Notes under the pieces: model-generated | The model's database searches: none | Told to the model about the DNA's origin: nothing | What the model saw: the letters and a program-made list of their open reading frames with translations, nothing else | Part shown: positions 1-64,000 of the stretch, in pieces | Numbering within the stretch: position 1 is the stretch's first letter | Layout of the letters: every line of letters starts with the position of its first letter | Assembly: GCA_013153495.1 (NCBI GenBank) | Contig: JAADEH010000012.1 | Span: forward strand, 496,001 to 560,000 | Origin: Aquificota bacterium | GTDB taxonomy: Bacteria > Aquificota > Aquificia > Aquificales > Aquificaceae | Length of the DNA stretch: 64,000 bases | Reading direction: 5' to 3' | Position numbers and translations under genes: made by a program

Positions 1-1
1 G

Positions 2-265
2 AAGCTCAAAGGCAGGCTCGAATCCGTGGAAATCCGCTTCAACACGCTGAAGGAAGAGCTAAGGAGGCTGGAAGAGGAGATAATACCCCAAGCTCGGGAA
101 GAGCTAAAACTCGCTCTCAGGAGCTACAGGCTCAGAGCCATAACCCTGCTCGAACTTTCGGACGTCAGGAGAAGGTATTACCAGCTCTTGGAAGAGAAAA
201 ACGACCTCTTGCTTAAACTTCACGAGGTCTATTCGGAGCTAATAGAGATAGGAGGTTGGAAATGA
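2..265 (+). CDS. C-terminal part of a TolC-family outer-membrane efflux protein (partial)
   Basis: The frame is open to the left edge of the window, so this is the 3' end of a longer gene; an internal GTG at 26 is not needed as a start. The 87 or so visible residues are charged and strongly helical, with heptad-like LEEEI, ELKLAL and LLEEKNDLLLKLHEVY, as in the last periplasmic helices of TolC/CzcC-type outer-membrane factors. The stop overlaps the ATG of the CzcB-like adaptor gene (ATGA at 262-265), and a CzcA-like pump gene follows. That order (outer-membrane factor, adaptor, pump) supports the call more than the sequence itself does. Role by inference: exit duct of a tripartite metal or drug efflux pump. 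Confidence 0.6.
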   Translation, partial: KLKGRLESVEIRFNTLKEELRRLEEEIIPQAREELKLALRSYRLRAITLLELSDVRRRYYQLLEEKNDLLLKLHEVYSELIEIGGWK

Positions 266-1359
266 GGAAGGCAATACTCCTTTTTATTGCAACCGCATCT
301 CTGATTTTTGCAGGAGAGAAGCACGAACACGAACACGAAGGTCTCCACTTAGAGGAAATCCCCATGACCCAATCCCAGATGGAAGAGCTGGGGATAAAGC
401 TCTACACGGTTAAGAAGGAACCCACGGGAAGAGCCATAAAGATACCTGCGGAGGTGCACGAAAACCCCCAGCTGAGCTACACGGTGGTAAGCCCCGTGGA
501 AGGAATTGTCAGGAAGCTATACGTAAAGGAGGGAGACTTCGTCAGGAAAGGAAGCGTCCTTGCGGAAATTTACTCCCCCGAACTTGCAGACCTGATAGGA
601 CAGAGGGAGATAGCAAAGGTTCGTATGGAAAGCGCAAGAAAGGTTTTCGAAAGGGACTCCCGGCTCTACAAGGAGGGAGTTATCCAATACAGCAGATATT
701 TCACTTCCCTGACGGAATACGAAAGAGCTAAGGGAGAGTATGAAGCTCTCACGAAGAGGATAAAGAGCTACGGGAAGGTAAAGGGATACCACCTCGTCCT
801 TACCTCTCCCGGCAGGGGATACATCGTAGAGCAGAACGTAGTTCTCGGGGACAGCGTGGGAACTGACAGGGAACTGTTCAAGATACACTCCCACGAGGTT
901 CTCTGGATTTACGGCTGGGCAGACGAGAAGTCCGCAAGGGAGCTTAAAGAGGGAATGAAAGCCTCTGTAATCACCGCCGAAGGCGGTCTTTCCTGCTCAA
1001 TAGACTACATAGGTCATGAGGTTGACAGAAAGACGAGGCGTGTAAAGGTCAGGTGCATAGCCAAGAACAGAGACCATCTCCTAAAGCCCGGTATGTTCGT
1101 GAGTCTCTTGGTGAGGACTAAGGGCAAGCCTGCCCTGCTCGTTCCCAAAACTGCGGTTCAGGACATAGAAGGTAAGAAGGTGGTGTTTGTCAGAACCGAA
1201 GATGGCTTTGAGCCGAAGGAAATTCACATACTTCGTGAGCTGGACGGATACTACGTAATTCACGAGGGACTAAAAGAGGGAGACAGAGTTGCGGTGAGCG
1301 GAACGGTCTTTCTAAAGACCAAACTTATAGGTGTAGAAGAGGGTGGTCATGCTCACTGA
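262..1359 (+). CDS. CzcB-like periplasmic adaptor of an RND efflux pump
   Basis: HlyD/CzcB-family membrane-fusion protein of about 365 residues that would bridge the inner-membrane pump (next gene) and the outer-membrane factor (previous gene). I place the start at ATG 262, which has GGAGG at 251-255 and gives a clean signal peptide (MRKAILLFIATASLIFAG). A TTG six bases upstream is less likely. The mature N-terminus is His-rich (HEHEHEG) and the C-terminus ends in HAH, which suggests divalent-metal binding. Barrel-sandwich segments flank a helical hairpin; the first half is recognisable from VSPVEGIVRKLYVKEGDFV. Metal export (Co/Zn/Cd, or Cu/Ag) is inferred from family and His content; the real substrate cannot be read from sequence. 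Confidence 0.85.
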   Translation: MRKAILLFIATASLIFAGEKHEHEHEGLHLEEIPMTQSQMEELGIKLYTVKKEPTGRAIKIPAEVHENPQLSYTVVSPVEGIVRKLYVKEGDFVRKGSVLAEIYSPELADLIGQREIAKVRMESARKVFERDSRLYKEGVIQYSRYFTSLTEYERAKGEYEALTKRIKSYGKVKGYHLVLTSPGRGYIVEQNVVLGDSVGTDRELFKIHSHEVLWIYGWADEKSARELKEGMKASVITAEGGLSCSIDYIGHEVDRKTRRVKVRCIAKNRDHLLKPGMFVSLLVRTKGKPALLVPKTAVQDIEGKKVVFVRTEDGFEPKEIHILRELDGYYVIHEGLKEGDRVAVSGTVFLKTKLIGVEEGGHAH

Positions 1360-1484
1360 GAGGCTTTCTCTTTTTTGTCAAGGTAGTAGGCTACTCCACC
1401 GAGAAGTGCAAACACAACTACCAAAGCTATGCTTCCATAAAGAGCCAACCAAAACAAGAAATCCAGATTTTCCCTACTCTCCAT
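1353..1484 (-). CDS. tiny single-span membrane protein, 43 residues
   Basis: I read this from the reverse complement: ATG at 1484 to TGA at 1353-1355, starting MESRENLDFLFWLALYGS. One hydrophobic span (about residues 10-36) is followed by the positive tail DKKEKASQ, so the C-terminus probably faces the cytoplasm. Its ATG overlaps the last codons of the 63-residue gene upstream on the same strand, as expected for translational coupling. It overlaps the last 7 bases of the adaptor gene on the other strand. No family recognised. Support is the membrane-protein character and the coupling; there is no homology evidence. Confidence 0.45.
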   Translation of the reverse strand: MESRENLDFLFWLALYGSIALVVVFALLGGVAYYLDKKEKASQ

Positions 1485-1665
1485 ATATGTATAGTATAGC
1501 CCCCAATCCCACTATAACTACTCCCATTACGAACAGGCCCTCAAGAACGTCTCTTGACACTCTCTCCGATATACCCAAGATAATTGAGCCTATCATAAGC
1601 CCCACTCCCCAGTTTCTTAGAGTTTCGCCTGCAAACCTGCTTAACTTCTTTAGTTTCTCCACCAC
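1474..1665 (-). CDS. small two-span membrane protein, 63 residues, antisense in the RND operon
   Basis: This small ORF lies in the 330-base gap between the adaptor and pump genes, on the opposite strand. The first third is amphipathic and basic (VEKLKKLSRFAGETLRNW). Two hydrophobic stretches follow (about residues 20-32 and 42-62) around a charged ISERVSRD loop. The start is GTG at 1665 or 1662 with no convincing ribosome-binding site, which lowers confidence. It would be cotranscribed with the 43-residue gene that overlaps its end. No function assigned. The gap needs a reason, since the pump gene has its own ribosome-binding site, and two membrane-type frames in a row are unlikely by chance. 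Confidence 0.5.
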   Translation of the reverse strand: MVEKLKKLSRFAGETLRNWGVGLMIGSIILGISERVSRDVLEGLFVMGVVIVGLGAILYIYGE

Positions 1666-1689
1666 ATCTATTTTAGCCGGAGGTAAAAG

Positions 1690-4600
1690 ATGTTCAGATT
1701 GATACTGAAGTTCAGGCTTCTGGTTTTGATAATTCTCGTGGGAGTCGTAGTCTATGGAGTCTATAGCTACAAAAAGCTCCCCATAGATGCCTTTCCCGAC
1801 CCAACTCCCGTTCAGGTGAATATCTACACGGAAGCTCCCGGACTATCTGCGGAGGAGGTGGAGACACTCATAACCATACCCATAGAGTCGGTCATGAACG
1901 GACTCAAGGATGTAAAGCTCGTTCGTAGCGTTTCCCTGCCGGGGCTTTCTTACGTGTCTGTCTTTTTCAAGGACGGAACGGACATCTACTTTGCCCGAAG
2001 GCTCGTTATGGAGAAGCTCCCCGATGCGAGGGAGAGGATACCCGAAGGCTTTAACCCTGTAATGGGACCCAACTCAACGGGATTAGGAAATGCTCTAATC
2101 TACGTTATAAGGGATACAAGCGGGAAATACACCAACGAAGAGATAAAGTCCGTATATCAGCAGTGGGTGGCAAGACCCCTGATAATGAGCGTGGGAGGGG
2201 TAGAGGAGATAGTCCAGTTCGGTCCTGAGAAGGCTTACCTGATAGTTCCCGACCCGGAGAAGTTTCTCGCCTACGGGATAACCCTTGAGGATGTGATAGA
2301 GGCTCTTGAGAGAAACAACATGCTCGTGGGAGGAGGGTTTTACCAGTCTTCGGAAGGAGACCTCGTGGTTCGTGGTCTTGGGAGGGTGCATTCAAAGGAA
2401 GACATACTCCGAATTCCCGTCAAGGTTGATGAGGAGAGGGGTGTGAGCGTGTATGTGGGGGACATTGCCCACGTGGTCGAGGGGGAGGTTCCCAACCGGA
2501 GGGGAGCCTTTACCATGAACGGGGAGGAGGTAATAGGGAACATCGTCGTTAAGCGTATATACGAGAACACCAAGGAGGTGGTGGATAAGGTAAAGAGGAA
2601 ACTGGAAGAGATACAGAAGATACTACCCGAAGGGTTGGTTATAGAACACCTCTACGACCAAGCCTACCTTACCGAGAAAGCAGTCTCCACCATTCAAAAG
2701 GCTTTGCTCAGCGGTATAGTGCTCGTTTCCATAGTTACCGCCTTTCTGATGGGTAACTTAAGAGCCTCCCTTATAGTCATATCCGCCCTTCCACTGACCC
2801 TTCTTATCGCTTTCATAGTTATGAAAACCACGGATATGAGCGGAAACCTCATGACCCTCGGAGGACTTGCCATAGGGATAGGCATGTTCGTGGATTCCTC
2901 GGTGGTGGTGGTGGAAAACATATACAGGCACCTCTCGGAGAAGAGGGACGGACTGAAGTTTTCGGTGGTGCTTGACTCTGTGCTTGAGGTCTGGAAACCC
3001 GTCTTCTTTGCGGTTCTCATAATAGTCATAGTCTTCTCCCCCATATTCGTCTTTGAAAGCATAGAGGGTAAATACTTCAAGCCCCTTGCACTGACGCTGA
3101 TTATCGCCCTTCTCGCCTCTCTCCTGATAGCTTTCACCTTCATACCCGTTCTGACCTACTACTTCCTGAAGGGTGGTAAGGAACAATACAGCAGACTGAT
3201 GCTTCTAATACACAGGATTTACGATAGGGTTCTTGAGGTATCCTTCAAGACCCGCTTTCTCCTTCTGGGTGGTGTGGTTGTCTCCTTTATCCTGAGCCTA
3301 TTTCTGCTTTCACGCATAGGAACCGAGTTTGCCCCCGAGCTTGAGGAGGGAGCGGTTCTGGTAGAGGCTTACATGGATCCCAATGTCTCCCTTGAGGAGG
3401 GTATAAGGATTGCTACCGCAATAGAGAAAGCTGCATTAAAGTATCCGGAAGTAACAAAGGTATATTCCACAACAGGTAGAGCGGAGAAGGGAGAGGCTGT
3501 AGATGTAAATTACGTAGAGACCTGGATACTTCTTAAACCCCAAAGCGAGTGGAAAAGTTTTAAGTCCAGAGAGGAATTCAACGACCTACTCAGGAAAGAC
3601 TTGGCTTGGCTCCCTGCATCGCTTAGCTTCACACAGCCAATAAAGATGAGAATAGATGAACTCCTTTCAGGAGTCAAAGCCGACATAGCTATAAAGGTCT
3701 TCGGAACAGACCCGGAAAAGCTCAACGAGATTGCGGACAAAGTCAAGGAGATAGCGGAGAATACCCCCGGTGCGGTCGATGTTGAGAAGGAAATTCAAGC
3801 AGGAAGGCTTCAGCTGAGGGTAAAACCTAAATGGGAGGTGCTCGAGAGATACGGCATAAGCGTTGAAGAGGTTTTGAACGTTATCAAATACACCCTCGGG
3901 GGTGCGGAGGTCGGAGTTCTTCAGCAGGATACTCTGCTCTTTCCCATAATATTCAGCCTGCCCGAGAGCTTCAGGGGAGACCTCTCAAGACTGAAGGAGA
4001 TACCCCTCTTTGAGAGGGACGGAAAGATACTGAAGTTCGGGGACATAGCCCAGTTAGAGGTGGGACCCGGACTCTTTGTCATAAGGAGGGAGAACAACAT
4101 AAGATTTGCCTTGGTGATGCTCAACGTCCAAGGCAGGGACATGGGAAGCCTCGTAAATGAACTCAGGCAGAAGATAGAGCAGGAGATAAAGCTACCCACC
4201 GGCTACTTCATCACCTACGGGGGTCAGTTTGAAAACCAGGAAAGAGCCATGAAGAGACTCTCGGTAGCGGTGCCCGTTTCCATATTCCTGATATTCGTTC
4301 TCCTGTATCTGAACTATAACTCCGTAAGGGACGCTCTCGTGGTTATGCTCAACGTTCCCTTTGCGGTAATAGGTGGGATAATTGCCCTTTACATTTCGGG
4401 ATTTAACCTCTCGGTTCCTTCCGCAATAGGGTTTATAGCGGTCTTTGGGATAGCGACCCTCAACGGTGTGGTGCTGGTCTCCTACATCAGGTCCCTGCTT
4501 CAGGAAGGCTTGGAGGTCAGGGAGGCGGTCAAGCGTGCCGCAATCCTGAGAATTAGACCCATACTCATAACAGCCATAACCACCTTCATGGGACTCATTC

Positions 4601-4749
4601 CCCTGCTCGTGATAAGCGACATAGGCTCGGAAGTCCAGAAACCCTTAGCCACGGTGGTGATAGGCGGGATATTCACCTCAACCCTTCTTACCCTGATAAT
4701 CCTGCCTGCGGTTTATGAGTGGGTGTATAGGAGGTGGGGAAATGGGTAA
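1690..4749 (+). CDS. CzcA-like heavy-metal RND efflux pump
   Basis: Inner-membrane RND transporter of 1019 residues, the usual length for heavy-metal efflux (HME) pumps, driven by the proton gradient. ATG 1690 follows GGAGGT at 1679-1684. The N-terminal helix (about residues 4-24) precedes the first large periplasmic loop; a helix bundle lies around residues 335-490, and the second loop and bundle fill the C-terminal half. The conserved helix-4 region reads GGLAIGIGMFVDSSVVVVENIYR; the DSSVVVVEN motif is typical of HME-type pumps. Together with the adaptor and the TolC-like gene this makes a complete tripartite pump. Metal specificity (Zn/Co/Cd versus Cu/Ag) cannot be decided here. Confidence 0.9.
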   Translation: MFRLILKFRLLVLIILVGVVVYGVYSYKKLPIDAFPDPTPVQVNIYTEAPGLSAEEVETLITIPIESVMNGLKDVKLVRSVSLPGLSYVSVFFKDGTDIYFARRLVMEKLPDARERIPEGFNPVMGPNSTGLGNALIYVIRDTSGKYTNEEIKSVYQQWVARPLIMSVGGVEEIVQFGPEKAYLIVPDPEKFLAYGITLEDVIEALERNNMLVGGGFYQSSEGDLVVRGLGRVHSKEDILRIPVKVDEERGVSVYVGDIAHVVEGEVPNRRGAFTMNGEEVIGNIVVKRIYENTKEVVDKVKRKLEEIQKILPEGLVIEHLYDQAYLTEKAVSTIQKALLSGIVLVSIVTAFLMGNLRASLIVISALPLTLLIAFIVMKTTDMSGNLMTLGGLAIGIGMFVDSSVVVVENIYRHLSEKRDGLKFSVVLDSVLEVWKPVFFAVLIIVIVFSPIFVFESIEGKYFKPLALTLIIALLASLLIAFTFIPVLTYYFLKGGKEQYSRLMLLIHRIYDRVLEVSFKTRFLLLGGVVVSFILSLFLLSRIGTEFAPELEEGAVLVEAYMDPNVSLEEGIRIATAIEKAALKYPEVTKVYSTTGRAEKGEAVDVNYVETWILLKPQSEWKSFKSREEFNDLLRKDLAWLPASLSFTQPIKMRIDELLSGVKADIAIKVFGTDPEKLNEIADKVKEIAENTPGAVDVEKEIQAGRLQLRVKPKWEVLERYGISVEEVLNVIKYTLGGAEVGVLQQDTLLFPIIFSLPESFRGDLSRLKEIPLFERDGKILKFGDIAQLEVGPGLFVIRRENNIRFALVMLNVQGRDMGSLVNELRQKIEQEIKLPTGYFITYGGQFENQERAMKRLSVAVPVSIFLIFVLLYLNYNSVRDALVVMLNVPFAVIGGIIALYISGFNLSVPSAIGFIAVFGIATLNGVVLVSYIRSLLQEGLEVREAVKRAAILRIRPILITAITTFMGLIPLLVISDIGSEVQKPLATVVIGGIFTSTLLTLIILPAVYEWVYRRWGNG

Positions 4750-4774
4750 AATTTGTTAATTCTTTTTCTTCCTC

Positions 4775-5062
4775 TCACCCACCCCTTCCGTTGTGGAGGG
4801 CTTCCCACTCTTCGGGTGGGAGGACGCTGACCATTTTCTTCTTTCTTCTATTTTCGAAGTGAACGTAGCCGTCCGTGAGGGCAAAGAGTGTAAAGTCAGA
4901 CCCCATACCCACATTCTTACCGGGGTATATCTTAGTTCCCCTCTGACGAACCAGTATATTTCCAGCCTTTACGAATTGTCCCCCGTATCTCTTAACTCCA
5001 AGTCTTTTAGAATTACTATCTCTTCCATTTCTCGTAGAACCACCGCTTGCTTTGGAAGCCAT
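4775..5062 (-). CDS. rpmA: 50S ribosomal protein L27
   Basis: Ribosomal protein bL27, 95 residues, with the family hallmarks: N-terminal [16 protein letters not shown], then [34 protein letters not shown]. The flexible N-terminus reaches the peptidyl-transferase centre. It begins without the Firmicute-type cleaved extension. It lies 3 bases downstream of rplU on the same strand, the standard rplU-rpmA pair; the usual downstream obg is absent here. Confidence 0.97.
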
Positions 5063-5065
5063 ACC

Positions 5066-5365
5066 TCAAACCTCCTTTATATCTTTAATTAATATCTCGG
5101 TGTAAAGTTGTCTATGTCCCTTCCACCTTTTATAGTTTTTCTTTGGTTTGTATTTAAATACAGTTACTTTCTTGCCCTTACCGTGAGCGAGCACCTCTGC
5201 AACGACCTTCCCCTTGTGAAACTCTATCGTGCCATCTTCTTTCCTGACCATGAGAGGCTCAAATTCCACGGTGGAACCTTCCTCAGCTTCTATCTTTTCC
5301 ACCCTGAGTCTCATTCCGGGTTCTACTCTGTATTGCTTTCCACCCGTCTTTATAACCGCATACAT
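5066..5365 (-). CDS. rplU: 50S ribosomal protein L21
   Basis: Ribosomal protein bL21, 99 residues, starting MYAVIKTGGKQYRVEPG, the canonical N-terminus. I start it at the ATG at 5365, preceded on the minus strand by AGGAGGT; the frame stays open for another 114 codons upstream, but that stretch is antisense to purL and not protein-like. The C-terminal KPKKNYKRWKGHRQLYTEI is the conserved RNA-binding part. It is transcribed divergently from purL, with 75 bases between the two starts. Confidence 0.97.
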   Translation of the reverse strand: MYAVIKTGGKQYRVEPGMRLRVEKIEAEEGSTVEFEPLMVRKEDGTIEFHKGKVVAEVLAHGKGKKVTVFKYKPKKNYKRWKGHRQLYTEILIKDIKEV

Positions 5366-5440
5366 AGGGATTACCTCCTGGCAAGCTATCAGCGGATTGA
5401 TAAGTATAACACAAAATCGGGTGGTAAAATAAAGCTCCCG
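5366..5440. promoter_or_regulatory. divergent intergenic region rplU / purL
   Basis: These 75 bases must hold the promoters for both genes. An AGTATAAC at about 5403-5410 could be a -10 box for purL. The rplU ribosome-binding site (AGGAGGT on the minus strand) sits at about 5373-5379. No operator or riboswitch-like structure is visible. Confidence 0.4.
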
Positions 5441-7669
5441 ATGGAAAAAGTCTGGGAAGCTCACGGACTGACGGAAGAGGAATACAGAAGGATTGTCTCC
5501 TATCTCAAGAGGGAACCCAACAATGTGGAACTCGGCATCTTGGGCGCTCTCTGGTCCGAACACTGTTCCTACAAATCCTCGAGAAAGGTGCTCAAGAAGT
5601 TTCCGACGCAGGCGGAGTGGGTCGTTCAGGGACCGGGAGAGAATGCGGGCGTTGTGGAGATAGATGACAAGGTGTGGGTAGCCTTCAAGGTGGAGAGCCA
5701 CAATCACCCCTCCTTTATAGAACCCTTCAACGGTGCGGCAACGGGTGTGGGAGGGATAATAAGGGATGTCCTCTCTATGGGAGCAAGACCTATCGCACTT
5801 GCGGACTCTCTACGGTTCGGTGAGTTTACGGACCACAGGACGAAGTTCCTCGTAAAGGGTGTGGTGAAGGGAATAAGCTCCTACGGAAACTCCATAGGTG
5901 TTCCGACCGTAGCAGGTGAGACCTTCTTTGAAAGCTCCTACAAAACAAACCCTCTTGTAAATGCCTTCTGTTTGGGCATAATACCCGCAGGCAAACTGTT
6001 CAGGGCAAGGGCAACGAGGGTGGGACAGCTTCTCTTTTTGATAGGTTCCTCCACGGGGAGAGACGGAATTCACGGAGCTGTGATGGCATCGGGTGAGTTC
6101 GGAGAGGACACGGAGGCAAAGAGACCCAACGTTCAGGTGGGAGACCCCTACTTCGGAAAAAAACTTATAGAGGCTGTTCTGGAAGCGGTTGAAAAGGAGC
6201 TTGTTGTAGGTATGCAGGACCTCGGGGCTGCCGGGCTTGCAGGTTCCGCTTCGGAACTTGCGAACAAGTCCGGTATGGGAGTCGAACTCCACCTCGAAGA
6301 GGTCCCTCTCAGAGAAGAAGGTATGACCCCCTACGAAATACTCCTGTCCGAAAGCCAAGAAAGGATGCTCTTGGTGGCAGAGGAGGAAAACGTAGGAAAG
6401 CTCATAGATATAGCGCAAAAATACCACCTCAGCTACGGCATAGTGGGAAGAACCACCGACGACCGCATCTTCAGAGCCTTTTACAAAGGAGAGCCGGTGG
6501 CAGAACTTCCCGTTTCCCTCATAGTTGATGAAGCTCCCCTATACGATAGACCCACAAAGGAACCCGACTACTTAAAGGAACTGAGAAGTTTTCAGCAGGA
6601 CCTCCTACCGGAGGTGGATATAAAGGAAGCTCTAAGAACACTCCTTGCCTCACCAAACATATGCTCGAAGGAGTGGGTGTTCTCCCAATACGACTATCAA
6701 GTGGGAACTAATACCGTTGTAAAACCCGGTGGGGATGCTGCGGTTCTAAGGCTCAAGTGGTCCCTCAGACCCCAGATAAAAACCGACAGGGGGATAGCCA
6801 TATCCTCCGAGGGGAACGGCAGGTTCGTGTTCCTGGACCCATACGAGGGAGGGAAGCTCGTAGTTGCGGAAGCCTGCAGGAACGTTGCCTGCGTAGGAGC
6901 AAAACCCCTTGCCATAACCGACTGTCTCAACTTCGGAAATCCCGAAAGACCAGAAATAATGTGGCAGTTCGTAAAGGCTGTGGAAGGCATGTCCGAAGCC
7001 TGCAAAGCTCTCAACGTTCCCGTCGTAAGCGGGAATGTGTCCCTGTATAACGAAACGGTGGAGAAGGGAGAGGTCAGAAACATATTCCCCACACCCATAG
7101 TAGTGTGCGTAGGTGTTCTCGAGAATGTGGAAAGGTTCGTAGAACACAAATATGTGGAGCCTTCAGAACTTCTCCTCGTCGGAAACCTCTCAACACCTTC
7201 GAGAATAGACGGAAGCGAATACCTGAAGGTGGTTCACCTGCTCATAAAAGGAAAGGTTCCCCCCATAGACCTCCAGAAAGAGAAACTGCTCATAGATACC
7301 CTCGTAGAGCTTATATCGAAGGACATGGTTCTGTCCGCTCACGACGTATCCTCCGGGGGAATTCTGATAAACGTTCTGGAAAGTCTGTTTCCCACGGAAT
7401 TCGGAGCGGAGCTTGAGATTTACTCCGACGAAAGGGCTGACTTCTTCCTCTTTTCGGAAAACCCCACGAGGGTCGTTCTGAGCGTTGACCCCAGCAAGTC
7501 CGGAGAAGTCAGGGACTTCATAGAGGAAAAGGGTCTCGACTGGATGTATATAGGTAGAGTAGTAGAAAACAGAACCCTTCGGGTTTTTTACAACGAAGAT
7601 AAAATACTTGAAGAAGACGTGGAAGAACTTAAAAAAATTTGGCAAAACTCCTTAGAGGGGGCACTTTGA
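5441..7669 (+). CDS. purL: phosphoribosylformylglycinamidine synthase subunit PurL
   Basis: ATP-dependent amidation of FGAR to FGAM, the fourth step of purine synthesis. At 742 residues this is the small form, which works with separate PurS and PurQ (not in this window). ATG 5441 gives MEKVWEAHGLTEEEYRR, matching the family start; the frame is open further upstream but runs antisense through rplU. Landmarks: GALWSEHCSYKSSR near the N-terminus with the catalytic His, SHNHPSFIEPFNGAATGVGG, and the second half beginning around GTNTVVKPGGDAAVLR, with TDCLNFGNPE. The two halves are the duplicated AIRS-like ATP-binding domains. The stop overlaps the lspA start. Confidence 0.95.
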   Translation: MEKVWEAHGLTEEEYRRIVSYLKREPNNVELGILGALWSEHCSYKSSRKVLKKFPTQAEWVVQGPGENAGVVEIDDKVWVAFKVESHNHPSFIEPFNGAATGVGGIIRDVLSMGARPIALADSLRFGEFTDHRTKFLVKGVVKGISSYGNSIGVPTVAGETFFESSYKTNPLVNAFCLGIIPAGKLFRARATRVGQLLFLIGSSTGRDGIHGAVMASGEFGEDTEAKRPNVQVGDPYFGKKLIEAVLEAVEKELVVGMQDLGAAGLAGSASELANKSGMGVELHLEEVPLREEGMTPYEILLSESQERMLLVAEEENVGKLIDIAQKYHLSYGIVGRTTDDRIFRAFYKGEPVAELPVSLIVDEAPLYDRPTKEPDYLKELRSFQQDLLPEVDIKEALRTLLASPNICSKEWVFSQYDYQVGTNTVVKPGGDAAVLRLKWSLRPQIKTDRGIAISSEGNGRFVFLDPYEGGKLVVAEACRNVACVGAKPLAITDCLNFGNPERPEIMWQFVKAVEGMSEACKALNVPVVSGNVSLYNETVEKGEVRNIFPTPIVVCVGVLENVERFVEHKYVEPSELLLVGNLSTPSRIDGSEYLKVVHLLIKGKVPPIDLQKEKLLIDTLVELISKDMVLSAHDVSSGGILINVLESLFPTEFGAELEIYSDERADFFLFSENPTRVVLSVDPSKSGEVRDFIEEKGLDWMYIGRVVENRTLRVFYNEDKILEEDVEELKKIWQNSLEGAL

Positions 7670-8109
7670 CATACCTATACACCCTTCTGACGGTTCTTAT
7701 ACTCGACCTGCTTACGAAGGAAGTTGCAGAAAGTTTCCTCTCCGAACGGGCTGTTGACCTTCTACCTTTCCTTAAGCTCTTTCTGATACACAACAGGGGA
7801 GCCGCTTTCGGAATGTTTGCGGAAGCTCCCGACTGGATAAGACTTCCCCTGCTCCTGATTACCCCCATTCTCGCTCTGATAATAACCTTCCTGTATGCAA
7901 ACCGTTCGAAGGACACAAAAACACAAATTCTCATGGGAATGATAGCGGGGGGAGCGCTCGGCAATCTTCATGACAGGCTTTTTCTGGGAGAGGTCAGGGA
8001 CTTTATACACCTTCACGTGGGGAACTTCTACTGGCCCGCCTTCAACCTTGCGGACGCAAGCATAACCACCGCCATAGCGGTCCTTCTTATAAGAACTATA
8101 AAAAAGTAA
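7666..8109 (+). CDS. lspA: lipoprotein signal peptidase (signal peptidase II)
   Basis: Inner-membrane aspartyl protease that removes signal peptides from lipidated prolipoproteins. I choose TTG 7666 (MTYLYTLLTVLILDLLTKE), with AGAGGGGG just upstream and a TTGA overlap with the purL stop; a TTG at 7639 would add nine residues. Length is 147 residues with four hydrophobic spans. The two catalytic aspartates are Asp103 (GALGNLHDR) and Asp130 (FNLADASI), and the conserved NRGAAFG is at residues 43-49. The usual GNxIDR is GNLHDR here. Confidence 0.93.
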   Translation: MTYLYTLLTVLILDLLTKEVAESFLSERAVDLLPFLKLFLIHNRGAAFGMFAEAPDWIRLPLLLITPILALIITFLYANRSKDTKTQILMGMIAGGALGNLHDRLFLGEVRDFIHLHVGNFYWPAFNLADASITTAIAVLLIRTIKK

Positions 8110-8120
8110 AATTCAAAAAT

Positions 8121-8690
8121 ATGGGATACATATACATGACCTCCTTCGGAGGTGTAGAAAACAGACTGCTTCTGGCATCCGCACGGAACGTTAAGGAGGT
8201 CTTCGGTCTCGAGGTCAGGATTTCCTCGGTAGCTATGCCACCCCGATTGGGATACTCACCAACCAGAGGGCAGTTTCACGCCGGCAGTATTCTTAAGTAT
8301 CTGGAAAGGGTTAGCTTTCCCCAGATGGTAAAACTCTTGGCTCTCGTGAGCTTCGACCTTTACGAGGAGGGTCTTAACTTCGTATTCGGGGAGGCTCAGC
8401 TGGGTGGTAGGGTTGCGGTGGTTAGCTTCTACCGCCTCAAACACCCCAACGAGAGGATAACTTTCGAGAGAACCTTCAAAGAGGTGAACCACGAACTCGG
8501 GCACACCTTCGGTCTTACCCACTGCTCAAATAGCAAGTGCGTTATGAGCTTCTCCAACTCCCTCAAAGATGTGGACGCAAAAAGCAGGTTCTTCTGCGAC
8601 GAATGTATCCTTAAACTAAGGATAGCTCTATCTCCTTACCGGGGAGAGTCCCAAATACAGAACGACGAACCAGATACAGGAGAGTATTAA
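8121..8690 (+). CDS. archaemetzincin-family zinc protease
   Basis: Archaemetzincin (AmzA) of 189 residues. The extended metzincin motif is complete: His124-Glu-Leu-Gly-His128, Gly131, His134, directly followed by Cys135, then Cys140-Val-Met and the pair Cys159/Cys162. That is the archaemetzincin pattern of a catalytic zinc plus a structural four-Cys zinc site. No signal peptide, so it is cytoplasmic. The N-terminus (MGYIYMTSFGGVENRLLLASAR) fits the family. The gene lies 11 bases after lspA and lacks a clear ribosome-binding site, so translation may be coupled. Its last 63 bases overlap the 3' end of the opposing MFS gene. The physiological substrate is unknown for the whole family. Confidence 0.85.
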   Translation: MGYIYMTSFGGVENRLLLASARNVKEVFGLEVRISSVAMPPRLGYSPTRGQFHAGSILKYLERVSFPQMVKLLALVSFDLYEEGLNFVFGEAQLGGRVAVVSFYRLKHPNERITFERTFKEVNHELGHTFGLTHCSNSKCVMSFSNSLKDVDAKSRFFCDECILKLRIALSPYRGESQIQNDEPDTGEY

Positions 8691-9791
8691 GTTGAAGACG
8701 AGCATGTGCACCACTCCCAACTTGAGAAACACACCCCCCAAAGCTCCTCCCAAGAAGGCTCCGACAAACTGACTCGTGTTGTATATTCCGACCGAAAGTC
8801 CCCTCGTATCCCTGTGAGACAGCTTCGTCAGCAGAGAAGGCATTATAGGCTCCAAGAAGTGAAAGCCTACGAAGTAGAGAAGCAAAAGAGCCACAACGCC
8901 TGCAAAACTGTGAACGAATAAATGGGAGACAAATCCGAGGGTTATAAGAGCTACCCCTAAGAGGAAAACCTCCTTTATCTTCCCCTTCTTTTCCGCAATT
9001 ATAGTTGAAGGCACCATCAGAGCAATCGAAACAAGTATTATCGGAAGGTATATCTTCCAGTGTTCGGGCTTTGGGAAGTTGTAGCTTTTTATAAGCTCTA
9101 TGGGGATTACGGTAAATATTGAGACCAGAAATGCATGAAGGAGACCCACGGACAAGTTTAAAAGAAGTATATTTCTATCTCCGAGGATTATTTTTACGTT
9201 TTTTATAGAAGGCTCTATCTCCCTGTGATGATTTGCCGGCTCCTTTATGAAGAGAAGTATGTATAGCATAGCCAGCAGAGAGAGGAAGGCTGTGAGGAAA
9301 AATATGAAGGGCACGCCGAACTTACCCGCTATAATGGGTGCAACCGTTATGCTGAAGGCAAAAACTAACCCGACGGAAGCCCCTATGTGGGCAAAGGCTC
9401 TCGTTCTGACCTCCTCCCTTATCAGGTCAGCTGCCAAGGATACCGCTGCGGAGGAAATAGCCCCCGCTCCCTGAATTAAACGAGCGATTATCATGGTCCA
9501 TATATTTCCCGCAATCCCTCCGAGAAGGCTTCCCGCTATGTATGCCAAAAACCCGAAGGTTATAACGGGCTTTCGACCGTATTTATCTGACAGAAGTCCG
9601 AAGGGTATTTGCAAAAGCGCCTGAGTAAGACCGTATATACCCACCGCTATACCCGTTAGCATGGGAGTGCTTCCCTCCATATCCTTCACGTATGGTGCAA
9701 GCACGGGAAGAAGCAAAAACAGACCGAGCATACGGGCTACGACAGCGAAAGTTATACCCGCAAGGGTCTTTTTCTCCTCGGGAGTGAACAT
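8628..9791 (-). CDS. major facilitator superfamily transporter
   Basis: Twelve-helix MFS permease, 387 residues. The signature between helices 2 and 3 is GLLSDKYGRKPVITFG (about residues 61-76), the family A motif. Helix 5 contains GASVGLVFAFSITVAPIIAGKFG, the antiporter-type motif C region, which suggests drug/H+ antiport. Sequence cannot fix the substrate. It is the last gene of the run ilvB-ilvH-module A on this strand, 20 bases downstream of the GTPase gene. Confidence 0.85.
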   Translation of the reverse strand: MFTPEEKKTLAGITFAVVARMLGLFLLLPVLAPYVKDMEGSTPMLTGIAVGIYGLTQALLQIPFGLLSDKYGRKPVITFGFLAYIAGSLLGGIAGNIWTMIIARLIQGAGAISSAAVSLAADLIREEVRTRAFAHIGASVGLVFAFSITVAPIIAGKFGVPFIFFLTAFLSLLAMLYILLFIKEPANHHREIEPSIKNVKIILGDRNILLLNLSVGLLHAFLVSIFTVIPIELIKSYNFPKPEHWKIYLPIILVSIALMVPSTIIAEKKGKIKEVFLLGVALITLGFVSHLFVHSFAGVVALLLLYFVGFHFLEPIMPSLLTKLSHRDTRGLSVGIYNTSQFVGAFLGGALGGVFLKLGVVHMLVFNLILSCIWFVVLYLGLSPVRR

Positions 9792-9811
9792 GAAAAGTTA
9801 TTATAAGGGTT

Positions 9812-10360
9812 TTAAGAACTCTCTAAGCTGTATCTTATAATCTCCAACAGAGTTAGTAAGGTCTTCTTAACCTCATCCTTATTCTTGGCAGACAACGCTA
9901 TAACAGGTATTCCTTCGTCCTCGGAAATGTCGAGAGCAGCTTTTACATCTTCGGCAGACCAGGCGTTGGGCATGTCCTGTTTATTAGCTCCTACGACAAT
10001 CGGAACAGGAAACCTTGACTGGAAAAAGTTGATTATCCTCCTCGCCTCGTGGAATGTTTTCGGGTCTGTGCTATCAACAAGAACGATTATGCCCAAGGCT
10101 CCCTCTCCGAGAATTTCCCACATAAAGTCAAAACGGGATTGCCCGGGTGTTCCGAACAGATAAAGCTCGTGCTCATCGTCTATACGTATTTTGCCGAAAT
10201 CCATAGCAACCGTGGTGTAATCCTTTACGTTCTTTTCAGAACCGGAGGTTTTTCTTTCAGTCTGAACAGTTTTTATTTCGCTGACGGTATTTATAAACTG
10301 CGTTTTACCTGCCGCGAATGGACCTGCAATGACTATCTTTATCTTCTTCAGCTCCTTCAT
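9812..10360 (-). CDS. MglA-like small Ras-family GTPase (module A)
   Basis: Prokaryotic Ras-like GTPase, 182 residues, cytoplasmic. P-loop GPFAAGKT at 13-20, switch-II TPGQ at 71-74 (the TPGQ form is typical of MglA-type and conservon GTPases, where classical Ras has DxxG), and NKQD at 126-129 for guanine specificity. Expected to cycle between GTP and GDP with a Roadblock protein as regulator; one is encoded two genes upstream. Neighbours in transcription order: membrane coiled-coil protein, Roadblock protein, DUF4388 protein, this GTPase. The output is unknown: MglA sets polarity in Myxococcus, but that cannot be transferred on sequence alone. Confidence 0.9.
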   Translation of the reverse strand: MKELKKIKIVIAGPFAAGKTQFINTVSEIKTVQTERKTSGSEKNVKDYTTVAMDFGKIRIDDEHELYLFGTPGQSRFDFMWEILGEGALGIIVLVDSTDPKTFHEARRIINFFQSRFPVPIVVGANKQDMPNAWSAEDVKAALDISEDEGIPVIALSAKNKDEVKKTLLTLLEIIRYSLESS

Positions 10361-10370
10361 ATCACACCCA

Positions 10371-11063
10371 CTACAACTGTTTAATTTTCTCTATTATCTT
10401 GGCAAGAAGGTCAAGAGTAATAGATGGTTTTTGAATCCTTTCCTTTCTCTTTCTCCTTATTATCCCCGTTGCGAGGAAGCCGTATAAAGCTCTGTCAACC
10501 GTGAGACTATCTAACCCACTCTCCTTACGTATATCCGCAACAGTTTTGCTACCGTCCACCAGAGATAGAACCTTTTTTTCCTCTTCGGTTAGTTTTACCC
10601 TACCTACTTTTTCGTCCGCATCGTGGGTTTTTTCAAAAATAAGCATCTCGTCGGATATTTTCCTCTCCACCTCCTCCTCAGTAAGGTAGCGTGAAGAACG
10701 CATAATAAGCTCTTCCACAGGATAGTAAACGGGAACATCACTATCATACTTTATAAATCCCGGCGTAAAGGAGAATATTCCTTCCTTTTGGTTCAATCTC
10801 GAAAGGAAAAATCTCTCAATCGTTTTGTATATGTCCTCTTTCTTTATACGAAGTCTCGTAATGAGTTGGTCAAAGTTCCTATCTGTATATACTCTAAAAA
10901 CCTTGTCAACCGGTCTGGCAAATACAAGCTCCCCGTCCTTAACGTAGTAGGCAACTATCATATCGTTCCATTCCACGAGGAGGACGCCACTTTTCTTATC
11001 TCTTGCAAGCACCTGAAGAATATCTGCAAAGCTGAAAGTGTTTAGGTCCCCCGTGAGAGCCAT
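10371..11063 (-). CDS. DUF4388-domain protein (module A)
   Basis: Protein of 230 residues. The N-terminus (ALTGDLNTFSFADILQVLARDKKSGVLLVEW) is the DUF4388 (PATAN-like) signature, a beta-rich domain found in bacterial signalling proteins. The C-terminal part (about residues 155-215) contains EKKVLSLVDGSKTVADIRKESGLD followed by VDRALYGFLATGIIRRK, which reads as a winged-helix-like segment. No membrane span. It sits between the Roadblock gene (3 bases away) and the GTPase gene (10 bases away), so all are surely cotranscribed. DUF4388 proteins often neighbour MglA-type GTPases; the likely job is an adaptor or effector of the GTPase, which is inference. Confidence 0.8.
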   Translation of the reverse strand: MALTGDLNTFSFADILQVLARDKKSGVLLVEWNDMIVAYYVKDGELVFARPVDKVFRVYTDRNFDQLITRLRIKKEDIYKTIERFFLSRLNQKEGIFSFTPGFIKYDSDVPVYYPVEELIMRSSRYLTEEEVERKISDEMLIFEKTHDADEKVGRVKLTEEEKKVLSLVDGSKTVADIRKESGLDSLTVDRALYGFLATGIIRRKRKERIQKPSITLDLLAKIIEKIKQL

Positions 11064-11066
11064 TTA

Positions 11067-11423
11067 TTAACCTATCGCCTCCTTAAGTTGGTCTTGAGCT
11101 TTTCTTATTTCCATAAGAAGCAGTCCTAACTTTGCGGTATTGCTTGCGAGCACCGTCAAGACCGCATCCTGTCCTATACCTGTAAGTATCACGTATCCAT
11201 CGTGCCCCTTTATGGTTATCTGTTCAAGATTACCCTTCTGAAGTTCCTCCGCAACCTTCTCTCCCAAGGAGAGGATAGCAGCACTCATGGCTGCGACTCT
11301 GTCTTCCTCTATGCCGGGCTTTAGAACAGAAGAAATAGGAAGCCCGTCCGCACTAACGAGAACCGCTCCTTCTAACCCCGAATTTTTGATAAGCTCCTGG
11401 AGAATGCTCTCATACTTGTCCAT
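11067..11423 (-). CDS. Roadblock/LC7-domain protein (MglB-like, module A)
   Basis: Single Roadblock/LC7 domain of 118 residues: an N-terminal helix, then GAVLVSADGLPISS, the helix AAMSAAILSLGEKVAEEL, and the strands ITIKGHDGYVILTGIGQDAVLTVLAS. This is the family of MglB, the GTPase-activating partner of MglA, and of dynein light chains. It is immediately upstream of the DUF4388 and GTPase genes. Function as the GTPase regulator of module A is inferred from family and position. Confidence 0.87.
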   Translation of the reverse strand: MDKYESILQELIKNSGLEGAVLVSADGLPISSVLKPGIEEDRVAAMSAAILSLGEKVAEELQKGNLEQITIKGHDGYVILTGIGQDAVLTVLASNTAKLGLLLMEIRKAQDQLKEAIG

Positions 11424-11440
11424 TTCTTTTCAACCTCCAC

Positions 11441-12151
11441 TTAGTATTCCTTTATAAACTCGAGAGCCTTTTCTATCTGCTCCTCAGCCATCTTTATCCT
11501 CTCTATCCCCTCCTTTACCTCTTGGAAATCTATTTTATCCTCTTTCTTATCAATTAGGGAGAGGATTCTATGCAGTTCCCTATCGCAAACAGCAAGGTTC
11601 TTTTTTATTTCCAGAAACCTGCTTTGGTATTCTTCAAGAGTATGTTGGACAGCCTGACCAATCGCCCCCACAGGGTCAAGTCCCGATGGAAACTCAACAT
11701 TGATGTAACCCTCCTGAGCTTTCTCAAGGGCGGTCAATACTCTCGCAGCGTTTTCAGATATATTCTCTATTTGCTCCTCCAGGCTCTTAATCTCTCTCTC
11801 ATACCTATCCTCGAAGCTCTTTACTAACTCCTTTATACTTCTAATGATGTCCAGAACTTCTTCGTGCAAAGGTATGGGGACTACCATTCTCTCTTTATGC
11901 CTTTCTTCCAGTATTTCTATAACATACAAAAGTCGTCCAAATAACTCCTCTAATTTGTTTTTAGTCCATATTATATTGAAAATTACCCAGCCAAAAGCCA
12001 CCGCAAACCCTATTCCAACAGAATAGTAAGGGTTAAGTTTGCCTATAAAAAAGAGTATTAGTGCAATAGTTGCTCCAAGCAATAGAGAGGAAAAAATAAA
12101 AAACTTCAGAAGCTCTCCAGCCAAAGATGATAATTTGGGAGTTTCTACCAT
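11441..12151 (-). CDS. membrane protein with long cytoplasmic coiled coil (module A)
   Basis: First gene of module A, 236 residues. Two hydrophobic segments (about residues 14-36 and 41-62) form a hairpin with a very short periplasmic loop, so there is no obvious ligand-binding domain. The remaining 170 residues are charged and helical, with coiled-coil heptads such as EREIKSLEEQIENISENAARVLTALEKAQ. It resembles the cytoplasmic part of a chemoreceptor in shape, but I see no methyl-accepting hairpin motif or HAMP domain. By position it is the membrane partner or input of the downstream Roadblock/GTPase pair. No specific family recognised. Confidence 0.7.
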   Translation of the reverse strand: MVETPKLSSLAGELLKFFIFSSLLLGATIALILFFIGKLNPYYSVGIGFAVAFGWVIFNIIWTKNKLEELFGRLLYVIEILEERHKERMVVPIPLHEEVLDIIRSIKELVKSFEDRYEREIKSLEEQIENISENAARVLTALEKAQEGYINVEFPSGLDPVGAIGQAVQHTLEEYQSRFLEIKKNLAVCDRELHRILSLIDKKEDKIDFQEVKEGIERIKMAEEQIEKALEFIKEY

Positions 12152-12208
12152 AAGTTTACCCCCATTATACCCTCCTACTAAGAAGTATCGCTCACAGGAC
12201 TAAATTTT

Positions 12209-12790
12209 TCAATCCAAATTATTTTCTTCGTTGAATAACTCCCTCCTCATAGCAACTTTTCCGGTGCGAGCCATTTCCTTTATCCCAAAGGGTTTTAATA
12301 GCTGGAGTATTGCATCTATCTTGTCTTCATCTCCCGTAACTTCTATGGTGTATGTTTCCGGGGATACATCAACTATCTTTCCTCTGAATATCTCAACTAT
12401 GCGCAGAACCTCGTCCCTTGCCCTTGCGGTGGGCGTGTGAACCTTAACGAGCAGAAGTTCTCTCTCCACGTGGGGAACATCGGTTATGTCCTTGACTTTG
12501 AGTGTGTCTATGAGCTTTCTGAGCTGTTTTACCACCTGGTCTATTACTATGTCGTCTCCTATAACCTCTATGGTCATGCGGGATATTCCGGGTTCGTGGG
12601 TTTCTCCTACCGAGAGGCTCTCTATGTTGTATCCCTTTCCCGCTATCAGGGTTGCTATGCGGGCGAGAACCCCTATTTCATTTCTAACCTTGACGTTTAT
12701 TATGTGCTTTCTAACCTGACCCTTGCGGGTCTGCCTAAATTTAGGTGCTTTGGCAACGGTTATCTCAGAACCACCTACGGTATCAGCCAT
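12209..12790 (-). CDS. ilvH: acetolactate synthase small (regulatory) subunit
   Basis: Regulatory subunit of acetohydroxyacid synthase, 193 residues. The ACT domain is at about residues 27-105 ([34 protein letters not shown]), with the second conserved domain ([10 protein letters not shown] onward) behind it. It binds valine and gives feedback control of branched-chain amino-acid synthesis. It follows ilvB with 11 bases between, the normal pair. An N-terminal extension of some 25 residues ([22 protein letters not shown]) precedes the ACT domain. Confidence 0.94.
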
Positions 12791-12801
12791 CTAAAACCTC
12801 C

Positions 12802-14553
12802 TCAACCTACAAGATACATGGTCTCCGCCTCGGTTCCCTTTCCATCTTCAAGTATCATGTCCCTGTAAGACTTTCCGGGCGGAACCATCGGAAGAACGTT
12901 CTCTTCCTTATCAACGACAAAGTCAAGTATCACAGGTCTGTCTTCTATCTTCATGGCTTCCTCGAGAACTTCTCTGACTTCTTTGGGTTTCTCAGCTCTA
13001 AAACCTACCGCTCCCATAGCTTCAGCTAACTTTACGAAGTCGGGCTGAACGCTGAGGTCTACCTCCGAATATCTCTTGTCGTAGAAGAGTTCCTGCCACT
13101 GGCGAACCATACCGAGGTATGCGTTGTTTATTATCGCTACCTTGACAGGTATTCTGTATTGAACCGCAGTTATTATTTCCTGCATCGTCATCACAAAGGA
13201 ACCGTCCCCGTCTATAACGAATACTTCTTTCTCGGGTCTTCCCACCTTGGCACCTATACCTGCGGGGAGTCCGAAACCCATAGTTCCCAGACCGCCCGAA
13301 TTGAGAAACTGCCTCGGGTATGAGAACTTATAGAACATCGCAGCCCACATCTGGTGCTGTCCGACGCCGGGAACTATTATGGCATCACCCTTGGTAACTT
13401 CGTATATCTGTTCTATGACGTATTGAGGTTTTATCACCTTCTTGGAGTTTCTGTAGGTGAGAGGATGGAGCTTTTTCCACTTTTCAATCTGCTCGAGCCA
13501 CTTTTCCCTCTCCTCCGGATACATTACCTTCGCCCCTTTTCTCTTCAACTCGTTGATGAGCTTTCTGAGAACTATCTTCACATCTCCCACTATTGGAACA
13601 TCAACGATTATGTTTTTGGAAATGGAAGCGGGGTCTATGTCTATGTGAATTATCTTTGCATCGGGTGCAAACTCATCTATCTTTCCGGTAACCCTGTCGT
13701 CAAACCTTGCTCCCACCGCTATCAGGAGGTCCGAGTTGTAAACAGCCATGTTAGCGTAATAAGTCCCGTGCATACCGAGCATTCTGAGAGAGAGGGGGTG
13801 GTTTTCCGGGAAGGCTCCCTTACCCTGAGTTGTGGTGGTTACAGGTATCTTCATAAGCTCCGCAAGCTCTACAAGCTCTTCCTGAGCCTCCGAACTGACC
13901 GCACCTCCACCGACATAGAGAACCGGTCTTTTGGCTTCCATTATCAGCTTTACCGCCTTCTTTATCTGTTGCATGTTGCCTTCTATGTGGGGCTTGTAGC
14001 CCGGAAGAGCCTTTTTGACCTCTTCCATACCGGGTATTGAGACATCGGAGAACTGCTGGGTTATATCTTTTGGAATGTCCACCAGAACAGGTCCGGGTCT
14101 TCCCGTTCTCGCTATGTAGAAGGCTTCCCTTATTATGAGAGGAAGCTCCTCTATGTCTCTGACGAGGAAGTTGTGCTTCGTTATGGGACGTGTTATCCCC
14201 ACTATATCTACTTCTTGGAAGGCATCGTTCCCTATCATGTGGGTAGGAACCTGTCCGGTTATTACCACTATAGGAACAGAGTCCATGTATGCGTCCGCTA
14301 TGGGAGTAACTATGTTGGTAGCTCCCGGTCCAGAAGTGGTCATGGCAACCCCAACCTTTCCGGTAGCCTTTGCGTAACCTTCAGCCATGTGTCCTGCACC
14401 CTGCTCGTGGCGGGCAAGGATGTGCTTTATGGTGCCATCCCTATACAGGGCGTCATAGACCTCCATTATTGCCCCGCCGGGAAGTCCGAAGATAACTTCC
14501 ACATTTTCCTCTTTGAGGGCTTCTATTACTATGTCCGCTCCCTTTCTTGACAT
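12802..14553 (-). CDS. ilvB: acetolactate synthase large (catalytic) subunit
   Basis: Thiamine-diphosphate enzyme condensing pyruvate into acetolactate, or pyruvate and 2-oxobutyrate into acetohydroxybutyrate. Length 583 residues from ATG 14553 ([27 protein letters not shown]); the minus strand has AGGAGGAGA upstream. A longer frame of 32 codons exists but overlaps the promoter region. The catalytic Glu lies in [16 protein letters not shown], and the ThDP/Mg motif is [13 protein letters not shown] with INN downstream. The ilvC gene is not in this window; leuA is, at 43.5-45 kb. Confidence 0.95.
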
Positions 14554-14669
14554 TAGGCTATCTCCTCCTGATATACATAAAAATCGTAATATATAAAATT
14601 TGTATAAAGCTAAAGGAAGTTCAAGCTCTTGTGATATAATTTTGAGCACAAATCTTAGGAGGTTCCGTG
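14554..14669. promoter_or_regulatory. divergent promoter region ilvB / atpA
   Basis: AT-rich 116 bases between two divergent starts. A good -10 box for atpA is TATAAT at 14635-14640, with AGGAGGT at 14657-14663 as the ribosome-binding site. No convincing -35 at 17 bases. I see no leader peptide or T-box-like structure ahead of ilvB. Confidence 0.5.
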
Positions 14670-16181
14670 ATGGGGATGCTCAGCTACGAGGAAGCCCTCG
14701 AACTTCTGAAACAACAGATAAAGGACTTCGAGTCGGAAGCCAAAATGGAGGAGGTAGGGGTAGTCTATTACGTAGGTGATGGTGTTGCCAGAGCATACGG
14801 ACTTGAAAACGTTATGGCTATGGAGGTCGTCGAGTTCGAGGGTGGAGAGAAGGGTCTTGCCTTTAACCTCGAAGAAGATAACGTAGGTATCATAATACTC
14901 GGAAGCGAGACCGGTATAAGGGAAGGTTCAATAGTCAGAAGAACAAATCAGATACTTTCCGCTCCCGTGGGAGAGGGTCTCGTCGGAAGAGTTATAAACC
15001 CCTTGGGAGAACCTCTTGACGGCAAGGGTCCTATAGAGTTTGAATACATGTCCCCGGTCGAGAAGATAGCTCCCGGGGTCGTCAGCAGACAGCCAGTTCA
15101 CGAGCCTCTCCAGACGGGAATAAAGGCTATAGACTCCATGATACCCATAGGTAGAGGTCAGAGGGAGCTTATAATCGGAGACAGGGCAACGGGAAAAACC
15201 ACCATATGTATAGACACGATACTTAACCAGAAGGATACCGATGTTTACTGTATATACGTTGCCATAGGTCAGAAGCGTTCCACCACCGCAAGGATAATAG
15301 AGCTTCTTGAGAAAGAGGGAGCTATGGAATACACCACCGTAGTGGTCGCTTCCGCTACGGACCCCGCATCTTTGCAGTATCTGGCTCCCTTCGTGGGATG
15401 CACCATAGGTGAATACTTTAGGGACAACGGAAAGCACGCTCTCGTGGTTTACGACGACCTTTCCAAGCATGCGGAAGCCTACAGACAGCTCTCACTTCTG
15501 ATGAGAAGACCTCCCGGTAGGGAAGCTTACCCCGGGGACGTTTTCTACCTTCACTCGAGGCTACTTGAGAGAGCAGCAAAGCTCAACGACGAACTCGGAG
15601 CAGGTTCACTTACGGCTCTACCCATAATCGAAACGAAGGCGGGAGACGTTGCTGCATACATTCCCACCAACGTTATATCCATCACCGACGGTCAGATATA
15701 CCTTGAGCCTGACCTGTTTAACAAAGGTGTGAGACCTGCGATTAACGTAGGTCTTTCCGTCTCAAGGGTCGGTGGTGCTGCACAGATAAAGGCTATGAAA
15801 CAGGTTGCGGGAACGCTCAGGCTGGACTTGGCTCAGTTCAGAGAGCTTGAGGCATTCGTTCAGTTTGCTTCCGAGCTTGACAAAGCCACTCAGCAGACCA
15901 TAAACAGGGGAATGAGGCTCGTTGAACTCCTGAAGCAGGAACCCTATAACCCCCTACCCGTTGAAAAGCAGATAGTTGCCATATTTGCTGGAACCAACGG
16001 ATACCTCGACGACCTGCCCGTGGAGGCGGTCAGAAAGTTCGAAAAGGAGCTGTATGCCTTCCTCGACAACGAGAGACCCGACATACTTCAGGAAATAAGG
16101 GAGAAGAAAAAGCTCGACGACGAGCTTAAGGAAAAAATAAAGAAAGCCTTGGACGAGTTTAAGTCCAAGTTCGTTCCTTAA
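14670..16181 (+). CDS. atpA: F1-ATPase alpha subunit
   Basis: Alpha subunit of F1Fo ATP synthase, 503 residues from ATG 14670 ([16 protein letters not shown]). This ATG has the best spacing (6 bases) to AGGAGGT; a GTG at 14667 and an ATG at 14676 are alternatives. The Walker A is GDRATGKT around residue 170, and the alpha signature [17 protein letters not shown] is present. No other atp gene is beside it: a DUF72 gene follows 5 bases later and ilvB lies opposite. In Aquifex too the ATP synthase genes are dispersed, so this is an order feature and not damage. Confidence 0.97.
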
Positions 16182-16186
16182 GGTAG

Positions 16187-17020
16187 GTGAAGAGAAAACC
16201 GAGAATACACATAGGTTGTAGCGGTTTCTCCTACAAGGACTGGAGGGGAACCTTTTACCCCTCCGGCATATCCCAATCTCAGATGTTACCCTACTACGAA
16301 AAGTTCTTCGACGTGCTCGAGATAAATTACACCTTTTATTCCATGCCCCACCAATACACCATAAACAGTTTCTTGGAAAGGACCTCGAGGCTCAGGTTTG
16401 CGGTAAAGGCTAACCGGGTTTTTACCCACGACAGGAATTACTCGAAAGGAGACCTGAAAAAGTTCGTCTCAGGTATATCGAGCCTGTTGGAAAGCGGTAG
16501 ATTTATAGCCTTGCTCTTTCAATTTCCCCAGAGCTTCCATTACGATGCGGATAGTATGGAATACCTGAAAAAGATTTCCGCAGATTTTGCGGAAATGGAA
16601 AAGGCGGTGGAGTTCAGAAGCAGGAGCTTTAGCAGGGGAGAGGTGTTCGAAGAGATAGAAAGCTTAGGTTTTTCCCTCGTGAACGTTGATGCTCCAAAAT
16701 TGAAGGGATTGTTCATAGGTCCCTGGAAGTCCGTCGGAAGTTTAAACTACATCAGACTACACGGCAGGAATGCCCAAAAGTGGCACACGGGAGAGGAAGC
16801 CTACGAAAGATACGATTACCTATACTCGGAAGAGGAGCTTATGCAGATAAAGGATAGGATAGAGAAATTGGACCTTTCGAGGGAAACTTACGTATTTTTT
16901 AACAATCACTACCGTGGCAAAGGAGCTTTGAACGCTCTTCAGCTGAAGGAGTTGTTCGGCGAGCAGGTAAACATCCCGAAGGGATTAAAATCATTGTTTT
17001 CTAAGAGGCTCTGGGAGTAG
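16187..17020 (+). CDS. DUF72 (YecE-like) protein
   Basis: Conserved DUF72 protein, 277 residues, TIM-barrel-like family of unknown biochemical role. Hallmarks: IHIGCSGFSYKDWRGTFYP at the N-terminus, the LEINYTFYSMP strand, and YIRLHGRNAQKWH followed by VFFNNHYRGKGALNALQLKEL near the end. Start is GTG 16187, preceded by AAGGTAG and 5 bases after atpA, so cotranscription with atpA is likely. Confidence 0.85.
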   Translation: MKRKPRIHIGCSGFSYKDWRGTFYPSGISQSQMLPYYEKFFDVLEINYTFYSMPHQYTINSFLERTSRLRFAVKANRVFTHDRNYSKGDLKKFVSGISSLLESGRFIALLFQFPQSFHYDADSMEYLKKISADFAEMEKAVEFRSRSFSRGEVFEEIESLGFSLVNVDAPKLKGLFIGPWKSVGSLNYIRLHGRNAQKWHTGEEAYERYDYLYSEEELMQIKDRIEKLDLSRETYVFFNNHYRGKGALNALQLKELFGEQVNIPKGLKSLFSKRLWE

Positions 17021-17072
17021 AAATTTATAAGGAATTTCGTATATTATTAATCTGCTTGTAGGAGGTAGAAAG

Positions 17073-17474
17073 TTGAGGAGGCTAATGCTCAAGTCCAAAA
17101 TTCACAGGCTTACGGTAACCGGTTCGGACCTGCACTACGAAGGTAGTCTATCCTTAGACGAGGAGCTTATGGAGGCGGCGGACCTCTTACCCTTTGAGAA
17201 GATAGACGTTTACAACATAAACACAGGAGACAGGTTCACCACCTACGTTATACCAGCTCCCAGATACTCGGGAACGGTCCAGCTCAACGGCGCTGCGGCA
17301 AGGCTCGGAGCAAAAGGAGACCTAATAATAATAGCCTCCTACGCTGAGTATAACGAGAACGAGCTTGAGTATTACAGCCCGAGGCTCGTGTATGTGGATT
17401 CCGAGAACAGGATAGTTTCCGTAAAAAGGTCTATGGAGGATGAGAATGTTCAATGTGCCGGAAGTAACTCCTGA
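17073..17474 (+). CDS. panD: aspartate 1-decarboxylase precursor
   Basis: Pyruvoyl enzyme making beta-alanine for pantothenate and CoA. It self-cleaves between Gly24 and Ser25 in [12 protein letters not shown], leaving the pyruvoyl group on the alpha chain. Length 133 residues. Start TTG 17073 has AGGAGGT at 17059-17065 and gives the family-length N-terminus [15 protein letters not shown] 17085 is an alternative with its own GAGGAGG. The C-terminal residues overlap the rhodanese gene by about 30 bases. Confidence 0.93.
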
Positions 17475-17766
17475 AGAGGCGAAGAAATTACTCGAAGAGG
17501 AAGGCGATAAAGTTGTTCTTCTCGATGTTAGGACTCCTCCAGAGCATTTTCAGTTGAGAATACCCAACTCTATGTTCATACCGCTGGACGACCTTAGATA
17601 CAAATACACCGAGCTTCCGAAGGATAAAAAATACATAGTGTATTGTAGGAGCGGTGAACGGAGTGCGTTCGCAACTTACTTCCTCAGACACATGGGCTAC
17701 GAAGCGTATAACTTGGCTGGAGGTATAATTTCCTGGCCCTACGAGAAGGAGTCGGGACAAACTTAG
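17446..17766 (+). CDS. single-domain rhodanese-like protein
   Basis: Rhodanese of 106 residues, cytoplasmic. The catalytic loop is Cys67-Arg-Ser-Gly-Glu-Arg-Ser, matching the six-residue active-site loop of GlpE/PspE-type sulfurtransferases, and [10 protein letters not shown] is the conserved strand. I prefer ATG 17446, which is 6 bases after GGAGG (17435-17439), over ATG 17440. It overlaps the end of panD and the 3' end of the opposing HDOD gene by 4 bases. In a sulfur oxidiser it could handle persulfide, but its position with panD gives no pathway hint. Confidence 0.88.
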
Positions 17767-18995
17767 ATTTTAAGTATCTCTTCCGCTTGAGTTTGTGCTT
17801 TCGCAAGCAGACCACTTAATTCCATAGGCTCCATATTAAGTTCTTTTGAAAGCATATCTATAACTCTATTGAGTTTTTCACCTCCAAGCTCGGATGCTTC
17901 TTCAAGCATACTTGCCTTTTGGAGTGCCAAGCTTAGCTCTCTGTTTGCCCCTGTATATGCATCTATTATTTCCTGGTCCATATCAACTTCTCTGAGAAAC
18001 TCTATCTTGTCAACACCGAGTATCTTATCTATAAGAGAAAACAACCCCACGAGATAGGCTTCATTTGCAAGGGAAGGTTTAACTTTTTTCATTATCTCTT
18101 CCGAGAGGATGGCTCTAACTAAGGATTTCTTCCAGAGGTAGGGGTTCTCAACGGAAACGTAATCGTTCGTAGCCACGAGAAGAGTGAACTTTTTCAGATT
18201 GTCCATACCCAGATAAGCGCAGGCTTGAACGAGGTCCCTTATTTCCTTTCTCCTGGCAAAGTATGCGGAGTTTACAAATCTCAAAAGCTTAGCGGACATA
18301 CCCACATCGCTTGCTATTATGTTGGCAAACTCCCTTACACTCTGAACGCTGTTTAATGCGGATAACATACGCATGAGAGTGCTCTTGAGAAAAGGTGCAA
18401 GTTCAAATTCTTTTATAACTGCAGGCTTACTCAGATAATTCCCCTCAAAGAAGTCTCCAAAGCTAATTGCTTTTTTGTAATCCTCCTCTTTCTCTATTTT
18501 CGATATAAGTATTTTTTTTCTATTCCTTCTAACCGCATTAGCTTTTGCCTCGTCAATGGTATTTATGGAAAACTCAACTATTTGCGAAAGTCTGAGTATA
18601 TCCGCATACTTACCCGAGTATAAGCCTTCTGTAAGAGCTATTACTCCTCCACGATCCTTCAACTCTTCCATTCTCTTAAGAGCACTTGAGTATATAGACT
18701 GCCCAATTTCTATTTGTGGTGGCATAACCTGAAATACGACCCGTTCTATAGGAAGCAGGTCAAGAACTTTGTTTAGTATCGAATCCAGAGTAACATTCAT
18801 AAATATGTATTTGCCTTCCGAGACTCTGTTAATCCCGAGTTCCGCTATAAGCTCCGCAACTATGAAAGTGGCTTTGTTGTAAGGAACATCGGAAGGGTAT
18901 TTGGTCAGGTCGTCAGCTCTTCTTAAGTAAACCTCGTATCCGTATATGTTTTTTTCCAGGTCATATATCGGCTGTCTGGCTATTGCGAAGTTCAT
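17763..18995 (-). CDS. EAL-HDOD signalling protein (YuxH-like)
   Basis: Protein of 410 residues with an N-terminal EAL-like domain (about 1-190; [26 protein letters not shown]) and a C-terminal HDOD domain (about 200-400; [44 protein letters not shown]). In the EAL part the catalytic ExLLR becomes EVYLRR and the metal ligands look degenerate, so it probably senses rather than cleaves cyclic-di-GMP. HDOD domains act as scaffolds in regulatory cascades. It starts within the last 35 bases of glyA, on the same strand. Confidence 0.85.
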
Positions 18996-20247
18996 TAATC
19001 CTCTCCCTCAGCTCCGGATACAGAGGGAACTGCTCGCACAGATCCCTCACTTCTCCCCTCACTTTTTCTATTATCGTTTCATCGTCCAAGTTCTTTACCA
19101 CGGTGGAAATCATCTTAGCTATTTTTACCATCTCTTCTTCCTTCATACCTCTGGTAGTCAGAGCGGGTGTTCCTATCCTGATACCGCTCGTTACGGTCGG
19201 CTTTTGCGGGTCAAAGGGAACCGCATTCTTGTTTACGGTGATACCTGCCTTCTCCAAAGCCTCCTCAACTACCTTTCCGGTAAGGTTCATGTTTCTGAGG
19301 TCCACGAGGACTATGTGGCTATCGGTTCCACCGGTTATTATCTTAAAGCCTTCCTTGGCAAGCTCCTGTGCAAGGACCCTTGCGTTGAGTATAACCTGCT
19401 TGGCATATTCCTTGAATTCAGGTGTCATCGCTTCTTTAAAGGCAACAGCCTTTGCTGCTATAACGTGCATCAAGGGTCCCCCTTGAATTCCGGGGAATAC
19501 GGACTTGTCTATGACCTTTGCAAACTCCTCTTTACATAGAACAAAACCGCTTCGCGGTCCTCTCAAAGTTTTATGGGTGGTGGAGGTAACGAAGTGGGCA
19601 ACGGGAACGGGATTGGGGTATTCACCCGCGGCTATAAGCCCCGCATAGTGTGCCATATCAACCATCAGGAGTGCACCCACCTCGTCCGCTATGTCCCTCA
19701 GTTTTGCCCAGTCTATAACCCGAGGGTAAGCGGAGGCACCCCCTACTATGAGCTTGGGTTTGTGCTCCTTCGCGAGTTTGTAAAGCTGGTCGTAGTCAAT
19801 AAGCTCGGTTTCCGGATTTACTCCGTATTGAACTACATTATAGACCTTTCCGGAGAAGTTGACCTTCGCACCGTGGGTAAGGTGTCCTCCGTGAGCGAGG
19901 TTCATTCCCATTATTGTGTCTCCCGGCTGGAGGACAGCCATATAGACAGCCATGTTAGCCTGTGAACCGGAGTGGGGTTGGACATTGGCGTGTTCCGCTC
20001 CAAACAACTTTTTAACACGCTCTATGGCAAGGCTTTCCGCTACGTCAACGAACTCACAGCCCCCGTAATACCTCCTTCCGGGAAGCCCCTCCGCATACTT
20101 GTTAGTTAGAACACTTCCGGTGGCTTCCATAACTGCGAGGGAGGTAAAGTTCTCGGAGGCTATCATCTCAAGGTGGTAAAACTGACGCTCGTATTCCTTT
20201 ACAACAACGTCGAATATTTCCGGGTCTGCTCTGAGTAGGTGTTCCAT
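18961..20247 (-). CDS. glyA: serine hydroxymethyltransferase
   Basis: PLP enzyme interconverting serine and glycine with tetrahydrofolate. Length 428 residues from ATG 20247 ([22 protein letters not shown]); a TTG two codons upstream is possible. The PLP lysine is in [14 protein letters not shown], and [10 protein letters not shown] and [15 protein letters not shown] are the substrate-binding hallmarks. No strong ribosome-binding site, but the stop of the 459-residue gene is only 18 bases upstream. Its 3' end overlaps the HDOD start by 35 bases. Confidence 0.96.
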
Positions 20248-20265
20248 GCACAAATTATACCACTT

Positions 20266-21645
20266 TCAATCACATAGAACCCTTCTGACCTCGAGCGCTC
20301 CCTTGAGAAGGTCCTCCGGCTCGGGTTCGTTTGGGACATGTCTATCCCAAACTTCTTCTACCCTTGGTTCTATTTCCTCGTCTATAAAGGTTTCCACCGC
20401 TAAGATGAAGTTGTCGTATGTGCTTTTAACCATAGAGAAGGCATCTTCCTCGGTCGGATAGAAGTCCCTGAAGACCTCAACTCTGAAAGAGTCGAAAAAC
20501 TTGATAAACAGGTTAACGCACAGACAGAGAGTGGACTTTGCCTCGTAGATTTTCAAATTAGCCAACTCTCCGGACCCAAATTTTTGAGCCTCATCGCACA
20601 ACATAGGTATGAGAACTGAGCTGTAAGCAAAGAGATTGCTCAAATTTATAAACATATCCCTCGTCTTTCCGAGCCTTATAAGCTCCCTAAAGGAGAAGAT
20701 AGCCTTCTGGAGTAGGACGAGGGCAAGCTCCTTATACTCTTCTATGTCCGTATCGTCCCACAAATTGTAAAAGCTCATTCCTAAGTCTCCGAATATGAGA
20801 GGAGAAAACTCTTCCGAGTAGGGAATGTATTTGTCAAAAGAAAAGAGCATGTCTTTAAGAACCTCTACGTCTCCCAGACCCATTACGGTAATAGTTTCGT
20901 AGAAGGTAAAGGCTCTATCTTCCGCTGAGGGAAGGGCTTTTATGAAGTCTTCCAAGTCTTTTTTGAACCTTTTGTATTCGTTCTCATCAAAGTCTATACC
21001 CAGTCTCTTAGCTCTGACATAGAGCGACTTTTCCCTGAAGATAGTCCCAAGGGTGTGATGGTGGGAATACGCTTCCAGAAGGTCTGAGAGCTTTTCAAGC
21101 TCGGTGTAGTCTTCGAGCTTAAATATAGTGTGTCCCAAGAGTGTTCTTACAGCTTCCTCATCAGGTCTTTCTGCCAGGTTGATAACCTCGGATATAAAGT
21201 CCGCATTAGGTAAGATTTTGTCGTTTGCAAACAGGTCGTTTATAGCTTCTAAATCTCCGCTGTCCAGAAGCCTCGCTACGTCTTCCGGTTTAACTTCCTC
21301 TCCCCGGGCAAGTTTTAGAATTTGTGGGTTACTCAGTGGATACATAAGGTTTGACAAGTCTTGCTGAGAAAACTCAACCGGCAGTAGAACCGCACGGTCC
21401 TGGAGTTCCCTAAGCATAGTATCTATATCCGAAGAGGAGGATACTATGTCTATCACCTTTGCTTCAAAGTCAGGGTCCGGGTCATGGGTTGAGTATCTAA
21501 CGAGAACCGCTTTATCCTGAGAGCTTATCAGCAAATACTGCACCCTACCGGAGAGTGGATTTACGAGGTATGAGACAAACTTTACGGGGAAGGTTTTTAC
21601 GAGTTTCGGGATAAAGTCTTCACCCACATAGAGTTCAAAATCCAT
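20266..21645 (-). CDS. uncharacterised 459-residue helical protein at the end of the sHdr operon
   Basis: I do not recognise this protein. It is acidic, without signal peptide or membrane span. The N-terminal 90 residues look beta-rich (ELYVGEDFIPKLVKTFPVKFVSYLVNP, then VQYLLISSQDKAVLVRYSTHD). The rest is helical, with HEAT- or TPR-like runs (EDVARLLDSGDLEAINDLF, then ERPDEEAVRTLLGHTIF). A few Cys are present (LCDEAQ, LCLCVNLF, VRRVLCD) without a clear cluster motif. It starts 14 bases after the radical-SAM gene and ends 18 bases before glyA, so it may be the last sHdr-operon gene or the first of a glyA-HDOD unit. Confidence 0.75.
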   Translation of the reverse strand: MDFELYVGEDFIPKLVKTFPVKFVSYLVNPLSGRVQYLLISSQDKAVLVRYSTHDPDPDFEAKVIDIVSSSSDIDTMLRELQDRAVLLPVEFSQQDLSNLMYPLSNPQILKLARGEEVKPEDVARLLDSGDLEAINDLFANDKILPNADFISEVINLAERPDEEAVRTLLGHTIFKLEDYTELEKLSDLLEAYSHHHTLGTIFREKSLYVRAKRLGIDFDENEYKRFKKDLEDFIKALPSAEDRAFTFYETITVMGLGDVEVLKDMLFSFDKYIPYSEEFSPLIFGDLGMSFYNLWDDTDIEEYKELALVLLQKAIFSFRELIRLGKTRDMFINLSNLFAYSSVLIPMLCDEAQKFGSGELANLKIYEAKSTLCLCVNLFIKFFDSFRVEVFRDFYPTEEDAFSMVKSTYDNFILAVETFIDEEIEPRVEEVWDRHVPNEPEPEDLLKGALEVRRVLCD

Positions 21646-21659
21646 AGGAAGTTAAGATT

Positions 21660-22706
21660 TTACATCACACCTGCTTCCATCATAAAGACGGTAGAGCAAC
21701 AGCTGGGTGATAGAACCGGCTCCAAACCTATGGACTTTGAGTAGGTAACCACACCTTCCGCAGGGAAGGCTATACCGTTTACCCCAGCAAGAACGGAGTA
21801 TATGTCGAACTTAACCCTCTCCGCGCCCGCAGGACGGGCACAACCTATCATTATGGGAGATTCTGGCATGGATTTACGGGCATACAGAACGACCTCTACG
21901 CTCTCTTCCACCGAAGGTGGTGGAAGGAGTTGAAACCTTGCCTTGCCGTAGTAGGGCATAACCACCACCAAGACAAGAGCATCAGGTTCGTATTTGGCTA
22001 TCATGTCGAGGGCATAAAACTCACCTTTTATCTTTCCGTAGTGAAGTCCTATTATCACATGGGGAACTATCTTCAACCCTGCCTCTTTGAGGAGCTTTAA
22101 GGACCTATCGTAGTCCTCAACGCTCTTGTGGGGGAGCTTATATACCTGAGCTATCGTCTCGTTGTCCCCTATTATGTCCAACAGAACGGCATCGACCTGT
22201 GCTTCCTTTAAGCCTTTTACAAACTCTTCGTCAACCAGACCAACATGGCAGGTAACGAGCATGCCGAGGTCTCTCTTCACAGCCCCCATAACATCGAAAA
22301 AGGGTTGAAGTTCCACAAAACCGTCCTTGTTTGAACCACCCGACACCAAAATACCGCTTACACCCTGTTCTTTCAGCTGGTTGCATACTTTCCAAAGCTC
22401 GTCGGGTGTGGTGGCAGGTATCATGTGCCAGAGTATTTTAGAGGCACAGTGGTCGCACATAAGTTCACAATTCCTACCGGTTATGGATATGTCCACAAAT
22501 TTGGGGGGTGTTTTTATAGAGAAGTCCTCAACCTCGTAGTGTTTAAAACCCGGACTGTGAAAATAGACCTTTCTTCCGAAGTTCTTAAGTCTAATATCTA
22601 AGCCTTCCCTTAGCTTCTGAGCAAGGTTTTCGTCTATCTCAAGGTCAAGGTCAACTTCCGTATTATTTTTAGGGGGCGGGAAAGCCCCCAGGGAAAGTTT
22701 ACTCAC
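21660..22706 (-). CDS. radical-SAM protein, probable LipS2-type lipoyl synthase component
   Basis: Radical-SAM enzyme of 348 residues. The cluster motif is Cys80-x3-Cys84-x2-Cys87 (GRNCELMCDHC), followed by KILWHMIPATTPDEL, a pattern I associate with the biotin-synthase-related group that includes archaeal LipS2. Position is telling: its start (GTG 22706; a TTG at 22730 is the alternative) overlaps the stop of the lipoate-binding protein gene. In sHdr bacteria, LipS1/LipS2-type enzymes insert sulfur into the octanoyl group of that protein. Only one of the expected pair is here. The lipoyl role is inference. A C-terminal SPSCCST may carry an extra cluster. Confidence 0.7.
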   Translation of the reverse strand: MSKLSLGAFPPPKNNTEVDLDLEIDENLAQKLREGLDIRLKNFGRKVYFHSPGFKHYEVEDFSIKTPPKFVDISITGRNCELMCDHCASKILWHMIPATTPDELWKVCNQLKEQGVSGILVSGGSNKDGFVELQPFFDVMGAVKRDLGMLVTCHVGLVDEEFVKGLKEAQVDAVLLDIIGDNETIAQVYKLPHKSVEDYDRSLKLLKEAGLKIVPHVIIGLHYGKIKGEFYALDMIAKYEPDALVLVVVMPYYGKARFQLLPPPSVEESVEVVLYARKSMPESPIMIGCARPAGAERVKFDIYSVLAGVNGIAFPAEGVVTYSKSIGLEPVLSPSCCSTVFMMEAGVM

Positions 22707-23145
22707 ACTTAACCCCTTTCTCTTCCGCAACCTTTTTGAGGGCTTCCACAGCTTCGGGTCCTTTCATGAGCTGGTTTACCTCATCGGGGTTGGTGGGCTT
22801 GAGCTTGACTATCCATCCCTGTCCGTAGGGGTCGTCGTTAGCAAGTCCGGGATTGGCTTTGAGGGCGTCGTTAACTTCGACTATTTCTCCCTCGAAGGGT
22901 GCGGGAACGGGTCCAACCCACTTTCCGCTCTCTATGGTTGCTACGCTCTTGCCCTTCTTAACGACTTTGCCTACCTTCTTGGGAGTGTAGGCAACGAGCC
23001 TTCCAGCCATAGCTGCTGCAACGGAAGTCAATCCGACGGTATAGGTTCCGTCCCCGTTGTCCTTTGCCCAGGTGAAAGCGTTAGCATCCGGGTCAATGTG
23101 ATATAGAAGGTCCTCCGGGACCTGGCATCCATTTACCTCTGCCAT
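22699..23145 (-). CDS. lbpA: lipoate-binding protein of the sHdr system (GcvH-like)
   Basis: GcvH-fold protein of 148 residues. The lipoylation site is Lys75 in IESGKWVGPVPAP, within the hallmark VGKVVKKGKSVATIESGKW. In a glycine-cleavage system it would sit with gcvT/gcvP; here it sits inside the sHdr operon, which is the signature of LbpA, the dedicated lipoyl carrier of sulfur oxidation. It carries Cys7 near the N-terminus and Cys147 next to the C-terminus. The ribosome-binding site is strong (GGGAGGTGT on the minus strand). Confidence 0.9.
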   Translation of the reverse strand: MAEVNGCQVPEDLLYHIDPDANAFTWAKDNGDGTYTVGLTSVAAAMAGRLVAYTPKKVGKVVKKGKSVATIESGKWVGPVPAPFEGEIVEVNDALKANPGLANDDPYGQGWIVKLKPTNPDEVNQLMKGPEAVEALKKVAEEKGVKCE

Positions 23146-23193
23146 CTTACACCTCCCGTTTATTGGAATTCAGAGGATTATTGTATCTCAATT

Positions 23194-23601
23194 TTAGAAA
23201 ACTATGAGTTTATCCGCTTCCATAGCCCTTATGGCAAACTCACTGGCAGGGACAACACCATCGAGTTCGGGTATAAGCTCCTCCTCCGTAAGACCGAGGG
23301 AGTCAACAGCCTGTTTGCAGGAGTAGAACTTAACACCAGCCAGCTTTGCATCCCTCATGAAGTCATACACGGTTTTGGGTTTCTGTCCGTTCTGAGGGAA
23401 GCAATTTCCCTCTCCCGTGGGGCATATCTTCTCCGCTATACCTTTACGGATTAGGTTTGTCCCGTCCATGTTAAAGAAGACTTCCACTTCCGCATCGTTA
23501 GCCGCCATGAGGGCTGCTATGTAAAAGGGCGAGGCACACCGCCAAGGCGTCCTCGGCCCGCTTGTCATAAGTATGACTATCTTTTTCTCTTCCTCAAGCA
23601 T
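23194..23601 (-). CDS. DsrE-family sulfurtransferase-like protein
   Basis: DsrE/DsrF-like fold, 135 residues. The strand KKIVILMTSGPRTPW opens it, and the candidate active Cys is in VKFYSCKQAVDSLGLTEEELIPELDG, the usual place in this fold. Two further Cys pairs (ICPTGEGNC and RCASPFY) are unusual for small DsrE proteins and could bind metal or form disulfides. It lies 14 bases after shdrB2 and before lbpA, so a role in passing sulfane sulfur between carrier and LbpA is plausible. Confidence 0.8.
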   Translation of the reverse strand: MLEEEKKIVILMTSGPRTPWRCASPFYIAALMAANDAEVEVFFNMDGTNLIRKGIAEKICPTGEGNCFPQNGQKPKTVYDFMRDAKLAGVKFYSCKQAVDSLGLTEEELIPELDGVVPASEFAIRAMEADKLIVF

Positions 23602-23615
23602 GGCAGACCTCGCTA

Positions 23616-24602
23616 TTAAGCGAGTCCGAGTCTCTGCAGAACCGGTAGGGGGTCGGAGAGGTTATCCTTAAGCTTTACATCTCCCGCACTGTATCCGAAG
23701 GCGAGTCCGAGTAGCTGGGTAAAGTATGCGGCGGGAACATCCACATCGGGAACACCCTTCATCATGAGCCTGTGTCTATACATTTCGAGAGAAGCGTGGC
23801 ACAGGGGACATTCGGTAGCTATTATGTCCGCACCGTTACGCTTTGCGGTCTGAAGAAGCATCATAACGAACTTCTCGGATACCTGCTCGTCGGAGAGGGA
23901 GTGAGGTCCACCACAGCACTGGGTGTGCATGGGTTCGTATTCTACGCTGGTAGCTCCTGCCGCCTCCAAGAGTGCATTCATGTAGTAAGGATGCTCGTCG
24001 TCGTCCGCAGTTTCTCTCATTCTGGGTCTTTCTTGCTCCTCAGTTCCGGAGTGGGAGTAGGTTCTTGCATAGAAGTGGGGTCTGGTGTAAAGGCATCCGT
24101 AGTAGTTGGCAACCTTAAGTCCCCTGAGGGGTTTCTTTGTCCTTTCCTTGACCTTCTCCGGTCCGGCTTCGTGGTAGAACCATTCGAGTATGTGGTAGGT
24201 GTGGGGAATTTCATTTAGAGGGTCAACACCACCCTCTCTTAGGAGAGAATTTATCCTTTCAAACACATTCTTATCGGTCTCCAAGAAGTATTCTGCTCTC
24301 TGAAGGGAGAAAGAGCATCCGTTACAGGGCGCTACGATAACGCTGTGCCCCTGCTTCTTAGCGAGAGACATATTACGGGCGTTCAGAAGCATCGTTCCCC
24401 AGAAGGTAACGTTTTTGGTTTCCATAGCTCCGCAACAGTTGTAATCTTCAAGGTAATCAAGCTCAAGACCGAGTTCCTTAGCCACTATCCTTGTGGAAAC
24501 ATCGTAAGCTCTTGCCGCTCCTTCGAGGGAACAACCGGGGTAGTATGCGACCCTTTTTCCTATACCGCCCATGGGCGGTTTTCTTACCTGAGCTACTGCC
24601 AT
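23616..24602 (-). CDS. shdrB2: sHdrB2: CCG-domain subunit of the sulfur-oxidising heterodisulfide-reductase-like complex
   Basis: HdrB-like protein, 328 residues, with two complete CCG domains: Cys24, Cys56-Cys57, Cys93, Cys96, and Cys170, Cys229-Cys230, Cys265, Cys268. Each can hold a non-cubane [4Fe-4S] cluster as in methanogen HdrB, the site of disulfide chemistry. It is cytoplasmic and follows shdrC2. I name the pair by gene order C1-B1-A-H-C2-B2, the order known for sHdr clusters; the numbering is therefore positional. Ribosome-binding site AAGGAGGT before ATG 24602. Confidence 0.9.
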   Translation of the reverse strand: MAVAQVRKPPMGGIGKRVAYYPGCSLEGAARAYDVSTRIVAKELGLELDYLEDYNCCGAMETKNVTFWGTMLLNARNMSLAKKQGHSVIVAPCNGCSFSLQRAEYFLETDKNVFERINSLLREGGVDPLNEIPHTYHILEWFYHEAGPEKVKERTKKPLRGLKVANYYGCLYTRPHFYARTYSHSGTEEQERPRMRETADDDEHPYYMNALLEAAGATSVEYEPMHTQCCGGPHSLSDEQVSEKFVMMLLQTAKRNGADIIATECPLCHASLEMYRHRLMMKGVPDVDVPAAYFTQLLGLAFGYSAGDVKLKDNLSDPLPVLQRLGLA

Positions 24603-24619
24603 CGCTCTACCTCCTTAAA

Positions 24620-25381
24620 TTAGTGGGTAAAGACTCCCTCTTCCTCCATAACTTTCCTGAGAACCTGCTTGAACCTGTTCCAGTTCTTGGTTCTCGGGTG
24701 GAAGAGCATATGCTTGGCGTTCAGTATAAGGAAGCTAATATTCATGTTCTTTATGGGCTTCGCTGCAAGGTCCTTAAGCCAGTCGGGAACACCACCGAAG
24801 AAGGGAATGGGTTTCTTGAGTATGGGGTCTTTTACCACCTGATAGCCCTGTTTCTCTATCCATCCGAAGAGAAGCTCTCCGTCCTCTATCCTTCCGTATT
24901 CATACACGCTGTCCATGAAGAACTTGTCGAACTTCTTGGAAGGATACTCCTCGATTATTCCCCTCTTAGCCATTACCCTGAGAATAGCCTTGAGGACTTC
25001 CTCAACGAGGACACCCTTGGGACATCTGTGGGTGCACTTGTGGCAGGAAACGCACCTCCACATGACATCGGCGCGCTTCTGGAGTTCGTCGATTAATCCA
25101 AGCCTTGCTAGGTATATGAAGTGTCTGGGGTTATACCTTTCGTCCCAGTAGTTGTGAACGGGGCAGGATGCGGTGCAGTAGGAGCACTGGTAGCAGTTGA
25201 CTATGGTTTTTCCTTCGGGCTGGGCTATAACCTCATCGTAAAAGTCGAGGTCGTAATCCTCCACAACTCTCGGGAGTATTATGAGGTTCCAGTCTCCGGA
25301 GACATCAACACCGTCTATAACTAGCCTTTCTTTTCTCAGGACCCTTTCCGGGTCAACGAGGCTCCGCTCGTGAATTGCCAT
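24620..25381 (-). CDS. shdrC2: sHdrC2: iron-sulfur subunit of the sHdr complex
   Basis: HdrC-like protein, 253 residues, with two ferredoxin-type [4Fe-4S] motifs: Cys63-x2-Cys66-x2-Cys69-x3-Cys73 (CYQCSYCTASCP) and Cys110-x2-Cys113-x2-Cys116-x3-Cys120 (CVSCHKCTHRCP). It would carry electrons between sHdrA and sHdrB2. It ends 17 bases before shdrB2 and starts 13 bases after shdrH. The region behind the clusters is longer than in methanogen HdrC. Confidence 0.9.
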   Translation of the reverse strand: MAIHERSLVDPERVLRKERLVIDGVDVSGDWNLIILPRVVEDYDLDFYDEVIAQPEGKTIVNCYQCSYCTASCPVHNYWDERYNPRHFIYLARLGLIDELQKRADVMWRCVSCHKCTHRCPKGVLVEEVLKAILRVMAKRGIIEEYPSKKFDKFFMDSVYEYGRIEDGELLFGWIEKQGYQVVKDPILKKPIPFFGGVPDWLKDLAAKPIKNMNISFLILNAKHMLFHPRTKNWNRFKQVLRKVMEEEGVFTH

Positions 25382-25394
25382 CCTTCACACCTCC

Positions 25395-26198
25395 TCAGGT
25401 GAATTCAACGGGGGCGTTAACCCCTAAAAGTCTCTTTGCCATGACACCGGCAGGTGGGAAGAAGCCCTTAGCGCTGTGCATGGTCGATAGGGTCATGTAG
25501 TCCACATAGGTGGCGTATATCATCGCAAGGAATATGTCCACGAATAGGTATCCCTTGACCTTTATGCCGAACTCCTGGAGCTTCTCCGCTATCTGTTCAT
25601 AGACCTGCTTGAACTGGTCGTAGGTTTCTCCATACATTCTCCTTCCACGACCGCCGGTAGGCGGTTCTTCTTTAAGGAAGACTATCGCTCCCGTCTCGCT
25701 TTCGGGGTCCCATATCCAGCTGGTCCACAAGATGTACTTGTCGGGGAAGGTAAAGTGCAGAAGCTCCGCAGCTATGTCCCTTGCGGATTTCCTATCCACA
25801 CCTCTTATCTGCTTAGCGAACTCATCTACCTTCTCTTCCCAGCTTCTTTCCACCTTTTTCTTTCCTATTCCGAGAAAGCCACCCTTTTCGTCCCCGTAAA
25901 GCAGGTCGCTTATAGCCTTCTTGAGTTTGTCTATGCCGGTTTCCTCGATTATCTTCTTCCTCTTCCTTCTGGCGGCGAATATGTGTTCTAAAACCTTCTC
26001 AAGTTCTTCTTCGGTGAGGGAAGGCAGCCTCTCTTTGGAAAGGGTGTTTTGGAAGAGGTGCACCTTTTCCACAAGCTCCTGATAGAAGTCTTGGGCGAAA
26101 TCTTCACCTTCACCGAGTATCTTAATCAGATAGTCCCTTATGAGGGCATCGTCGAGCGTTACAGCCTTGAAGCCACCTTCCCTCTTTTCTTCACTCAT
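25395..26198 (-). CDS. shdrH: sHdrH: conserved protein of the sHdr operon, function unknown
   Basis: Protein of 267 residues between shdrA and shdrC2, the place where sHdr clusters carry the conserved hypothetical gene called shdrH or hyp. No Cys cluster and no membrane span; the first half is charged and helical (EEELEKVLEHIFAARRKRKKIIEE), and the second has the motif DKYILWTSWIWDPESETGAIVF. Likely cytoplasmic structural or assembly partner. It starts 1 base after the shdrA stop, so translation is tightly coupled. Confidence 0.82.
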   Translation of the reverse strand: MSEEKREGGFKAVTLDDALIRDYLIKILGEGEDFAQDFYQELVEKVHLFQNTLSKERLPSLTEEELEKVLEHIFAARRKRKKIIEETGIDKLKKAISDLLYGDEKGGFLGIGKKKVERSWEEKVDEFAKQIRGVDRKSARDIAAELLHFTFPDKYILWTSWIWDPESETGAIVFLKEEPPTGGRGRRMYGETYDQFKQVYEQIAEKLQEFGIKVKGYLFVDIFLAMIYATYVDYMTLSTMHSAKGFFPPAGVMAKRLLGVNAPVEFT

Positions 26199-26199
26199 A

Positions 26200-27258
26200 T
26201 CAGGCAGACACCTTTGCTCCTATAAATGTTGCGGCTTCAGCTCCCGCAGCCTCACCTTCGGAGAGGGAAGACTCTATGTCTATGGGTCCCTTACAGGCAC
26301 CCGCTATGAAGACACCGGGTTTGTTGGAGATTATGTTAGAACCTGCGTCCTCTGCGGGAACGAGGAACTGGCTATCGGGGTCTTGGGCAAGCCCGAGTAT
26401 CTTGGCAACCTTCTTGGTTCCCTCGGAAGGTTCCATTCCGAGGACGAGGACGACCAGGTCCATGGGTATTTCCGCAGGTCTCTGAACTATGGTGTCTTCG
26501 TGCTTAACCCTGAGCCTTCCGTCGGTGGGGCTGTAGGTTATCTCCGCTATCCTACCTCTCACATACCTGACACCGTATTTCTCCTGGGGTGCCCAGTAGA
26601 AGGGATACTCCCAAGTTCCGTAGGTTCTCACGTCCATGTAGTAACAGAAGACATCCACATCGGGATACTTTTCCCTAATCTCGGAACCCTGCAGACCTGA
26701 GAGAGCACATCCGTATCTGCAGCAGTGAACGTTTGTAACTCCGAGCTGTCTGTCCCTGGAACCGACGCAGAACACGAAAGCCACCCTCTTGGGAAGCTGT
26801 CCGTTGGAAGGTCTGTAGAGCTTGCCTTCCCTGGAGAACATCTGCTCAAGCTCGAGGTTGGTTATAACGTCGGGATAAATCCCGTATCCGAGTTCACCTT
26901 TCCTCTTGGCGTCAAAGTGCTGAAATCCGGTTGCAACCACTATAGCCCCTACTTCGTGCTCCTCACCGTTTGAGAGCCTAACTTTAAAGTTAGGAGCTTC
27001 CCCTTCGCAGGCTTCAAGCTCTACTCCGAGCTTAACGTCGATGTTAGGATTGTTCTGGACTTCTTCTATGAAGGGTCCTATTACCTGCTGAGGGGTCATC
27101 TTACGGGGAATTAGGGTGTGATAGTCCTCAAGGACGGGTCTTCCACCGAGCTTTTGCTCCTTCTCGACCAGTATGGTGGGTATCCCCAGCTTGCCGAGGG
27201 TTCTTGCCGCAGCCAAGCCTGCGGGACCACCTCCTACTACCAGGACACTCTTTGCCAT
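26200..27258 (-). CDS. shdrA: sHdrA: FAD subunit of the sHdr complex
   Basis: FAD-binding HdrA-like protein, 352 residues, much shorter than methanogen HdrA because the ferredoxin domains are missing. FAD motif VGGGPAGLAAARTLGKLG at the N-terminus (residues 8-25), and the cluster ligands Cys164, Cys179-Cys180, Cys184 (FCVGSRDR, then HCCRYGC), the short sHdrA pattern. The C-terminus has the second flavin motif (GVFIAGACKGPIDIESSLSEGEAAG). It is the core through which electrons from the HdrB/C pairs pass. A GC-rich hairpin (27295-27310) lies upstream, just after shdrB1. Confidence 0.93.
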   Translation of the reverse strand: MAKSVLVVGGGPAGLAAARTLGKLGIPTILVEKEQKLGGRPVLEDYHTLIPRKMTPQQVIGPFIEEVQNNPNIDVKLGVELEACEGEAPNFKVRLSNGEEHEVGAIVVATGFQHFDAKRKGELGYGIYPDVITNLELEQMFSREGKLYRPSNGQLPKRVAFVFCVGSRDRQLGVTNVHCCRYGCALSGLQGSEIREKYPDVDVFCYYMDVRTYGTWEYPFYWAPQEKYGVRYVRGRIAEITYSPTDGRLRVKHEDTIVQRPAEIPMDLVVLVLGMEPSEGTKKVAKILGLAQDPDSQFLVPAEDAGSNIISNKPGVFIAGACKGPIDIESSLSEGEAAGAEAATFIGAKVSA

Positions 27259-27294
27259 CTCTAACCTCCTTAGTCGGTGTAGTGTTTAAGTAAA

Positions 27295-27310
27295 GGGGGC
27301 AAATGCCCCC
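27295..27310 (-). other. GC-rich hairpin in the shdrB1-shdrA spacer
   Basis: Perfect 6-bp stem GGGGGC/GCCCCC with a 4-base loop, 11 bases downstream of the shdrB1 stop on the minus strand and about 37 bases ahead of shdrA. It is followed by TTTACTTAAACAC, a poor U-tract, so a partial terminator or an mRNA-processing or stability element is more likely than a true terminator. Confidence 0.55.
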
Positions 27311-27321
27311 CGGATACCACC

Positions 27322-28659
27322 TTAAGACTTAAAGAGAGGCATATCCGCAGAAGCGGACCTTCTCCTCTTGAAGCCGTCAGAGGTCTTGCTGTAAGGCTCG
27401 TAGAGGTCATACTCCTTGAAGAACTCCATCAACTCGTCGTATTTACCCTGTTTTTCCAGCTCCGCTATGTGCTTGACGGTGTCCTCCCACTCTTTTCTGA
27501 GTTCCTTCCAGTTGGTTATGCCCATCTTCTCGAGAAGAGGCTCGTAGTTGGAGCAGTTCCAGTAGAGCTGGACAATCTTGAAGGGATGTGCTCCGCAGGC
27601 AAGCGCTGCGAACATAACATCGGACATAACGGCTACGGGGTGATACATTCCGTGAGCCTTACCTATCCACTGGTTCTTCTCGAAAGTGGTTGTGCATCCG
27701 GTATCGTGGGTAACTATGAGGTCTGCCTTTATCTCTTCAGCTATTACTTTGAGCTTTCTCTGTATGGCGAAGGACCTGGTGAACTCTCTTTCGGTGAGTA
27801 TGTGCCTGAAACCGAAACCACAGCAGTCATACCAAGTGGAGTAGTCAACCACCTGAGCACCGAGAGCCTTTACCACAGCGGTGGAAGCTGCAGGTCTCTG
27901 ACCGTTGTAAACCTCGGGGTCGTAGGGGTAGTCGTCAGCCATCATCTTCCATGTGTGGCAGGCGTTGTGTATGGCAACTCTGACGTTGGATACATCTATT
28001 CCCTTAGCCTTACCTTCCTTCTCATAAAGCTCCTTTATCTTGTGTCTGACAGCGTGGACCCACTCGGAGTAGTGAACTACCTCTTGAGGTATTACTATCC
28101 TTCCGTCCTCGGTGAGTCTTCCGAGCTTCTTGAGGATGGGTTTGACTGCATCCCTGAGTTCTTTATTGAATATGAGCTGCTCCCTGGTTTCCTTGTAAGA
28201 ACCGAAGGAGGTTCCGCAGTGTATCAGAGGGTAATACCCGGTTTTCCAAGCCTGGTGCATGTTCCTGAGCCAAACCGCAGCGAGAGCGACAGGGTTAGAA
28301 GTTCCGGAACCGTGATAGTTCCAAGCTGTGCAGGAAGTCTGGTGAGGCTCGTTAAGGTAGTCGTATCCGAACTTGTTCATGAACCAGAAGATTGATGCGG
28401 GATAGCCGGGTATGTTTCCGCACTGACCGCAAGACTTGTGGTGCCAGAGCTTGGCGGTGGGTATGGTCTTTATCCTACCCGTTCTGGTGAAGACCTCTAC
28501 GGGCTTGTTCTCTTCGGTTATCCTGAAGACGAGTATCTCTCCCTTCTCCTCAAGCTCGTGCATCTCCTCAAAAAGATGGTCGTAGTGAGAGTGCTTGTTG
28601 AGTATGGGAAAGGGTTCAGGGTCTGCATATCTCAAGTAAGGGCTTTTTCCATGTCCCAT
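27322..28659 (-). CDS. shdrB1: sHdrB1: large HdrB-like subunit of the sHdr complex
   Basis: HdrB-like protein of 445 residues, larger than its partner sHdrB2. Cysteines that could ligate clusters: Cys77-x2-Cys80 (KSCGQCGNIPG), Cys109, Cys147, then a CCG-type set Cys233, Cys278-Cys279 (YDCCGFGFRH) and Cys321 (HDTGCTTTFEKNQ). The last ligand pair is reduced from CxxC to a lone Cys321, so the second cluster is atypical or differently bound. Cytoplasmic. It is paired with shdrC1, and a hairpin in the spacer separates the two. Confidence 0.88.
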   Translation of the reverse strand: MGHGKSPYLRYADPEPFPILNKHSHYDHLFEEMHELEEKGEILVFRITEENKPVEVFTRTGRIKTIPTAKLWHHKSCGQCGNIPGYPASIFWFMNKFGYDYLNEPHQTSCTAWNYHGSGTSNPVALAAVWLRNMHQAWKTGYYPLIHCGTSFGSYKETREQLIFNKELRDAVKPILKKLGRLTEDGRIVIPQEVVHYSEWVHAVRHKIKELYEKEGKAKGIDVSNVRVAIHNACHTWKMMADDYPYDPEVYNGQRPAASTAVVKALGAQVVDYSTWYDCCGFGFRHILTEREFTRSFAIQRKLKVIAEEIKADLIVTHDTGCTTTFEKNQWIGKAHGMYHPVAVMSDVMFAALACGAHPFKIVQLYWNCSNYEPLLEKMGITNWKELRKEWEDTVKHIAELEKQGKYDELMEFFKEYDLYEPYSKTSDGFKRRRSASADMPLFKS

Positions 28660-28686
28660 AATTACACCTCCTCAAAATTTTTGTTT

Positions 28687-28700
28687 GGGGTTTCAGCCCC
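28687..28700 (-). other. short hairpin in the shdrC1-shdrB1 spacer
   Basis: GGGG/CCCC stem with a 6-base loop in the 54-base spacer after the shdrC1 stop, followed on the minus strand by AAACAAAAATTTTG and then the shdrB1 ribosome-binding site GAGGAGGTG. It is weaker than the hairpins at 27295 and 29566 but in an equivalent position. Confidence 0.35.
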
Positions 28701-28713
28701 CTTAATTAGCATA

Positions 28714-29448
28714 TTACTCCTCTTCCTCCTCTTCCATAAGCTCTTCCCAGCGCTCTTCGTTCTCCTCAACTATGTCCATAATAACGTTGTAGAGGTTGGG
28801 GTCGAGCTTCTCGAGCATCTCAAATATACCGGTTTCTCTCCATATGGTATACATCTCTATTGCGGTTTCGAGAGACACTTCCCAAGCGGTTTTGACGGAC
28901 TTTCCGACGTCGAAGGGTATAGCCATCCTCTTGGCTCTGATGTTTTCCATGTTGTCCTGCATCTTGGGTCCCCAGTCGGGGAAGAAGTCCGGCTGTAGCA
29001 TGTCTGCGGAGAGCTGGTTACCTGTGGTCATAACTTTGAGAAGAACCCTTCCGTAAGGCTTGAGAAGGTCCTTGGTAGCTTCGAAGGCGTTTCTGACCGC
29101 AACCTCACGCATTATGATGACGAGTCCACCGGGGTTGTTAACGAAGGGGCACCTTATCCAGCAGGTAAAGCACTGGGAGCATGCCCATATGTATTCGTGC
29201 ATCATGTCGTATATGACTTCCACGTCCTCTTCGAGGAACCTCTGGACTATTTCTCTGGGAGAGTAGTCGAAAAATCTATTTGAAGGACAGGATGCGGTGC
29301 ACACTCCACAGTTCAGGCATCCGAAGAGGAACTCTTTGAACCTGAAGTCGGACTTGACCTCTTCATAAACCCTAACCTTTTCCTCCCAAGGAACTTCCTT
29401 GGTTTTCTCGGATATGGGAATGTTGTATCCGTAAGGATGTCCTTCCAT
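28714..29448 (-). CDS. shdrC1: sHdrC1: iron-sulfur subunit of the sHdr complex
   Basis: HdrC-like protein, 244 residues, with two [4Fe-4S] motifs: Cys44-x2-Cys47-x2-Cys50-x3-Cys54 (CLNCGVCTASCP) and Cys90-x2-Cys93-x2-Cys96-x3-Cys100 (CSQCFTCWIRCP). The tail is very acidic (ELMEEEEEE). It is the first gene after a 142-base AT-rich spacer, so it may have its own promoter in addition to read-through from tusA. Ribosome-binding site GAGGAGGTG before ATG 29448. Confidence 0.9.
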   Translation of the reverse strand: MEGHPYGYNIPISEKTKEVPWEEKVRVYEEVKSDFRFKEFLFGCLNCGVCTASCPSNRFFDYSPREIVQRFLEEDVEVIYDMMHEYIWACSQCFTCWIRCPFVNNPGGLVIIMREVAVRNAFEATKDLLKPYGRVLLKVMTTGNQLSADMLQPDFFPDWGPKMQDNMENIRAKRMAIPFDVGKSVKTAWEVSLETAIEMYTIWRETGIFEMLEKLDPNLYNVIMDIVEENEERWEELMEEEEEE

Positions 29449-29590
29449 CTTCGCACCTCCTCAGAAGTTCTGCACAGATACTAAGTTAGTTTCTTTTTTG
29501 GGGTAAAACAAAAAAATTTTTTTATAGGTATATAAAAATATGCTTATAATCATATTTCCTTTGGAGGGGGAGAGACCTCCCCCCTTTGAT
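29449..29590 (-). promoter_or_regulatory. AT-rich spacer with hairpin and possible internal promoter before shdrC1
   Basis: This 142-base spacer splits the operon into a carrier part (tusA, dsrE genes) and the complex genes. Near the upstream stop there is a hairpin, GGGGGAG (29566-29572) with CTCCCCC (29577-29583) and a 4-base loop. Then come AT-rich tracts, including A7T7-like runs around 29510-29522 and TATA-rich sequence. Together they could be an attenuator followed by a second promoter. No U-tract directly follows the stem on the minus strand. Confidence 0.45.
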
Positions 29591-30016
29591 TTACAAGGAT
29601 ATGACAGCATACTCACCGCTCATAAGCTTGTCCAGGAAGGCAGCACCACCTATTATCCCGTCGCAAAGTTCCTCGTTCACATCTTCTTTCTTATAGACGT
29701 CCGTAAGGTCAAGAGAGGGAACACACAGGTATATCTTTACACCGGCTTCTTTTGCCATCTTGATAAAGTCGTAAACGGTCTGGTCAACTCCGGGACGAAC
29801 CTTTACCTTTTTGGCGTTGTCCTTCATGAGTAGAAAGCCGGCTTCGGAAGTTATAACCATCTCAACTTCGTAGTCCATAGTGGTTGCGGCGGTTGCAAGG
29901 AAAAAGGGTGCTCCCGCTTGGGGGTTTATAAGCTCTCCGGTGGTGGGTTCCGCCCTCTCAAAGAAGGGAACCGTTAGGATGTAGAAAAGTAGCTTTTCAT
30001 ACTCCTGTGCAGCCAT
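29591..30016 (-). CDS. DsrE-family protein (DsrE3-like)
   Basis: DsrE/F-fold protein, 141 residues. The candidate persulfide Cys is in VKIYLCVPSLDLTDVY, the conserved spot after the fourth strand; a second Cys is in NEELCDGIIGGAAFLDKL. It sits between the longer DsrE2-type gene and the complex genes. In sHdr bacteria such small DsrE proteins move sulfane sulfur between TusA and other carriers, which is what I infer here. Confidence 0.83.
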   Translation of the reverse strand: MAAQEYEKLLFYILTVPFFERAEPTTGELINPQAGAPFFLATAATTMDYEVEMVITSEAGFLLMKDNAKKVKVRPGVDQTVYDFIKMAKEAGVKIYLCVPSLDLTDVYKKEDVNEELCDGIIGGAAFLDKLMSGEYAVISL

Positions 30017-30037
30017 AGGTCTCCTCCTAAAACTTTT

Positions 30038-30583
30038 TTAAACGAAGATAATCATAGGCTTATCAGCCTCAAGGACATAGTTGATAAATGTTGCCGCTCC
30101 TCCGGGAGGTTCGAGACCGTCTATTAGGTCTTCGTATTTGTATCCGAACAGCTCCATGGTCATCTGGCAGGGTATGAGTTTGACATCCGCCTCTTTACAG
30201 AGTTCTATCAGTTCGGGAATGCTTGCTACACCGTGGTCTTTAAACATTTTCTTCATCATAGCGGTCATAAAGTCGGTCATACCGGGTATGACACCCATGA
30301 GTTGAGGTGGTCCGGGGAATATGGATTCCATCAAACTCGCCAACTGCCCCGCCACGGGAGTCTTTTTAACGGAAGGAGGAAATACCATGGGCATGGCAGG
30401 GTTGGCGACGGGGGCTATTTTCAGATGTTCCATCTTCTCCTTATGGATTATGTTAAGTCCGTAAAAGGTGAAGAATATAGCGGTTTCAACTCCGAGAGAA
30501 GCGGCTGTGGAGGCAAGTATCAGAGGAGGGTAAGCCCAATCCAGCGTTCCTTTAGTTGCTATTATTGCAAGTCTTTCAGCCAT
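30038..30583 (-). CDS. DsrE2-type sulfur carrier
   Basis: DsrE/DsrF-like protein of 181 residues, the longer DsrE2-like type. The N-terminus is AERLAIIATKGTLDWAYPPLILASTAASLGVETAIFFTFYGLNII, and the conserved Cys lies in VKLIPCQMTMELFGY. A Pro- and Met-rich middle (PVANPAMPMVFPPSV) is inserted compared with small DsrE proteins; no clear membrane span. It lies 12 bases after tusA. Role: sulfane-sulfur handling on the way to the sHdr complex, by family and position. Confidence 0.85.
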   Translation of the reverse strand: MAERLAIIATKGTLDWAYPPLILASTAASLGVETAIFFTFYGLNIIHKEKMEHLKIAPVANPAMPMVFPPSVKKTPVAGQLASLMESIFPGPPQLMGVIPGMTDFMTAMMKKMFKDHGVASIPELIELCKEADVKLIPCQMTMELFGYKYEDLIDGLEPPGGAATFINYVLEADKPMIIFV

Positions 30584-30595
30584 GGCTACCCTCCT

Positions 30596-30832
30596 TTACT
30601 TCTTCTTAATGTAGAAGATATACTTACCTCCTTCCTCCACGGTTTCCACGAGTTCGTGTCCGGTTCTCTGGCAGAAGGCAGGTATGTCAGCTTTGGACCC
30701 TGGGTCAGTAGATATGACCTCAAGTATCTGTCCGCTCTGAAGTTCCTCGAGAGCTTTCTTGGTTTTGAGAACAGGTAGAGGACAGTTAAGCCCGGAAGTA
30801 TCGAGGGTCTTATCAGCGGTAACGCTTGCCAT
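30596..30832 (-). CDS. tusA: TusA-like sulfur carrier protein
   Basis: TusA-family protein, 78 residues. The catalytic motif is Cys17-Pro-Leu-Pro20 (GLNCPLPVLKTKKALEEL). The start is ATG 30832 with GAAGGAGGTG upstream; a longer frame with ten more residues has no ribosome-binding site. It is the first gene of the sHdr operon. TusA receives sulfane sulfur and passes it to DsrE proteins and the complex. Confidence 0.93.
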   Translation of the reverse strand: MASVTADKTLDTSGLNCPLPVLKTKKALEELQSGQILEVISTDPGSKADIPAFCQRTGHELVETVEEGGKYIFYIKKK

Positions 30833-30979
30833 ATTACGCACCTCCTTCAAAATTTGCACAAAATTCCCTTAATTAGATTATCACCATATTTTTATAAGCC
30901 GACTATTACTTTTTATTAATATTGGAATAAAGCCCATTTATAGTTTACACAAGCCAAAGAGGGTTATAAGTTTAATAGG
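30833..30979. promoter_or_regulatory. divergent control region between the sHdr operon and its candidate regulator
   Basis: AT-rich 147 bases. An imperfect inverted repeat, TTATAAGCC (30892-30900) and GGGTTATAA (30961-30969), places the same GGSTTATAA element in each outward direction, at -10-like positions for the two divergent units. For the plus-strand gene, TATAAG at 30965-30970 lies 10 bases before ATG 30980 with no ribosome-binding site, so its mRNA may be leaderless. Whether the repeats are operators or just -10 boxes cannot be told from sequence. Confidence 0.45.
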
Positions 30980-31543
30980 ATGAACAGAAAGGAAAAGATA
31001 CTCCAGCTTATAGAGGAAGGATACTCAACCGCCAAGGAGCTTGCCAGATACTTTAACGTCTCCCTAATGACCATATACAGAGACCTGAGAGAGCTTGAAG
31101 AGGAAGGGAGGATTATAAGGAGACACGGAAACATAGAGCTTAAGCAAGAGGAGGATATAAAAGAAAACGTTTGTGCTGTCTGCGGAAAGGATGTGGACTT
31201 AAGACTCGCCTTCATATACATTCTCAAGGGTGGTAAGAAGGTTCACACCTGCTGTGCTCACTGCGGACTTATAGCATACAGGACCCTCAATCCCGAAAAG
31301 GTGGAGATGGCTATAACGAGGGACTTTATAACCTGCAACCCTATCAACGCCTTTATGGCTACCTTTCTGGTGGGAAGCTCCGCTAATCCCTGTTGCACAC
31401 CTTCCGCCTTCGTCTTTGCCAACAAAGAGGATGCGGAGAAGTTCGCCAAAGGTTTTGGCGGGCACATATCCGACTTCTCGGAAGCTGTTTCGAAGATGGA
31501 AGAGTTAATGAAATTAGGACAAAGGGTCGATATATCTCTTTAA
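30980..31543 (+). CDS. DeoR-type HTH fused to a NosL-like Cys-rich domain, candidate sHdr regulator
   Basis: Protein of 187 residues. Residues 3-50 form a DeoR-like helix-turn-helix (RKEKILQLIEEGYSTAKELARYF, then LMTIYRDLRELEEEGRI). The rest matches the layout of NosL-like metal-binding proteins (AHCG, RDFITCNPINAFMATFLVGS, PSAFVFANKEDAEKFAKGFGG) but is unusually Cys-rich: Cys65, 68, 91, 92, 95, 119, 138 and 139. No signal peptide, so it is a cytoplasmic sensor, not a lipoprotein copper chaperone like NosL. It is divergent from tusA and 10 bases before a flagellar gene. Regulation of the sHdr operon by thiols or metal is inference. Confidence 0.75.
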   Translation: MNRKEKILQLIEEGYSTAKELARYFNVSLMTIYRDLRELEEEGRIIRRHGNIELKQEEDIKENVCAVCGKDVDLRLAFIYILKGGKKVHTCCAHCGLIAYRTLNPEKVEMAITRDFITCNPINAFMATFLVGSSANPCCTPSAFVFANKEDAEKFAKGFGGHISDFSEAVSKMEELMKLGQRVDISL

Positions 31544-31553
31544 GGGGGAAGCG

Positions 31554-32282
31554 ATGGCAATCGACTACCAACCTTTGTTTGTTCTGTCAAGCGGAATGCT
31601 TCTTCAGGAGAGGAAGCTTTCGGTAATAACCAACAACCTCGCAAACATGGACACCCCCTCCTTTAAAAAGGACCTCGTAGAGGTAGGAAGCTGGTTTACC
31701 GACAACGGGGTTCAGGTCAGGAACGAAAAGCCCGATAACCCCTCCAACAACTTCGTTTATCCCATGATGGTAAATATATACACAGACCTGTCCCAGGGAC
31801 CTCTAAAGGAGACGGGGAACCCCTTGGATGTGGCGATAGAGGGTGATGGCTTTTTTGCGGTGAGAACACCGAATGGGGTTCTTTTTACCAGAAAGGGAAA
31901 CTTCAGGGTGGACCACGAGTCCTACCTGGTTACGGAAGAGGGTTTTAGAGTCCTGGACAGGAACAACGCTGAGATAAGGTTGGAAGGAAGCACTATACAC
32001 ATAGATAGCGAAGGAAACATATACGTTGACGAAAACCTGAGTGCAACCCTCGGTGTATGGAACCTGGAAAATCCCGTAAAGGTGGGTGAGGACTTCTTTA
32101 GGGGAACACCGCAACCTGCGGAAAACTTCAGGCTGATGCACGGTTTTGTAGAGCTTTCCAACGTAAACCCGATACTTGAGATGGTAAGACTAATAGAAAC
32201 CTCGAGAGCGCACGAGGTGTATTCAAGGCTCGTTCAGGCGTTGGACGAAGTTCAGGGAAAGGCTAACAACATAGCGAGGTAA
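31554..32282 (+). CDS. flgF: flagellar basal-body rod protein, FlgF/FlgG family
   Basis: Axial flagellar rod protein, 242 residues. The N-terminal rod motif is LSVITNNLANMDTPSFKKD, the middle has the FlgF/G signature DVAIEGDGFFAV and LFTRKGNFRVD, and the C-terminal heptads MVRLIETSRAHEVYSRLVQALDEV complete it. It is shorter than typical FlgG (about 260) and nearer FlgF, hence the symbol. Ribosome-binding site AAGGGGGAAG. No other flagellar gene is nearby; it lies behind the HTH-NosL gene, and its stop abuts the stop of the opposing nuclease gene exactly. Confidence 0.8.
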   Translation: MAIDYQPLFVLSSGMLLQERKLSVITNNLANMDTPSFKKDLVEVGSWFTDNGVQVRNEKPDNPSNNFVYPMMVNIYTDLSQGPLKETGNPLDVAIEGDGFFAVRTPNGVLFTRKGNFRVDHESYLVTEEGFRVLDRNNAEIRLEGSTIHIDSEGNIYVDENLSATLGVWNLENPVKVGEDFFRGTPQPAENFRLMHGFVELSNVNPILEMVRLIETSRAHEVYSRLVQALDEVQGKANNIAR

Positions 32283-33152
32283 TCAGAACAGACTTCCCTG
32301 GGATTGGGTGGCGAGGACTTTATCTATCTCCCTGAGAATACTCTTCATCTCAAGGTTTTCGAGCTTGTTCTTTAATTCCTTCATCTTCGGCGGTTTAAGC
32401 TTAAGGTCTTCCTCGGTCAGGTTTACCTGGGCTTGCGTTAGGGGACTTACGAGGTAGTAGGAAAGCTCCAGCTCCTCCTTTTGAGCCTGGGGGAATTTTT
32501 CCTTGAACCTCTCCCAATTCTCGAGAATTCCCTTTACCCCTCCGAACTCCTCTATGAGCTTTACCGCAGTTTTTGGACCCACTCCTCTAATTCCCTTTAT
32601 GTTATCAACGCTGTCTCCCACGAGGGCGAGATAGTCCGCAACCTTCTCCGGGGGAACACCGAATTTCTTGATAACCTTCTCCCTGTTGAAAACTTCCCAG
32701 CTCATGGGATTTATAACCGCTATGCGGTCGTTTACGAGTTGAAGCATGTCCTTGTCGGGGGTGTATATCTTTACATTAAAACCCTTTTCGTAAAACTCTT
32801 TAGCTAACACCGCTATGAGGTCGTCCGCTTCGTATCCTTCCATTTCTACTATGGGAATTCCCATGAGTTTCAGAATTTCCTTTATAACCGGTATCTGAAG
32901 CTTGAGGGGGTCGGGCATGGAGGGTCTTCCCGCTTTATACTCCTTGTAAACCTTCTCCCTCTTGGAAGGGGCGGGATAATCGAAAACAACCGCTAAATAC
33001 TGCGGTTTCTCCGACTTCATCAGTGCGAGCAAAGCTCTCAAAAAGCCGTAAATAGCTCCCGTAGGGAACCCGTCCTTTGTGGAAAGGGGCGGGAGAGCGA
33101 AAAAGCTCCTGTATATGAAGGAAGAGGCGTCTATGAGGTGCAGGGTTTTCAT
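32283..33152 (-). CDS. 5'-3' exonuclease, stand-alone 5' nuclease domain of DNA polymerase I
   Basis: PIN/FEN-type 5' nuclease, 289 residues, starting MKTLHLIDASSFIYRSFFALPPLST at ATG 33152; the open frame extends further but antisense to the permease gene. Metal-binding carboxylates lie in VVFDYPAPSKREKVY, EMEGYEADDLIAVLA, YTPDKDMLQLV and GDSVDNIKGIRGVGPKTA (helix-hairpin-helix). There is no polymerase domain: in Aquifex this nuclease is a separate protein from the Pol I polymerase part. It would remove RNA primers and flaps. Divergent from the permease with 19 bases between the starts. Confidence 0.93.
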   Translation of the reverse strand: MKTLHLIDASSFIYRSFFALPPLSTKDGFPTGAIYGFLRALLALMKSEKPQYLAVVFDYPAPSKREKVYKEYKAGRPSMPDPLKLQIPVIKEILKLMGIPIVEMEGYEADDLIAVLAKEFYEKGFNVKIYTPDKDMLQLVNDRIAVINPMSWEVFNREKVIKKFGVPPEKVADYLALVGDSVDNIKGIRGVGPKTAVKLIEEFGGVKGILENWERFKEKFPQAQKEELELSYYLVSPLTQAQVNLTEEDLKLKPPKMKELKNKLENLEMKSILREIDKVLATQSQGSLF

Positions 33153-33171
33153 AGGATATAATCTTACAAAA

Positions 33172-35055
33172 ATGGTAAAGAAGGCTCTCCTCCTGCTGAT
33201 AGGTTCGAGCATCCCGCTGACCTTCTTTGCGGACTCTGCGGTCGTAGAGGAAACCTTCGGCATAGACAAACAGAAAGTTCTGACCCTCGAGGTTTTGGTT
33301 CTTGCCATATACCTGTTCGTCTCCGAGCTGGTAAGGGTTGACGTGGTGGGACTTCTGATGATGGTTCTTCTGCCTCTTATAGGTCTCGTCTCCCCTGAAA
33401 AGGCTATCGGTGGTCTTAGCAGTAATGCGGTGGTTTCCATAATTGCGGTCATCATAATAGGGGCGGGTCTTGACAAAACCGGCGTTATGAATGTCCTGGC
33501 AAGCTACATAATCCGTCTCGCGGGAAAATCTAAGACGAGGATAATAGCTTTAATCTCGGGAACCGTAGCCTTTATATCGAGCTTTATGCAAAATATCGGT
33601 GCGGCAGCTCTTTTCCTGCCTGCGGTGGTTCGAATTTCCAAAAGGTTGAGGATACCTGTCTCCTACCTCCTTATGCCTATGGGGTTCAGCGCAATCTTGG
33701 GCGGGACTATGACCCTCGTAGGTTCGAGTCCCTTGATACTTTTAAACGACCTGCTTGCCATGTATAACTTGCCTCCTTTCGGTCTGTTTTCCGTTACGCC
33801 GATAGGCGTCCTTTTAGTTATATCCGGAATTCTATACTTCGTCTTGCTGGGTAGGTTCGTCCTTCCGAAGGTGTCCGTGGGAGACGACGAGGGGAAACTC
33901 CTGCCTCCGGAGCTTTCCCAGACCTACGACAAGATATGCGGTCTTTACGAGCTTCATGTTCCCGAGAGCTTTTCCAAAAGGACGATAAAGGAGATAGACG
34001 CACGCAGGAACTATCAGGTAACGATAGTGGCTGTCTATCACAAAAAGACGAGGAGAAAAAATTTTGCTCCCCACAGGGATGAAACGGTGGAACCGGGGGA
34101 CGACATAGCGGTTATAGGTTGCCCGGAAACGGTGGACAGGTTCGCTAAGGAGCTGGGATTGGTCTTGAAGGACGAGCTTGAGGAGTTTGCGGATGACCTC
34201 TCCCCCGTGAATGCAGGTTTGGTTGAGGGTATCATCACTCCCCGTTCGGAGCTTGCAGGTCGTAGTTTGAACGAGGTTCACTTTAGACGCAGATACGAGG
34301 TAAACCCGGTCGCTCTCGTGAGGAGAGGCGAGGTTATATATGCGGGCTTTTCCGAGATGAAGCTCGTCCCCGGAGATGCCCTCCTGCTCTTCGGTAGGTG
34401 GGAGAAGTTCTTGGAGCTTAAAAACAGAAACGTATTTGCCTTTTCAACTGAGATAAAGGGCGAGATTATGAGACCGGAGAAGGCTAAGTTTGCCCTCTTC
34501 TGGTTCGGGGTGGCTCTCCTGCTGATACTTGTATTTGAGGTGAAGCTCTCGATAGCTCTCCTTACGGGTGCTCTGGGGATGATTTTATCGAGGGTTTTGA
34601 GCATAGACGAAGCCTACCAATCGGTGGACTGGATGACCGTTTTTCTGCTTGCAGGTCTCCTGCCTTTGGGTATAGCCTTTCAGGAAAGCGGAACCGCAAA
34701 GTTCATAGCGGAGTCGATAGTTTCCGGGGTGGGAGAACTTACACCCTTCACCTTATACCTGTTGATAGCGCTTCTTACTTCTTTCTTTACTCTCGTGGTT
34801 TCCAACGTAGGTGCGACCGTCCTGCTGGTGCCTCTGTCGGTGGACATGGCTATGGAAGTGGGTGCGGACCCCAGGCTCGCCGCTCTCGTGGTGGGTGTTT
34901 CTGCCTCCAACACCTTCATAATACCAACCCATCAGGTCAACGCCTTAATTATGAGACCCGGTGGATACAGAACCGTCGATTACCTGAGAGCCGGTGGAGG
35001 AATGACAGTTCTCTTTATCGCCGTTCTTATGGTCGCCCTATACCTCTTTTACTAA
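33172..35055 (+). CDS. SLC13/DASS-type anion permease with two RCK_C domains
   Basis: Membrane transporter of 627 residues. It begins MVKKALLLLIGSSIPL at ATG 33172, with TATAAT at 33157-33162, so the mRNA could be leaderless. Hydrophobic helices occupy about residues 5-250 and 455-627, with the SLC13 hallmark VGSSPLILLND and a second repeat NTFIIPTHQVNALIM. Between them are two TrkA-C (RCK_C) domains, about residues 295-450 (FSKRTIKEIDARRNYQVTIVA and LAGRSLNEVHFRRRYEVNPVA). Bacterial relatives carry sulfate or dicarboxylates. In a sulfur oxidiser sulfate export is tempting but unproven. Confidence 0.85.
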   Translation: MVKKALLLLIGSSIPLTFFADSAVVEETFGIDKQKVLTLEVLVLAIYLFVSELVRVDVVGLLMMVLLPLIGLVSPEKAIGGLSSNAVVSIIAVIIIGAGLDKTGVMNVLASYIIRLAGKSKTRIIALISGTVAFISSFMQNIGAAALFLPAVVRISKRLRIPVSYLLMPMGFSAILGGTMTLVGSSPLILLNDLLAMYNLPPFGLFSVTPIGVLLVISGILYFVLLGRFVLPKVSVGDDEGKLLPPELSQTYDKICGLYELHVPESFSKRTIKEIDARRNYQVTIVAVYHKKTRRKNFAPHRDETVEPGDDIAVIGCPETVDRFAKELGLVLKDELEEFADDLSPVNAGLVEGIITPRSELAGRSLNEVHFRRRYEVNPVALVRRGEVIYAGFSEMKLVPGDALLLFGRWEKFLELKNRNVFAFSTEIKGEIMRPEKAKFALFWFGVALLLILVFEVKLSIALLTGALGMILSRVLSIDEAYQSVDWMTVFLLAGLLPLGIAFQESGTAKFIAESIVSGVGELTPFTLYLLIALLTSFFTLVVSNVGATVLLVPLSVDMAMEVGADPRLAALVVGVSASNTFIIPTHQVNALIMRPGGYRTVDYLRAGGGMTVLFIAVLMVALYLFY

Positions 35056-36165
35056 GCTCTCCTCAAGAACCTTTCGACCCAAAGAACTTATCTCCTCCAA
35101 GAGTTTCTCTATGTTCCACCTTCTGTGAGCCGACACCACCACCGACCTACCCTCTACGAAGGCTGAGTGTGGCAGGTGTTTTACCTCCTCCTCGCTGTTA
35201 ACTATCCGGTCCGCCTTGTTGAGAACGTAAATGGTGGGTTTGTCCCCTGCGGACAGCTCTTCGAGGACTTCCTTCACAGCCTGTATGTAATCGAGCCAGC
35301 GGTCGTCGGATATGTCAACCACGTGGAGAATTATGTCCGCTTCCGTTACCTCTTCCAAGGTAGCCTTGAAGGACTCGATAAGTTCCGTAGGCAGTTTTTT
35401 TATAAAACCGACGGTGTCGGTGAAGAGGATTTTAAGGTCTGGAGATACCGTCCTGGCTGATGTCTTCGTATCGAGAGTGGCAAAGAGCATATCCGCAGTG
35501 AAAGTGTCCCTACCGGTAAGCGCCTTCAGGAGCGTTGACTTGCCCGCATTGGTGTATCCCACTATAGCTACCTTGAGAAGGTTCTCCCTGACTTCCTCCC
35601 TTTCCCTCCTCTTTCTCTGATGTCTTCTCATTTTCTTTATTTCCTCAAGCTCTTCCCTTATCTGGTGTATGCGTCTCTTTATGACCCTCCTCCTGATTTC
35701 CGCTTCCTGCTCTCCGGGTCCTCTCGTTCCTACACCTCCCCCGAGCCTCGATAAATCCTTACCCTTTCCGTATAACCTCGGTAGCTCGTGGGTCAGCTTA
35801 GCAAGCTCCACCTGAAGTTTAGCTTCCTTACTCCTGGCTCTCCTTGAAAATATCTCTATTACGAGGTCCGTCCTGTCGAGAACCCTCTTTCCCGTGAGCT
35901 TCTCTAAGTTTTTTACTTGAGAAGGTGTGAGGGGGTCGTCAAACACTATGGTGTCCGCACCTATACCTCTGGATACCTCCTCAAGTTCCTGAGCCTTACC
36001 GGCTCCGACGAAGTATCGAACATCGGGTTTGTTCCTGTGCTGAAGTATGTATCCTACGCTCGTTCCACCTAAGGCTTCAACGAGACCCCGAAGCTCCTTT
36101 ATGGATTCCCTCGCTTCCTCCCTCGTAATATCCCTGTTCCAGATACCTACGAGGACAGCCTTCAT
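35038..36165 (-). CDS. hflX: GTPase HflX
   Basis: Ribosome-associated GTPase, 375 residues, which splits stalled ribosomes. The HflX N-terminal domain (VGAGKAQELEEVSRGIGADTIVFDD) and the glycine-rich linker RLGGGVGTRGPGEQEAE are present, followed by the G domain with GYTNAGKSTLLKAL, DTVGFI and NKAD. Its ATG overlaps the hfq stop (ATGA), the classical hfq-hflX order. Its end overlaps the opposing permease gene by 18 bases. Confidence 0.95.
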   Translation of the reverse strand: MKAVLVGIWNRDITREEARESIKELRGLVEALGGTSVGYILQHRNKPDVRYFVGAGKAQELEEVSRGIGADTIVFDDPLTPSQVKNLEKLTGKRVLDRTDLVIEIFSRRARSKEAKLQVELAKLTHELPRLYGKGKDLSRLGGGVGTRGPGEQEAEIRRRVIKRRIHQIREELEEIKKMRRHQRKRREREEVRENLLKVAIVGYTNAGKSTLLKALTGRDTFTADMLFATLDTKTSARTVSPDLKILFTDTVGFIKKLPTELIESFKATLEEVTEADIILHVVDISDDRWLDYIQAVKEVLEELSAGDKPTIYVLNKADRIVNSEEEVKHLPHSAFVEGRSVVVSAHRRWNIEKLLEEISSLGRKVLEESLVKEV

Positions 36166-36374
36166 TTACCCTCCACAATGGTGCTGACCGCATGCTTGTA
36201 TATGAGGTTCGGCTGTCCCTCCACATCTATAAGTATCGTGTATTTGTCGTGGTCCAAGATTTTACCCGTTATCCTGTTCCCCCTCGTAAGATAAACCGTA
36301 ACGGTAGCCTCCTTTGCCTTTAAGCTGTTTAGGAGTTCGTCCTGTATGCTCGTCTCCTTTTCCATAGGATACAT
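36162..36374 (-). CDS. hfq: RNA chaperone Hfq
   Basis: Hfq, 70 residues, forming hexameric Sm-like rings that pair small RNAs with mRNAs. The core ETSIQDELLNSLKAKEATVTVYLTRGNRITGKILDHD and the Sm2 motif NLIYKHAVSTI are clear; the usual long C-terminal tail is missing. Start is ATG 36374 with AAGGAGGT upstream (AAAAAAGGAGGTCAGGA); a second ATG three codons on is possible. It is the first gene of the hfq-hflX unit. Confidence 0.95.
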   Translation of the reverse strand: MYPMEKETSIQDELLNSLKAKEATVTVYLTRGNRITGKILDHDKYTILIDVEGQPNLIYKHAVSTIVEGK

Positions 36375-36456
36375 TCCTGACCTCCTTTTTTAATTAATAT
36401 ATACATACCACATTCCCTTTGTTGCAAGAGGAGTTCCCTTACTTTAAATTATTCCT
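36375..36456. promoter_or_regulatory. divergent promoters of hfq and the 303-residue gene sharing a palindromic TTGCAA
   Basis: TTGCAA at 36422-36427 is its own reverse complement. Rightwards it is followed 17 bases later by TAAATT (36445-36450), ending 6 bases before ATG 36457. Leftwards it is followed 18 bases later by TATATA. So one -35-like element could serve both directions. The rightward transcript would be leaderless or nearly so, which fits the absence of a ribosome-binding site there. Confidence 0.4.
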
Positions 36457-37368
36457 ATGCTAAAGGACACATGGAAGGAGATAGGGAGGCTGGAGAGCCT
36501 ATTCTTGGAGATAATCGAGGACCCAACGAAGAAGGAAGTTCTCCTATACCCCATATGCTACTGTCAGCTGGTTCGTAAGGAAAGCAGTTTCGAGATAGAC
36601 CTTCCGAAACTCATATCCTGCGCTAACAAAACTTTCCACACCTTCAGGGGTAGATGGCAGGACATACTCTTAGAGCTTGACCTCTTCCAGTTCATAACAC
36701 CCAGAGGAGACGTCATATACGGCAAGGACATTCTCAGGGTATCTTCCCCCGACGGCTTGACCGTGAGTTTCCTTCCTGAATACAGGGAGATATTCTACGA
36801 GGTTTACTCGAAACTCCTCAGATACTGGACCGTCCTCAGCAAAATCTCGAGCTACTCCAAGAGAAACACACCCGCAGAAGCGGTTCACATGAACGCACTT
36901 ATATTCAACGAGGAGCTTTTTTCTGAATCCGCTCATTACGCAAGCCTGCAAAGTCTGAGGTTCCCCCAGGAAAGTCCCTTTTTTGAAGCCCTCAAAAAGG
37001 TTTCGGAGTTTTACGCAAAACTCAACGAAAGGGGAGAAACGAACACGGAGCTTATAGAGGATGCCCTTAAAGAGCTGAGCGGTTTTGACAGTATATACTA
37101 CGGAGCCAACCTGGGAAAGTTCAAAAGGGACCTCGAGGTTCTACTCAGGGAAACATCAAAAGGGAGAAAACCCTTCGTGGTAAAAATAAGCTTTACCATT
37201 GGTTCAGGTCATGGAACGGGACTGCTCAGCAGGATATTTTCTAAACTCTTAGGAAAGCTAAAAGAACTCGGAGGAAAGAGATGGATTTTAATGAACTCAG
37301 GAACGGACTACTCCTCTTTCACAGGAACCTGCTGGAGAAGGCAGAGAGAGCTACCGACCCACGCTTGA
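36457..37368 (+). CDS. uncharacterised protein, 303 residues
   Basis: I do not recognise the family. Cytoplasmic by composition, no signal peptide. The first 240 residues are mostly helical (ILLELDLFQFITPRGDVIYG, then FLPEYREIFYEVYSKLLRYW). A glycine-rich segment ISFTIGSGHGTGLLSRIFSKLLGKLKELGGK (residues 245-275) precedes a tail of about 28 residues that overlaps the next gene in another frame by 88 bases. The tail composition (SSFTGTCWRRQ) looks unlike the rest. Either the overlap is genuine or a frameshift has changed the end of this gene. It leads a three-gene run ending in a transglutaminase. Confidence 0.65.
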   Translation: MLKDTWKEIGRLESLFLEIIEDPTKKEVLLYPICYCQLVRKESSFEIDLPKLISCANKTFHTFRGRWQDILLELDLFQFITPRGDVIYGKDILRVSSPDGLTVSFLPEYREIFYEVYSKLLRYWTVLSKISSYSKRNTPAEAVHMNALIFNEELFSESAHYASLQSLRFPQESPFFEALKKVSEFYAKLNERGETNTELIEDALKELSGFDSIYYGANLGKFKRDLEVLLRETSKGRKPFVVKISFTIGSGHGTGLLSRIFSKLLGKLKELGGKRWILMNSGTDYSSFTGTCWRRQRELPTHA

Positions 37369-37487
37369 AGGAGGCATACAAGGAAGCCGCAAGACATCTT
37401 AAGGATGTAGCTTCCTCACTGTATAAATTTGACCAGACCATGAAGCTAATAAAGGAGCTGGAAAAACAGGGAACCCAACACAATTGA
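37281..37487 (+). CDS. small helical protein, 68 residues
   Basis: Short, charged, helical protein (MDFNELRNGLLLFHRNLLEKAERATD, then LKEAYKEAARHLKDVASSLYKFDQTMKLIKELEKQ). ATG 37281 has a strong GGAGG seven bases upstream, which argues that it is a real start and not an accident of the long overlap with the preceding gene. It ends 25 bases before the transglutaminase gene. No family recognised; a helical adaptor is the most that can be said. Confidence 0.6.
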   Translation: MDFNELRNGLLLFHRNLLEKAERATDPRLKEAYKEAARHLKDVASSLYKFDQTMKLIKELEKQGTQHN

Positions 37488-37512
37488 AACCACAAACTTT
37501 TGAGATATAGGT

Positions 37513-39396
37513 ATGGTCTCCGCAAGGAAAGTTAGTCTGACCTTGACCTATCTCGTATCCTTAGGCTGTTTTTTCTCCCTTCAGGGGATTGCGGATGAGG
37601 TGTTTTTCTTTCCCCTACTGCTTCTCTTTATTCTCAGCATCTTAAACGACTGGAAGTTCAAAACTTATCCACCGAGATGGGTTTTAAATGCAGGTGGTGT
37701 CGTAGTTTCGATAATAATCCTATCCCAGCTCAGTCTCGAAAATCCCGTTCAACCCTTTGCCAACATGATACTTTTGCTACTCACCGTAAAGTCCTTAGAG
37801 GAGAAGAGACCGAGGGACATATACCAGATGCTCCTGCTGAGTTTATTCGGAGTAGCGGTATCCACCACCTTCAGGCTCGACATAAGCTTCCTTATGTTCT
37901 TTTTATACGAACTGTTTCTGGGAACGGTTGCATTCCTATTTACGAACCTCTTTGCCAATATGGGGGACAAACCTCTGCAGAGCGAGGTTGTCAAAAAATA
38001 CACTAAGTTTGCACTTGCCTTCCCTTTAATTATTGCCTTATTGAGTATCCCCTTTTTCCTCCTTTTACCCAGAACTCACACACCGCTTTTTGACCTCTTT
38101 GCTCAGGAAAAGAGAGGCTTGACAACGGGAATTGCGCAGGAGGTCGAACTTGGAAAGGTGGGAAACATACAGCAAGACAACACTGTCGTTATGAGGATTT
38201 ACGGAGAAATACCACCCGACCCCTACTGGAGGGTTTCGGTCTTTGACACTCTCGTGGGGACAAAGTGGATAACCACGGTCGAGTCCGTGGAACTCGAGCC
38301 TGCAACCGTTTACGGAAACACCTACCTATACACGATAATAATGGAACCCACCTTCGATACTTACCTCCCACTGCTGGATTATCCGATGCGTCTGGTCAGG
38401 ATAGAAGGCTTCAGAGGGGACAAAAAACGACTAAGGGGAGGCTTCTACCGATTGACTAAACCTTTAATAAAACCCGTAAAGCTGAGAGCCATGTCCGCAA
38501 GTTGGGAGCCTGATGACCCTCCCATGACCATACACCTGCAAGTTCCTCGGGACATTCCCGATTCTATAAAGAAGCTGGCTGAGGACATATCTAAAGACAA
38601 GGACGAGCTTGAAAGGGTAAAAGCTGTAGAGGACTTCTTCAAAAGAGGTTTCAGTTATTCCCTTAAGATAGAAAAACCGCAAGGAGACCCTATCGAGCAC
38701 TTCCTATTCAGAAGCAAGAAGGGAAACTGTGAGTTCTTCGCTTCCTCCACAGCACTTCTGCTGAGATTAATGGGAATTCCCGCAAGGGTCGTGGGAGGAT
38801 ACAGAGGTGTTATAAAGAACCAATACGGAGATTATTACATAGTAACCAACTCCATGGCTCACGTTTGGGTTGAAGCCTTTGTAGATGGAAGGTGGATCAG
38901 GATTGATACAACACCCCCTTATGTCTCCCCGTCGCTCAGAAGGATATCCAAGCTCGACCTGATAAGAGACGCTCTAATATCTTTTTGGTATGAAAATGTT
39001 GTGGATTTCTCCGCACAAAAGCAGGTATCCCTGCTCAGAAACCTGGCTTTGGGTGTAAAGAGCCTGTCGCTTGAAAATTTAAAGGGGTTCTTGGTAAAGG
39101 CAGTCTATCCAATCGTTATAGGACTAACCGTTTTAGCGGTTTTAAAAATACTTTACAACCTGTGGTATAGGTCTCCAGAAAACCTATACAGGAAAACTCT
39201 GAAAAAACTTGAAAGCAAACTTGGAGTTAATTTAAGGGACAAACTTCCCGAAGAGGTCATCAGGGAAGTGGAAGGCACACCTTACTTTAGAGAGGTCCGC
39301 TTCATAGTGGGTATATACCAGAGACACAGGTTTTCACCCCACAGAGTATCGAGGAAGGAACTTGCTGAGGGTTATAGAGTATTGAGAAAGATTTAA
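37513..39396 (+). CDS. TgpA-like membrane transglutaminase
   Basis: Membrane protein of 627 residues. Five to six hydrophobic spans fill about residues 8-190 (DUF3488-type N-terminus). A large extracytoplasmic part follows, with a transglutaminase-like domain around residues 350-480: the catalytic Cys is in KKGNCEFFAS, the His in NSMAHVWVEAF and the Asp in WIRIDTTPP. One more span at about residues 533-552 leads to a cytoplasmic tail. TgpA relatives usually neighbour MoxR ATPase and DUF58 genes; here the neighbours are two unknown genes instead. Substrate unknown; a cell-envelope role is likely. Confidence 0.85.
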   Translation: MVSARKVSLTLTYLVSLGCFFSLQGIADEVFFFPLLLLFILSILNDWKFKTYPPRWVLNAGGVVVSIIILSQLSLENPVQPFANMILLLLTVKSLEEKRPRDIYQMLLLSLFGVAVSTTFRLDISFLMFFLYELFLGTVAFLFTNLFANMGDKPLQSEVVKKYTKFALAFPLIIALLSIPFFLLLPRTHTPLFDLFAQEKRGLTTGIAQEVELGKVGNIQQDNTVVMRIYGEIPPDPYWRVSVFDTLVGTKWITTVESVELEPATVYGNTYLYTIIMEPTFDTYLPLLDYPMRLVRIEGFRGDKKRLRGGFYRLTKPLIKPVKLRAMSASWEPDDPPMTIHLQVPRDIPDSIKKLAEDISKDKDELERVKAVEDFFKRGFSYSLKIEKPQGDPIEHFLFRSKKGNCEFFASSTALLLRLMGIPARVVGGYRGVIKNQYGDYYIVTNSMAHVWVEAFVDGRWIRIDTTPPYVSPSLRRISKLDLIRDALISFWYENVVDFSAQKQVSLLRNLALGVKSLSLENLKGFLVKAVYPIVIGLTVLAVLKILYNLWYRSPENLYRKTLKKLESKLGVNLRDKLPEEVIREVEGTPYFREVRFIVGIYQRHRFSPHRVSRKELAEGYRVLRKI

Positions 39397-39445
39397 TTCT
39401 TGCTTATATTCTAATTATGTTAAAATTTCTCTCGAGGGCGAGATA

Positions 39446-39739
39446 ATGAATACAACTGCGACAAAGGAAGAAAAGCTGGAGGAGCTGGCGGAGTTTTTCA
39501 AGGCTCTCTCCCACCCCGTAAGGCTCAAGATAATCTCCATACTCATTGAGGGTAAGCAGTGCGTCAAAAACCTCGGAGAGGTCCTCAACATGTCCCAACC
39601 CAGCGTTTCCCAACACCTATCCATACTCAGAAGCAGGGGAATAGTGGGGTGGAAGAGGGAAGGCTCTATAATCTGTTACTACATTAAAGACGAGAGAATT
39701 CTAAAACTCTACGACATGCTTATTAAGGAGGAGTTGTAA
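39446..39739 (+). CDS. ArsR-family winged-helix repressor
   Basis: ArsR/SmtB-type regulator, 97 residues. Recognition region MSQPSVSQHLSILRSRGIVGWKREGSIICYYI. Cys39 (GKQCVKNLGEVL) is in the position of the ELCVCDL metal or arsenite box of ArsR, but only one Cys is there; Cys77 lies in the wing. The pair might act as a thiol switch as in persulfide-sensing relatives; that is a guess. Its stop overlaps the trxA start (TAATG), so regulator and thioredoxin are translated together, which hints at redox control. Confidence 0.88.
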   Translation: MNTTATKEEKLEELAEFFKALSHPVRLKIISILIEGKQCVKNLGEVLNMSQPSVSQHLSILRSRGIVGWKREGSIICYYIKDERILKLYDMLIKEEL

Positions 39740-40065
39740 TGGCAGGAAGCGTGGTGACTCTAACCGAAAGCAACTGGAATGAAGAGGTTGTAAACTCCGA
39801 TAAACCCGTTCTCGTGGACTTCTGGGCACCCTGGTGTGGACCTTGCAGGATAATAGCTCCCATCATAGAGGAGCTTGCTCAGGAGTTTGAAGGTCAGATA
39901 AAGGTAGGAAAACTTAACACTGATGAAAACCCGAACATAGCAATGCAGTATGGCATAAGAGCCATACCTACGGTAATTCTCTTTAAAAACGGAGAGGTTG
40001 TCGATACCCGCATAGGCGTTCAACCCAAAGAAGCTCTGAAGCAGATGGTAATGGCTCACCTGTAA
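39739..40065 (+). CDS. trxA: thioredoxin
   Basis: Classical thioredoxin, 108 residues, with the active site Trp32-Cys33-Gly-Pro-Cys36 in VDFWAPWCGPCRIIAP and the cis-proline in RAIPTVILF. No signal peptide, so it is cytoplasmic; it reduces protein disulfides. Coupled by a TAATG overlap to the ArsR-type regulator gene. Confidence 0.96.
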   Translation: MAGSVVTLTESNWNEEVVNSDKPVLVDFWAPWCGPCRIIAPIIEELAQEFEGQIKVGKLNTDENPNIAMQYGIRAIPTVILFKNGEVVDTRIGVQPKEALKQMVMAHL

Positions 40066-40117
40066 AGCCTTTTAAAGTTAAACTTTCTTCTGCGGGGGAG
40101 GATATTAATATATAACA

Positions 40118-41176
40118 ATGGGGGTTCAGTCTGCCTGGGATACTCTAATTGAAGCTTCCCGATACATGTTTCAGGGACCATCTCCGAAGGAGATAGCTAT
40201 TTTTTTTATCGTCCTGATAATAACCTTTTTGGTCATCTCCATACCCTACATATGGGGAAAAATCTCCCACATGAAGGAGGTTGAGAGAGCTTTTTTTATG
40301 AGGGGCAAATCCCTCGGCTTGACCGAGGAGGAGATAAGACTCCTCTGGAAGTATGCAAGAAAGTTTCCTTACGACCCTCAGATGGTTTTCGAGAACAAAC
40401 CTCTTTTCGAGAAGATAGTTTCGAGGATAATACAGGAAAACACGGAGGGGGTAAGGTTAATACATTCGATAAGAGCGAAGCTCAAGTTCGACACCATACC
40501 CTGGTTCATACCTATAACGAGCACGAGGGACATAGACCTTTACCAGACGGGAAAGTTGGTTATAGACGGTGTTTTTGTGGATGCGGCGGTTTGGGATAAA
40601 ACTGAGACGGAGCTTCACATAGTCGTCCTCCAGGCGCTTCCCAGACCGGTCAGAACTGGGGAGAAGGTTAAGTTTCACTTCATAAGGGAAAACGAAGGAA
40701 GGTATAGCTTTGAGACGGTGGTAAAGGACAAATACACCGAGGGGGACAGACTCGTCCTTGTTTTGGAACATACAGACCAGATAAACAGGGTTCAGCTGAG
40801 AGAAAGTTTGCGCTGGAAGGTCAGCCTGCCTGTGGAATTTGCCATTCTTGAGGACATAACTGAAGGGGCGGTCAAAAACGCAAGCTTTATGAACGGACGG
40901 ATAGACGACATAAGCACCAAAGGGGTAAGGATTTGCACCGACAACCTCATCAAACCCACCGAAGGTAAATACGTGATAATGAACTTCAGCATAGGTGATC
41001 ACAGGTTTGAAAACGTCCTCGGGCAAGTCATGAACGTTCGTGCTCTCCAGAGCCAGGTCTGTATGGGAATAAAGTTCCTCAAAATCTCCCGTCAGGAAGA
41101 AAAGATAATCGACCGATTTATCTTGGAAGAGCAGAGGAAGTTGATAAAGACCTTCAAGATTGGTGATATAAAGTAG
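40118..41176 (+). CDS. membrane-anchored PilZ-domain protein
   Basis: Protein of 352 residues with one membrane span near the N-terminus (about residues 25-46). A YcgR-like N-terminal beta domain (about 130-220) follows, then a PilZ domain (about 225-350). The cyclic-di-GMP-binding residues are present: Arg228 and Arg232 (RESLR) and Asp264-x-Ser266-x-x-Gly269 (DISTKG). It would therefore be a cyclic-di-GMP receptor at the membrane, controlling motility or secretion. It stands alone between trxA and der; GGGGAGGAT lies about 20 bases upstream of the ATG. Confidence 0.85.
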   Translation: MGVQSAWDTLIEASRYMFQGPSPKEIAIFFIVLIITFLVISIPYIWGKISHMKEVERAFFMRGKSLGLTEEEIRLLWKYARKFPYDPQMVFENKPLFEKIVSRIIQENTEGVRLIHSIRAKLKFDTIPWFIPITSTRDIDLYQTGKLVIDGVFVDAAVWDKTETELHIVVLQALPRPVRTGEKVKFHFIRENEGRYSFETVVKDKYTEGDRLVLVLEHTDQINRVQLRESLRWKVSLPVEFAILEDITEGAVKNASFMNGRIDDISTKGVRICTDNLIKPTEGKYVIMNFSIGDHRFENVLGQVMNVRALQSQVCMGIKFLKISRQEEKIIDRFILEEQRKLIKTFKIGDIK

Positions 41177-41192
41177 AGTATAGTAAACATTC

Positions 41193-42488
41193 ATGGGAAA
41201 TCGAGTAGTAATAATAGGAAGACCGAATGTGGGGAAGTCTTCCCTCTTTAACCGAATAATTAAAAAGAGGAAAGCCATAGTTGAGGACACACCGGGCGTT
41301 ACGAGGGACACCATAGAGGCGGTGGCTCAGTGGGGAGGAAAAGAGTTCATTCTCGTTGATACGGGCGGGCTTATTCCCGATACCCACGAGGAGATACTCG
41401 AGAGGGTCAAAGAAACGGTAGAGAGGGAAATAAATCGTGCGGATGCGGTTCTCTTCGTTGTAAGTGCGAGGGAAGGAGTAACACCCTTGGACAGGGAAAT
41501 AGCGAGACTCTTATATCCGTATAAAGACAAAGTCATTCTGGTGGTTAACAAGGTGGACACCCCGGAGGACGAAGAAAAGATAATGGAGTTTTACGAGCTT
41601 GCCTACGAAAAAATGTTCCCCGTATCCGCAACCCACGGAAGGGGTGTAGGAGAACTCTTGGACGAAGTAATAAAGAGGGTTAAAGACGAGAAGGTAGAGC
41701 TATCCTACGAGGGAATAAGGATAGCCTTCGTGGGAAGACCGAATGTGGGAAAGTCATCTCTCGTAAACGCTCTTTTGAAAGAGGAGAGGGTTATAGTCTC
41801 CCCCGTTGCGGGAACTACCCGTGATGCCATCGAAGTTCCCTTTAAATGGAAGGGCAAAAGCTTTGTGCTTATAGATACCGCAGGTGTCAGAAGACCCTCT
41901 AAGGTTGAATACGGCGTGGAGTTCTTCTCCGTGGGCAGGTCCTTAAAGGCGATAGACTTTTCGGATATAGTTTGCCTGATTATAGACGCAAGCGAAGGAG
42001 TAACGAGGCAGGACAAGAGGATAGGTGGTCTCATAGAGAGAAGGTTCAAGGGGTGCGTTATAGTAGCCAACAAGATGGACCTGTCTCCTCTGTCGGAGGA
42101 GGAAGTAGAGAGACTCATAAGGAAAGAACTTTTCTTTTTGGACTTCGCTCCAGTGGCATTCACGGTTGCAACCCGTGGAGAAGGTATAGAAGACCTTTTA
42201 GAAAAGGTGTCCTTGGTTTACGAAGATTATACTAAACAACACAAAACCTCTTTCGTAAACAGAGCGGTGCAACAGGTTCTGAGGAACAGACCTCTTCATT
42301 ACAGAGGTAAAGAGGTAAAGGTTTTTTACGCTTTTCAAGAGGGTATAAAACCACCTACGGTGGTGGTTATAACGAACTTTCCCGATGCGTGGAAGGAAAG
42401 CTACAAACGCTTCTTCGTTAAGAAGCTCAGGGAAGCGCTGGGGATAAAGCACGCTCCCCTGAAACTCGTTATAAAAGGTAGGGATTGA
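41193..42488 (+). CDS. der: ribosome-assembly GTPase Der (EngA)
   Basis: Double-GTPase of 431 residues for 50S subunit assembly. The first G domain has GRPNVGKSSLFN and DTGGL, and the second has GRPNVGKSSLVN, DTAGV and NKMD, followed by the KH-like C-terminal domain (PTVVVITNFPDAWKESYKRF). ATG 41193 lacks a ribosome-binding site, 16 bases after the PilZ gene. Its stop abuts the stop of the opposing DsbC-like gene. Confidence 0.96.
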   Translation: MGNRVVIIGRPNVGKSSLFNRIIKKRKAIVEDTPGVTRDTIEAVAQWGGKEFILVDTGGLIPDTHEEILERVKETVEREINRADAVLFVVSAREGVTPLDREIARLLYPYKDKVILVVNKVDTPEDEEKIMEFYELAYEKMFPVSATHGRGVGELLDEVIKRVKDEKVELSYEGIRIAFVGRPNVGKSSLVNALLKEERVIVSPVAGTTRDAIEVPFKWKGKSFVLIDTAGVRRPSKVEYGVEFFSVGRSLKAIDFSDIVCLIIDASEGVTRQDKRIGGLIERRFKGCVIVANKMDLSPLSEEEVERLIRKELFFLDFAPVAFTVATRGEGIEDLLEKVSLVYEDYTKQHKTSFVNRAVQQVLRNRPLHYRGKEVKVFYAFQEGIKPPTVVVITNFPDAWKESYKRFFVKKLREALGIKHAPLKLVIKGRD

Positions 42489-43232
42489 TTACTGAACTAA
42501 GGAGTTAAGCTCTTCGGGCGAGCGTGGAAGCCCTACTATGAACTTTCCGTTCATGCCTATAACCGTGGGAGTTCCGCTTATGCCTATGCTTTTGAGGAAC
42601 TCGAGATTTTTCTCTATTGCCTTTTTACCTTCCTCACACTGGTTGTCGGTCTTTACATTCTCGTGAATGCTGTCGTATCCCAGCTTGTCGCATATCATGG
42701 CTATAGATTTGGGTTTAGCCTCGGGGTGTATCGGCAGGGGATAGAGTATTACCTTTACCTTTACCTTGTTCTTCTCAGCCCAGTCCTTGAGTATGGGGGA
42801 AAATCTTTTGCAGAAGGGACAATCCGGGTCCGTTATGTAGTAAACGAACTTATCTCCCTCACCGTAGGTCATGTTAACGTGTTCCTCGAGTTTCTTAAGA
42901 ATATCCTGAGATACGGTTTTATACTTGTCCACCGTCTTCTGGGTGAGGTTCTCTTTAGTCTCTACATTAAAGAGGTTGCCCACTATAAAGTTCTTACCTT
43001 CGTGGTTGGTATAAACTACAACGGGTCTGAGTCCAACCTTCAACACAACTTCACAAAGCCCTTCCATTTCCTGCATAGGTCTTATGTTCTCTATCTTGAA
43101 GTCCCTGTTCACAAGCTTGGAGAGGTTCGTCTTGACCGTGTTCTCGTCAGGGCAGGACTTAACCTGTGTTGCCTTACAGGAGTAGAGCGAGGTTGCCATA
43201 AGAGCGAGGACAAGAATAGCTTTACCTTTCAT
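42489..43232 (-). CDS. DsbC-like periplasmic thiol-disulfide isomerase
   Basis: Protein of 247 residues with a signal peptide; LMATSLYSC could be a lipobox (lipidated Cys19). The N-terminal dimerisation-like part (35-115) precedes a thioredoxin fold with Cys138-Pro-Phe-Cys141 (DPDCPFCKRF) and cis-proline in GTPTVIG. DsbC/DsbG family; isomerase or reductase of envelope proteins with disulfides, such as maturing c-type cytochromes (there is one at 59 kb). It lies 3 bases after a small membrane-protein gene. Confidence 0.85.
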   Translation of the reverse strand: MKGKAILVLALMATSLYSCKATQVKSCPDENTVKTNLSKLVNRDFKIENIRPMQEMEGLCEVVLKVGLRPVVVYTNHEGKNFIVGNLFNVETKENLTQKTVDKYKTVSQDILKKLEEHVNMTYGEGDKFVYYITDPDCPFCKRFSPILKDWAEKNKVKVKVILYPLPIHPEAKPKSIAMICDKLGYDSIHENVKTDNQCEEGKKAIEKNLEFLKSIGISGTPTVIGMNGKFIVGLPRSPEELNSLVQ

Positions 43233-43235
43233 AGT

Positions 43236-43502
43236 TTACCTCCATTTTTTAAGGATTTTATTAATATACACTACCGACAGGTAAGCCAGACCGAGGATGA
43301 GAAATATCTCTATTAACAAAGCGGGTAAGAATAGGTAGGGGTTTTCGGGAACCTTTTTTATAGTTGATGTAAGAAGGTGTAGGTATAGACTTACACCTAT
43401 TATTCCCAGCACGAAGAACAGGAGGAAAAACACCAAAAGGGGGAAGAGGATGAACCTCGCAATCCACAGGATAACTCTGAACCTGAGTAAAAACTTCCAC
43501 AC
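43236..43502 (-). CDS. small hydrophobic membrane protein, 88 residues
   Basis: Two long hydrophobic stretches (about residues 8-48 and 57-80), with basic ends (MWKFLLRFR and NKILKKWR). No family recognised. Its start abuts the leuA stop, and its stop is 3 bases before the DsbC-like gene, so it is part of that operon. The membrane character and tight packing argue that it is real. Confidence 0.6.
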   Translation of the reverse strand: MWKFLLRFRVILWIARFILFPLLVFFLLFFVLGIIGVSLYLHLLTSTIKKVPENPYLFLPALLIEIFLILGLAYLSVVYINKILKKWR

Positions 43503-45068
43503 TCAGACAGTTCCCTCTTCCCTTATCTCGCTTCTCTGCAATATGTATTCCTTGCGCATGATGGCTCTGTTGAGAGCATCTACGAAGGCGTTAACACTTG
43601 CCTTTATTATATCCGTATCCACACCTCTTCCCGAAGCCTTCACCCCATCGAGTTCGAGAACTACCCGAGCTTCAGCCTGAGCGTCGGTGTTGGGAGTCAG
43701 AGCCTTTATGGAGTAATCCAAGAGCTTCGTGTCTATGTCGAGAGCTTTTTGAATAGCCTTTATGGTAGCATCTACGGGTCCGTTTCCGGTTGAGGTAGCT
43801 GTTCTCTCCTCTCCTTTGAAGAGGAGTTTTACCGTAGCGGTAGGCATGAGGTTGTCTCCGCTCTGAACCTGGAAGTGCTCGACCTTTATGGGTTCTTCGT
43901 CTTCGAGTTTCATAAACTCCTGGTATATCAGCGCTTCTATGTCTTCGTCATAGACTTCCTTCTTTTTATCCGCAAGAGCTTTCAGTTGTTCGTATATGCG
44001 ATTTAGGTCTTCTTCCGTGTATTTTATGCCGTATTCGTCGAGCTTCTTCTTAAGAGCGTGCCTGCCGGAGTGCTTTCCTAAAACTATTCTCCTGCTTGCG
44101 GGAAAGCCAACATCTTCGGGGTTCATTATTTCGTAGGTTAACCTGTGGCTGAGAACTCCGTGCTGGTGAATTCCACTTTCGTGGGCAAAGGCGTTATCTC
44201 CCACTATGGCTTTGTTGGGTGGAACGAAGGAACCCGTTATCCTGCACAGGAGCCTCGAGGTTTTGTAAAGCTCCTTCGTATTAACATCGGTGTATAGACC
44301 TCCAAAATAATCCTTCCTAACCCTCAGAGCCATAACTATCTCTTCTAAGGCGGCGTTTCCTGCCCTTTCACCTATGCCGTTTATGGTGCACTCTACCTGC
44401 CGTGCTCCGTGCTTTACAGCGGTGAGCGAGTTGGCAACCGCAAGCCCGAGGTCGTCGTGGCAGTGAACGCTGAGCACCACCTTGTCTATGTTCGGAACAT
44501 TGTTAATAATGTCCTCTATAAGCTTTCCGAATTCCTCCGGAACGGCGTATCCTACCGTGTCGGGTATGTTTATTACTGTTGCACCTGCCTTTATAGCCTC
44601 CTCTATCGCACGGTATAGAAACTCCCTTTCGCTACGGGTAGCGTCCTCGCAGGAAAACTCGACGTCATCCGTAAATCTGCGAGCAAAGGATACGGCGCTC
44701 TTTATTCTCTCGAGAACCTGCTCGGGTTCCATCTTGAGTTTATACTTCATGTGTATTTCTGAGGTGGCGATGAATGTGTGTATCCTCTTCCTCTGTGCAG
44801 GCTCCAAAGCCTTTGCGGCAACTTCAATATCCTTTTCAAGTGCCCTTGCAAGGGAGCATATAACAGGTCCCTTAACCTCACGGGCTATTCTGTTTACCGC
44901 TTCAAAGTCTCCCTGAGAGGCAACCGCAAAACCGGCTTCTATAATGTCAACTCCGAGTCTGGCAAGCTGAAGAGCCATCTGAAGTTTTTCCTCGGTTGTC
45001 ATAGAAAAGCCCGGTGCCTGCTCTCCGTCCCTGAGCGTGGTGTCGAATATGTAAACCTTTTCCGACAT
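43503..45068 (-). CDS. leuA: 2-isopropylmalate synthase
   Basis: First committed step of leucine synthesis: acetyl-CoA plus 2-oxoisovalerate. Length 521 residues, the long bacterial form with catalytic TIM barrel (FDTTLRDGEQAPGFSMT; HCHDDLGLAVANSL as metal site) and the C-terminal regulatory domain for leucine feedback (about 390-510). The ATG at 45068 is preceded by GGAGGACTG on the minus strand, and about 26 bases further up lies a Fur-like box. Confidence 0.95.
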   Translation of the reverse strand: MSEKVYIFDTTLRDGEQAPGFSMTTEEKLQMALQLARLGVDIIEAGFAVASQGDFEAVNRIAREVKGPVICSLARALEKDIEVAAKALEPAQRKRIHTFIATSEIHMKYKLKMEPEQVLERIKSAVSFARRFTDDVEFSCEDATRSEREFLYRAIEEAIKAGATVINIPDTVGYAVPEEFGKLIEDIINNVPNIDKVVLSVHCHDDLGLAVANSLTAVKHGARQVECTINGIGERAGNAALEEIVMALRVRKDYFGGLYTDVNTKELYKTSRLLCRITGSFVPPNKAIVGDNAFAHESGIHQHGVLSHRLTYEIMNPEDVGFPASRRIVLGKHSGRHALKKKLDEYGIKYTEEDLNRIYEQLKALADKKKEVYDEDIEALIYQEFMKLEDEEPIKVEHFQVQSGDNLMPTATVKLLFKGEERTATSTGNGPVDATIKAIQKALDIDTKLLDYSIKALTPNTDAQAEARVVLELDGVKASGRGVDTDIIKASVNAFVDALNRAIMRKEYILQRSEIREEGTV

Positions 45069-45093
45069 ATCAGTCCTCCATCTTCGGTTTAAA

Positions 45094-45108
45094 TGATAAT
45101 AATTCTCA
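45094..45108. promoter_or_regulatory. Fur-like operator upstream of leuA
   Basis: TGATAAT-A-ATTCTCA is a 7-1-7 palindrome matching the Fur consensus TGATAATnATTATCA at all but one position, and it sits in the longer near-palindrome AAATGATAATAATTCTCATTT (45091-45111). It lies 26-40 bases before the leuA start and just after the stop of the upstream sensor gene. A PerR- or Zur-type relative could also bind. Confidence 0.55.
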
Positions 45109-45120
45109 TTTAGAAGCTTG

Positions 45121-46014
45121 TCAACTCATCATATCCATAAGCTTCTTCATACTTACCCTGAGCCTCTCTATAGCTCTTGCCAACATACCTATTTCGTTTT
45201 CGGACTGATAGGGAACTTTGTCTTCAAGTTCACCTTTGCTAATTTTTTCAACCTTTTCCTTCAACGTATCCACAGGTTTAAAGACTCTAATGTTAAGTAT
45301 AGCAAGCAGTAATGCAGACAACAGAATAAACACTCCCCCTGTAATGCCCCCATTCACCAAACCGTCCATACGTGCCCTGGCAAGAACTTCATCAAAGGGT
45401 ATGTATATAACTATCGCTCCGTTGACCTTTCCCACGGGCCAGTTTGGGTCACTTTTGGGTTTATACCTTTCCTTCACAGCTCTTGGCATAGCCTCCAATG
45501 TTCCATGACAGCGTAAACAGCTCTGTTTAGGTATAACCGCAAAGGCTTTAACGTAGTAATCTCTTCCTTTATGAAGCGTTATACCTTCATATTCCTTCAG
45601 GTTCTTCGATTGCAAATATGCTATTATCCACATTTCCGTGTCGTTTGGCTTGTTTCTCGGGTTGAGGGGTTTTATCGCTACTTGTCTAAGTTCCATATCC
45701 GGTATGTCTCTGTTGACCATCTTAAATATGGAAGCTGTAAAGAAGGAAGAGGATTGAGCTTCTAATATAAAATCCTCGTTAGTGCATCCTGCTGCAAGGA
45801 GTTCGTAAACCTTTGGTCTGAGGGTTTTTCTAACATACTCCCTCGACGCTTTCACAAAAGCCATGGTTGTCTCTATTCTGCTTTTTGTAGCTTCTATAGC
45901 TTGTTCTACTGTATGCCTGTATATCAGATAACCCACAACCGCACCAACTACGATACCTGCAACAATTATGAGCACAGTTAATTCCGTTCTTATGCTTTTG
46001 AAAGGCGACTTCAC
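45121..46014 (-). CDS. heme-c-containing HAMP sensor without output domain (module B)
   Basis: Membrane sensor of 297 residues: span at about 13-35, periplasmic DUF3365 (Tll0287-like) domain with a c-type heme site SCLRCHGTLEAMP, a second span at about 225-245, then a HAMP domain (ILNIRVFKPVDTLKEKVEKISKGELEDKVP) and a short coil ending MKKLMDMMS. There is no histidine kinase, cyclase or methyl-accepting domain. Its last 25 residues resemble those of the Cache-HAMP protein at 48.2 kb. The next gene upstream encodes a DUF4388-like repeat protein. By context the signal goes to the GTPase of module B (inference). Confidence 0.82.
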   Translation of the reverse strand: MKSPFKSIRTELTVLIIVAGIVVGAVVGYLIYRHTVEQAIEATKSRIETTMAFVKASREYVRKTLRPKVYELLAAGCTNEDFILEAQSSSFFTASIFKMVNRDIPDMELRQVAIKPLNPRNKPNDTEMWIIAYLQSKNLKEYEGITLHKGRDYYVKAFAVIPKQSCLRCHGTLEAMPRAVKERYKPKSDPNWPVGKVNGAIVIYIPFDEVLARARMDGLVNGGITGGVFILLSALLLAILNIRVFKPVDTLKEKVEKISKGELEDKVPYQSENEIGMLARAIERLRVSMKKLMDMMS

Positions 46015-47144
46015 TTAACCAACCTCCTAACTTTACTTATAAATCCTGTCCTGTGTTCCTCAAAGGGTATTTCTTTTGCAAGGGTATTTATTAAATCTTT
46101 AAGTCTGTTCGCAGGTATAGAATGGTCTTTCCAACCAAATTCCTTTAGTATTTTGCTCCACAAAACTTTGCCGACGGGTCCTATTTCATCTATGAAAGCC
46201 TCTTTTATCGCGGATACCTTGTCCTCCGATACTTTCTCAGTTATGTCTTCATGTGTGTCTATATCCAACTTTATGCTTTTAGGCTCCTCCTCCACGTAAA
46301 GAGGATATAAGTAAAACTTACCCGAAAAGTTTATTCTTCCCTCCGCAATTTCCCTAAGTTCCAAAAGACTTTCCCTGATTGTAGTTACATGGTTTCCTTT
46401 CAGGAAGAAGCTGTAATATCTGTTGTCCCTCCCGCCATCAAGATAGAGTAGTGCTGTCATCTTCCTTTCTTTTATATCGTCTGAAAGGGCTAAGAGTTCA
46501 GGTTGTCCTTCAATTACTCCTTCCCTCATAGATTTAAGCCCTCCCATAGATGATAAGAGCTTAGCAAAGTCGTGTTTGAGAGTAAACAGACTTACCATGC
46601 TTCTTTCATAATTGTTGTTTATATATTTGAGAGCATCTTCTCCTTTAAGACCCTGAGAAAACACCCCGATAGGGGTTCCTTTATAGAAGATTATTATTCC
46701 AAATACATCTTTGTGTGTGTGGAACATTGCGTATCCACTGTGAAGCCCTCTCTCAAATCTATCTATAAGCCTATCTGTGTTAAAAGTATTTGCAGGCAAA
46801 CAGGTTTCAAGTTCATACCCATAACCTGCAAGACATAAAGCACAGTCCCTTTCGGGATTAAAGCTTCCTTTTAACGCATTAAGAATATTAAATAGGTCTG
46901 TTTCAATTATTTGGGCTGTTCCCGTCCTGGGCAAAGTGTATCCGCTTGGATGTGCCTCTTCAAATCCGTTTTCAGATGAGATAAACACCCTTTCAGGCTT
47001 CCCTTTATAAAAAGCTATGTATTCATTAACTTTCCATATACTTACCTTGATAAATCCAGTAAACTCTTCCTTCTTTAGCTCTTCAAATACTACATCTAAG
47101 TCTGCATACTCAAGATTTATAGTATCCCTTATTTCTTGGCGCAT
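46011..47144 (-). CDS. DUF4388-like repeat protein, paralogue of the 49.4-kb gene (module B)
   Basis: Soluble protein of 377 residues. Three similar beta segments recur: TGFIKVSIWKVNEYIAFYKGKPERVF, GYAMFHTHKDVFGIIIFYKGTPIGVF and ALLYLDGGRDNRYYSFFLKG, each the strand pattern of a DUF4388/PATAN-like unit. The C-terminus IDEIGPVGKVLWSKILKEFGW is shared with the 394-residue paralogue at 49.4-50.5 kb. Its start overlaps the GTPase stop by 16 bases, and its stop overlaps the heme sensor start. Likely an adaptor between GTPase and sensor; no catalytic motif seen. Confidence 0.72.
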   Translation of the reverse strand: MRQEIRDTINLEYADLDVVFEELKKEEFTGFIKVSIWKVNEYIAFYKGKPERVFISSENGFEEAHPSGYTLPRTGTAQIIETDLFNILNALKGSFNPERDCALCLAGYGYELETCLPANTFNTDRLIDRFERGLHSGYAMFHTHKDVFGIIIFYKGTPIGVFSQGLKGEDALKYINNNYERSMVSLFTLKHDFAKLLSSMGGLKSMREGVIEGQPELLALSDDIKERKMTALLYLDGGRDNRYYSFFLKGNHVTTIRESLLELREIAEGRINFSGKFYLYPLYVEEEPKSIKLDIDTHEDITEKVSEDKVSAIKEAFIDEIGPVGKVLWSKILKEFGWKDHSIPANRLKDLINTLAKEIPFEEHRTGFISKVRRLVK

Positions 47145-47692
47145 GCCTTTTCTATGAGTATCTTTTTAACTATAGCTTGGAAGGTTTCAAGAACCCCCTT
47201 CCCCTGAGTGGCTATGGCTTCTACGTGTTCCGTCCCCCAAGGGTTACATACCGGCTCCAGCTCGTCAATGGGCAAGGCATCGGGCAAGTCCCTTTTGTTG
47301 TATTGGACTACCACCGGTAAGGAATAGAGGTCAAATCCTTGCTCTTTCAGCACCGCTGCGGTTTCCCTAAGCACGAGAAAGTTTATATTTTCCCTTTCTT
47401 TGGAACTATCAACCACAAAGACGAGACCATCTACACCCTTCATTATGACCTTTCTGAGAGGATGAAGTCTGAATTGACCCGGTGTAGTGAGGACTTTTAT
47501 GTCTATCTTTTGTCCGTCAATGTTCAGGGAGCTTAAAAACATTTCTACGAACAAAGTCCTGTTTTCATCCGTTTCCATGGATATGTAATCGCCTTTAGTT
47601 ACTCCCTTTTCCCTGAGTTTATCGTATAGGACCTTTACATTGGTGCTTTTTCCTGCCAAAGATGCTCCGAAATATACAACCTTGAGTTTCAT
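47129..47692 (-). CDS. MglA-like small Ras-family GTPase (module B)
   Basis: Ras-like GTPase, 187 residues. P-loop GASLAGKS at 9-16, TPGQ at 70-73, NKRD at 132-135. It is closer in layout to Myxococcus MglA than the module-A protein is (METDENRTLFVEMF between switch regions). The start overlaps the Roadblock gene stop (ATGA), so the two are translationally coupled, as expected for an MglA/MglB pair. Confidence 0.92.
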   Translation of the reverse strand: MKLKVVYFGASLAGKSTNVKVLYDKLREKGVTKGDYISMETDENRTLFVEMFLSSLNIDGQKIDIKVLTTPGQFRLHPLRKVIMKGVDGLVFVVDSSKERENINFLVLRETAAVLKEQGFDLYSLPVVVQYNKRDLPDALPIDELEPVCNPWGTEHVEAIATQGKGVLETFQAIVKKILIEKACAKK

Positions 47693-48180
47693 GATGCCCC
47701 CAGTATTTTGTTGAGTTTATCCTCAATAGCCTCGGGAGAAAGTCTCAGCAGTTTCGAAGGCTTTGGCTTCACAGAGCTGAATATTCTGTTTAGTTCTTCT
47801 GTAAGTTCTTTTAGGAAGAGTCTTACAGTTCCGAGAGCAACACTCTTTGGACATAGGACGCCTACAAGAAATCTATCACCCACAGCTTTTACGACAACAT
47901 TTTGCTTTTTACTCTCATACTGTATCGCATCGAGTAAATCTTCCTGAGACACCATCTTTGCCATTTCGAAAGCTGCACCAAATATACCGCTTATAATGCT
48001 TGCAAGGAATTCTGCTTGTGTTTCATCAAGATTTTTACCATAGAAGGAGATTATTCTCCCCGCATCGTCTGAGAGGATAACGAGGTCCGCATCGGTTTTG
48101 GTTATAAAGTTCTTAAGAGTATTTATTAGTTGTCTCTCTACCTCCTCGTCTATTTCATACTGGACCACGTCAAGCTCCAT
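47689..48180 (-). CDS. Roadblock/LC7-like protein (module B)
   Basis: Protein of 163 residues from ATG 48180 (MELDVVQYEIDEEVERQL), which has GGAGGAGATT upstream; a longer frame adds ten residues without a ribosome-binding site. The Roadblock fold is read from DADLVILSDDAGRIISFYG, the helix LASIISGIFGAAFEMAKM and the strands NVVVKAVGDRFLVGVLCP. An extra C-terminal tail of about 45 residues (SSVKPKPSKLLRLSPEAIEDKLNKILG) is longer than in MglB. Partner and probable GTPase-activating protein for the adjacent GTPase. Confidence 0.82.
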   Translation of the reverse strand: MELDVVQYEIDEEVERQLINTLKNFITKTDADLVILSDDAGRIISFYGKNLDETQAEFLASIISGIFGAAFEMAKMVSQEDLLDAIQYESKKQNVVVKAVGDRFLVGVLCPKSVALGTVRLFLKELTEELNRIFSSVKPKPSKLLRLSPEAIEDKLNKILGAS

Positions 48181-48228
48181 AATCTCCTCCTCGATTAAAT
48201 GATATTTCAAATTTCATATCTATCAACC

Positions 48229-49344
48229 TCACTTAAGAAGGTCCATAACCTTCTTTATACTTATACGCATTCTCTCAAAAGCCTCGGCTAACTTTCCTAT
48301 CTCGTCTTTAGACTGTATGGGTATCTTCTGGTCAACGTCTCCCATACTTATCCTTTCTGTGTGCTCTATTAATGTGTTTATAGGCTCTTCAACGTAGCGC
48401 TTGAAAATCATATAGCTTATGAAGAAGCTGAATATTATTCCCAAGAACACAAACATAAGTATGTATATACCAAGCTGTTTGTAGGAGTCTATCACATGGG
48501 TTAGGTCGTATCCCAAGACTAAAAGTCCTATGTTTTTCTTAGAAAAGTCTCTAAGAGGTTTAGCGACAACAGCGTAATTCTCAACCATAATAACCTTTCC
48601 CGGATGTTCTACAGCTCTTAAAAGAAGTTGGCGTAACACAGGATTCGTTTCGTAATATAAAGCATACTGACCTACTTTTTGAGCTTTTGAAACCCATTCT
48701 GAATGTGATGCAGCTCTTCTATTTATTAGGACTATGGTATCTATACTTTTAAGTTCCTTGAGTTTGTCAAGTATTGGGTCAAAAGGAACTATAAGCTCTA
48801 CAGCTCCCAAGTATGTGTCTCCATCCATAACCGGAACAGCTCCGGTAACTATTGTTCTTCTCAAACCCACTTCTATACCCTTCTGGGGCGCTCTTCTCTG
48901 AGCAACGGTGACTATAACCTTTCTGAATTTAGAAACGTCTATTCCGTATCTTTCAGGGTTCCATGTCCTGAAAAAGGAAACCGCAATAGGCGTAAGGAAA
49001 TGCAGTCTTATGTCATACACACCCGTTAGGTTTTCAAGCTCGGCTCTGATTCTGACATATTTTTTAAGAAGCTGTCTATCTCTGTTTCTAAAAGCATTCT
49101 TTACATCAGGGTCAAGACTCACAAGGTATGCCACTGCAAGACCGTGCCTTTCTTCACTTGCCACTCTTTCCAAAAAGAGCTTGTATCCACTCTCAAGAAT
49201 TTCTTCAGCTTGCTTTTTTAACTGCTGTTGTATCAAGTAGTAACTTATAGCACTTACTGATACTATCAGAAGCACCAGAACCGCAATGTTTGGAACAACA
49301 AATTTTTCTATCAATGATGCGTTTCTGAAATATCTACCTAACAT
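48229..49344 (-). CDS. Cache-HAMP sensor without output domain (module B)
   Basis: Membrane receptor of 371 residues: span at 16-38, a large periplasmic region (40-290) of Cache type with EERHGLAVAYLVSLDPDVKNAFRNRD and GDTYLGAVELIVPF, second span at about 292-315, then HAMP (MIFKRYVEEPINTLIEHTERISMGDVDQKIPI) and a short coil ending MRISIKKVMDLLK. As in the heme sensor of this locus, nothing follows HAMP: it is the input half of a chemoreceptor. A typical Cache ligand is a small organic or inorganic anion, but I cannot name it. Confidence 0.82.
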   Translation of the reverse strand: MLGRYFRNASLIEKFVVPNIAVLVLLIVSVSAISYYLIQQQLKKQAEEILESGYKLFLERVASEERHGLAVAYLVSLDPDVKNAFRNRDRQLLKKYVRIRAELENLTGVYDIRLHFLTPIAVSFFRTWNPERYGIDVSKFRKVIVTVAQRRAPQKGIEVGLRRTIVTGAVPVMDGDTYLGAVELIVPFDPILDKLKELKSIDTIVLINRRAASHSEWVSKAQKVGQYALYYETNPVLRQLLLRAVEHPGKVIMVENYAVVAKPLRDFSKKNIGLLVLGYDLTHVIDSYKQLGIYILMFVFLGIIFSFFISYMIFKRYVEEPINTLIEHTERISMGDVDQKIPIQSKDEIGKLAEAFERMRISIKKVMDLLK

Positions 49345-49360
49345 CTATTTACCCCCTTAA

Positions 49361-50545
49361 TTAAATTATATCGGGTAATATGTCTTCGATTTTTCTCATA
49401 AATTCCTTACTCATATCCTCCTCGGGAAATTCCTTACGGAGTCTTTCTACGACAATCTTTAGCTGATTTAAGTTCATCGAGCTTTCTTTAAACCCATATT
49501 CTTCTAAGGTTTTCTCCCATATAAGCTTTCCGATAGGTCCTATGTCCCTGATGAATTCAGACTTTACAGCTGTAACTTTTTCCAGAGGGACTTCGGGAGA
49601 AGTATCTACGACTTCCTCGCTCGTTACTTCTATTACCACGTCTATGGTATTCGGCTTTTCTATAAGGGAAACTTCGTATAATTTGATAGTTCTGTCGGGT
49701 AGGTTTTCCACTTTTACAGATAGTCGTTCCTTGTCTTCTCCTTGTAAGAATACTCCCTTGTCCTTAACAAGGCTTTCTATAAGCTGTCCTCTGAAAAATA
49801 GGTCGTATCTTGATATACCTTCACTCTCTATAACTACAATTGCACTTCTTCTACCTTTGGATATGTATTCCCTTGCTTCCGAGTAGTTCTTTATCTGTAA
49901 GTCGAGTTCGATTATATTGTCGTCGTGCATTGAATACATAAAGCTAAGAAGCTCTGGTTCAAGAGCATACATAGACATAAAGCTTTTTGCCGGAATGAGA
50001 TGTGCGTTTATGTAGCTTATTGCGGGTTGTCCGTAGGAGCCATCTCCGGCGAATACAGCTACAGGGAGTCCACCCTGGAACACCACCAGCCCAAAGATTT
50101 CCTCTTCAGAATATAAAGCCATGTAGCCATCTAAGTGACTCCTTTGAGCGAGCAAAAACTCTCTGTTAACGTCAAGAAAACTCACAGATATAGGCTCCTG
50201 AATAGGAGTCCCGTGAGGAAAAAAGATTATGGAACCGTCCATTTTTGGATTATGCCTGTATTCAGCTATTGCAACTAAATCGTCCACAGTCGTTTCTGCA
50301 AGGGACGCTGTGCCATCCTCATCACCGAGTTTAAAGGTATCTGGTTCAGCACTTTGTCTGGTTCCATCTGTATTAAAGATGACAACTTTGTATGGTTCTC
50401 CTTCCCTTATTAGTAGGTATTCGTCCCTGGTCCAATAAACTACACGCAGGAAACCTGTGAGATTTTTCCTCCTTATTTCATCGATAACCTTGCTAAAGCT
50501 CATAACCTTGGTATCAAGGTCCTTAAAAAGATATCTCTTAAGCAT
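49361..50545 (-). CDS. DUF4388-like repeat protein, first gene of module B
   Basis: Protein of 394 residues, paralogue of the 377-residue protein at 46.0 kb. Repeat units: LTGFLRVVYWTRDEYLLIREGEPYKVV, GYMALYSEEEIFGLVVFQGGLPVAVF and SAIVVIESEGISRYDLFFRG. The C-terminal SEFIRDIGPIGKLIWEKTLEEYGF corresponds to DEIGPVGKVLWSKILKEFGW in the paralogue. The two paralogues flank the Cache sensor, Roadblock and GTPase genes, and each precedes one HAMP sensor gene, so each may serve its own sensor. Confidence 0.72.
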   Translation of the reverse strand: MLKRYLFKDLDTKVMSFSKVIDEIRRKNLTGFLRVVYWTRDEYLLIREGEPYKVVIFNTDGTRQSAEPDTFKLGDEDGTASLAETTVDDLVAIAEYRHNPKMDGSIIFFPHGTPIQEPISVSFLDVNREFLLAQRSHLDGYMALYSEEEIFGLVVFQGGLPVAVFAGDGSYGQPAISYINAHLIPAKSFMSMYALEPELLSFMYSMHDDNIIELDLQIKNYSEAREYISKGRRSAIVVIESEGISRYDLFFRGQLIESLVKDKGVFLQGEDKERLSVKVENLPDRTIKLYEVSLIEKPNTIDVVIEVTSEEVVDTSPEVPLEKVTAVKSEFIRDIGPIGKLIWEKTLEEYGFKESSMNLNQLKIVVERLRKEFPEEDMSKEFMRKIEDILPDII

Positions 50546-50565
50546 ATCCCCTCAAATTCCCTCCT

Positions 50566-51195
50566 CTAAAGTTTAGTCTTACAAGAGTCGCACAGGTCGC
50601 AAATGGGGCATTCTTCGCACTTGGGGTTTCTTGCAAGGCATATGTTCTTCCCGTGGTTGAGGAGTAAGAAGGAAAACTTGGTCCAGCTTTCTTTCGGGAC
50701 TATTTCCATCAGGTCCTGTTCCACTTTGTCAGGGTCTTTTTTGTCGGTAAAGCCTATCCTCTGAGCTACCCTAAGGACGTGCCTGTCCACTATTATTGCG
50801 GGAAGACCGAAGGCACCTCCTATCACCATGTTGGCTGTTTTCCTTCCCACACCGGGTAGCTTTACCATCTCCTCAACGCTCTTTGGGATTTCACCTCCGA
50901 ACTCCTCTACGAGAGCCTGACAGCACTTTTTTATGAGCTTTGCCTTTCTGCGATAAAAGTTTATGGAGCTGATGTCCTTCTCGAGCTGGTCCAAGGGGGC
51001 TTTTACCACGTCCTCGGGAGTTTTGTATTTGTTGAAAAGTTCTCTCCTCAGCTCGTTGACCTTTTTGTCAGACTCCTGAGCGGCGAGGATTGCCTCTATC
51101 AAAAGCTGAAAGGCGTTGTCATACTCAAGCTCGAGGCGGGCGTTCGGATAGAGTTCCTCAAGCCGTTCTATTACCTTAAGGGCTTTGTCTCTCAA
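50566..51195 (-). CDS. nth: endonuclease III
   Basis: DNA glycosylase/AP lyase for oxidised pyrimidines, 209 residues. The helix-hairpin-helix is LPGVGRKTANMVIG with the catalytic Asp in VDRHVLRVAQRIG (the catalytic Lys lies in the hairpin, GRKTA). Four cluster ligands, Cys-x6-Cys-x2-Cys-x5-Cys (CLARNPKCEECPICDLC), close it, plus one extra Cys in DSCKTKL. I start at TTG 51195, which overlaps the peroxiredoxin stop (TTGA); a longer frame starts 57 bases upstream but lies inside that gene. Confidence 0.92.
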   Translation of the reverse strand: MRDKALKVIERLEELYPNARLELEYDNAFQLLIEAILAAQESDKKVNELRRELFNKYKTPEDVVKAPLDQLEKDISSINFYRRKAKLIKKCCQALVEEFGGEIPKSVEEMVKLPGVGRKTANMVIGGAFGLPAIIVDRHVLRVAQRIGFTDKKDPDKVEQDLMEIVPKESWTKFSFLLLNHGKNICLARNPKCEECPICDLCDSCKTKL

Positions 51196-51662
51196 CTTTC
51201 CAACTCTTTGAGAATTTTCTCCACGTGTCCCTTTGCCTTTACGTTGTGCCATACCTTCGCTATCCTCCCCTCCTCATCTATAAGATAGGTTGACCTTATG
51301 ATACCTTTGGTAACCTTTCCATACATCTTTTTCTCTCCGTAAGCTCCGTAGGCTTCAGCCACCTTCTTGTCCGGGTCGCTCAGCAGGGGGAAGTTGAGGT
51401 TATACTTCTCCCTGAACTTTTTGTGGGAGCTAACGCTGTCGGGACTGACACCTACTACCTTGTATCCCATGGAGACGAGTCGGTTGAGGTTGTCCCTGAA
51501 GTCGCAGGCTTCCGTGGTGCATCCGGGTGTGTTGTCCTTGGGGTAGAAGTAAAGTATCAGCTTGCTTCCTCTGAAGTCCTTAAGACAAAATTCTTTCTCC
51601 TCACCTTTTTCATCTATTCCCTTTAAACAAAAGTCGGGAGCTTTGTCCCCTTCCTTTACCAT
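51192..51662 (-). CDS. bcp: peroxiredoxin of the Bcp/PrxQ type
   Basis: Thiol peroxidase, 156 residues. The peroxidatic Cys48 is in YPKDNTPGCTTEACDF, and Cys53 is the resolving Cys expected in PrxQ. Conserved Arg in STYLIDEEGRIAKVW context. It uses thioredoxin (trxA at 39.7 kb) or a relative. Ends overlapping nth; promoter region lies between it and the DUF5752 gene (35 bases). Confidence 0.93.
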   Translation of the reverse strand: MVKEGDKAPDFCLKGIDEKGEEKEFCLKDFRGSKLILYFYPKDNTPGCTTEACDFRDNLNRLVSMGYKVVGVSPDSVSSHKKFREKYNLNFPLLSDPDKKVAEAYGAYGEKKMYGKVTKGIIRSTYLIDEEGRIAKVWHNVKAKGHVEKILKELES

Positions 51663-51697
51663 TACGCTCCTCCCTGCTCAAGTTTAAGATTTATTAT

Positions 51698-52309
51698 ATG
51701 CCTGCCTTTCGTTTTAAGTCCGAACTCTGGACAGCTCAATATACCGGAGTGAAGGTAAATACCCTCTCAGCCTTTACTAAGGCTCTCTCCAAAGCGGATG
51801 AAGACACAATTTACTATCACCTCTATCGTAACCTCTTTGAGTATCACTTTTTACCTACCGATTATCCCAACAGCTTCGCATACTGGTTGGCGGAGAATGG
51901 CTTCCCTGTGCTTGCAGAAAAGTTCTCCGCAATAGACCTGATGGAATTTACAAGTCTCGGAGAAGTCAAGAGTCTTCTGGTTTCCATACTCGAAGAGTAT
52001 AGGGGAAATGGAGAGAAGATGTGTAAACCCTTTTACTTCATAAGAGCGGTTCGTAAGGTCATAGACACAGGTCTTGTGGCAGAAAATATGGAAGAGTTCA
52101 AAAGGGGAATCATGGAAGCAGGGATACATTCCCTCTTTTATCACCTCGTCAGCTCGAGACTTGTTCATGAAGAAGCAGTTAACGACTTTTCCTTGTGGTT
52201 GAGGGAAATGGGTGAAGAGGAAAAAGCTAAAGAGATAGAGAAACTCGACCTTATGGCGAGCAGTTTATACGAAGTTAGAGAGAGAATAAGGGAAATCTTG
52301 GAGAGATAG
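51698..52309 (+). CDS. DUF5752 protein beside trehalose synthase
   Basis: Helical protein of 203 residues, matching what I know as DUF5752: FRFKSELWTAQYTGVKVNTLSAF, HLYRNLFEYHFLPTDYPNSFAYWL and SSLYEVRERIREILER. It appears next to TreT-type genes in thermophiles, and here it ends 1 base before treT on the same strand. No catalytic motif seen. A role in regulating or stabilising the glycosyltransferase is inference. Confidence 0.72.
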   Translation: MPAFRFKSELWTAQYTGVKVNTLSAFTKALSKADEDTIYYHLYRNLFEYHFLPTDYPNSFAYWLAENGFPVLAEKFSAIDLMEFTSLGEVKSLLVSILEEYRGNGEKMCKPFYFIRAVRKVIDTGLVAENMEEFKRGIMEAGIHSLFYHLVSSRLVHEEAVNDFSLWLREMGEEEKAKEIEKLDLMASSLYEVRERIREILER

Positions 52310-52310
52310 C

Positions 52311-53516
52311 ATGTTGGAAGAATACAGCAGGTTCATAGATAGTGGAACTCTTCGTGAGCTGAAAAGGCTTGTGGGGGAGCTTAAAAATGTTCGCATCCTC
52401 CACATAAACTCAACCAAGAAGGGTGGCGGTGTTGCGGAAATTCTTTCAAGAATGGTTCCCCTCATGGAAGAGCTGGGCATAGAAACACGGTGGGAAGTTA
52501 TAAAAGGGAATACTGAGTTCTTCAAGGTTACTAAAAAGATACATAACCTTCTCCACATGCCCGGTGGGGAAAGCCTCAACCACGATGATGTCATAGTTTA
52601 CATGAAGCAAACCTTTGAAAACACAAACCTTATAGATACGGACAGATACGATGTAGTGTTCGTTCATGACCCCCAACCGCTCGGTCTGATAATAAAAAAG
52701 CTCAAGGGTCAAAAGTGGGTATGGAGATGCCACATAGACATATCCACCCCGGACGAAGAGGTCTGGAAGTTTTTGGAGACCTTCGTTAACAGCTATGACG
52801 GGAGCATATTTCACATACCAGAGTTTGTCAGAGAAGGCGTTAAAATTCCCGCTTTCATAATACCTCCCTCTATAGACCCCCTCCACGATAAAAATGTGGA
52901 CCTGGAAGAAGACTTCGTAAAGAATACGCTTGAGAGGTTTGGAATTGACCCCTCAAGACCGATAGTCCTTCAAGTTTCAAGGTTCGATAGATTGAAAGAC
53001 CCCTTCGGGGTTATATCCGCTTACAGAATGGTTAGAAAGAGGCACGACTGCCAGCTTGTTCTTGCAGGTTCCTTTGCGGACGACGACCCGGAAGGGGAAG
53101 AGGTTTACAGAGAAGTTTTGAACATGAAAGGAAATGACCCGGACATTTTTGTCCTGAACTTACCACCAGATAGCCACAGGGAGATAAACGCACTCCAGAG
53201 GTCCGCAACGGTGGTTGTCCAAAAATCAATAAGAGAAGGCTTTGGTCTTGTTGTTTCGGAAGCAATGTGGAAGTTCAAACCTGTGGTAGGAAGCAATATA
53301 GGCGGGATAAGAAGACAGATAATAAACGGCATAACAGGATACCTGGTAAACAGCGTAGAGGGAACTGCCTTCAGGATAAAACAGCTTCTCATGAACCCAG
53401 ATAGCAGAGAGCTTATGGGAAAAAACGCTCACGAAAGGGTGAGACACAGCTTCCTCATAACGAGACACATAAAGGACTACCTTATGGTCATTTACAACCT
53501 GCTCAGGAATTCATAG
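52311..53516 (+). CDS. treT: trehalose glycosyltransferring synthase (TreT)
   Basis: GT4 glycosyltransferase, 401 residues, forming trehalose from NDP-glucose and glucose. The N-terminus has the TreT hallmark INSTKKGGGVAEILSRMVPLMEELGI, and VFVHDPQPLGLI and WRCHIDIS; the sugar-nucleotide site is QVSRFDRLKDPFGVI and IREGFGLVVSEAMWKFKPVVGS. It overlaps by 25 bases the 3' end of the opposing trehalose-phosphatase gene. Compatible-solute synthesis fits a thermophile. Confidence 0.87.
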   Translation: MLEEYSRFIDSGTLRELKRLVGELKNVRILHINSTKKGGGVAEILSRMVPLMEELGIETRWEVIKGNTEFFKVTKKIHNLLHMPGGESLNHDDVIVYMKQTFENTNLIDTDRYDVVFVHDPQPLGLIIKKLKGQKWVWRCHIDISTPDEEVWKFLETFVNSYDGSIFHIPEFVREGVKIPAFIIPPSIDPLHDKNVDLEEDFVKNTLERFGIDPSRPIVLQVSRFDRLKDPFGVISAYRMVRKRHDCQLVLAGSFADDDPEGEEVYREVLNMKGNDPDIFVLNLPPDSHREINALQRSATVVVQKSIREGFGLVVSEAMWKFKPVVGSNIGGIRRQIINGITGYLVNSVEGTAFRIKQLLMNPDSRELMGKNAHERVRHSFLITRHIKDYLMVIYNLLRNS

Positions 53517-54178
53517 ACCTCCTCAACACTACCGAGAGCCTTATCCGCTTCGGGTGGTTTGTTCTTTCCGACAAAGACCGTTTCACCTCCGAGAGCTTTA
53601 ACCTCACGCATAGCGTCGAGGTCTGTCGTATCATCACCTATGTATACGACCCTTTGTTTTTTGTCCCAACCTAAAAACTTCAAAAACTCCTCGATACCTT
53701 TCCCCTTGTCAAACTCTCCATAAACCCCTTCGAGAACCTTTTTGCCTTCTATAACCTTAACCGGCGGGTGCTTTTTTATAAAATCTTCAAAGACCTTCCT
53801 TACGGTCTCCTCATTTCCATCGAAGTTTCGGAAGTGAAGTGCAAAACACCCCTCCTTTTCCTCCAATACAACACCCGGAAGGGTCTTCACTTTTTCTCTC
53901 AGTGGCTTGAGGTTGGGAACTTTGTAAGGAAAGAAGGTTTTTATAAGCTCAGAGCCTTTGTAGAGTTTTGCTCCGTGGGAAGTTATCACGTAGAGGCTTT
54001 CGGGTATGTCTCCAAATACTTCACTGAAACTCCTCATATCCCTGCCGGTTACTATGGCTACGGTATGCTTTCGGGAAAGCTCCTTCAGGAACTCCTTTTT
54101 CTGGGGCGATATGAAGGCTTTTCTCGGGTCTTCAACTATGGGAACGAGCGTTCCGTCGTAATCAAGCAAGACTATCAT
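53492..54178 (-). CDS. otsB: trehalose-6-phosphate phosphatase (HAD superfamily)
   Basis: HAD-family sugar phosphatase, 228 residues. Motif I is DYDGTLVPI (Asp6 and Asp8), with GRDMRSF and GDDTTDLDAM later. OtsB type by layout (REKVKTLPGVVLEEKEGCFALHFRNFD). It ends against treT from the other side, so both trehalose genes meet tail to tail; no otsA is in the window, so the phosphatase may use glucosyl- or trehalose-phosphate from elsewhere. Start overlaps the DUF523 gene stop (ATGA). Confidence 0.85.
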   Translation of the reverse strand: MIVLLDYDGTLVPIVEDPRKAFISPQKKEFLKELSRKHTVAIVTGRDMRSFSEVFGDIPESLYVITSHGAKLYKGSELIKTFFPYKVPNLKPLREKVKTLPGVVLEEKEGCFALHFRNFDGNEETVRKVFEDFIKKHPPVKVIEGKKVLEGVYGEFDKGKGIEEFLKFLGWDKKQRVVYIGDDTTDLDAMREVKALGGETVFVGKNKPPEADKALGSVEEVYEFLSRL

Positions 54179-54882
54179 GCCCTCAGTTTCTCCGGTAAAA
54201 ATTTTTCTCCTAAGGTTTCAAGAACTCCCACGGGGAGTTTTTTCAAAATCTTTTTTATGAAAAGTCCATACTCCTCAACATTTGCTTTTCTGAGTCTCCT
54301 CTCGGTGCCGGGAAGGAAAAGGGAAAGGGGTTCCTGTATAAGGGAGTGAAGCTTTTTAGGTTCCTTTTCTCTCAGAAAGGAGAACATGTATATACCTAAG
54401 AGGAACTCAAGCTTCTTTCTCCTGTTTACGAGTCTCAGCTCGTCCTCCACGGGAAGGTGGGGAAAGCGTTTCAAAACCTCCAAGGCAAAGATACCCTTTC
54501 CGAAACCACGGAAAAGTCTGCCTTCCTTATCCCTATACGTTTTAGTCCTTGAGACACCGCAGGAAGGAGACTTGGACTTGAGAAGAAAGCCGTCAACGGG
54601 GGGAAGACTCTTTAAAAAGTTTCTCGCAAAGGAGAGCATATCCTCGGTAAGCTCCCTGTCTGTGGCGGGCTGGAATAGGCGTGGACCCTCCTCCGAGTGG
54701 TAGAGGATGACTTTGTCCCGTGGAACACCCAAACCGAGTTCCACCTCCGGGCAAACCTTGATAACCTCAACGAAGGTGCTGAGTTTAAGAGAAAAGTCGT
54801 CCCTGACGGGAACACCGTCGTATCTGACATTATCTCCCGCAAGGCATGCACTCATCACAATCCGTGGTTTAAGTCCCTTCAT
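54175..54882 (-). CDS. DUF523/DUF1722 (YbgA-like) protein
   Basis: Protein of 235 residues. The N-terminal DUF523 part has MSACLAGDNVRYDGVPV and KVCPEVELGLGVPRD, and SPSCGVSRTKTY; the invariant Cys residues (SACL, VCPE, SPSCG) suggest a metal or cluster site. The C-terminal half resembles DUF1722 in position (LVNRRKKLEFLLGIYMFSFLREKEPKKLHSL). Function unknown in all bacteria. It overlaps hemH by 14 bases and otsB by 4. Confidence 0.78.
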   Translation of the reverse strand: MKGLKPRIVMSACLAGDNVRYDGVPVRDDFSLKLSTFVEVIKVCPEVELGLGVPRDKVILYHSEEGPRLFQPATDRELTEDMLSFARNFLKSLPPVDGFLLKSKSPSCGVSRTKTYRDKEGRLFRGFGKGIFALEVLKRFPHLPVEDELRLVNRRKKLEFLLGIYMFSFLREKEPKKLHSLIQEPLSLFLPGTERRLRKANVEEYGLFIKKILKKLPVGVLETLGEKFLPEKLRA

Positions 54883-55825
54883 TCTTTCTCTCCGCAGAAA
54901 GCACGAGGTTTTTGAGGGTTTCCATAAAGAGGGGGTGTGTTCTAAGGGTAGGTATCCGAACGTAGTTTTCTATGCCGAGCTGTCGGGCAAGGTTTCCATA
55001 CTGGTGGTCAAGCTCGTAAAGGGTTTCGGAGTGCTCGCACACGAAGGATACGGGAATAACCGCAAGGTTCTTCACACCTTCACGGGCAAGGTCTTTTATT
55101 AATTCGTCGGTCATGGGCTGAAGCCACTTTATGGGTCCCACCTTGCTCTGGTATCCGAGTTTGTAGGGAACACCCTCAAAGTTCTCCATTATAAGTTTGA
55201 CCGTCTCTTCGATTTGCCTCTGGTAGGGGTCTCCTTCCTCTATCACATACATGGGAAGGCTGTGGGCGGAGAAGAGGAAGTAGAAGTCTTTATAATCGGG
55301 AAGGTGTCTGCGAATGTTGTCCACCATAGCCTCTATGTAAAGGGGGTGGTCGTGATAGCTCCTGACCTCAATTACGGGGACTTTCGGGAAGTTTCCCTTC
55401 GAATAAACCCTGTAAAACTCGTTAAAGGATGAGCCGGTCGTAGTGGTGCTGAACTGCGGGTAAAGGGGAAGGAGAATAATCTTATCTACATCCTCCTTGA
55501 AAAGCTCTCTCAGGGCTTCCTCGGTAAAGGGGTGCCAGTATCTCATTGCGACCACGACCTTGTAGCTCTCTCCGAGGAGTTTTTGAAGCTCCCGAGCCTG
55601 TTCCTCGGTCTGCTCCCTCTGGGGAGACTTGCCTCCCATAAGCTCGTAGTAGTGGCGGGTCTTTTTTGCTCTTAACTTGGATATTAGCTTGGCGACAGGT
55701 TTTTGGATGGGTCTGGGTATGCGGATTATGTCGTGGTCCGAAAAGAGGTTGTATAGGAAAGGCTCAACAGCGTCAAGGCTGTCTGGTCCACCCATGTTGA
55801 GGAGAACGATTCCGGTCTTTGCCAT
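54869..55825 (-). CDS. hemH: ferrochelatase
   Basis: Last step of protoheme synthesis, 318 residues, inserting Fe(II) into protoporphyrin. Hallmarks: LLNMGGPDSLDAVEPFLYNLFSD, MRYWHPFTEEAL, LPLYPQFSTTTTGSS and FSAHSLPMYVIEEGDPY (metal-inserting His), then VPVSFVCEHSETLYELDHQY. No membrane tail. Lies between the nitrate-reductase and DUF523 genes, and 22 bases after the former. Confidence 0.95.
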   Translation of the reverse strand: MAKTGIVLLNMGGPDSLDAVEPFLYNLFSDHDIIRIPRPIQKPVAKLISKLRAKKTRHYYELMGGKSPQREQTEEQARELQKLLGESYKVVVAMRYWHPFTEEALRELFKEDVDKIILLPLYPQFSTTTTGSSFNEFYRVYSKGNFPKVPVIEVRSYHDHPLYIEAMVDNIRRHLPDYKDFYFLFSAHSLPMYVIEEGDPYQRQIEETVKLIMENFEGVPYKLGYQSKVGPIKWLQPMTDELIKDLAREGVKNLAVIPVSFVCEHSETLYELDHQYGNLARQLGIENYVRIPTLRTHPLFMETLKNLVLSAERKNEGT

Positions 55826-55847
55826 TTCAGGCTTGATAATATAACAC

Positions 55848-57875
55848 TCACAGCTCTCCCTTCCACGCTTTCTCCCCGCAGGCGACCTTTATGAGGTCAA
55901 CCCCCGCATACTTGAGGTCCGGCTCTTTGGATACAGGGTCCGTTCTGTCGGGAAGGAGAAGGTTAACGGGCTGTCCGAACTCCTTGGGATAGCCGAAAGG
56001 TGCGAAGATGTGTCCCCTCTTGACATTGGCAAACCTGACCACCCGGTCCACCTCTCCCCTTTTGGAGACGAGCCTGACCACATCCCACTCCTCTATGCCG
56101 AGTTCCTGAGCGTCTAAGGGGTTCATGAGTATGTAGGGCGGTATCTCACCTCTCAGAAGCTCGGGGGACTTCCCCGTCTTTGTCATAGTGTGCCAGTTGT
56201 TCTTCAGCCTACCCGTCAGGAGTATGAAGGTTCCCCTCTCCTGAGCTATTTCGAACTTTGCCACGTTAAAGCGTGCTCTGCCCGACGGTGTGGGAAACTT
56301 GAGGTCTTCGTAGAGCCACCTCTTTCCCCAGCGGGCGGGAAGGTCTTCGTAGGTTAATTTTGAAATATCACAAAGACGACCTTCGGTCGTGGCTTTAAAC
56401 TCCTCAAATATGTCTTTGGAACTTCCGTAGGGGAAAAGCTCTTTTGCTCCCATTCTACGGGCAAGCTCGGTGAATATCAGCCAGTCAGGTTTGGACTCCC
56501 CGTAGGGTTCTCTGAACTTCTGGCAGAAGGTTATGGTCCTGTCGGAACCGGTCATAACCCCTTCCTTCTCACCCAGCTGAGAGGCGGGGAGAATTAAGTT
56601 GGCAAACTCGCAGGTGTCGTTCCAGTAGGCGTCCTGAACCACGAGAAAAACCTTGCTCAGAGCTTCCCTGACCTTTCCAAGCTCGGGCATGGAGACCGCA
56701 GGGTTTGTGCACACGGTCCAGAGGAACTTTATCCTGCCTTCCAAGATTAGGTCTATGGCTTCCGTTACGGTGGGTCCCGGCTGAGGCTTTATTCCTTCCA
56801 CACCCCAGAAGCTTTCCATAAACTTTCTGTCCTCTTCGTTCCTGACGTCTCGGTATCCCGGGAGACCGTTGGTAAGATATCCGACTTCCCTGCCTCCCAT
56901 AGCGTTGGGCTGTCCCGTTATGGAGAAGGGGCAACCCTTTGAGTTGAGCCTGCCGGTGGCAAGGTGCAGGTTTATGAGGGCGAGGTTTTTGGCAACACCG
57001 TTGACCGATTGGTTAAGTCCCTGACACCAGAAGGATATGAGCTTCCTGCTCTGGGCAAAGAGCTTCGCAACTATGTATATGTCCTCCTGCTTGACGTCGC
57101 ATATGCTTGAGGCTATCTCCGGTGGGAACTTGCGGGCATATTCCAAAGCCTCTTCAAAGCCTTCCGTGTATTTGTCCACAAACTCAAAGTCAATCCAGCC
57201 TTCTTCGTGAAGAACATACAGAACGGAGTTTAAAAAGACCGTATCCGTCCCCGCCCTTATCTGTATAAAGAGGTCGCTCTTTTTGGCGGTCTCCGTTTCC
57301 ACTGGGTCTATGGTAACAACTACCATCTGGTCCGTTTTTCTCCTCCTCTTTAGAACCCTCTTGAAGAGAACGGGATGGGCTATCGAGGCGTTAGAACCAA
57401 TGAACAGAAAGACGTCCGCATCGTCTATGTCTTCGTAGGTGCATGGTGGACCGTCGGAACCGAAGGCGAGCTTGTAGGCGCTTACCGCAGAGGTCATACA
57501 CAGCCGTGAGTTGGCATCTATGTTGTTTGTTTTCAAAAAGCCTTTGACAAATTTGTTTATGACGTAGGACTCTTCCGTCAAAAGCTGACCGGAAACGTAG
57601 AAGTATAGTTCCTCCGACGACAATTCTGTTATTCTTTCCTTCAAAATTGTATAGGCTTCTTCCCAGCTTATCTCCCTGAAAGGTTTGTTTTTGTCTTCCC
57701 TGAAGAGGGGTTTGGCTATCCTTCCCTGCTCGTATATCTTGGGAAGGTATAGGGGCTTTTTGCAGAGGTCTCCCTTGCTCGCAGGGTGTTCAAAGTCCCC
57801 CTTTATCTTACCGCTATCATCTATGTATAAACCGCAACCTACCCCACAGTAGGGACACTGAAAGGTAGCCTCCAT
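55848..57875 (-). CDS. assimilatory nitrate reductase catalytic subunit
   Basis: Molybdopterin oxidoreductase, 675 residues, cytoplasmic (no Tat signal). Cluster ligands Cys7, Cys10, Cys14 and Cys38 (CPYCGVGCG, then GDLCKKP). The Mo-ligand Cys is in SRLCMTSAVSAYK, with the LFIGSNASIAHP and GCPFSITGQPNAMGGREVGY motifs of the NarB/NasA family. It lacks the C-terminal ferredoxin-like domain of some NasA. No nitrite reductase is next to it; hemH and bioB are neighbours. Formate dehydrogenase is an alternative but the NAMGGREVG pattern favours nitrate reductase. Confidence 0.85.
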   Translation of the reverse strand: MEATFQCPYCGVGCGLYIDDSGKIKGDFEHPASKGDLCKKPLYLPKIYEQGRIAKPLFREDKNKPFREISWEEAYTILKERITELSSEELYFYVSGQLLTEESYVINKFVKGFLKTNNIDANSRLCMTSAVSAYKLAFGSDGPPCTYEDIDDADVFLFIGSNASIAHPVLFKRVLKRRRKTDQMVVVTIDPVETETAKKSDLFIQIRAGTDTVFLNSVLYVLHEEGWIDFEFVDKYTEGFEEALEYARKFPPEIASSICDVKQEDIYIVAKLFAQSRKLISFWCQGLNQSVNGVAKNLALINLHLATGRLNSKGCPFSITGQPNAMGGREVGYLTNGLPGYRDVRNEEDRKFMESFWGVEGIKPQPGPTVTEAIDLILEGRIKFLWTVCTNPAVSMPELGKVREALSKVFLVVQDAYWNDTCEFANLILPASQLGEKEGVMTGSDRTITFCQKFREPYGESKPDWLIFTELARRMGAKELFPYGSSKDIFEEFKATTEGRLCDISKLTYEDLPARWGKRWLYEDLKFPTPSGRARFNVAKFEIAQERGTFILLTGRLKNNWHTMTKTGKSPELLRGEIPPYILMNPLDAQELGIEEWDVVRLVSKRGEVDRVVRFANVKRGHIFAPFGYPKEFGQPVNLLLPDRTDPVSKEPDLKYAGVDLIKVACGEKAWKGEL

Positions 57876-57903
57876 GTAAAGCTACGGGCAAGTTCCGTGC
57901 CAC

Positions 57904-58908
57904 TCAGGTGAGAACCTCCTCCTTTCTCCTCGCCTTGAGGTCCTCGAGAAGTTGATAGTCCTTCTTTATGTCCCTTCCCGCTCTGGTGAGATACCCTCCT
58001 ACCATCATGGCGTTGGTCATCAAAACCGCCATACCGTGAAAGTCTCTGAGGTTTTGCTCCCTTCCACCGCAGAGTCTAAGTTCCGCCTTTGGGTTGGTAA
58101 AGCGGAACATAGCTATCACCTTTAGGGCTTCTAAAGGGGTAACGCCGGGGGCGTTTTCAAGGGGTGTTCCCTGTATGGGCATGAGGAAGTTTAAAGGTAT
58201 GGAGTCCACCTCCAGCTCTCTGTAAGTTAAAGCAAGGTCAACCCTGTCCTCGTTACTCTCTCCCATGCCGAAGATACCACCACAGCAGGTGGATAATCCC
58301 ACCTTCTTTATTCTCTTTATGGTCTCGTATCTATCCTCCCAGCGGTGGGTAGTAACTATGTTGGGGAAGAAGTTTTTAGAGGCTTCAAGGTTGTGGTTTA
58401 CCCTTTTAACGCCTGCCTCTTTGAGTTTTCTGAGGCTCTCCTCGTCCATAGTTCCTGCGGAAACGCACACGTTTATGGGTATTTTCTCAACCTCCTTAAC
58501 CTCCCTGACAGCCTCCGCTATCCTGTCCACCTCTTCGGGAGTTGCCTGTTTTCCTGCCAAAACGACGCAGTAGCGGTTAGCTCCGAACTCAACACCCCTC
58601 TGGGCACCCTCCACTATCTCCTCCTTGGGAACGAGGTTATACACATTAATGGGTGTTTTGTAAAACTTGGACTGGGCGCAGAACTTGCAGTCTTCAGAGC
58701 AGGCTCCGCTCTTGGCGTTTATTATGGAACAGAACTCAAGCTCGTTTTCGGGAAAGAACTTTTTCTTTAGCTTCTGGGCAAAGTGGGTCAGAAAGGCAAC
58801 GTAATCGTCGGGAACTCTTAGAAGCTCAAGGGCTTCCTCCCTTGTAAGGGGTTCGTATCGGGAAGCTTTATCGTAAAGCTCTATTATTAAACTCTCATAC
58901 CTGTCCAT
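57904..58908 (-). CDS. bioB: biotin synthase
   Basis: Radical-SAM enzyme converting dethiobiotin to biotin, 334 residues. SAM cluster Cys70-x3-Cys74-x2-Cys77 (GACSEDCKFCAQS), with the auxiliary [2Fe-2S] ligands expected around VVLAGKQATPEE, ICVSAG-like NVCVSAGTMDEE and ELRLCGGREQNLRD. Standing between the cytochrome and nitrate-reductase genes. Ribosome-binding site GGAGGTGAGAG before ATG 58908. Confidence 0.95.
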   Translation of the reverse strand: MDRYESLIIELYDKASRYEPLTREEALELLRVPDDYVAFLTHFAQKLKKKFFPENELEFCSIINAKSGACSEDCKFCAQSKFYKTPINVYNLVPKEEIVEGAQRGVEFGANRYCVVLAGKQATPEEVDRIAEAVREVKEVEKIPINVCVSAGTMDEESLRKLKEAGVKRVNHNLEASKNFFPNIVTTHRWEDRYETIKRIKKVGLSTCCGGIFGMGESNEDRVDLALTYRELEVDSIPLNFLMPIQGTPLENAPGVTPLEALKVIAMFRFTNPKAELRLCGGREQNLRDFHGMAVLMTNAMMVGGYLTRAGRDIKKDYQLLEDLKARRKEEVLT

Positions 58909-58968
58909 ACTCTCACCTCCGCAGGGATAGAAAGATAATATAGGAAAGGGAATTCGTATGTCAGTCCA

Positions 58969-59415
58969 TTAGTGGGGGTGCTTCTTTATAAACTCCTCCC
59001 AGCTGTCACTGAAGCGGTGGTAGAGCCAGTAAGAAACCGCTTCCTTCTCCTCCTCGGAAAGGGTCCTCCCTATCGGTGGCATAACACCGAAGAGTTTGTA
59101 AGCCATGGGGAGACAAACTCCCTTTTCCCTTGAAGGATTGGTTATGTAATCCTTTACGAAGGCTATAAATTTTTCCTCGGTAGGATAGAACTTTTTAACC
59201 CGTGCGGAGACCTCCGACATGGGCGGTGCCTTTATGGGCGGTTTTCCTGTCTTTTTAACAGTCTCCCTTATCTTTGCGATTTCTTGGGGACTCATGTTTT
59301 CCCTGTGGCAGGTGGAGCAGGACTTCTTAAAAACCTCGTATCCCTTCTCGAAGAGCTGGTCCGCAAAGGAGAAGGTAAACACCAATAAGACCGCAAGGTG
59401 AGTAAGCGCTTTCAT
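58969..59415 (-). CDS. small monoheme cytochrome c
   Basis: Exported cytochrome of 148 residues: signal peptide MKALTHLAVLLVFTFSFAD, heme site Cys33-Ser-Thr-Cys36-His37, and a Met in GVMPPIGRTLSEEEKEAVSYWLY as likely sixth ligand. A further Cys in KGVCLPMAYKLFG is odd. It would act in the periplasm as an electron carrier; its partner is not shown by the neighbours (bioB downstream). Confidence 0.85.
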   Translation of the reverse strand: MKALTHLAVLLVFTFSFADQLFEKGYEVFKKSCSTCHRENMSPQEIAKIRETVKKTGKPPIKAPPMSEVSARVKKFYPTEEKFIAFVKDYITNPSREKGVCLPMAYKLFGVMPPIGRTLSEEEKEAVSYWLYHRFSDSWEEFIKKHPH

Positions 59416-59494
59416 ACCACTTAAATTTTACCACATAATTTTACTGATTGATGCCAAAACTTTTATTACTTATTGCCGAAGGTCTATTACTATA

Positions 59495-61099
59495 ATGTCC
59501 TTATCAGGTATGTGCTTCCAGCTCAGGCTACTGCCGGTAACCTTAATTTTACTGCTTTCTTTAGGTTGCATAGTAAATGCAAAGGATAGTTTGTTCTCAA
59601 TACAGATTGCCACATTTTACGATAGGAAAAGTGCTGAAAACTTCATCAAAAGACTACCTGATGTAATCAAGGGAGAAGCATTTCTATACATAACCGATAA
59701 AGGCTTTTTCACCGTTAGAATAGGCGTTTCACGGAAAACAAGTGTGCTTAACACAAAGCTACAGCAAATAAAAAGCTTATTTCCAGATGCAATAATAGTT
59801 CCTACATCTCGAGAAAAATTAGGCAATTATAACTCGAACAAGCTCCATCAAAACAGATTAAAATCCACAGAAGAATTATTTACTGATTACACAGAACCCA
59901 AAAGGGAATTCCTCAAAAACTTTGAGGTGTTGATTAAAGACCTTGAGACTCTCATACATAAAGTTTTTGCGGGAACGGAAGAGCCATACGGGATAATTAA
60001 ACCTGAAGGGGAACATCAGGAAGAAGACCACTCATTGCTATTCAAGACTAAGAGGCAGAAGCTCTTTGAAAGGAGAACTCCTTTTTACATAACCGGAGAG
60101 GCTCGGCTGAGGGAAAAGGCTTTCTTTGAAGAGGACTCTGTAAGAAGTAAGGGCTTTGCATACATAGGCTTGAGGTTTTCCCTTTTCGAGGAGGGTATGG
60201 GAGAGTATGCATACAAGAGCAGAAAGGCGGAGCTGGAACGCTACGGTTACGAGAGGCTCTCTACGAGTAACAGGCTATACAGCTTACTCGTAGGCAGGCA
60301 GGAACAGCTTCTTAGGAACTTTCTCCGCTACGAGAAGGAAGCTATAAGGGCTTCAAGGGAAAGGTTGCTTGTAAATCTTGAAAAACTTCTTTCAAACCTT
60401 AAGAAGCTCGACGCACGCTTTGAGTTTCTGCGAAGAAAGTATTTGGCTTACGGTCCCAGTGGTATCCCCCAAAGGGAGAAAGAAGGGCTACACCTACCTG
60501 TGGTCAGCGTTAATTTAGACAGCCTAATAACCCACATGAGCCTCCAGAAGGAAGCTCTAAAGAGGGAGCTTGCTCTAATTTCCGACAGGGACAGAAGCTC
60601 TCTCGAAGCATACAGGGATTACAGGTTTGACCTCTACGCACGGTATTATTTGGTAGACGACGGGGGAATTGGTAGCTACATAGCTGTCGGAGCGAGGATG
60701 GAAATTCCCATACCCTTCGATACCAAACTCAGAAAGGAGGTGAACGAGCTTGAATTTATCTCTCTAAGAGATGCTATCCTCGAAAAGCTCTCTCAAAACC
60801 ACTCTAACGCTCTGGACTACGCTTTCAGGATGCTACACAACGCAGAGAGAATAGAAGCTCACTTTATCCAGATAAGGAGAGACCTGCTCGACATAGAGAG
60901 AGAACTCTTTTTCTGGAAGCACGGCGTTAAGGATGTAAATTACGAAAGGCTTTTATCCGCACTGCTGGACATCTACGACAGGCTCTCACAGGTGGCGGAT
61001 TACAAGTATTTAAATCTCCAATACGCTCAGAAGATAGCGATATTGCTGAACCTAAAGGAAGAGAGGGAACTCTTAGGGTTGTTCTATGAAGGGATTTGA
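59495..61099 (+). CDS. exported SPOR/coiled-coil protein of the polysaccharide cluster
   Basis: Protein of 534 residues with a signal peptide (LLPVTLILLLSLGC, possibly a lipobox at Cys25). A SPOR-like domain follows (about 33-105; FSIQIATFYDRKSAENFIKRL). The long C-terminal half is charged and helical (RLSTSNRLYSLLVGRQEQLLRNFLRYEKEAIRASRERL) with a TolC-like look. Its stop overlaps the start of the Alg44-like gene. By position it would be the periplasmic or outer-membrane part of the exporter; no clear family. Start ATG 59495 lacks a ribosome-binding site; ATG 59510 is an alternative. Confidence 0.7.
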   Translation: MSLSGMCFQLRLLPVTLILLLSLGCIVNAKDSLFSIQIATFYDRKSAENFIKRLPDVIKGEAFLYITDKGFFTVRIGVSRKTSVLNTKLQQIKSLFPDAIIVPTSREKLGNYNSNKLHQNRLKSTEELFTDYTEPKREFLKNFEVLIKDLETLIHKVFAGTEEPYGIIKPEGEHQEEDHSLLFKTKRQKLFERRTPFYITGEARLREKAFFEEDSVRSKGFAYIGLRFSLFEEGMGEYAYKSRKAELERYGYERLSTSNRLYSLLVGRQEQLLRNFLRYEKEAIRASRERLLVNLEKLLSNLKKLDARFEFLRRKYLAYGPSGIPQREKEGLHLPVVSVNLDSLITHMSLQKEALKRELALISDRDRSSLEAYRDYRFDLYARYYLVDDGGIGSYIAVGARMEIPIPFDTKLRKEVNELEFISLRDAILEKLSQNHSNALDYAFRMLHNAERIEAHFIQIRRDLLDIERELFFWKHGVKDVNYERLLSALLDIYDRLSQVADYKYLNLQYAQKIAILLNLKEERELLGLFYEGI

Positions 61100-62567
61100 G
61101 CCTAATTACCTGAGAAAAACTTACAGGGTTATTCTACCCGCAAGGGTCCTTATAGAAAACAAAGAATATAAAACTATAGACTGGTCCTTCGAGGGCTTCG
61201 GCATAGAAAAGACTCCCGAAGATAGGTTCGATAGGGAAAAGGAATACACGATTACCTTCATCGTTCCCTTTGCGGGATTTAACATATCTTTCAAAGCGAA
61301 GGCAAAACCCGTCTGGCAGAGCGACAACAGGGCAGGGTTCGAGTTCATTCAACTACCCGAAGAGGCAAAGCTCGTCCTGAAGGAATACATAGAAGCCTAT
61401 GTGGAAGGGCGACTCAAAGACGTGGAGGGAATAGTTTCTGCCACAGACATACGAACGGTTCCACCATACTTAGACAAACCCCTTACGGAAGAGGAAAAGA
61501 GGGAGCTGGACCGAAAGTTTAAGGTCAGGGCTTTAATATACGGAGCTTTATTTTTGGTGCTTTTGATAGGTTTCTATCTCGTGGTCATATACTCTCCCGT
61601 AGTTCACAGCGTGGAAGCCTTTTACGGTGGCAGAATGATAAACGTAATATCACCAGCAAAGGCTGTGATAAAGGAGATAAAAGTCAGGGAGAGCGACAGG
61701 GTCTTCGTAAAGAAAATCCTCGCAGTGTTGGAAAGAATTGAGTTCGAGAGAAGGGATAGCGTTGCGAATGTGATAAAGGTTCAAAAGGACATAGCCAACC
61801 TCGAAGCGGAGAGAGCAAAGATAGAGGCACAGATAGAGAAAAACCTTTTGAGGATAAAGAGCTTGAGGAAAGAGCTGAAGGCTTTGAATGAAGAACTTAA
61901 GGTTTATGAAGAGGCATACGCAAAGGGATACATAGGCAAGAAAACTCTCGAGGAGATAAACTCAAGGATAAGAAGGTTAAGAGATGAGCTGGAAATGTTG
62001 AAGAAGGATACCCTTCAGAAGGAGGAGCTTCTCAGACTTTTAAATAGAAAGCTGGCGAGCGTGAGGGTAAGCACAAAGGTATCCGATTACTCCCGGAAGA
62101 GATTTTACGAAACCGTGGAAATATCTCCCGACGGGAGTGAGATAAGGTTGTTGTCTCCGATAAGCGGGAGGGTTCTGTCCGTATATAAGAGGGAAGGAGA
62201 AATCGTGAGAAGCGGAGAGCCTATACTTGCTCTCGAAGACACGGGAAAGAGGGGTTATGTGATAGGACGGTTCAAAAAGAAGGATGCGATATTTATAAAT
62301 GTCGGAGACGAAGCGGTGGTGTATTTCCCTTCTCTGGGTGTGTCTGTTAAAGGCACCGTAACCGCAATAGGCAAGTTCAGTATGTATGACGAAAGCGTAG
62401 TGTCCGAATCGGAAGAGTATGCCCTCGAAGACGTTCCCGTAAAGGTAGTTTTGGAAGAAATCCCCGAAGGTGCTCACCAGGGGCTTAAGGCGGAGGTGGC
62501 GGTAAAGACGAGAAATTACAAGCCCTTCATAATTCAGTTTTTGGAAAGGCTGTTAAATGAAGGCTAA
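61086..62567 (+). CDS. Alg44-like PilZ/HlyD copolymerase subunit
   Basis: Protein of 493 residues with the Alg44 architecture: N-terminal PilZ domain (about 8-110), one membrane span (about 152-172), then a periplasmic HlyD-like hairpin (coiled coil at about 220-330) and barrel-sandwich domain. The PilZ cyclic-di-GMP site is intact: Arg10 and Arg14 (RKTYR) and Asp32-x-Ser34-x-x-Gly37 (DWSFEG). It overlaps both neighbours by a few bases. Expected role: cyclic-di-GMP-gated activation of the glycosyltransferase encoded next. Confidence 0.85.
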   Translation: MKGFEPNYLRKTYRVILPARVLIENKEYKTIDWSFEGFGIEKTPEDRFDREKEYTITFIVPFAGFNISFKAKAKPVWQSDNRAGFEFIQLPEEAKLVLKEYIEAYVEGRLKDVEGIVSATDIRTVPPYLDKPLTEEEKRELDRKFKVRALIYGALFLVLLIGFYLVVIYSPVVHSVEAFYGGRMINVISPAKAVIKEIKVRESDRVFVKKILAVLERIEFERRDSVANVIKVQKDIANLEAERAKIEAQIEKNLLRIKSLRKELKALNEELKVYEEAYAKGYIGKKTLEEINSRIRRLRDELEMLKKDTLQKEELLRLLNRKLASVRVSTKVSDYSRKRFYETVEISPDGSEIRLLSPISGRVLSVYKREGEIVRSGEPILALEDTGKRGYVIGRFKKKDAIFINVGDEAVVYFPSLGVSVKGTVTAIGKFSMYDESVVSESEEYALEDVPVKVVLEEIPEGAHQGLKAEVAVKTRNYKPFIIQFLERLLNEG

Positions 62568-64000
62568 GTGGGAGATAAGCTCTCGGGACGAGTTTAAGAG
62601 GGACTACCTTTCAACCGCTTTCTTTGTAGTGCTTTGGGTAGGAATATCTCTCGTAATACTTCTTTCTCTCCCGGAGAGAGCTTGGTCTATAAAGTTACAG
62701 GGCTTGGTTGCAATAGCCTTCATAGGAATCTGGAGATACAGCTGGTTCATGTTAAATGTGGTCAACGCACTGGTTTTCAAATACCTGAAGTTCCCTGAGA
62801 TTAAGAAAAAAGCCTTTTCTGTTGACAATCCGTATCCTAAGAGACTCTACTTCATGATACCGTCCTACAAGGAAGCCTTTGAAGTTAGCGCTCAGGTGTT
62901 CAAGGCTCTCGCCATAGAAGTTTATAAAATCCCTTCTGAGGTTTACGTTTACGTCTCGGTAGGTTCGGAGGAGGAGGCACACTTCATAGAAAGTGTGGTC
63001 AGGGCAAACGACCCCGCAAGACGGATAAACCTCGTATTCCTGAAGCAGGAGATGGGAAAGAGGGTAGCTATGGGACACACCCTCAGAGCCATAGCACGGC
63101 ACTTTAACAACCCCCTAAACTGGCACCCTGATTACAGAAACGACATCGTCGTGTTCATGGACGGAGACACGGTTATGGGTAGAAACTCCCTGCTGAAAAC
63201 TCTCCCCTACTTCAGGGCATTTCCCAGACTCGGGGCACTCACCACCGACGAGGGTATTAACTACATAGGGAGGTCTAAGTGGATATACCTCTGGTATAAG
63301 CTCAAGTTTGCAAAAAGACATCTCATGATGATGTCCCACAGCCTTCACTGGAAGGTTCTAACCCTGACGGGTAGATGGTCAGCCTTTAGGGCAAATATAG
63401 TTCTGTCCGAGGAGTTCATAAGATACGTGGAAGCGGACCACATAGACCACTACCTCTTCGGGCGGTTCAGGTTTCTGATGGGGGACGACAAGAGCACCTG
63501 GTTTTACCTGCTCAAGGAAGGCTGGGATATGCTCTACATTCCCGACGCAATTGTCTGGTCCACCGAAGATAGAACGGGAAACTTCTTCAAGATAACGGGT
63601 TCTCTCATGTTCAGATGGTATGGGAACATGCTCAGGAACAACTGGAGGGCTATAAAGCTGGGTCCTTACAGGATAGGAAGTTGGTTTATATGGTGGGCGC
63701 TTGTGGACCAGAGAATTTCCATGTGGACCACTCTCGTGGGACCAACGGGAGCAACCCTACTCTCCCTCTTCGTATCACCCTTTTACTGGGTCTTTTACCT
63801 CGTGTGGGCTATATGGGTGAGGGTCATTCAGATACTCATACTCGACCTCGTAACAAAGCTAAATCCCCACCCGGTGCATCTTCTTCAGCACCTTTACGAC
63901 CAGTGGGTCGGCTCAATCATAAAAATTTATGCCTCTTCCAACCTTGCCAAGCAAAAGTGGGCAAAGAAAGCGTCTCAGGTTTTGGAGGCTCAAGTTCCCT
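62557..64000 (+). CDS. Alg8-like polysaccharide synthase, GT2 (partial, runs off the window)
   Basis: I translated this from ATG 62557 to the right edge (481 codons, no stop). N-terminal spans (about 20-42 and 50-75) precede a GT2 domain with FMDGDT (catalytic Asp pair), then GDDKSTWF, the motif typical of Alg8 alginate polymerase, and further membrane spans after residue about 370 (GSWFIWWALVD, then LLSLFVSPFYWVFYLVW). The ATG overlaps the end of the Alg44-like gene. Alginate itself is not implied; related synthases make other polymers. No Alg-specific modifying enzymes are seen in the window. Confidence 0.85.
   Translation, partial: MKAKWEISSRDEFKRDYLSTAFFVVLWVGISLVILLSLPERAWSIKLQGLVAIAFIGIWRYSWFMLNVVNALVFKYLKFPEIKKKAFSVDNPYPKRLYFMIPSYKEAFEVSAQVFKALAIEVYKIPSEVYVYVSVGSEEEAHFIESVVRANDPARRINLVFLKQEMGKRVAMGHTLRAIARHFNNPLNWHPDYRNDIVVFMDGDTVMGRNSLLKTLPYFRAFPRLGALTTDEGINYIGRSKWIYLWYKLKFAKRHLMMMSHSLHWKVLTLTGRWSAFRANIVLSEEFIRYVEADHIDHYLFGRFRFLMGDDKSTWFYLLKEGWDMLYIPDAIVWSTEDRTGNFFKITGSLMFRWYGNMLRNNWRAIKLGPYRIGSWFIWWALVDQRISMWTTLVGPTGATLLSLFVSPFYWVFYLVWAIWVRVIQILILDLVTKLNPHPVHLLQHLYDQWVGSIIKIYASSNLAKQKWAKKASQVLEAQVP

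Follow-up and report, generated by a model that had tools for sequence, protein, structure and literature searches.

Receptors Ending at HAMP Are Encoded with an MglA-Type GTPase and a Common Adaptor Domain in Aquificaceae and Other Phyla

Overview

Two membrane receptors that stop shortly past HAMP are encoded, in a bacterium of the Aquificaceae, within one six-gene set that also specifies an MglA-type small GTPase, an MglB-like Roadblock protein and two repeat proteins, and the core of this set is inherited as a unit in the family and recurs in other phyla. The preliminary description had proposed a receptor-to-GTPase pathway as a class new to Aquificales; the receptor-to-GTPase part gains strong genomic support, but the pathway is not a speciality of Aquificales, being found in several phyla. 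Likewise, the GTPase as partner of the receptors stands as far as recurrent linkage goes, but the tightest tie is to a C-terminal domain (CTD) of the repeat proteins, which is carried on Ser/Thr kinases in one phylum. It is probable that the HAMP-ended dimers dock via their conserved tail on this CTD, and that the part fused to it relays to MglB/MglA here. Control of a small GTPase by cell-surface sensors through HAMP-ended receptors would then be, apparently, widespread and undescribed.

Organization of the Locus

The six genes, reported as tightly packed at 45121-50545 on the minus strand of the window (the whole stretch of 64,000 nucleotides analysed), were all recovered as ORFs at those positions; two of the junctions between them are gaps, of 16 and 48 bp, and three are overlaps, of 4, 16 and 4 bp. 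From the highest coordinates downwards, all on the minus strand, they encode F (49361..50545, 394 aa), with three DUF4388/PATAN-like repeats and a C-terminal adaptor domain; E (48229..49344, 371 aa), its receptor partner; the Roadblock protein D (47689..48180, 163 aa); the GTPase C (47129..47692, 187 aa); the second repeat protein B (46011..47144, 377 aa); and A (45121..46014, 297 aa), the receptor partnered by B. The set is flanked by bcp, nth and leuA, which lie on the same strand at short gaps.

Receptors and Their Tails

According to Pfam, E consists of a dCache_3 sensor (3e-25) and HAMP, and A of a Tll0287-like haem sensor (3e-29) and HAMP. Both were said to end at HAMP, and indeed each stops 7 aa after it; the Pfam domain search found no MCP signalling domain in A or E, and a short tail stands after HAMP with no histidine-kinase ATPase part. 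The haem-c binding motif of A, CLRCH (45505..45519, minus strand; C166, C169 and H170), is invariant as CxxCH in 12 relatives.

The tail of E, RMRISIKKVMDLLK (48232..48273, minus strand), is a putative helical continuation of HAMP AS2; the predicted structure, poor in the sensor (pLDDT 67), has a helix at 348-370. Nine of the 20 terminal positions of E are invariant, compared to 9 of the 313 upstream of HAMP. The canonical tail, RMR[IV]SIKKVMDLLK, is retained by E, as well as by A where the genome lacks E, while the tail of A in the window, RLRVSMKKLMDMMS (45124..45165, minus strand), appears to be a drifted form of it. The two tails, whose similarity was already noticed in the preliminary description, are alike because both appear to be variants of one canonical tail. 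The signature [RA][MLA][RH]xS[ILMV][KRQT] occurs in 17 of 22 HAMP-ended proteins and in none of 20 other HAMP proteins, a purely descriptive figure, as the signature was composed after viewing the same proteins.

HAMP proteins of seven genomes fall into two classes, of which 10 members end 7-14 aa past HAMP and 20 run on for at least 215 aa, counting the proteins whose sequence was read. In these seven genomes, a CTD gene adjoins 11 of 12 HAMP-ended receptors; the one HAMP-ended protein with no CTD neighbour is L183. The HAMP-ended set includes short TM-HAMP proteins of 125-145 aa, almost devoid of a sensor domain, and MglA systems operate by localisation (PMC11580455), which would suit HAMP-ended proteins acting as membrane anchors or targets that give the GTPase system its place, a pole for instance, rather than as inputs. 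This role is quite unlikely, as the window and most other loci carry varied periplasmic sensors (dCache_3, haem Tll0287), and these sensor domains vary while the tail stays conserved.

GTPase and Roadblock Protein

C is Ras-like, with MglA of Myxococcus xanthus as its best PDB match (1.8e-38). The P-loop, GxxxxGK[ST] in the MglA family, reads G[AS]SLAGKS and the G4 motif, [NT]KxD in that family, reads NKRD in all 11 sequences, and the sequence alignment shows the GTPase catalytic residues of C intact. R45-T46, which aligns to DRTLF in MglA of M. xanthus, is invariant and places an intrinsic arginine beside the G2 threonine, as is demanded of Group 1. In the MglA scheme of Wuichet and Sogaard-Andersen, G3 is TVPGQ in Group 1 and GTPGQ in Groups 2-5; G3 of C reads TTPGQ in 11 of 11 sequences, intermediate between the two, and on these motifs C can be called only "Group-1-like". 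The MglA reading frame is split at one and the same codon in the complete genome G001 and the MAG L031.

Regarding D, Robl_LC7 is recognized at 34 bits (cut-off 23) and MglB is matched in PDB at 1.4e-10, and its gene adjoins mglA in most loci of the family. The NCBIfam MglB equivalog is not reached (31 bits against 200), a model whose name ends in "Thm" and which may describe a narrow clade. The start of D lies most likely at 48180, giving 163 aa, and not at 48210, since GGAGGAG stands upstream of it and the orthologues use the same start.

Repeat Proteins and Their C-Terminal Domain

B is homologous to F by sequence alignment, and no Pfam family exceeds its cut-off in either. They are called DUF4388-like because of weak PF14332 (DUF4388/PATAN) matches in 3 of 18 relatives, internal repeats (repeat 1 versus repeat 2, p 8e-7) and a confident model of the repeats as beta-alpha-beta-beta-beta units (pLDDT 89). 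PF14332 rises above its cut-off in CTD proteins at the equivalent place elsewhere (L145, 54 bits; L102, 51 bits). Profile comparison of F/B with the DUF4388 protein encoded elsewhere in the window was unconvincing, and comparing the fold of the F model with PDB yielded only sliding-clamp matches, which were discarded as meaningless (TM ~0.1).

Alignments delimit a common domain at the end of both proteins, the CTD, a C-terminal adaptor domain of about 75 aa in F (49364..49594, minus strand), helical and with the motif IGP[IV]G, corresponding to 46014..46238 (minus strand) in B. The CTD, overlooked in the preliminary description, has no Pfam or NCBIfam model. In CTD proteins other than F/B, the N-terminal part hints at Roadblock (p 0.002 against MglB).

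Conservation and Co-Inheritance in the Family

Across genera of the family, the MglB-MglA-F/B-receptor core is kept while the flanking genes vary, and each receptor is paired with its own F/B-type gene, so that F-E-D-C alone, D-C-B-A alone or both are found. Among 64 family genomes, F/B and MglA are both present in 35 and both absent in 27, with one genome having F/B only and one MglA only; receptor and MglA are both present in 33 and both absent in 27, with one having the receptor only and three MglA only. Every discordant case is a fragmented MAG, and presence varies within the genus in four genera. The MglB, MglA, repeat protein and receptor core is gained and lost together in the family. 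In the single complete genome with MglA and F/B but no adjoining receptor, the receptor is encoded elsewhere.

The preliminary description had allowed that a complete Che system might be the partner of the receptors, and the genome of the window does possess MCPs, CheA and CheW, as would be needed if the receptors acted in trans via a chemotaxis array or a histidine kinase, with the GTPase genes as bystanders. However, nine operon-bearing genomes contain no match to the MCP signalling domain and two others only sub-threshold ones; as the operon occurs where this domain is missing, the Che system is not the general partner and was rejected as such. The co-gain and co-loss of the receptor with MglA, as well as the lack of any kinase gene within the conserved core of the family loci, also argue against partners of this kind, which we consider very improbable.

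Recurrence in Other Phyla

HAMP-ended receptors might have proved unlinked to GTPase genes in other genomes, as the preliminary description had envisaged, but the linkage is seen in the family and its sister family, and at least four genomes from beyond the phylum show it as well. When the search was made with the CTD only, 7 of the 10 loci lying outside the phylum had a HAMP-ended receptor close by. The order CTD, HAMP-ended receptor, MglB(-MglA) appears in each of 30 loci read in the phylum of G208, the start of MglA being visible where the fetched piece was long enough; in the phylum of G187, the receptor is near in 5 of 7 loci, and in that of G262, where the CTD sits on Ser/Thr kinases, in 7 of 11. 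The CTD stands without a HAMP-ended receptor at L143, L144 and L149. Chance co-location in a gene-dense single-strand stretch, to which the closely spaced same-strand flanking genes would conform, is scarcely credible and was rejected on this cross-phylum recurrence, the core holding together while its flanks differ between genera and phyla.

MglB adjoins the receptor in the loci of the G208 and G187 phyla, and PATAN proteins are known to be encoded near MglA and, in cyanobacteria, to act on the pilus ATPase PilB1 (PMC4316618, PMC7690835). Both facts would fit a receptor tail that touches MglB or MglA directly, F/B with their CTD being a scaffold or an effector downstream of the GTPase; the linkage would then be equally real. 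This arrangement is unlikely, since CTD-receptor pairs occur with no adjacent GTPase (class-level relatives, f5) or with Ser/Thr kinases; therefore, the CTD, and not the GTPase, is the constant partner.

Proposed Mechanism

Docking of the tail on the CTD would operate as follows. In the periplasm, dCache of E may sense a ligand and haem c of A redox or a ligand, and the HAMP four-helix bundle of the receptor dimer would repack in response. The receptor carries no output domain, and its HAMP helix is predicted to extend into the short conserved amphipathic tail; the tail or the bundle would dock the CTD of the repeat protein that belongs to it, F in the case of E and B in that of A. Held at the membrane in this way, the PATAN-like repeats could bias the MglB/MglA cycle as a platform, an exchange factor or a GAP-modulating factor, so that sensing would set the level or the place of MglA-GTP. 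In turn, MglA-GTP would act on an envelope machine, most plausibly the ATPase of type IV pilus/type II secretion, or on the cell pole, an output proposed here as in Myxococcus; the link to the pilus/secretion ATPase consists of one operon and a loose neighbourhood, and gene order cannot separate input from output. The balance tilts slightly towards a more general "split receptor" architecture, in which HAMP-ended sensors would dock, by their conserved helical tail, any CTD protein, whose output part would be, according to lineage, either a PATAN or Roadblock module acting on MglB/MglA or a Ser/Thr kinase.

Relationship to Known Systems

Conservons, or actinobacterial G protein systems (AGPS), are the nearest known kind, as their operon, like the one here, encodes a Ras-like GTPase and a HAMP membrane sensor together with a Roadblock protein and one further protein (PMC13343842, PMC4316618). 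For conservons, a flow from sensor to GTPase via GAP/GEF was proposed, and the Roadblock protein is a GAP in the Mfp system (PMC13343842, PMC4316618). However, in these CvnA-D systems a kinase-type receptor goes with a Group 2 MglA: CvnA is histidine-kinase-like, includes DHp/ATPase parts and terminates in LPxR, whereas here the receptors stop at HAMP, a PATAN-like protein with a CTD takes the place of the further protein, and the GTPase, with NKRD where Group 2 has NxFD, is more like Group 1.

MglA/MglB of Myxococcus xanthus are homologous to C and D, and there SgmX mediates the recruitment of the pilus extension ATPase by MglA-GTP (PMC11580455). They differ in receiving their input from the Frz chemosensory system, which includes a kinase and response regulators, and no HAMP-ended receptor is described for MglA/MglB with Frz, RomR/RomX and SgmX in the literature consulted. 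PATAN/DUF4388 genes near MglA or MglB have been reported before, in Groups 1 and 5 (PMC4316618), and PilB1 of Synechocystis is a target of PATAN regulators (PMC7690835); the same neighbourhood is found here, but the HAMP-ended receptor and the CTD are missing from those descriptions. More broadly, no account of HAMP-ended receptors with MglA/MglB was found in searches of open-licence PMC papers.

Af1503 of Archaeoglobus is presumably also a HAMP-ended receptor lacking an output domain, like A and E. It is the prototype of HAMP (PMC3585426). The present findings suggest an answer to what such output-less receptors address, as well as how MglA switches could get outside signals in bacteria with no Frz-like input. 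A single interface, between the HAMP tail and the CTD, an uncatalogued domain family, would recur over several phyla, and genomes such as G001 and G028, where the system is found in the absence of any MCP domain, would possess a non-chemotaxis sensory route. If true, the split-receptor architecture would be a transmembrane signalling route beside kinases, MCPs and cyclases.

A Second GTPase Module

A second GTPase module, overlooked in the preliminary description, lies at 9812..12151 on the minus strand of the window, where a GTPase (9812-10360), a DUF4388 protein (10371-11063), a Roadblock protein (11067-11423) and a coiled-coil protein with two TM segments (11441-12151) are encoded. In the sister family, a gene pair for a HAMP-ended receptor and a CTD protein is followed by GTPase, DUF4388 and Roadblock genes of this second type.

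Six-gene operon and receptor tails

The preliminary description placed six genes, in the order F-E-D-C-B-A, on the minus strand at 45121-50545, and these ORF places are confirmed. Its claim that both receptors stop after HAMP also stands, as the domain search found a sensor and HAMP, with nothing further, in A (haem-c, Tll0287-like) and E (dCache_3). D is a Roadblock protein of MglB-like type, whose start is probably at 48180, and C is a Ras-like GTPase closest to M. xanthus MglA. F and B are homologous by alignment, having three DUF4388/PATAN-like beta-alpha-beta-beta-beta repeat units that a linker modelled with low confidence (residues 308-315) joins to a C-terminal domain (CTD) of four helices and about 75 residues. 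The CTD carries an IGP[IV]G motif and matched no Pfam or NCBIfam model in profile searches.

The sensors of E and A are unrelated and their ends are alike. Among 15 aligned receptors, 9 of the 20 terminal positions are invariant, compared to 9 of 313 before HAMP, and the last HAMP helix is predicted to run on to residue 370. As sole receptor, A keeps the canonical tail RMR[IV]SIKKVMDLLK (loci L022, L024, L026, L029, L082-L086 and L091). This tail has drifted in the window and in L012, both with E, as well as in L010, where the contig begins inside D, so that the presence of E cannot be judged.

Association of the CTD with HAMP-ended receptors

A HAMP search of seven genomes gave 40 matches, 30 with sequence, and these 30 fall into two classes, with 7-14 or at least 215 residues beyond HAMP. 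With the two already seen at L102 and L110 added, 12 proteins are HAMP-ended, and a CTD gene adjoins 11 of them, the exception being L183. The operon of the sister family, f2 (L093-L099, L101, L112), comprises a HAMP-ended transmembrane protein, a CTD protein, Roadblock, DUF4388 and a second-type GTPase. In family f5, a haem-type HAMP-ended receptor adjoins a DUF4388-CTD protein with no GTPase alongside (L102, L104, L107), and the CTD gene is present without a HAMP-ended neighbour in L103 and L106. On contig C9, the window's own genome encodes two more HAMP-ended proteins side by side, with a CTD protein of 231 aa after them (L041).

Outside Aquificota, the CTD was searched without selection for HAMP or GTPase. 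The CTD alone, searched in 391 relatives, was present in nine genomes beyond the phylum. At 7 of the 10 loci, a HAMP-ended receptor gene lies no more than a few genes off; four of these seven have MglB and MglA in the same gene run, with a response regulator and PATAN- or Roadblock-like genes ahead. The phylum of genome G208 has exactly one CTD in each of the 40 genomes searched and the arrangement CTD, HAMP-ended receptor, MglB at all 30 loci read; these receptors end 2-8 aa past the HAMP match, and the MglA start is visible wherever the sequence piece is long enough. In the phylum of G187, the CTD occurs in 7 of 9 genomes, with a receptor in reach at 5 of 7 loci, and in that of G262 it forms the C-terminal end of Ser/Thr kinases, with a HAMP-ended receptor alongside at 7 of 11 loci.

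Conservation and co-inheritance in the family

At 23 named Aquificaceae/Aquificales loci three layouts were found, F-E-D-C-B-A, F-E-D-C or D-C-B-A, so that a receptor and an F/B gene act like one cassette joined to MglB-MglA; a single locus, L011, has B without A. MglB-MglA, F/B and the haem receptor are retained in other genera while their neighbours change, including on chromosomes of 1,551,335 and 1,743,135 bp. In the family, for which 64 genomes were compared, MglA, F/B and receptor are co-gained and co-lost (Fisher p for co-occurrence 1e-13 to 1e-15, ignoring relatedness of the genomes); 26 have none of them, and the discordant genomes are fragmented assemblies. Presence and absence were both found outright within genera g2, g6 and g8, while in g3 a single genome lacks the system, indicating that the operon is not a single inherited block. 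The complete genome G057 has an MglA-F/B pair without an adjoining receptor gene, the receptor being encoded elsewhere.

The MglA genes at L091 3497-4065 and L031 2468-3021 share a one-base break of the reading frame at an identical codon (~K116-E117), which may reflect sequencing error, decay or frameshifting; one of these two genomes is a complete chromosome. In one relative, as judged by eye, a cluster resembling CRISPR-Cas type III (Cmr-like) replaces the operon's leuA side (L018, from 9068 on).

Partner of the receptors and relation to known systems

The receptors could be served by a chemotaxis system, as the window's genome holds MCPs and CheA/CheW. As a general partner it is excluded by nine operon-bearing genomes with no MCP-domain match (G001, G004, G007, G024, G027, G028, G043, G049, G057); in G026 and G052, also with the operon, such matches are sub-threshold only.

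Receptor-to-GTPase operons are already known as conservons, and so are PATAN-MglA neighbourhoods (PMC4316618), while no description of HAMP-ended receptors with the CTD was found in the literature searched. We therefore place the system within bacterial G-protein signalling, as a new form of it; the novel case is the broader split-receptor reading.

Possible mechanism and output

HAMP domains are dimeric four-helix relays, and MglB is the GAP of MglA. The receptor tail would dock on the CTD, the PATAN part would modulate MglB/MglA, and the output may act on a machine of the pilus or secretion type. For conservons, the proposed route leads from a sensor with HAMP to the GTPase via GAP and GEF (PMC13343842); PilB is recruited by MglA-GTP via SgmX in Myxococcus (PMC11580455), and in Synechocystis, PilB1 is a target of PATAN regulators (PMC7690835).

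In genome G028, a GspE-type ATPase gene lies 4 bp after the receptor gene, followed by genes resembling gspL, gspM and gspK (L084 1754-4067; L184), a possible output link and the best hint for output, albeit one not to be leaned on. At L109 2735-5572 and L110 2205-5054, from two genomes of the genus to which the window belongs, a HAMP-ended pair and CTD gene converge on a gene for a GspE-type ATPase and overlap it by 4 bp. In genus g6, mglB is divergent from genes resembling flhA and flhF (L081 1412-3967, L086 5833-8409).

Other small-GTPase modules

A second module lies on the minus strand of the window at 9812-12151, with a GTPase carrying GTPGQ, a DUF4388 protein, Roadblock and a coiled-coil protein with two TM segments; the sister family has this GTPase set linked to genes for a HAMP-ended receptor and a CTD protein. 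A third small GTPase, likewise paired with a Roadblock protein, is encoded on contig C2 of the window's genome (L040 9357-10307), where a single gene separates the pair from a GspE/PilB-type ATPase, so judged from sequence (6645-8054). The fourth, MglA-like with TIPGQ and the G2 arginine, has homologues widespread in the family and is adjoined by a 474-aa protein weakly similar to the F/B repeats (both at L111 4191-6197, contig C1:413000-422000).
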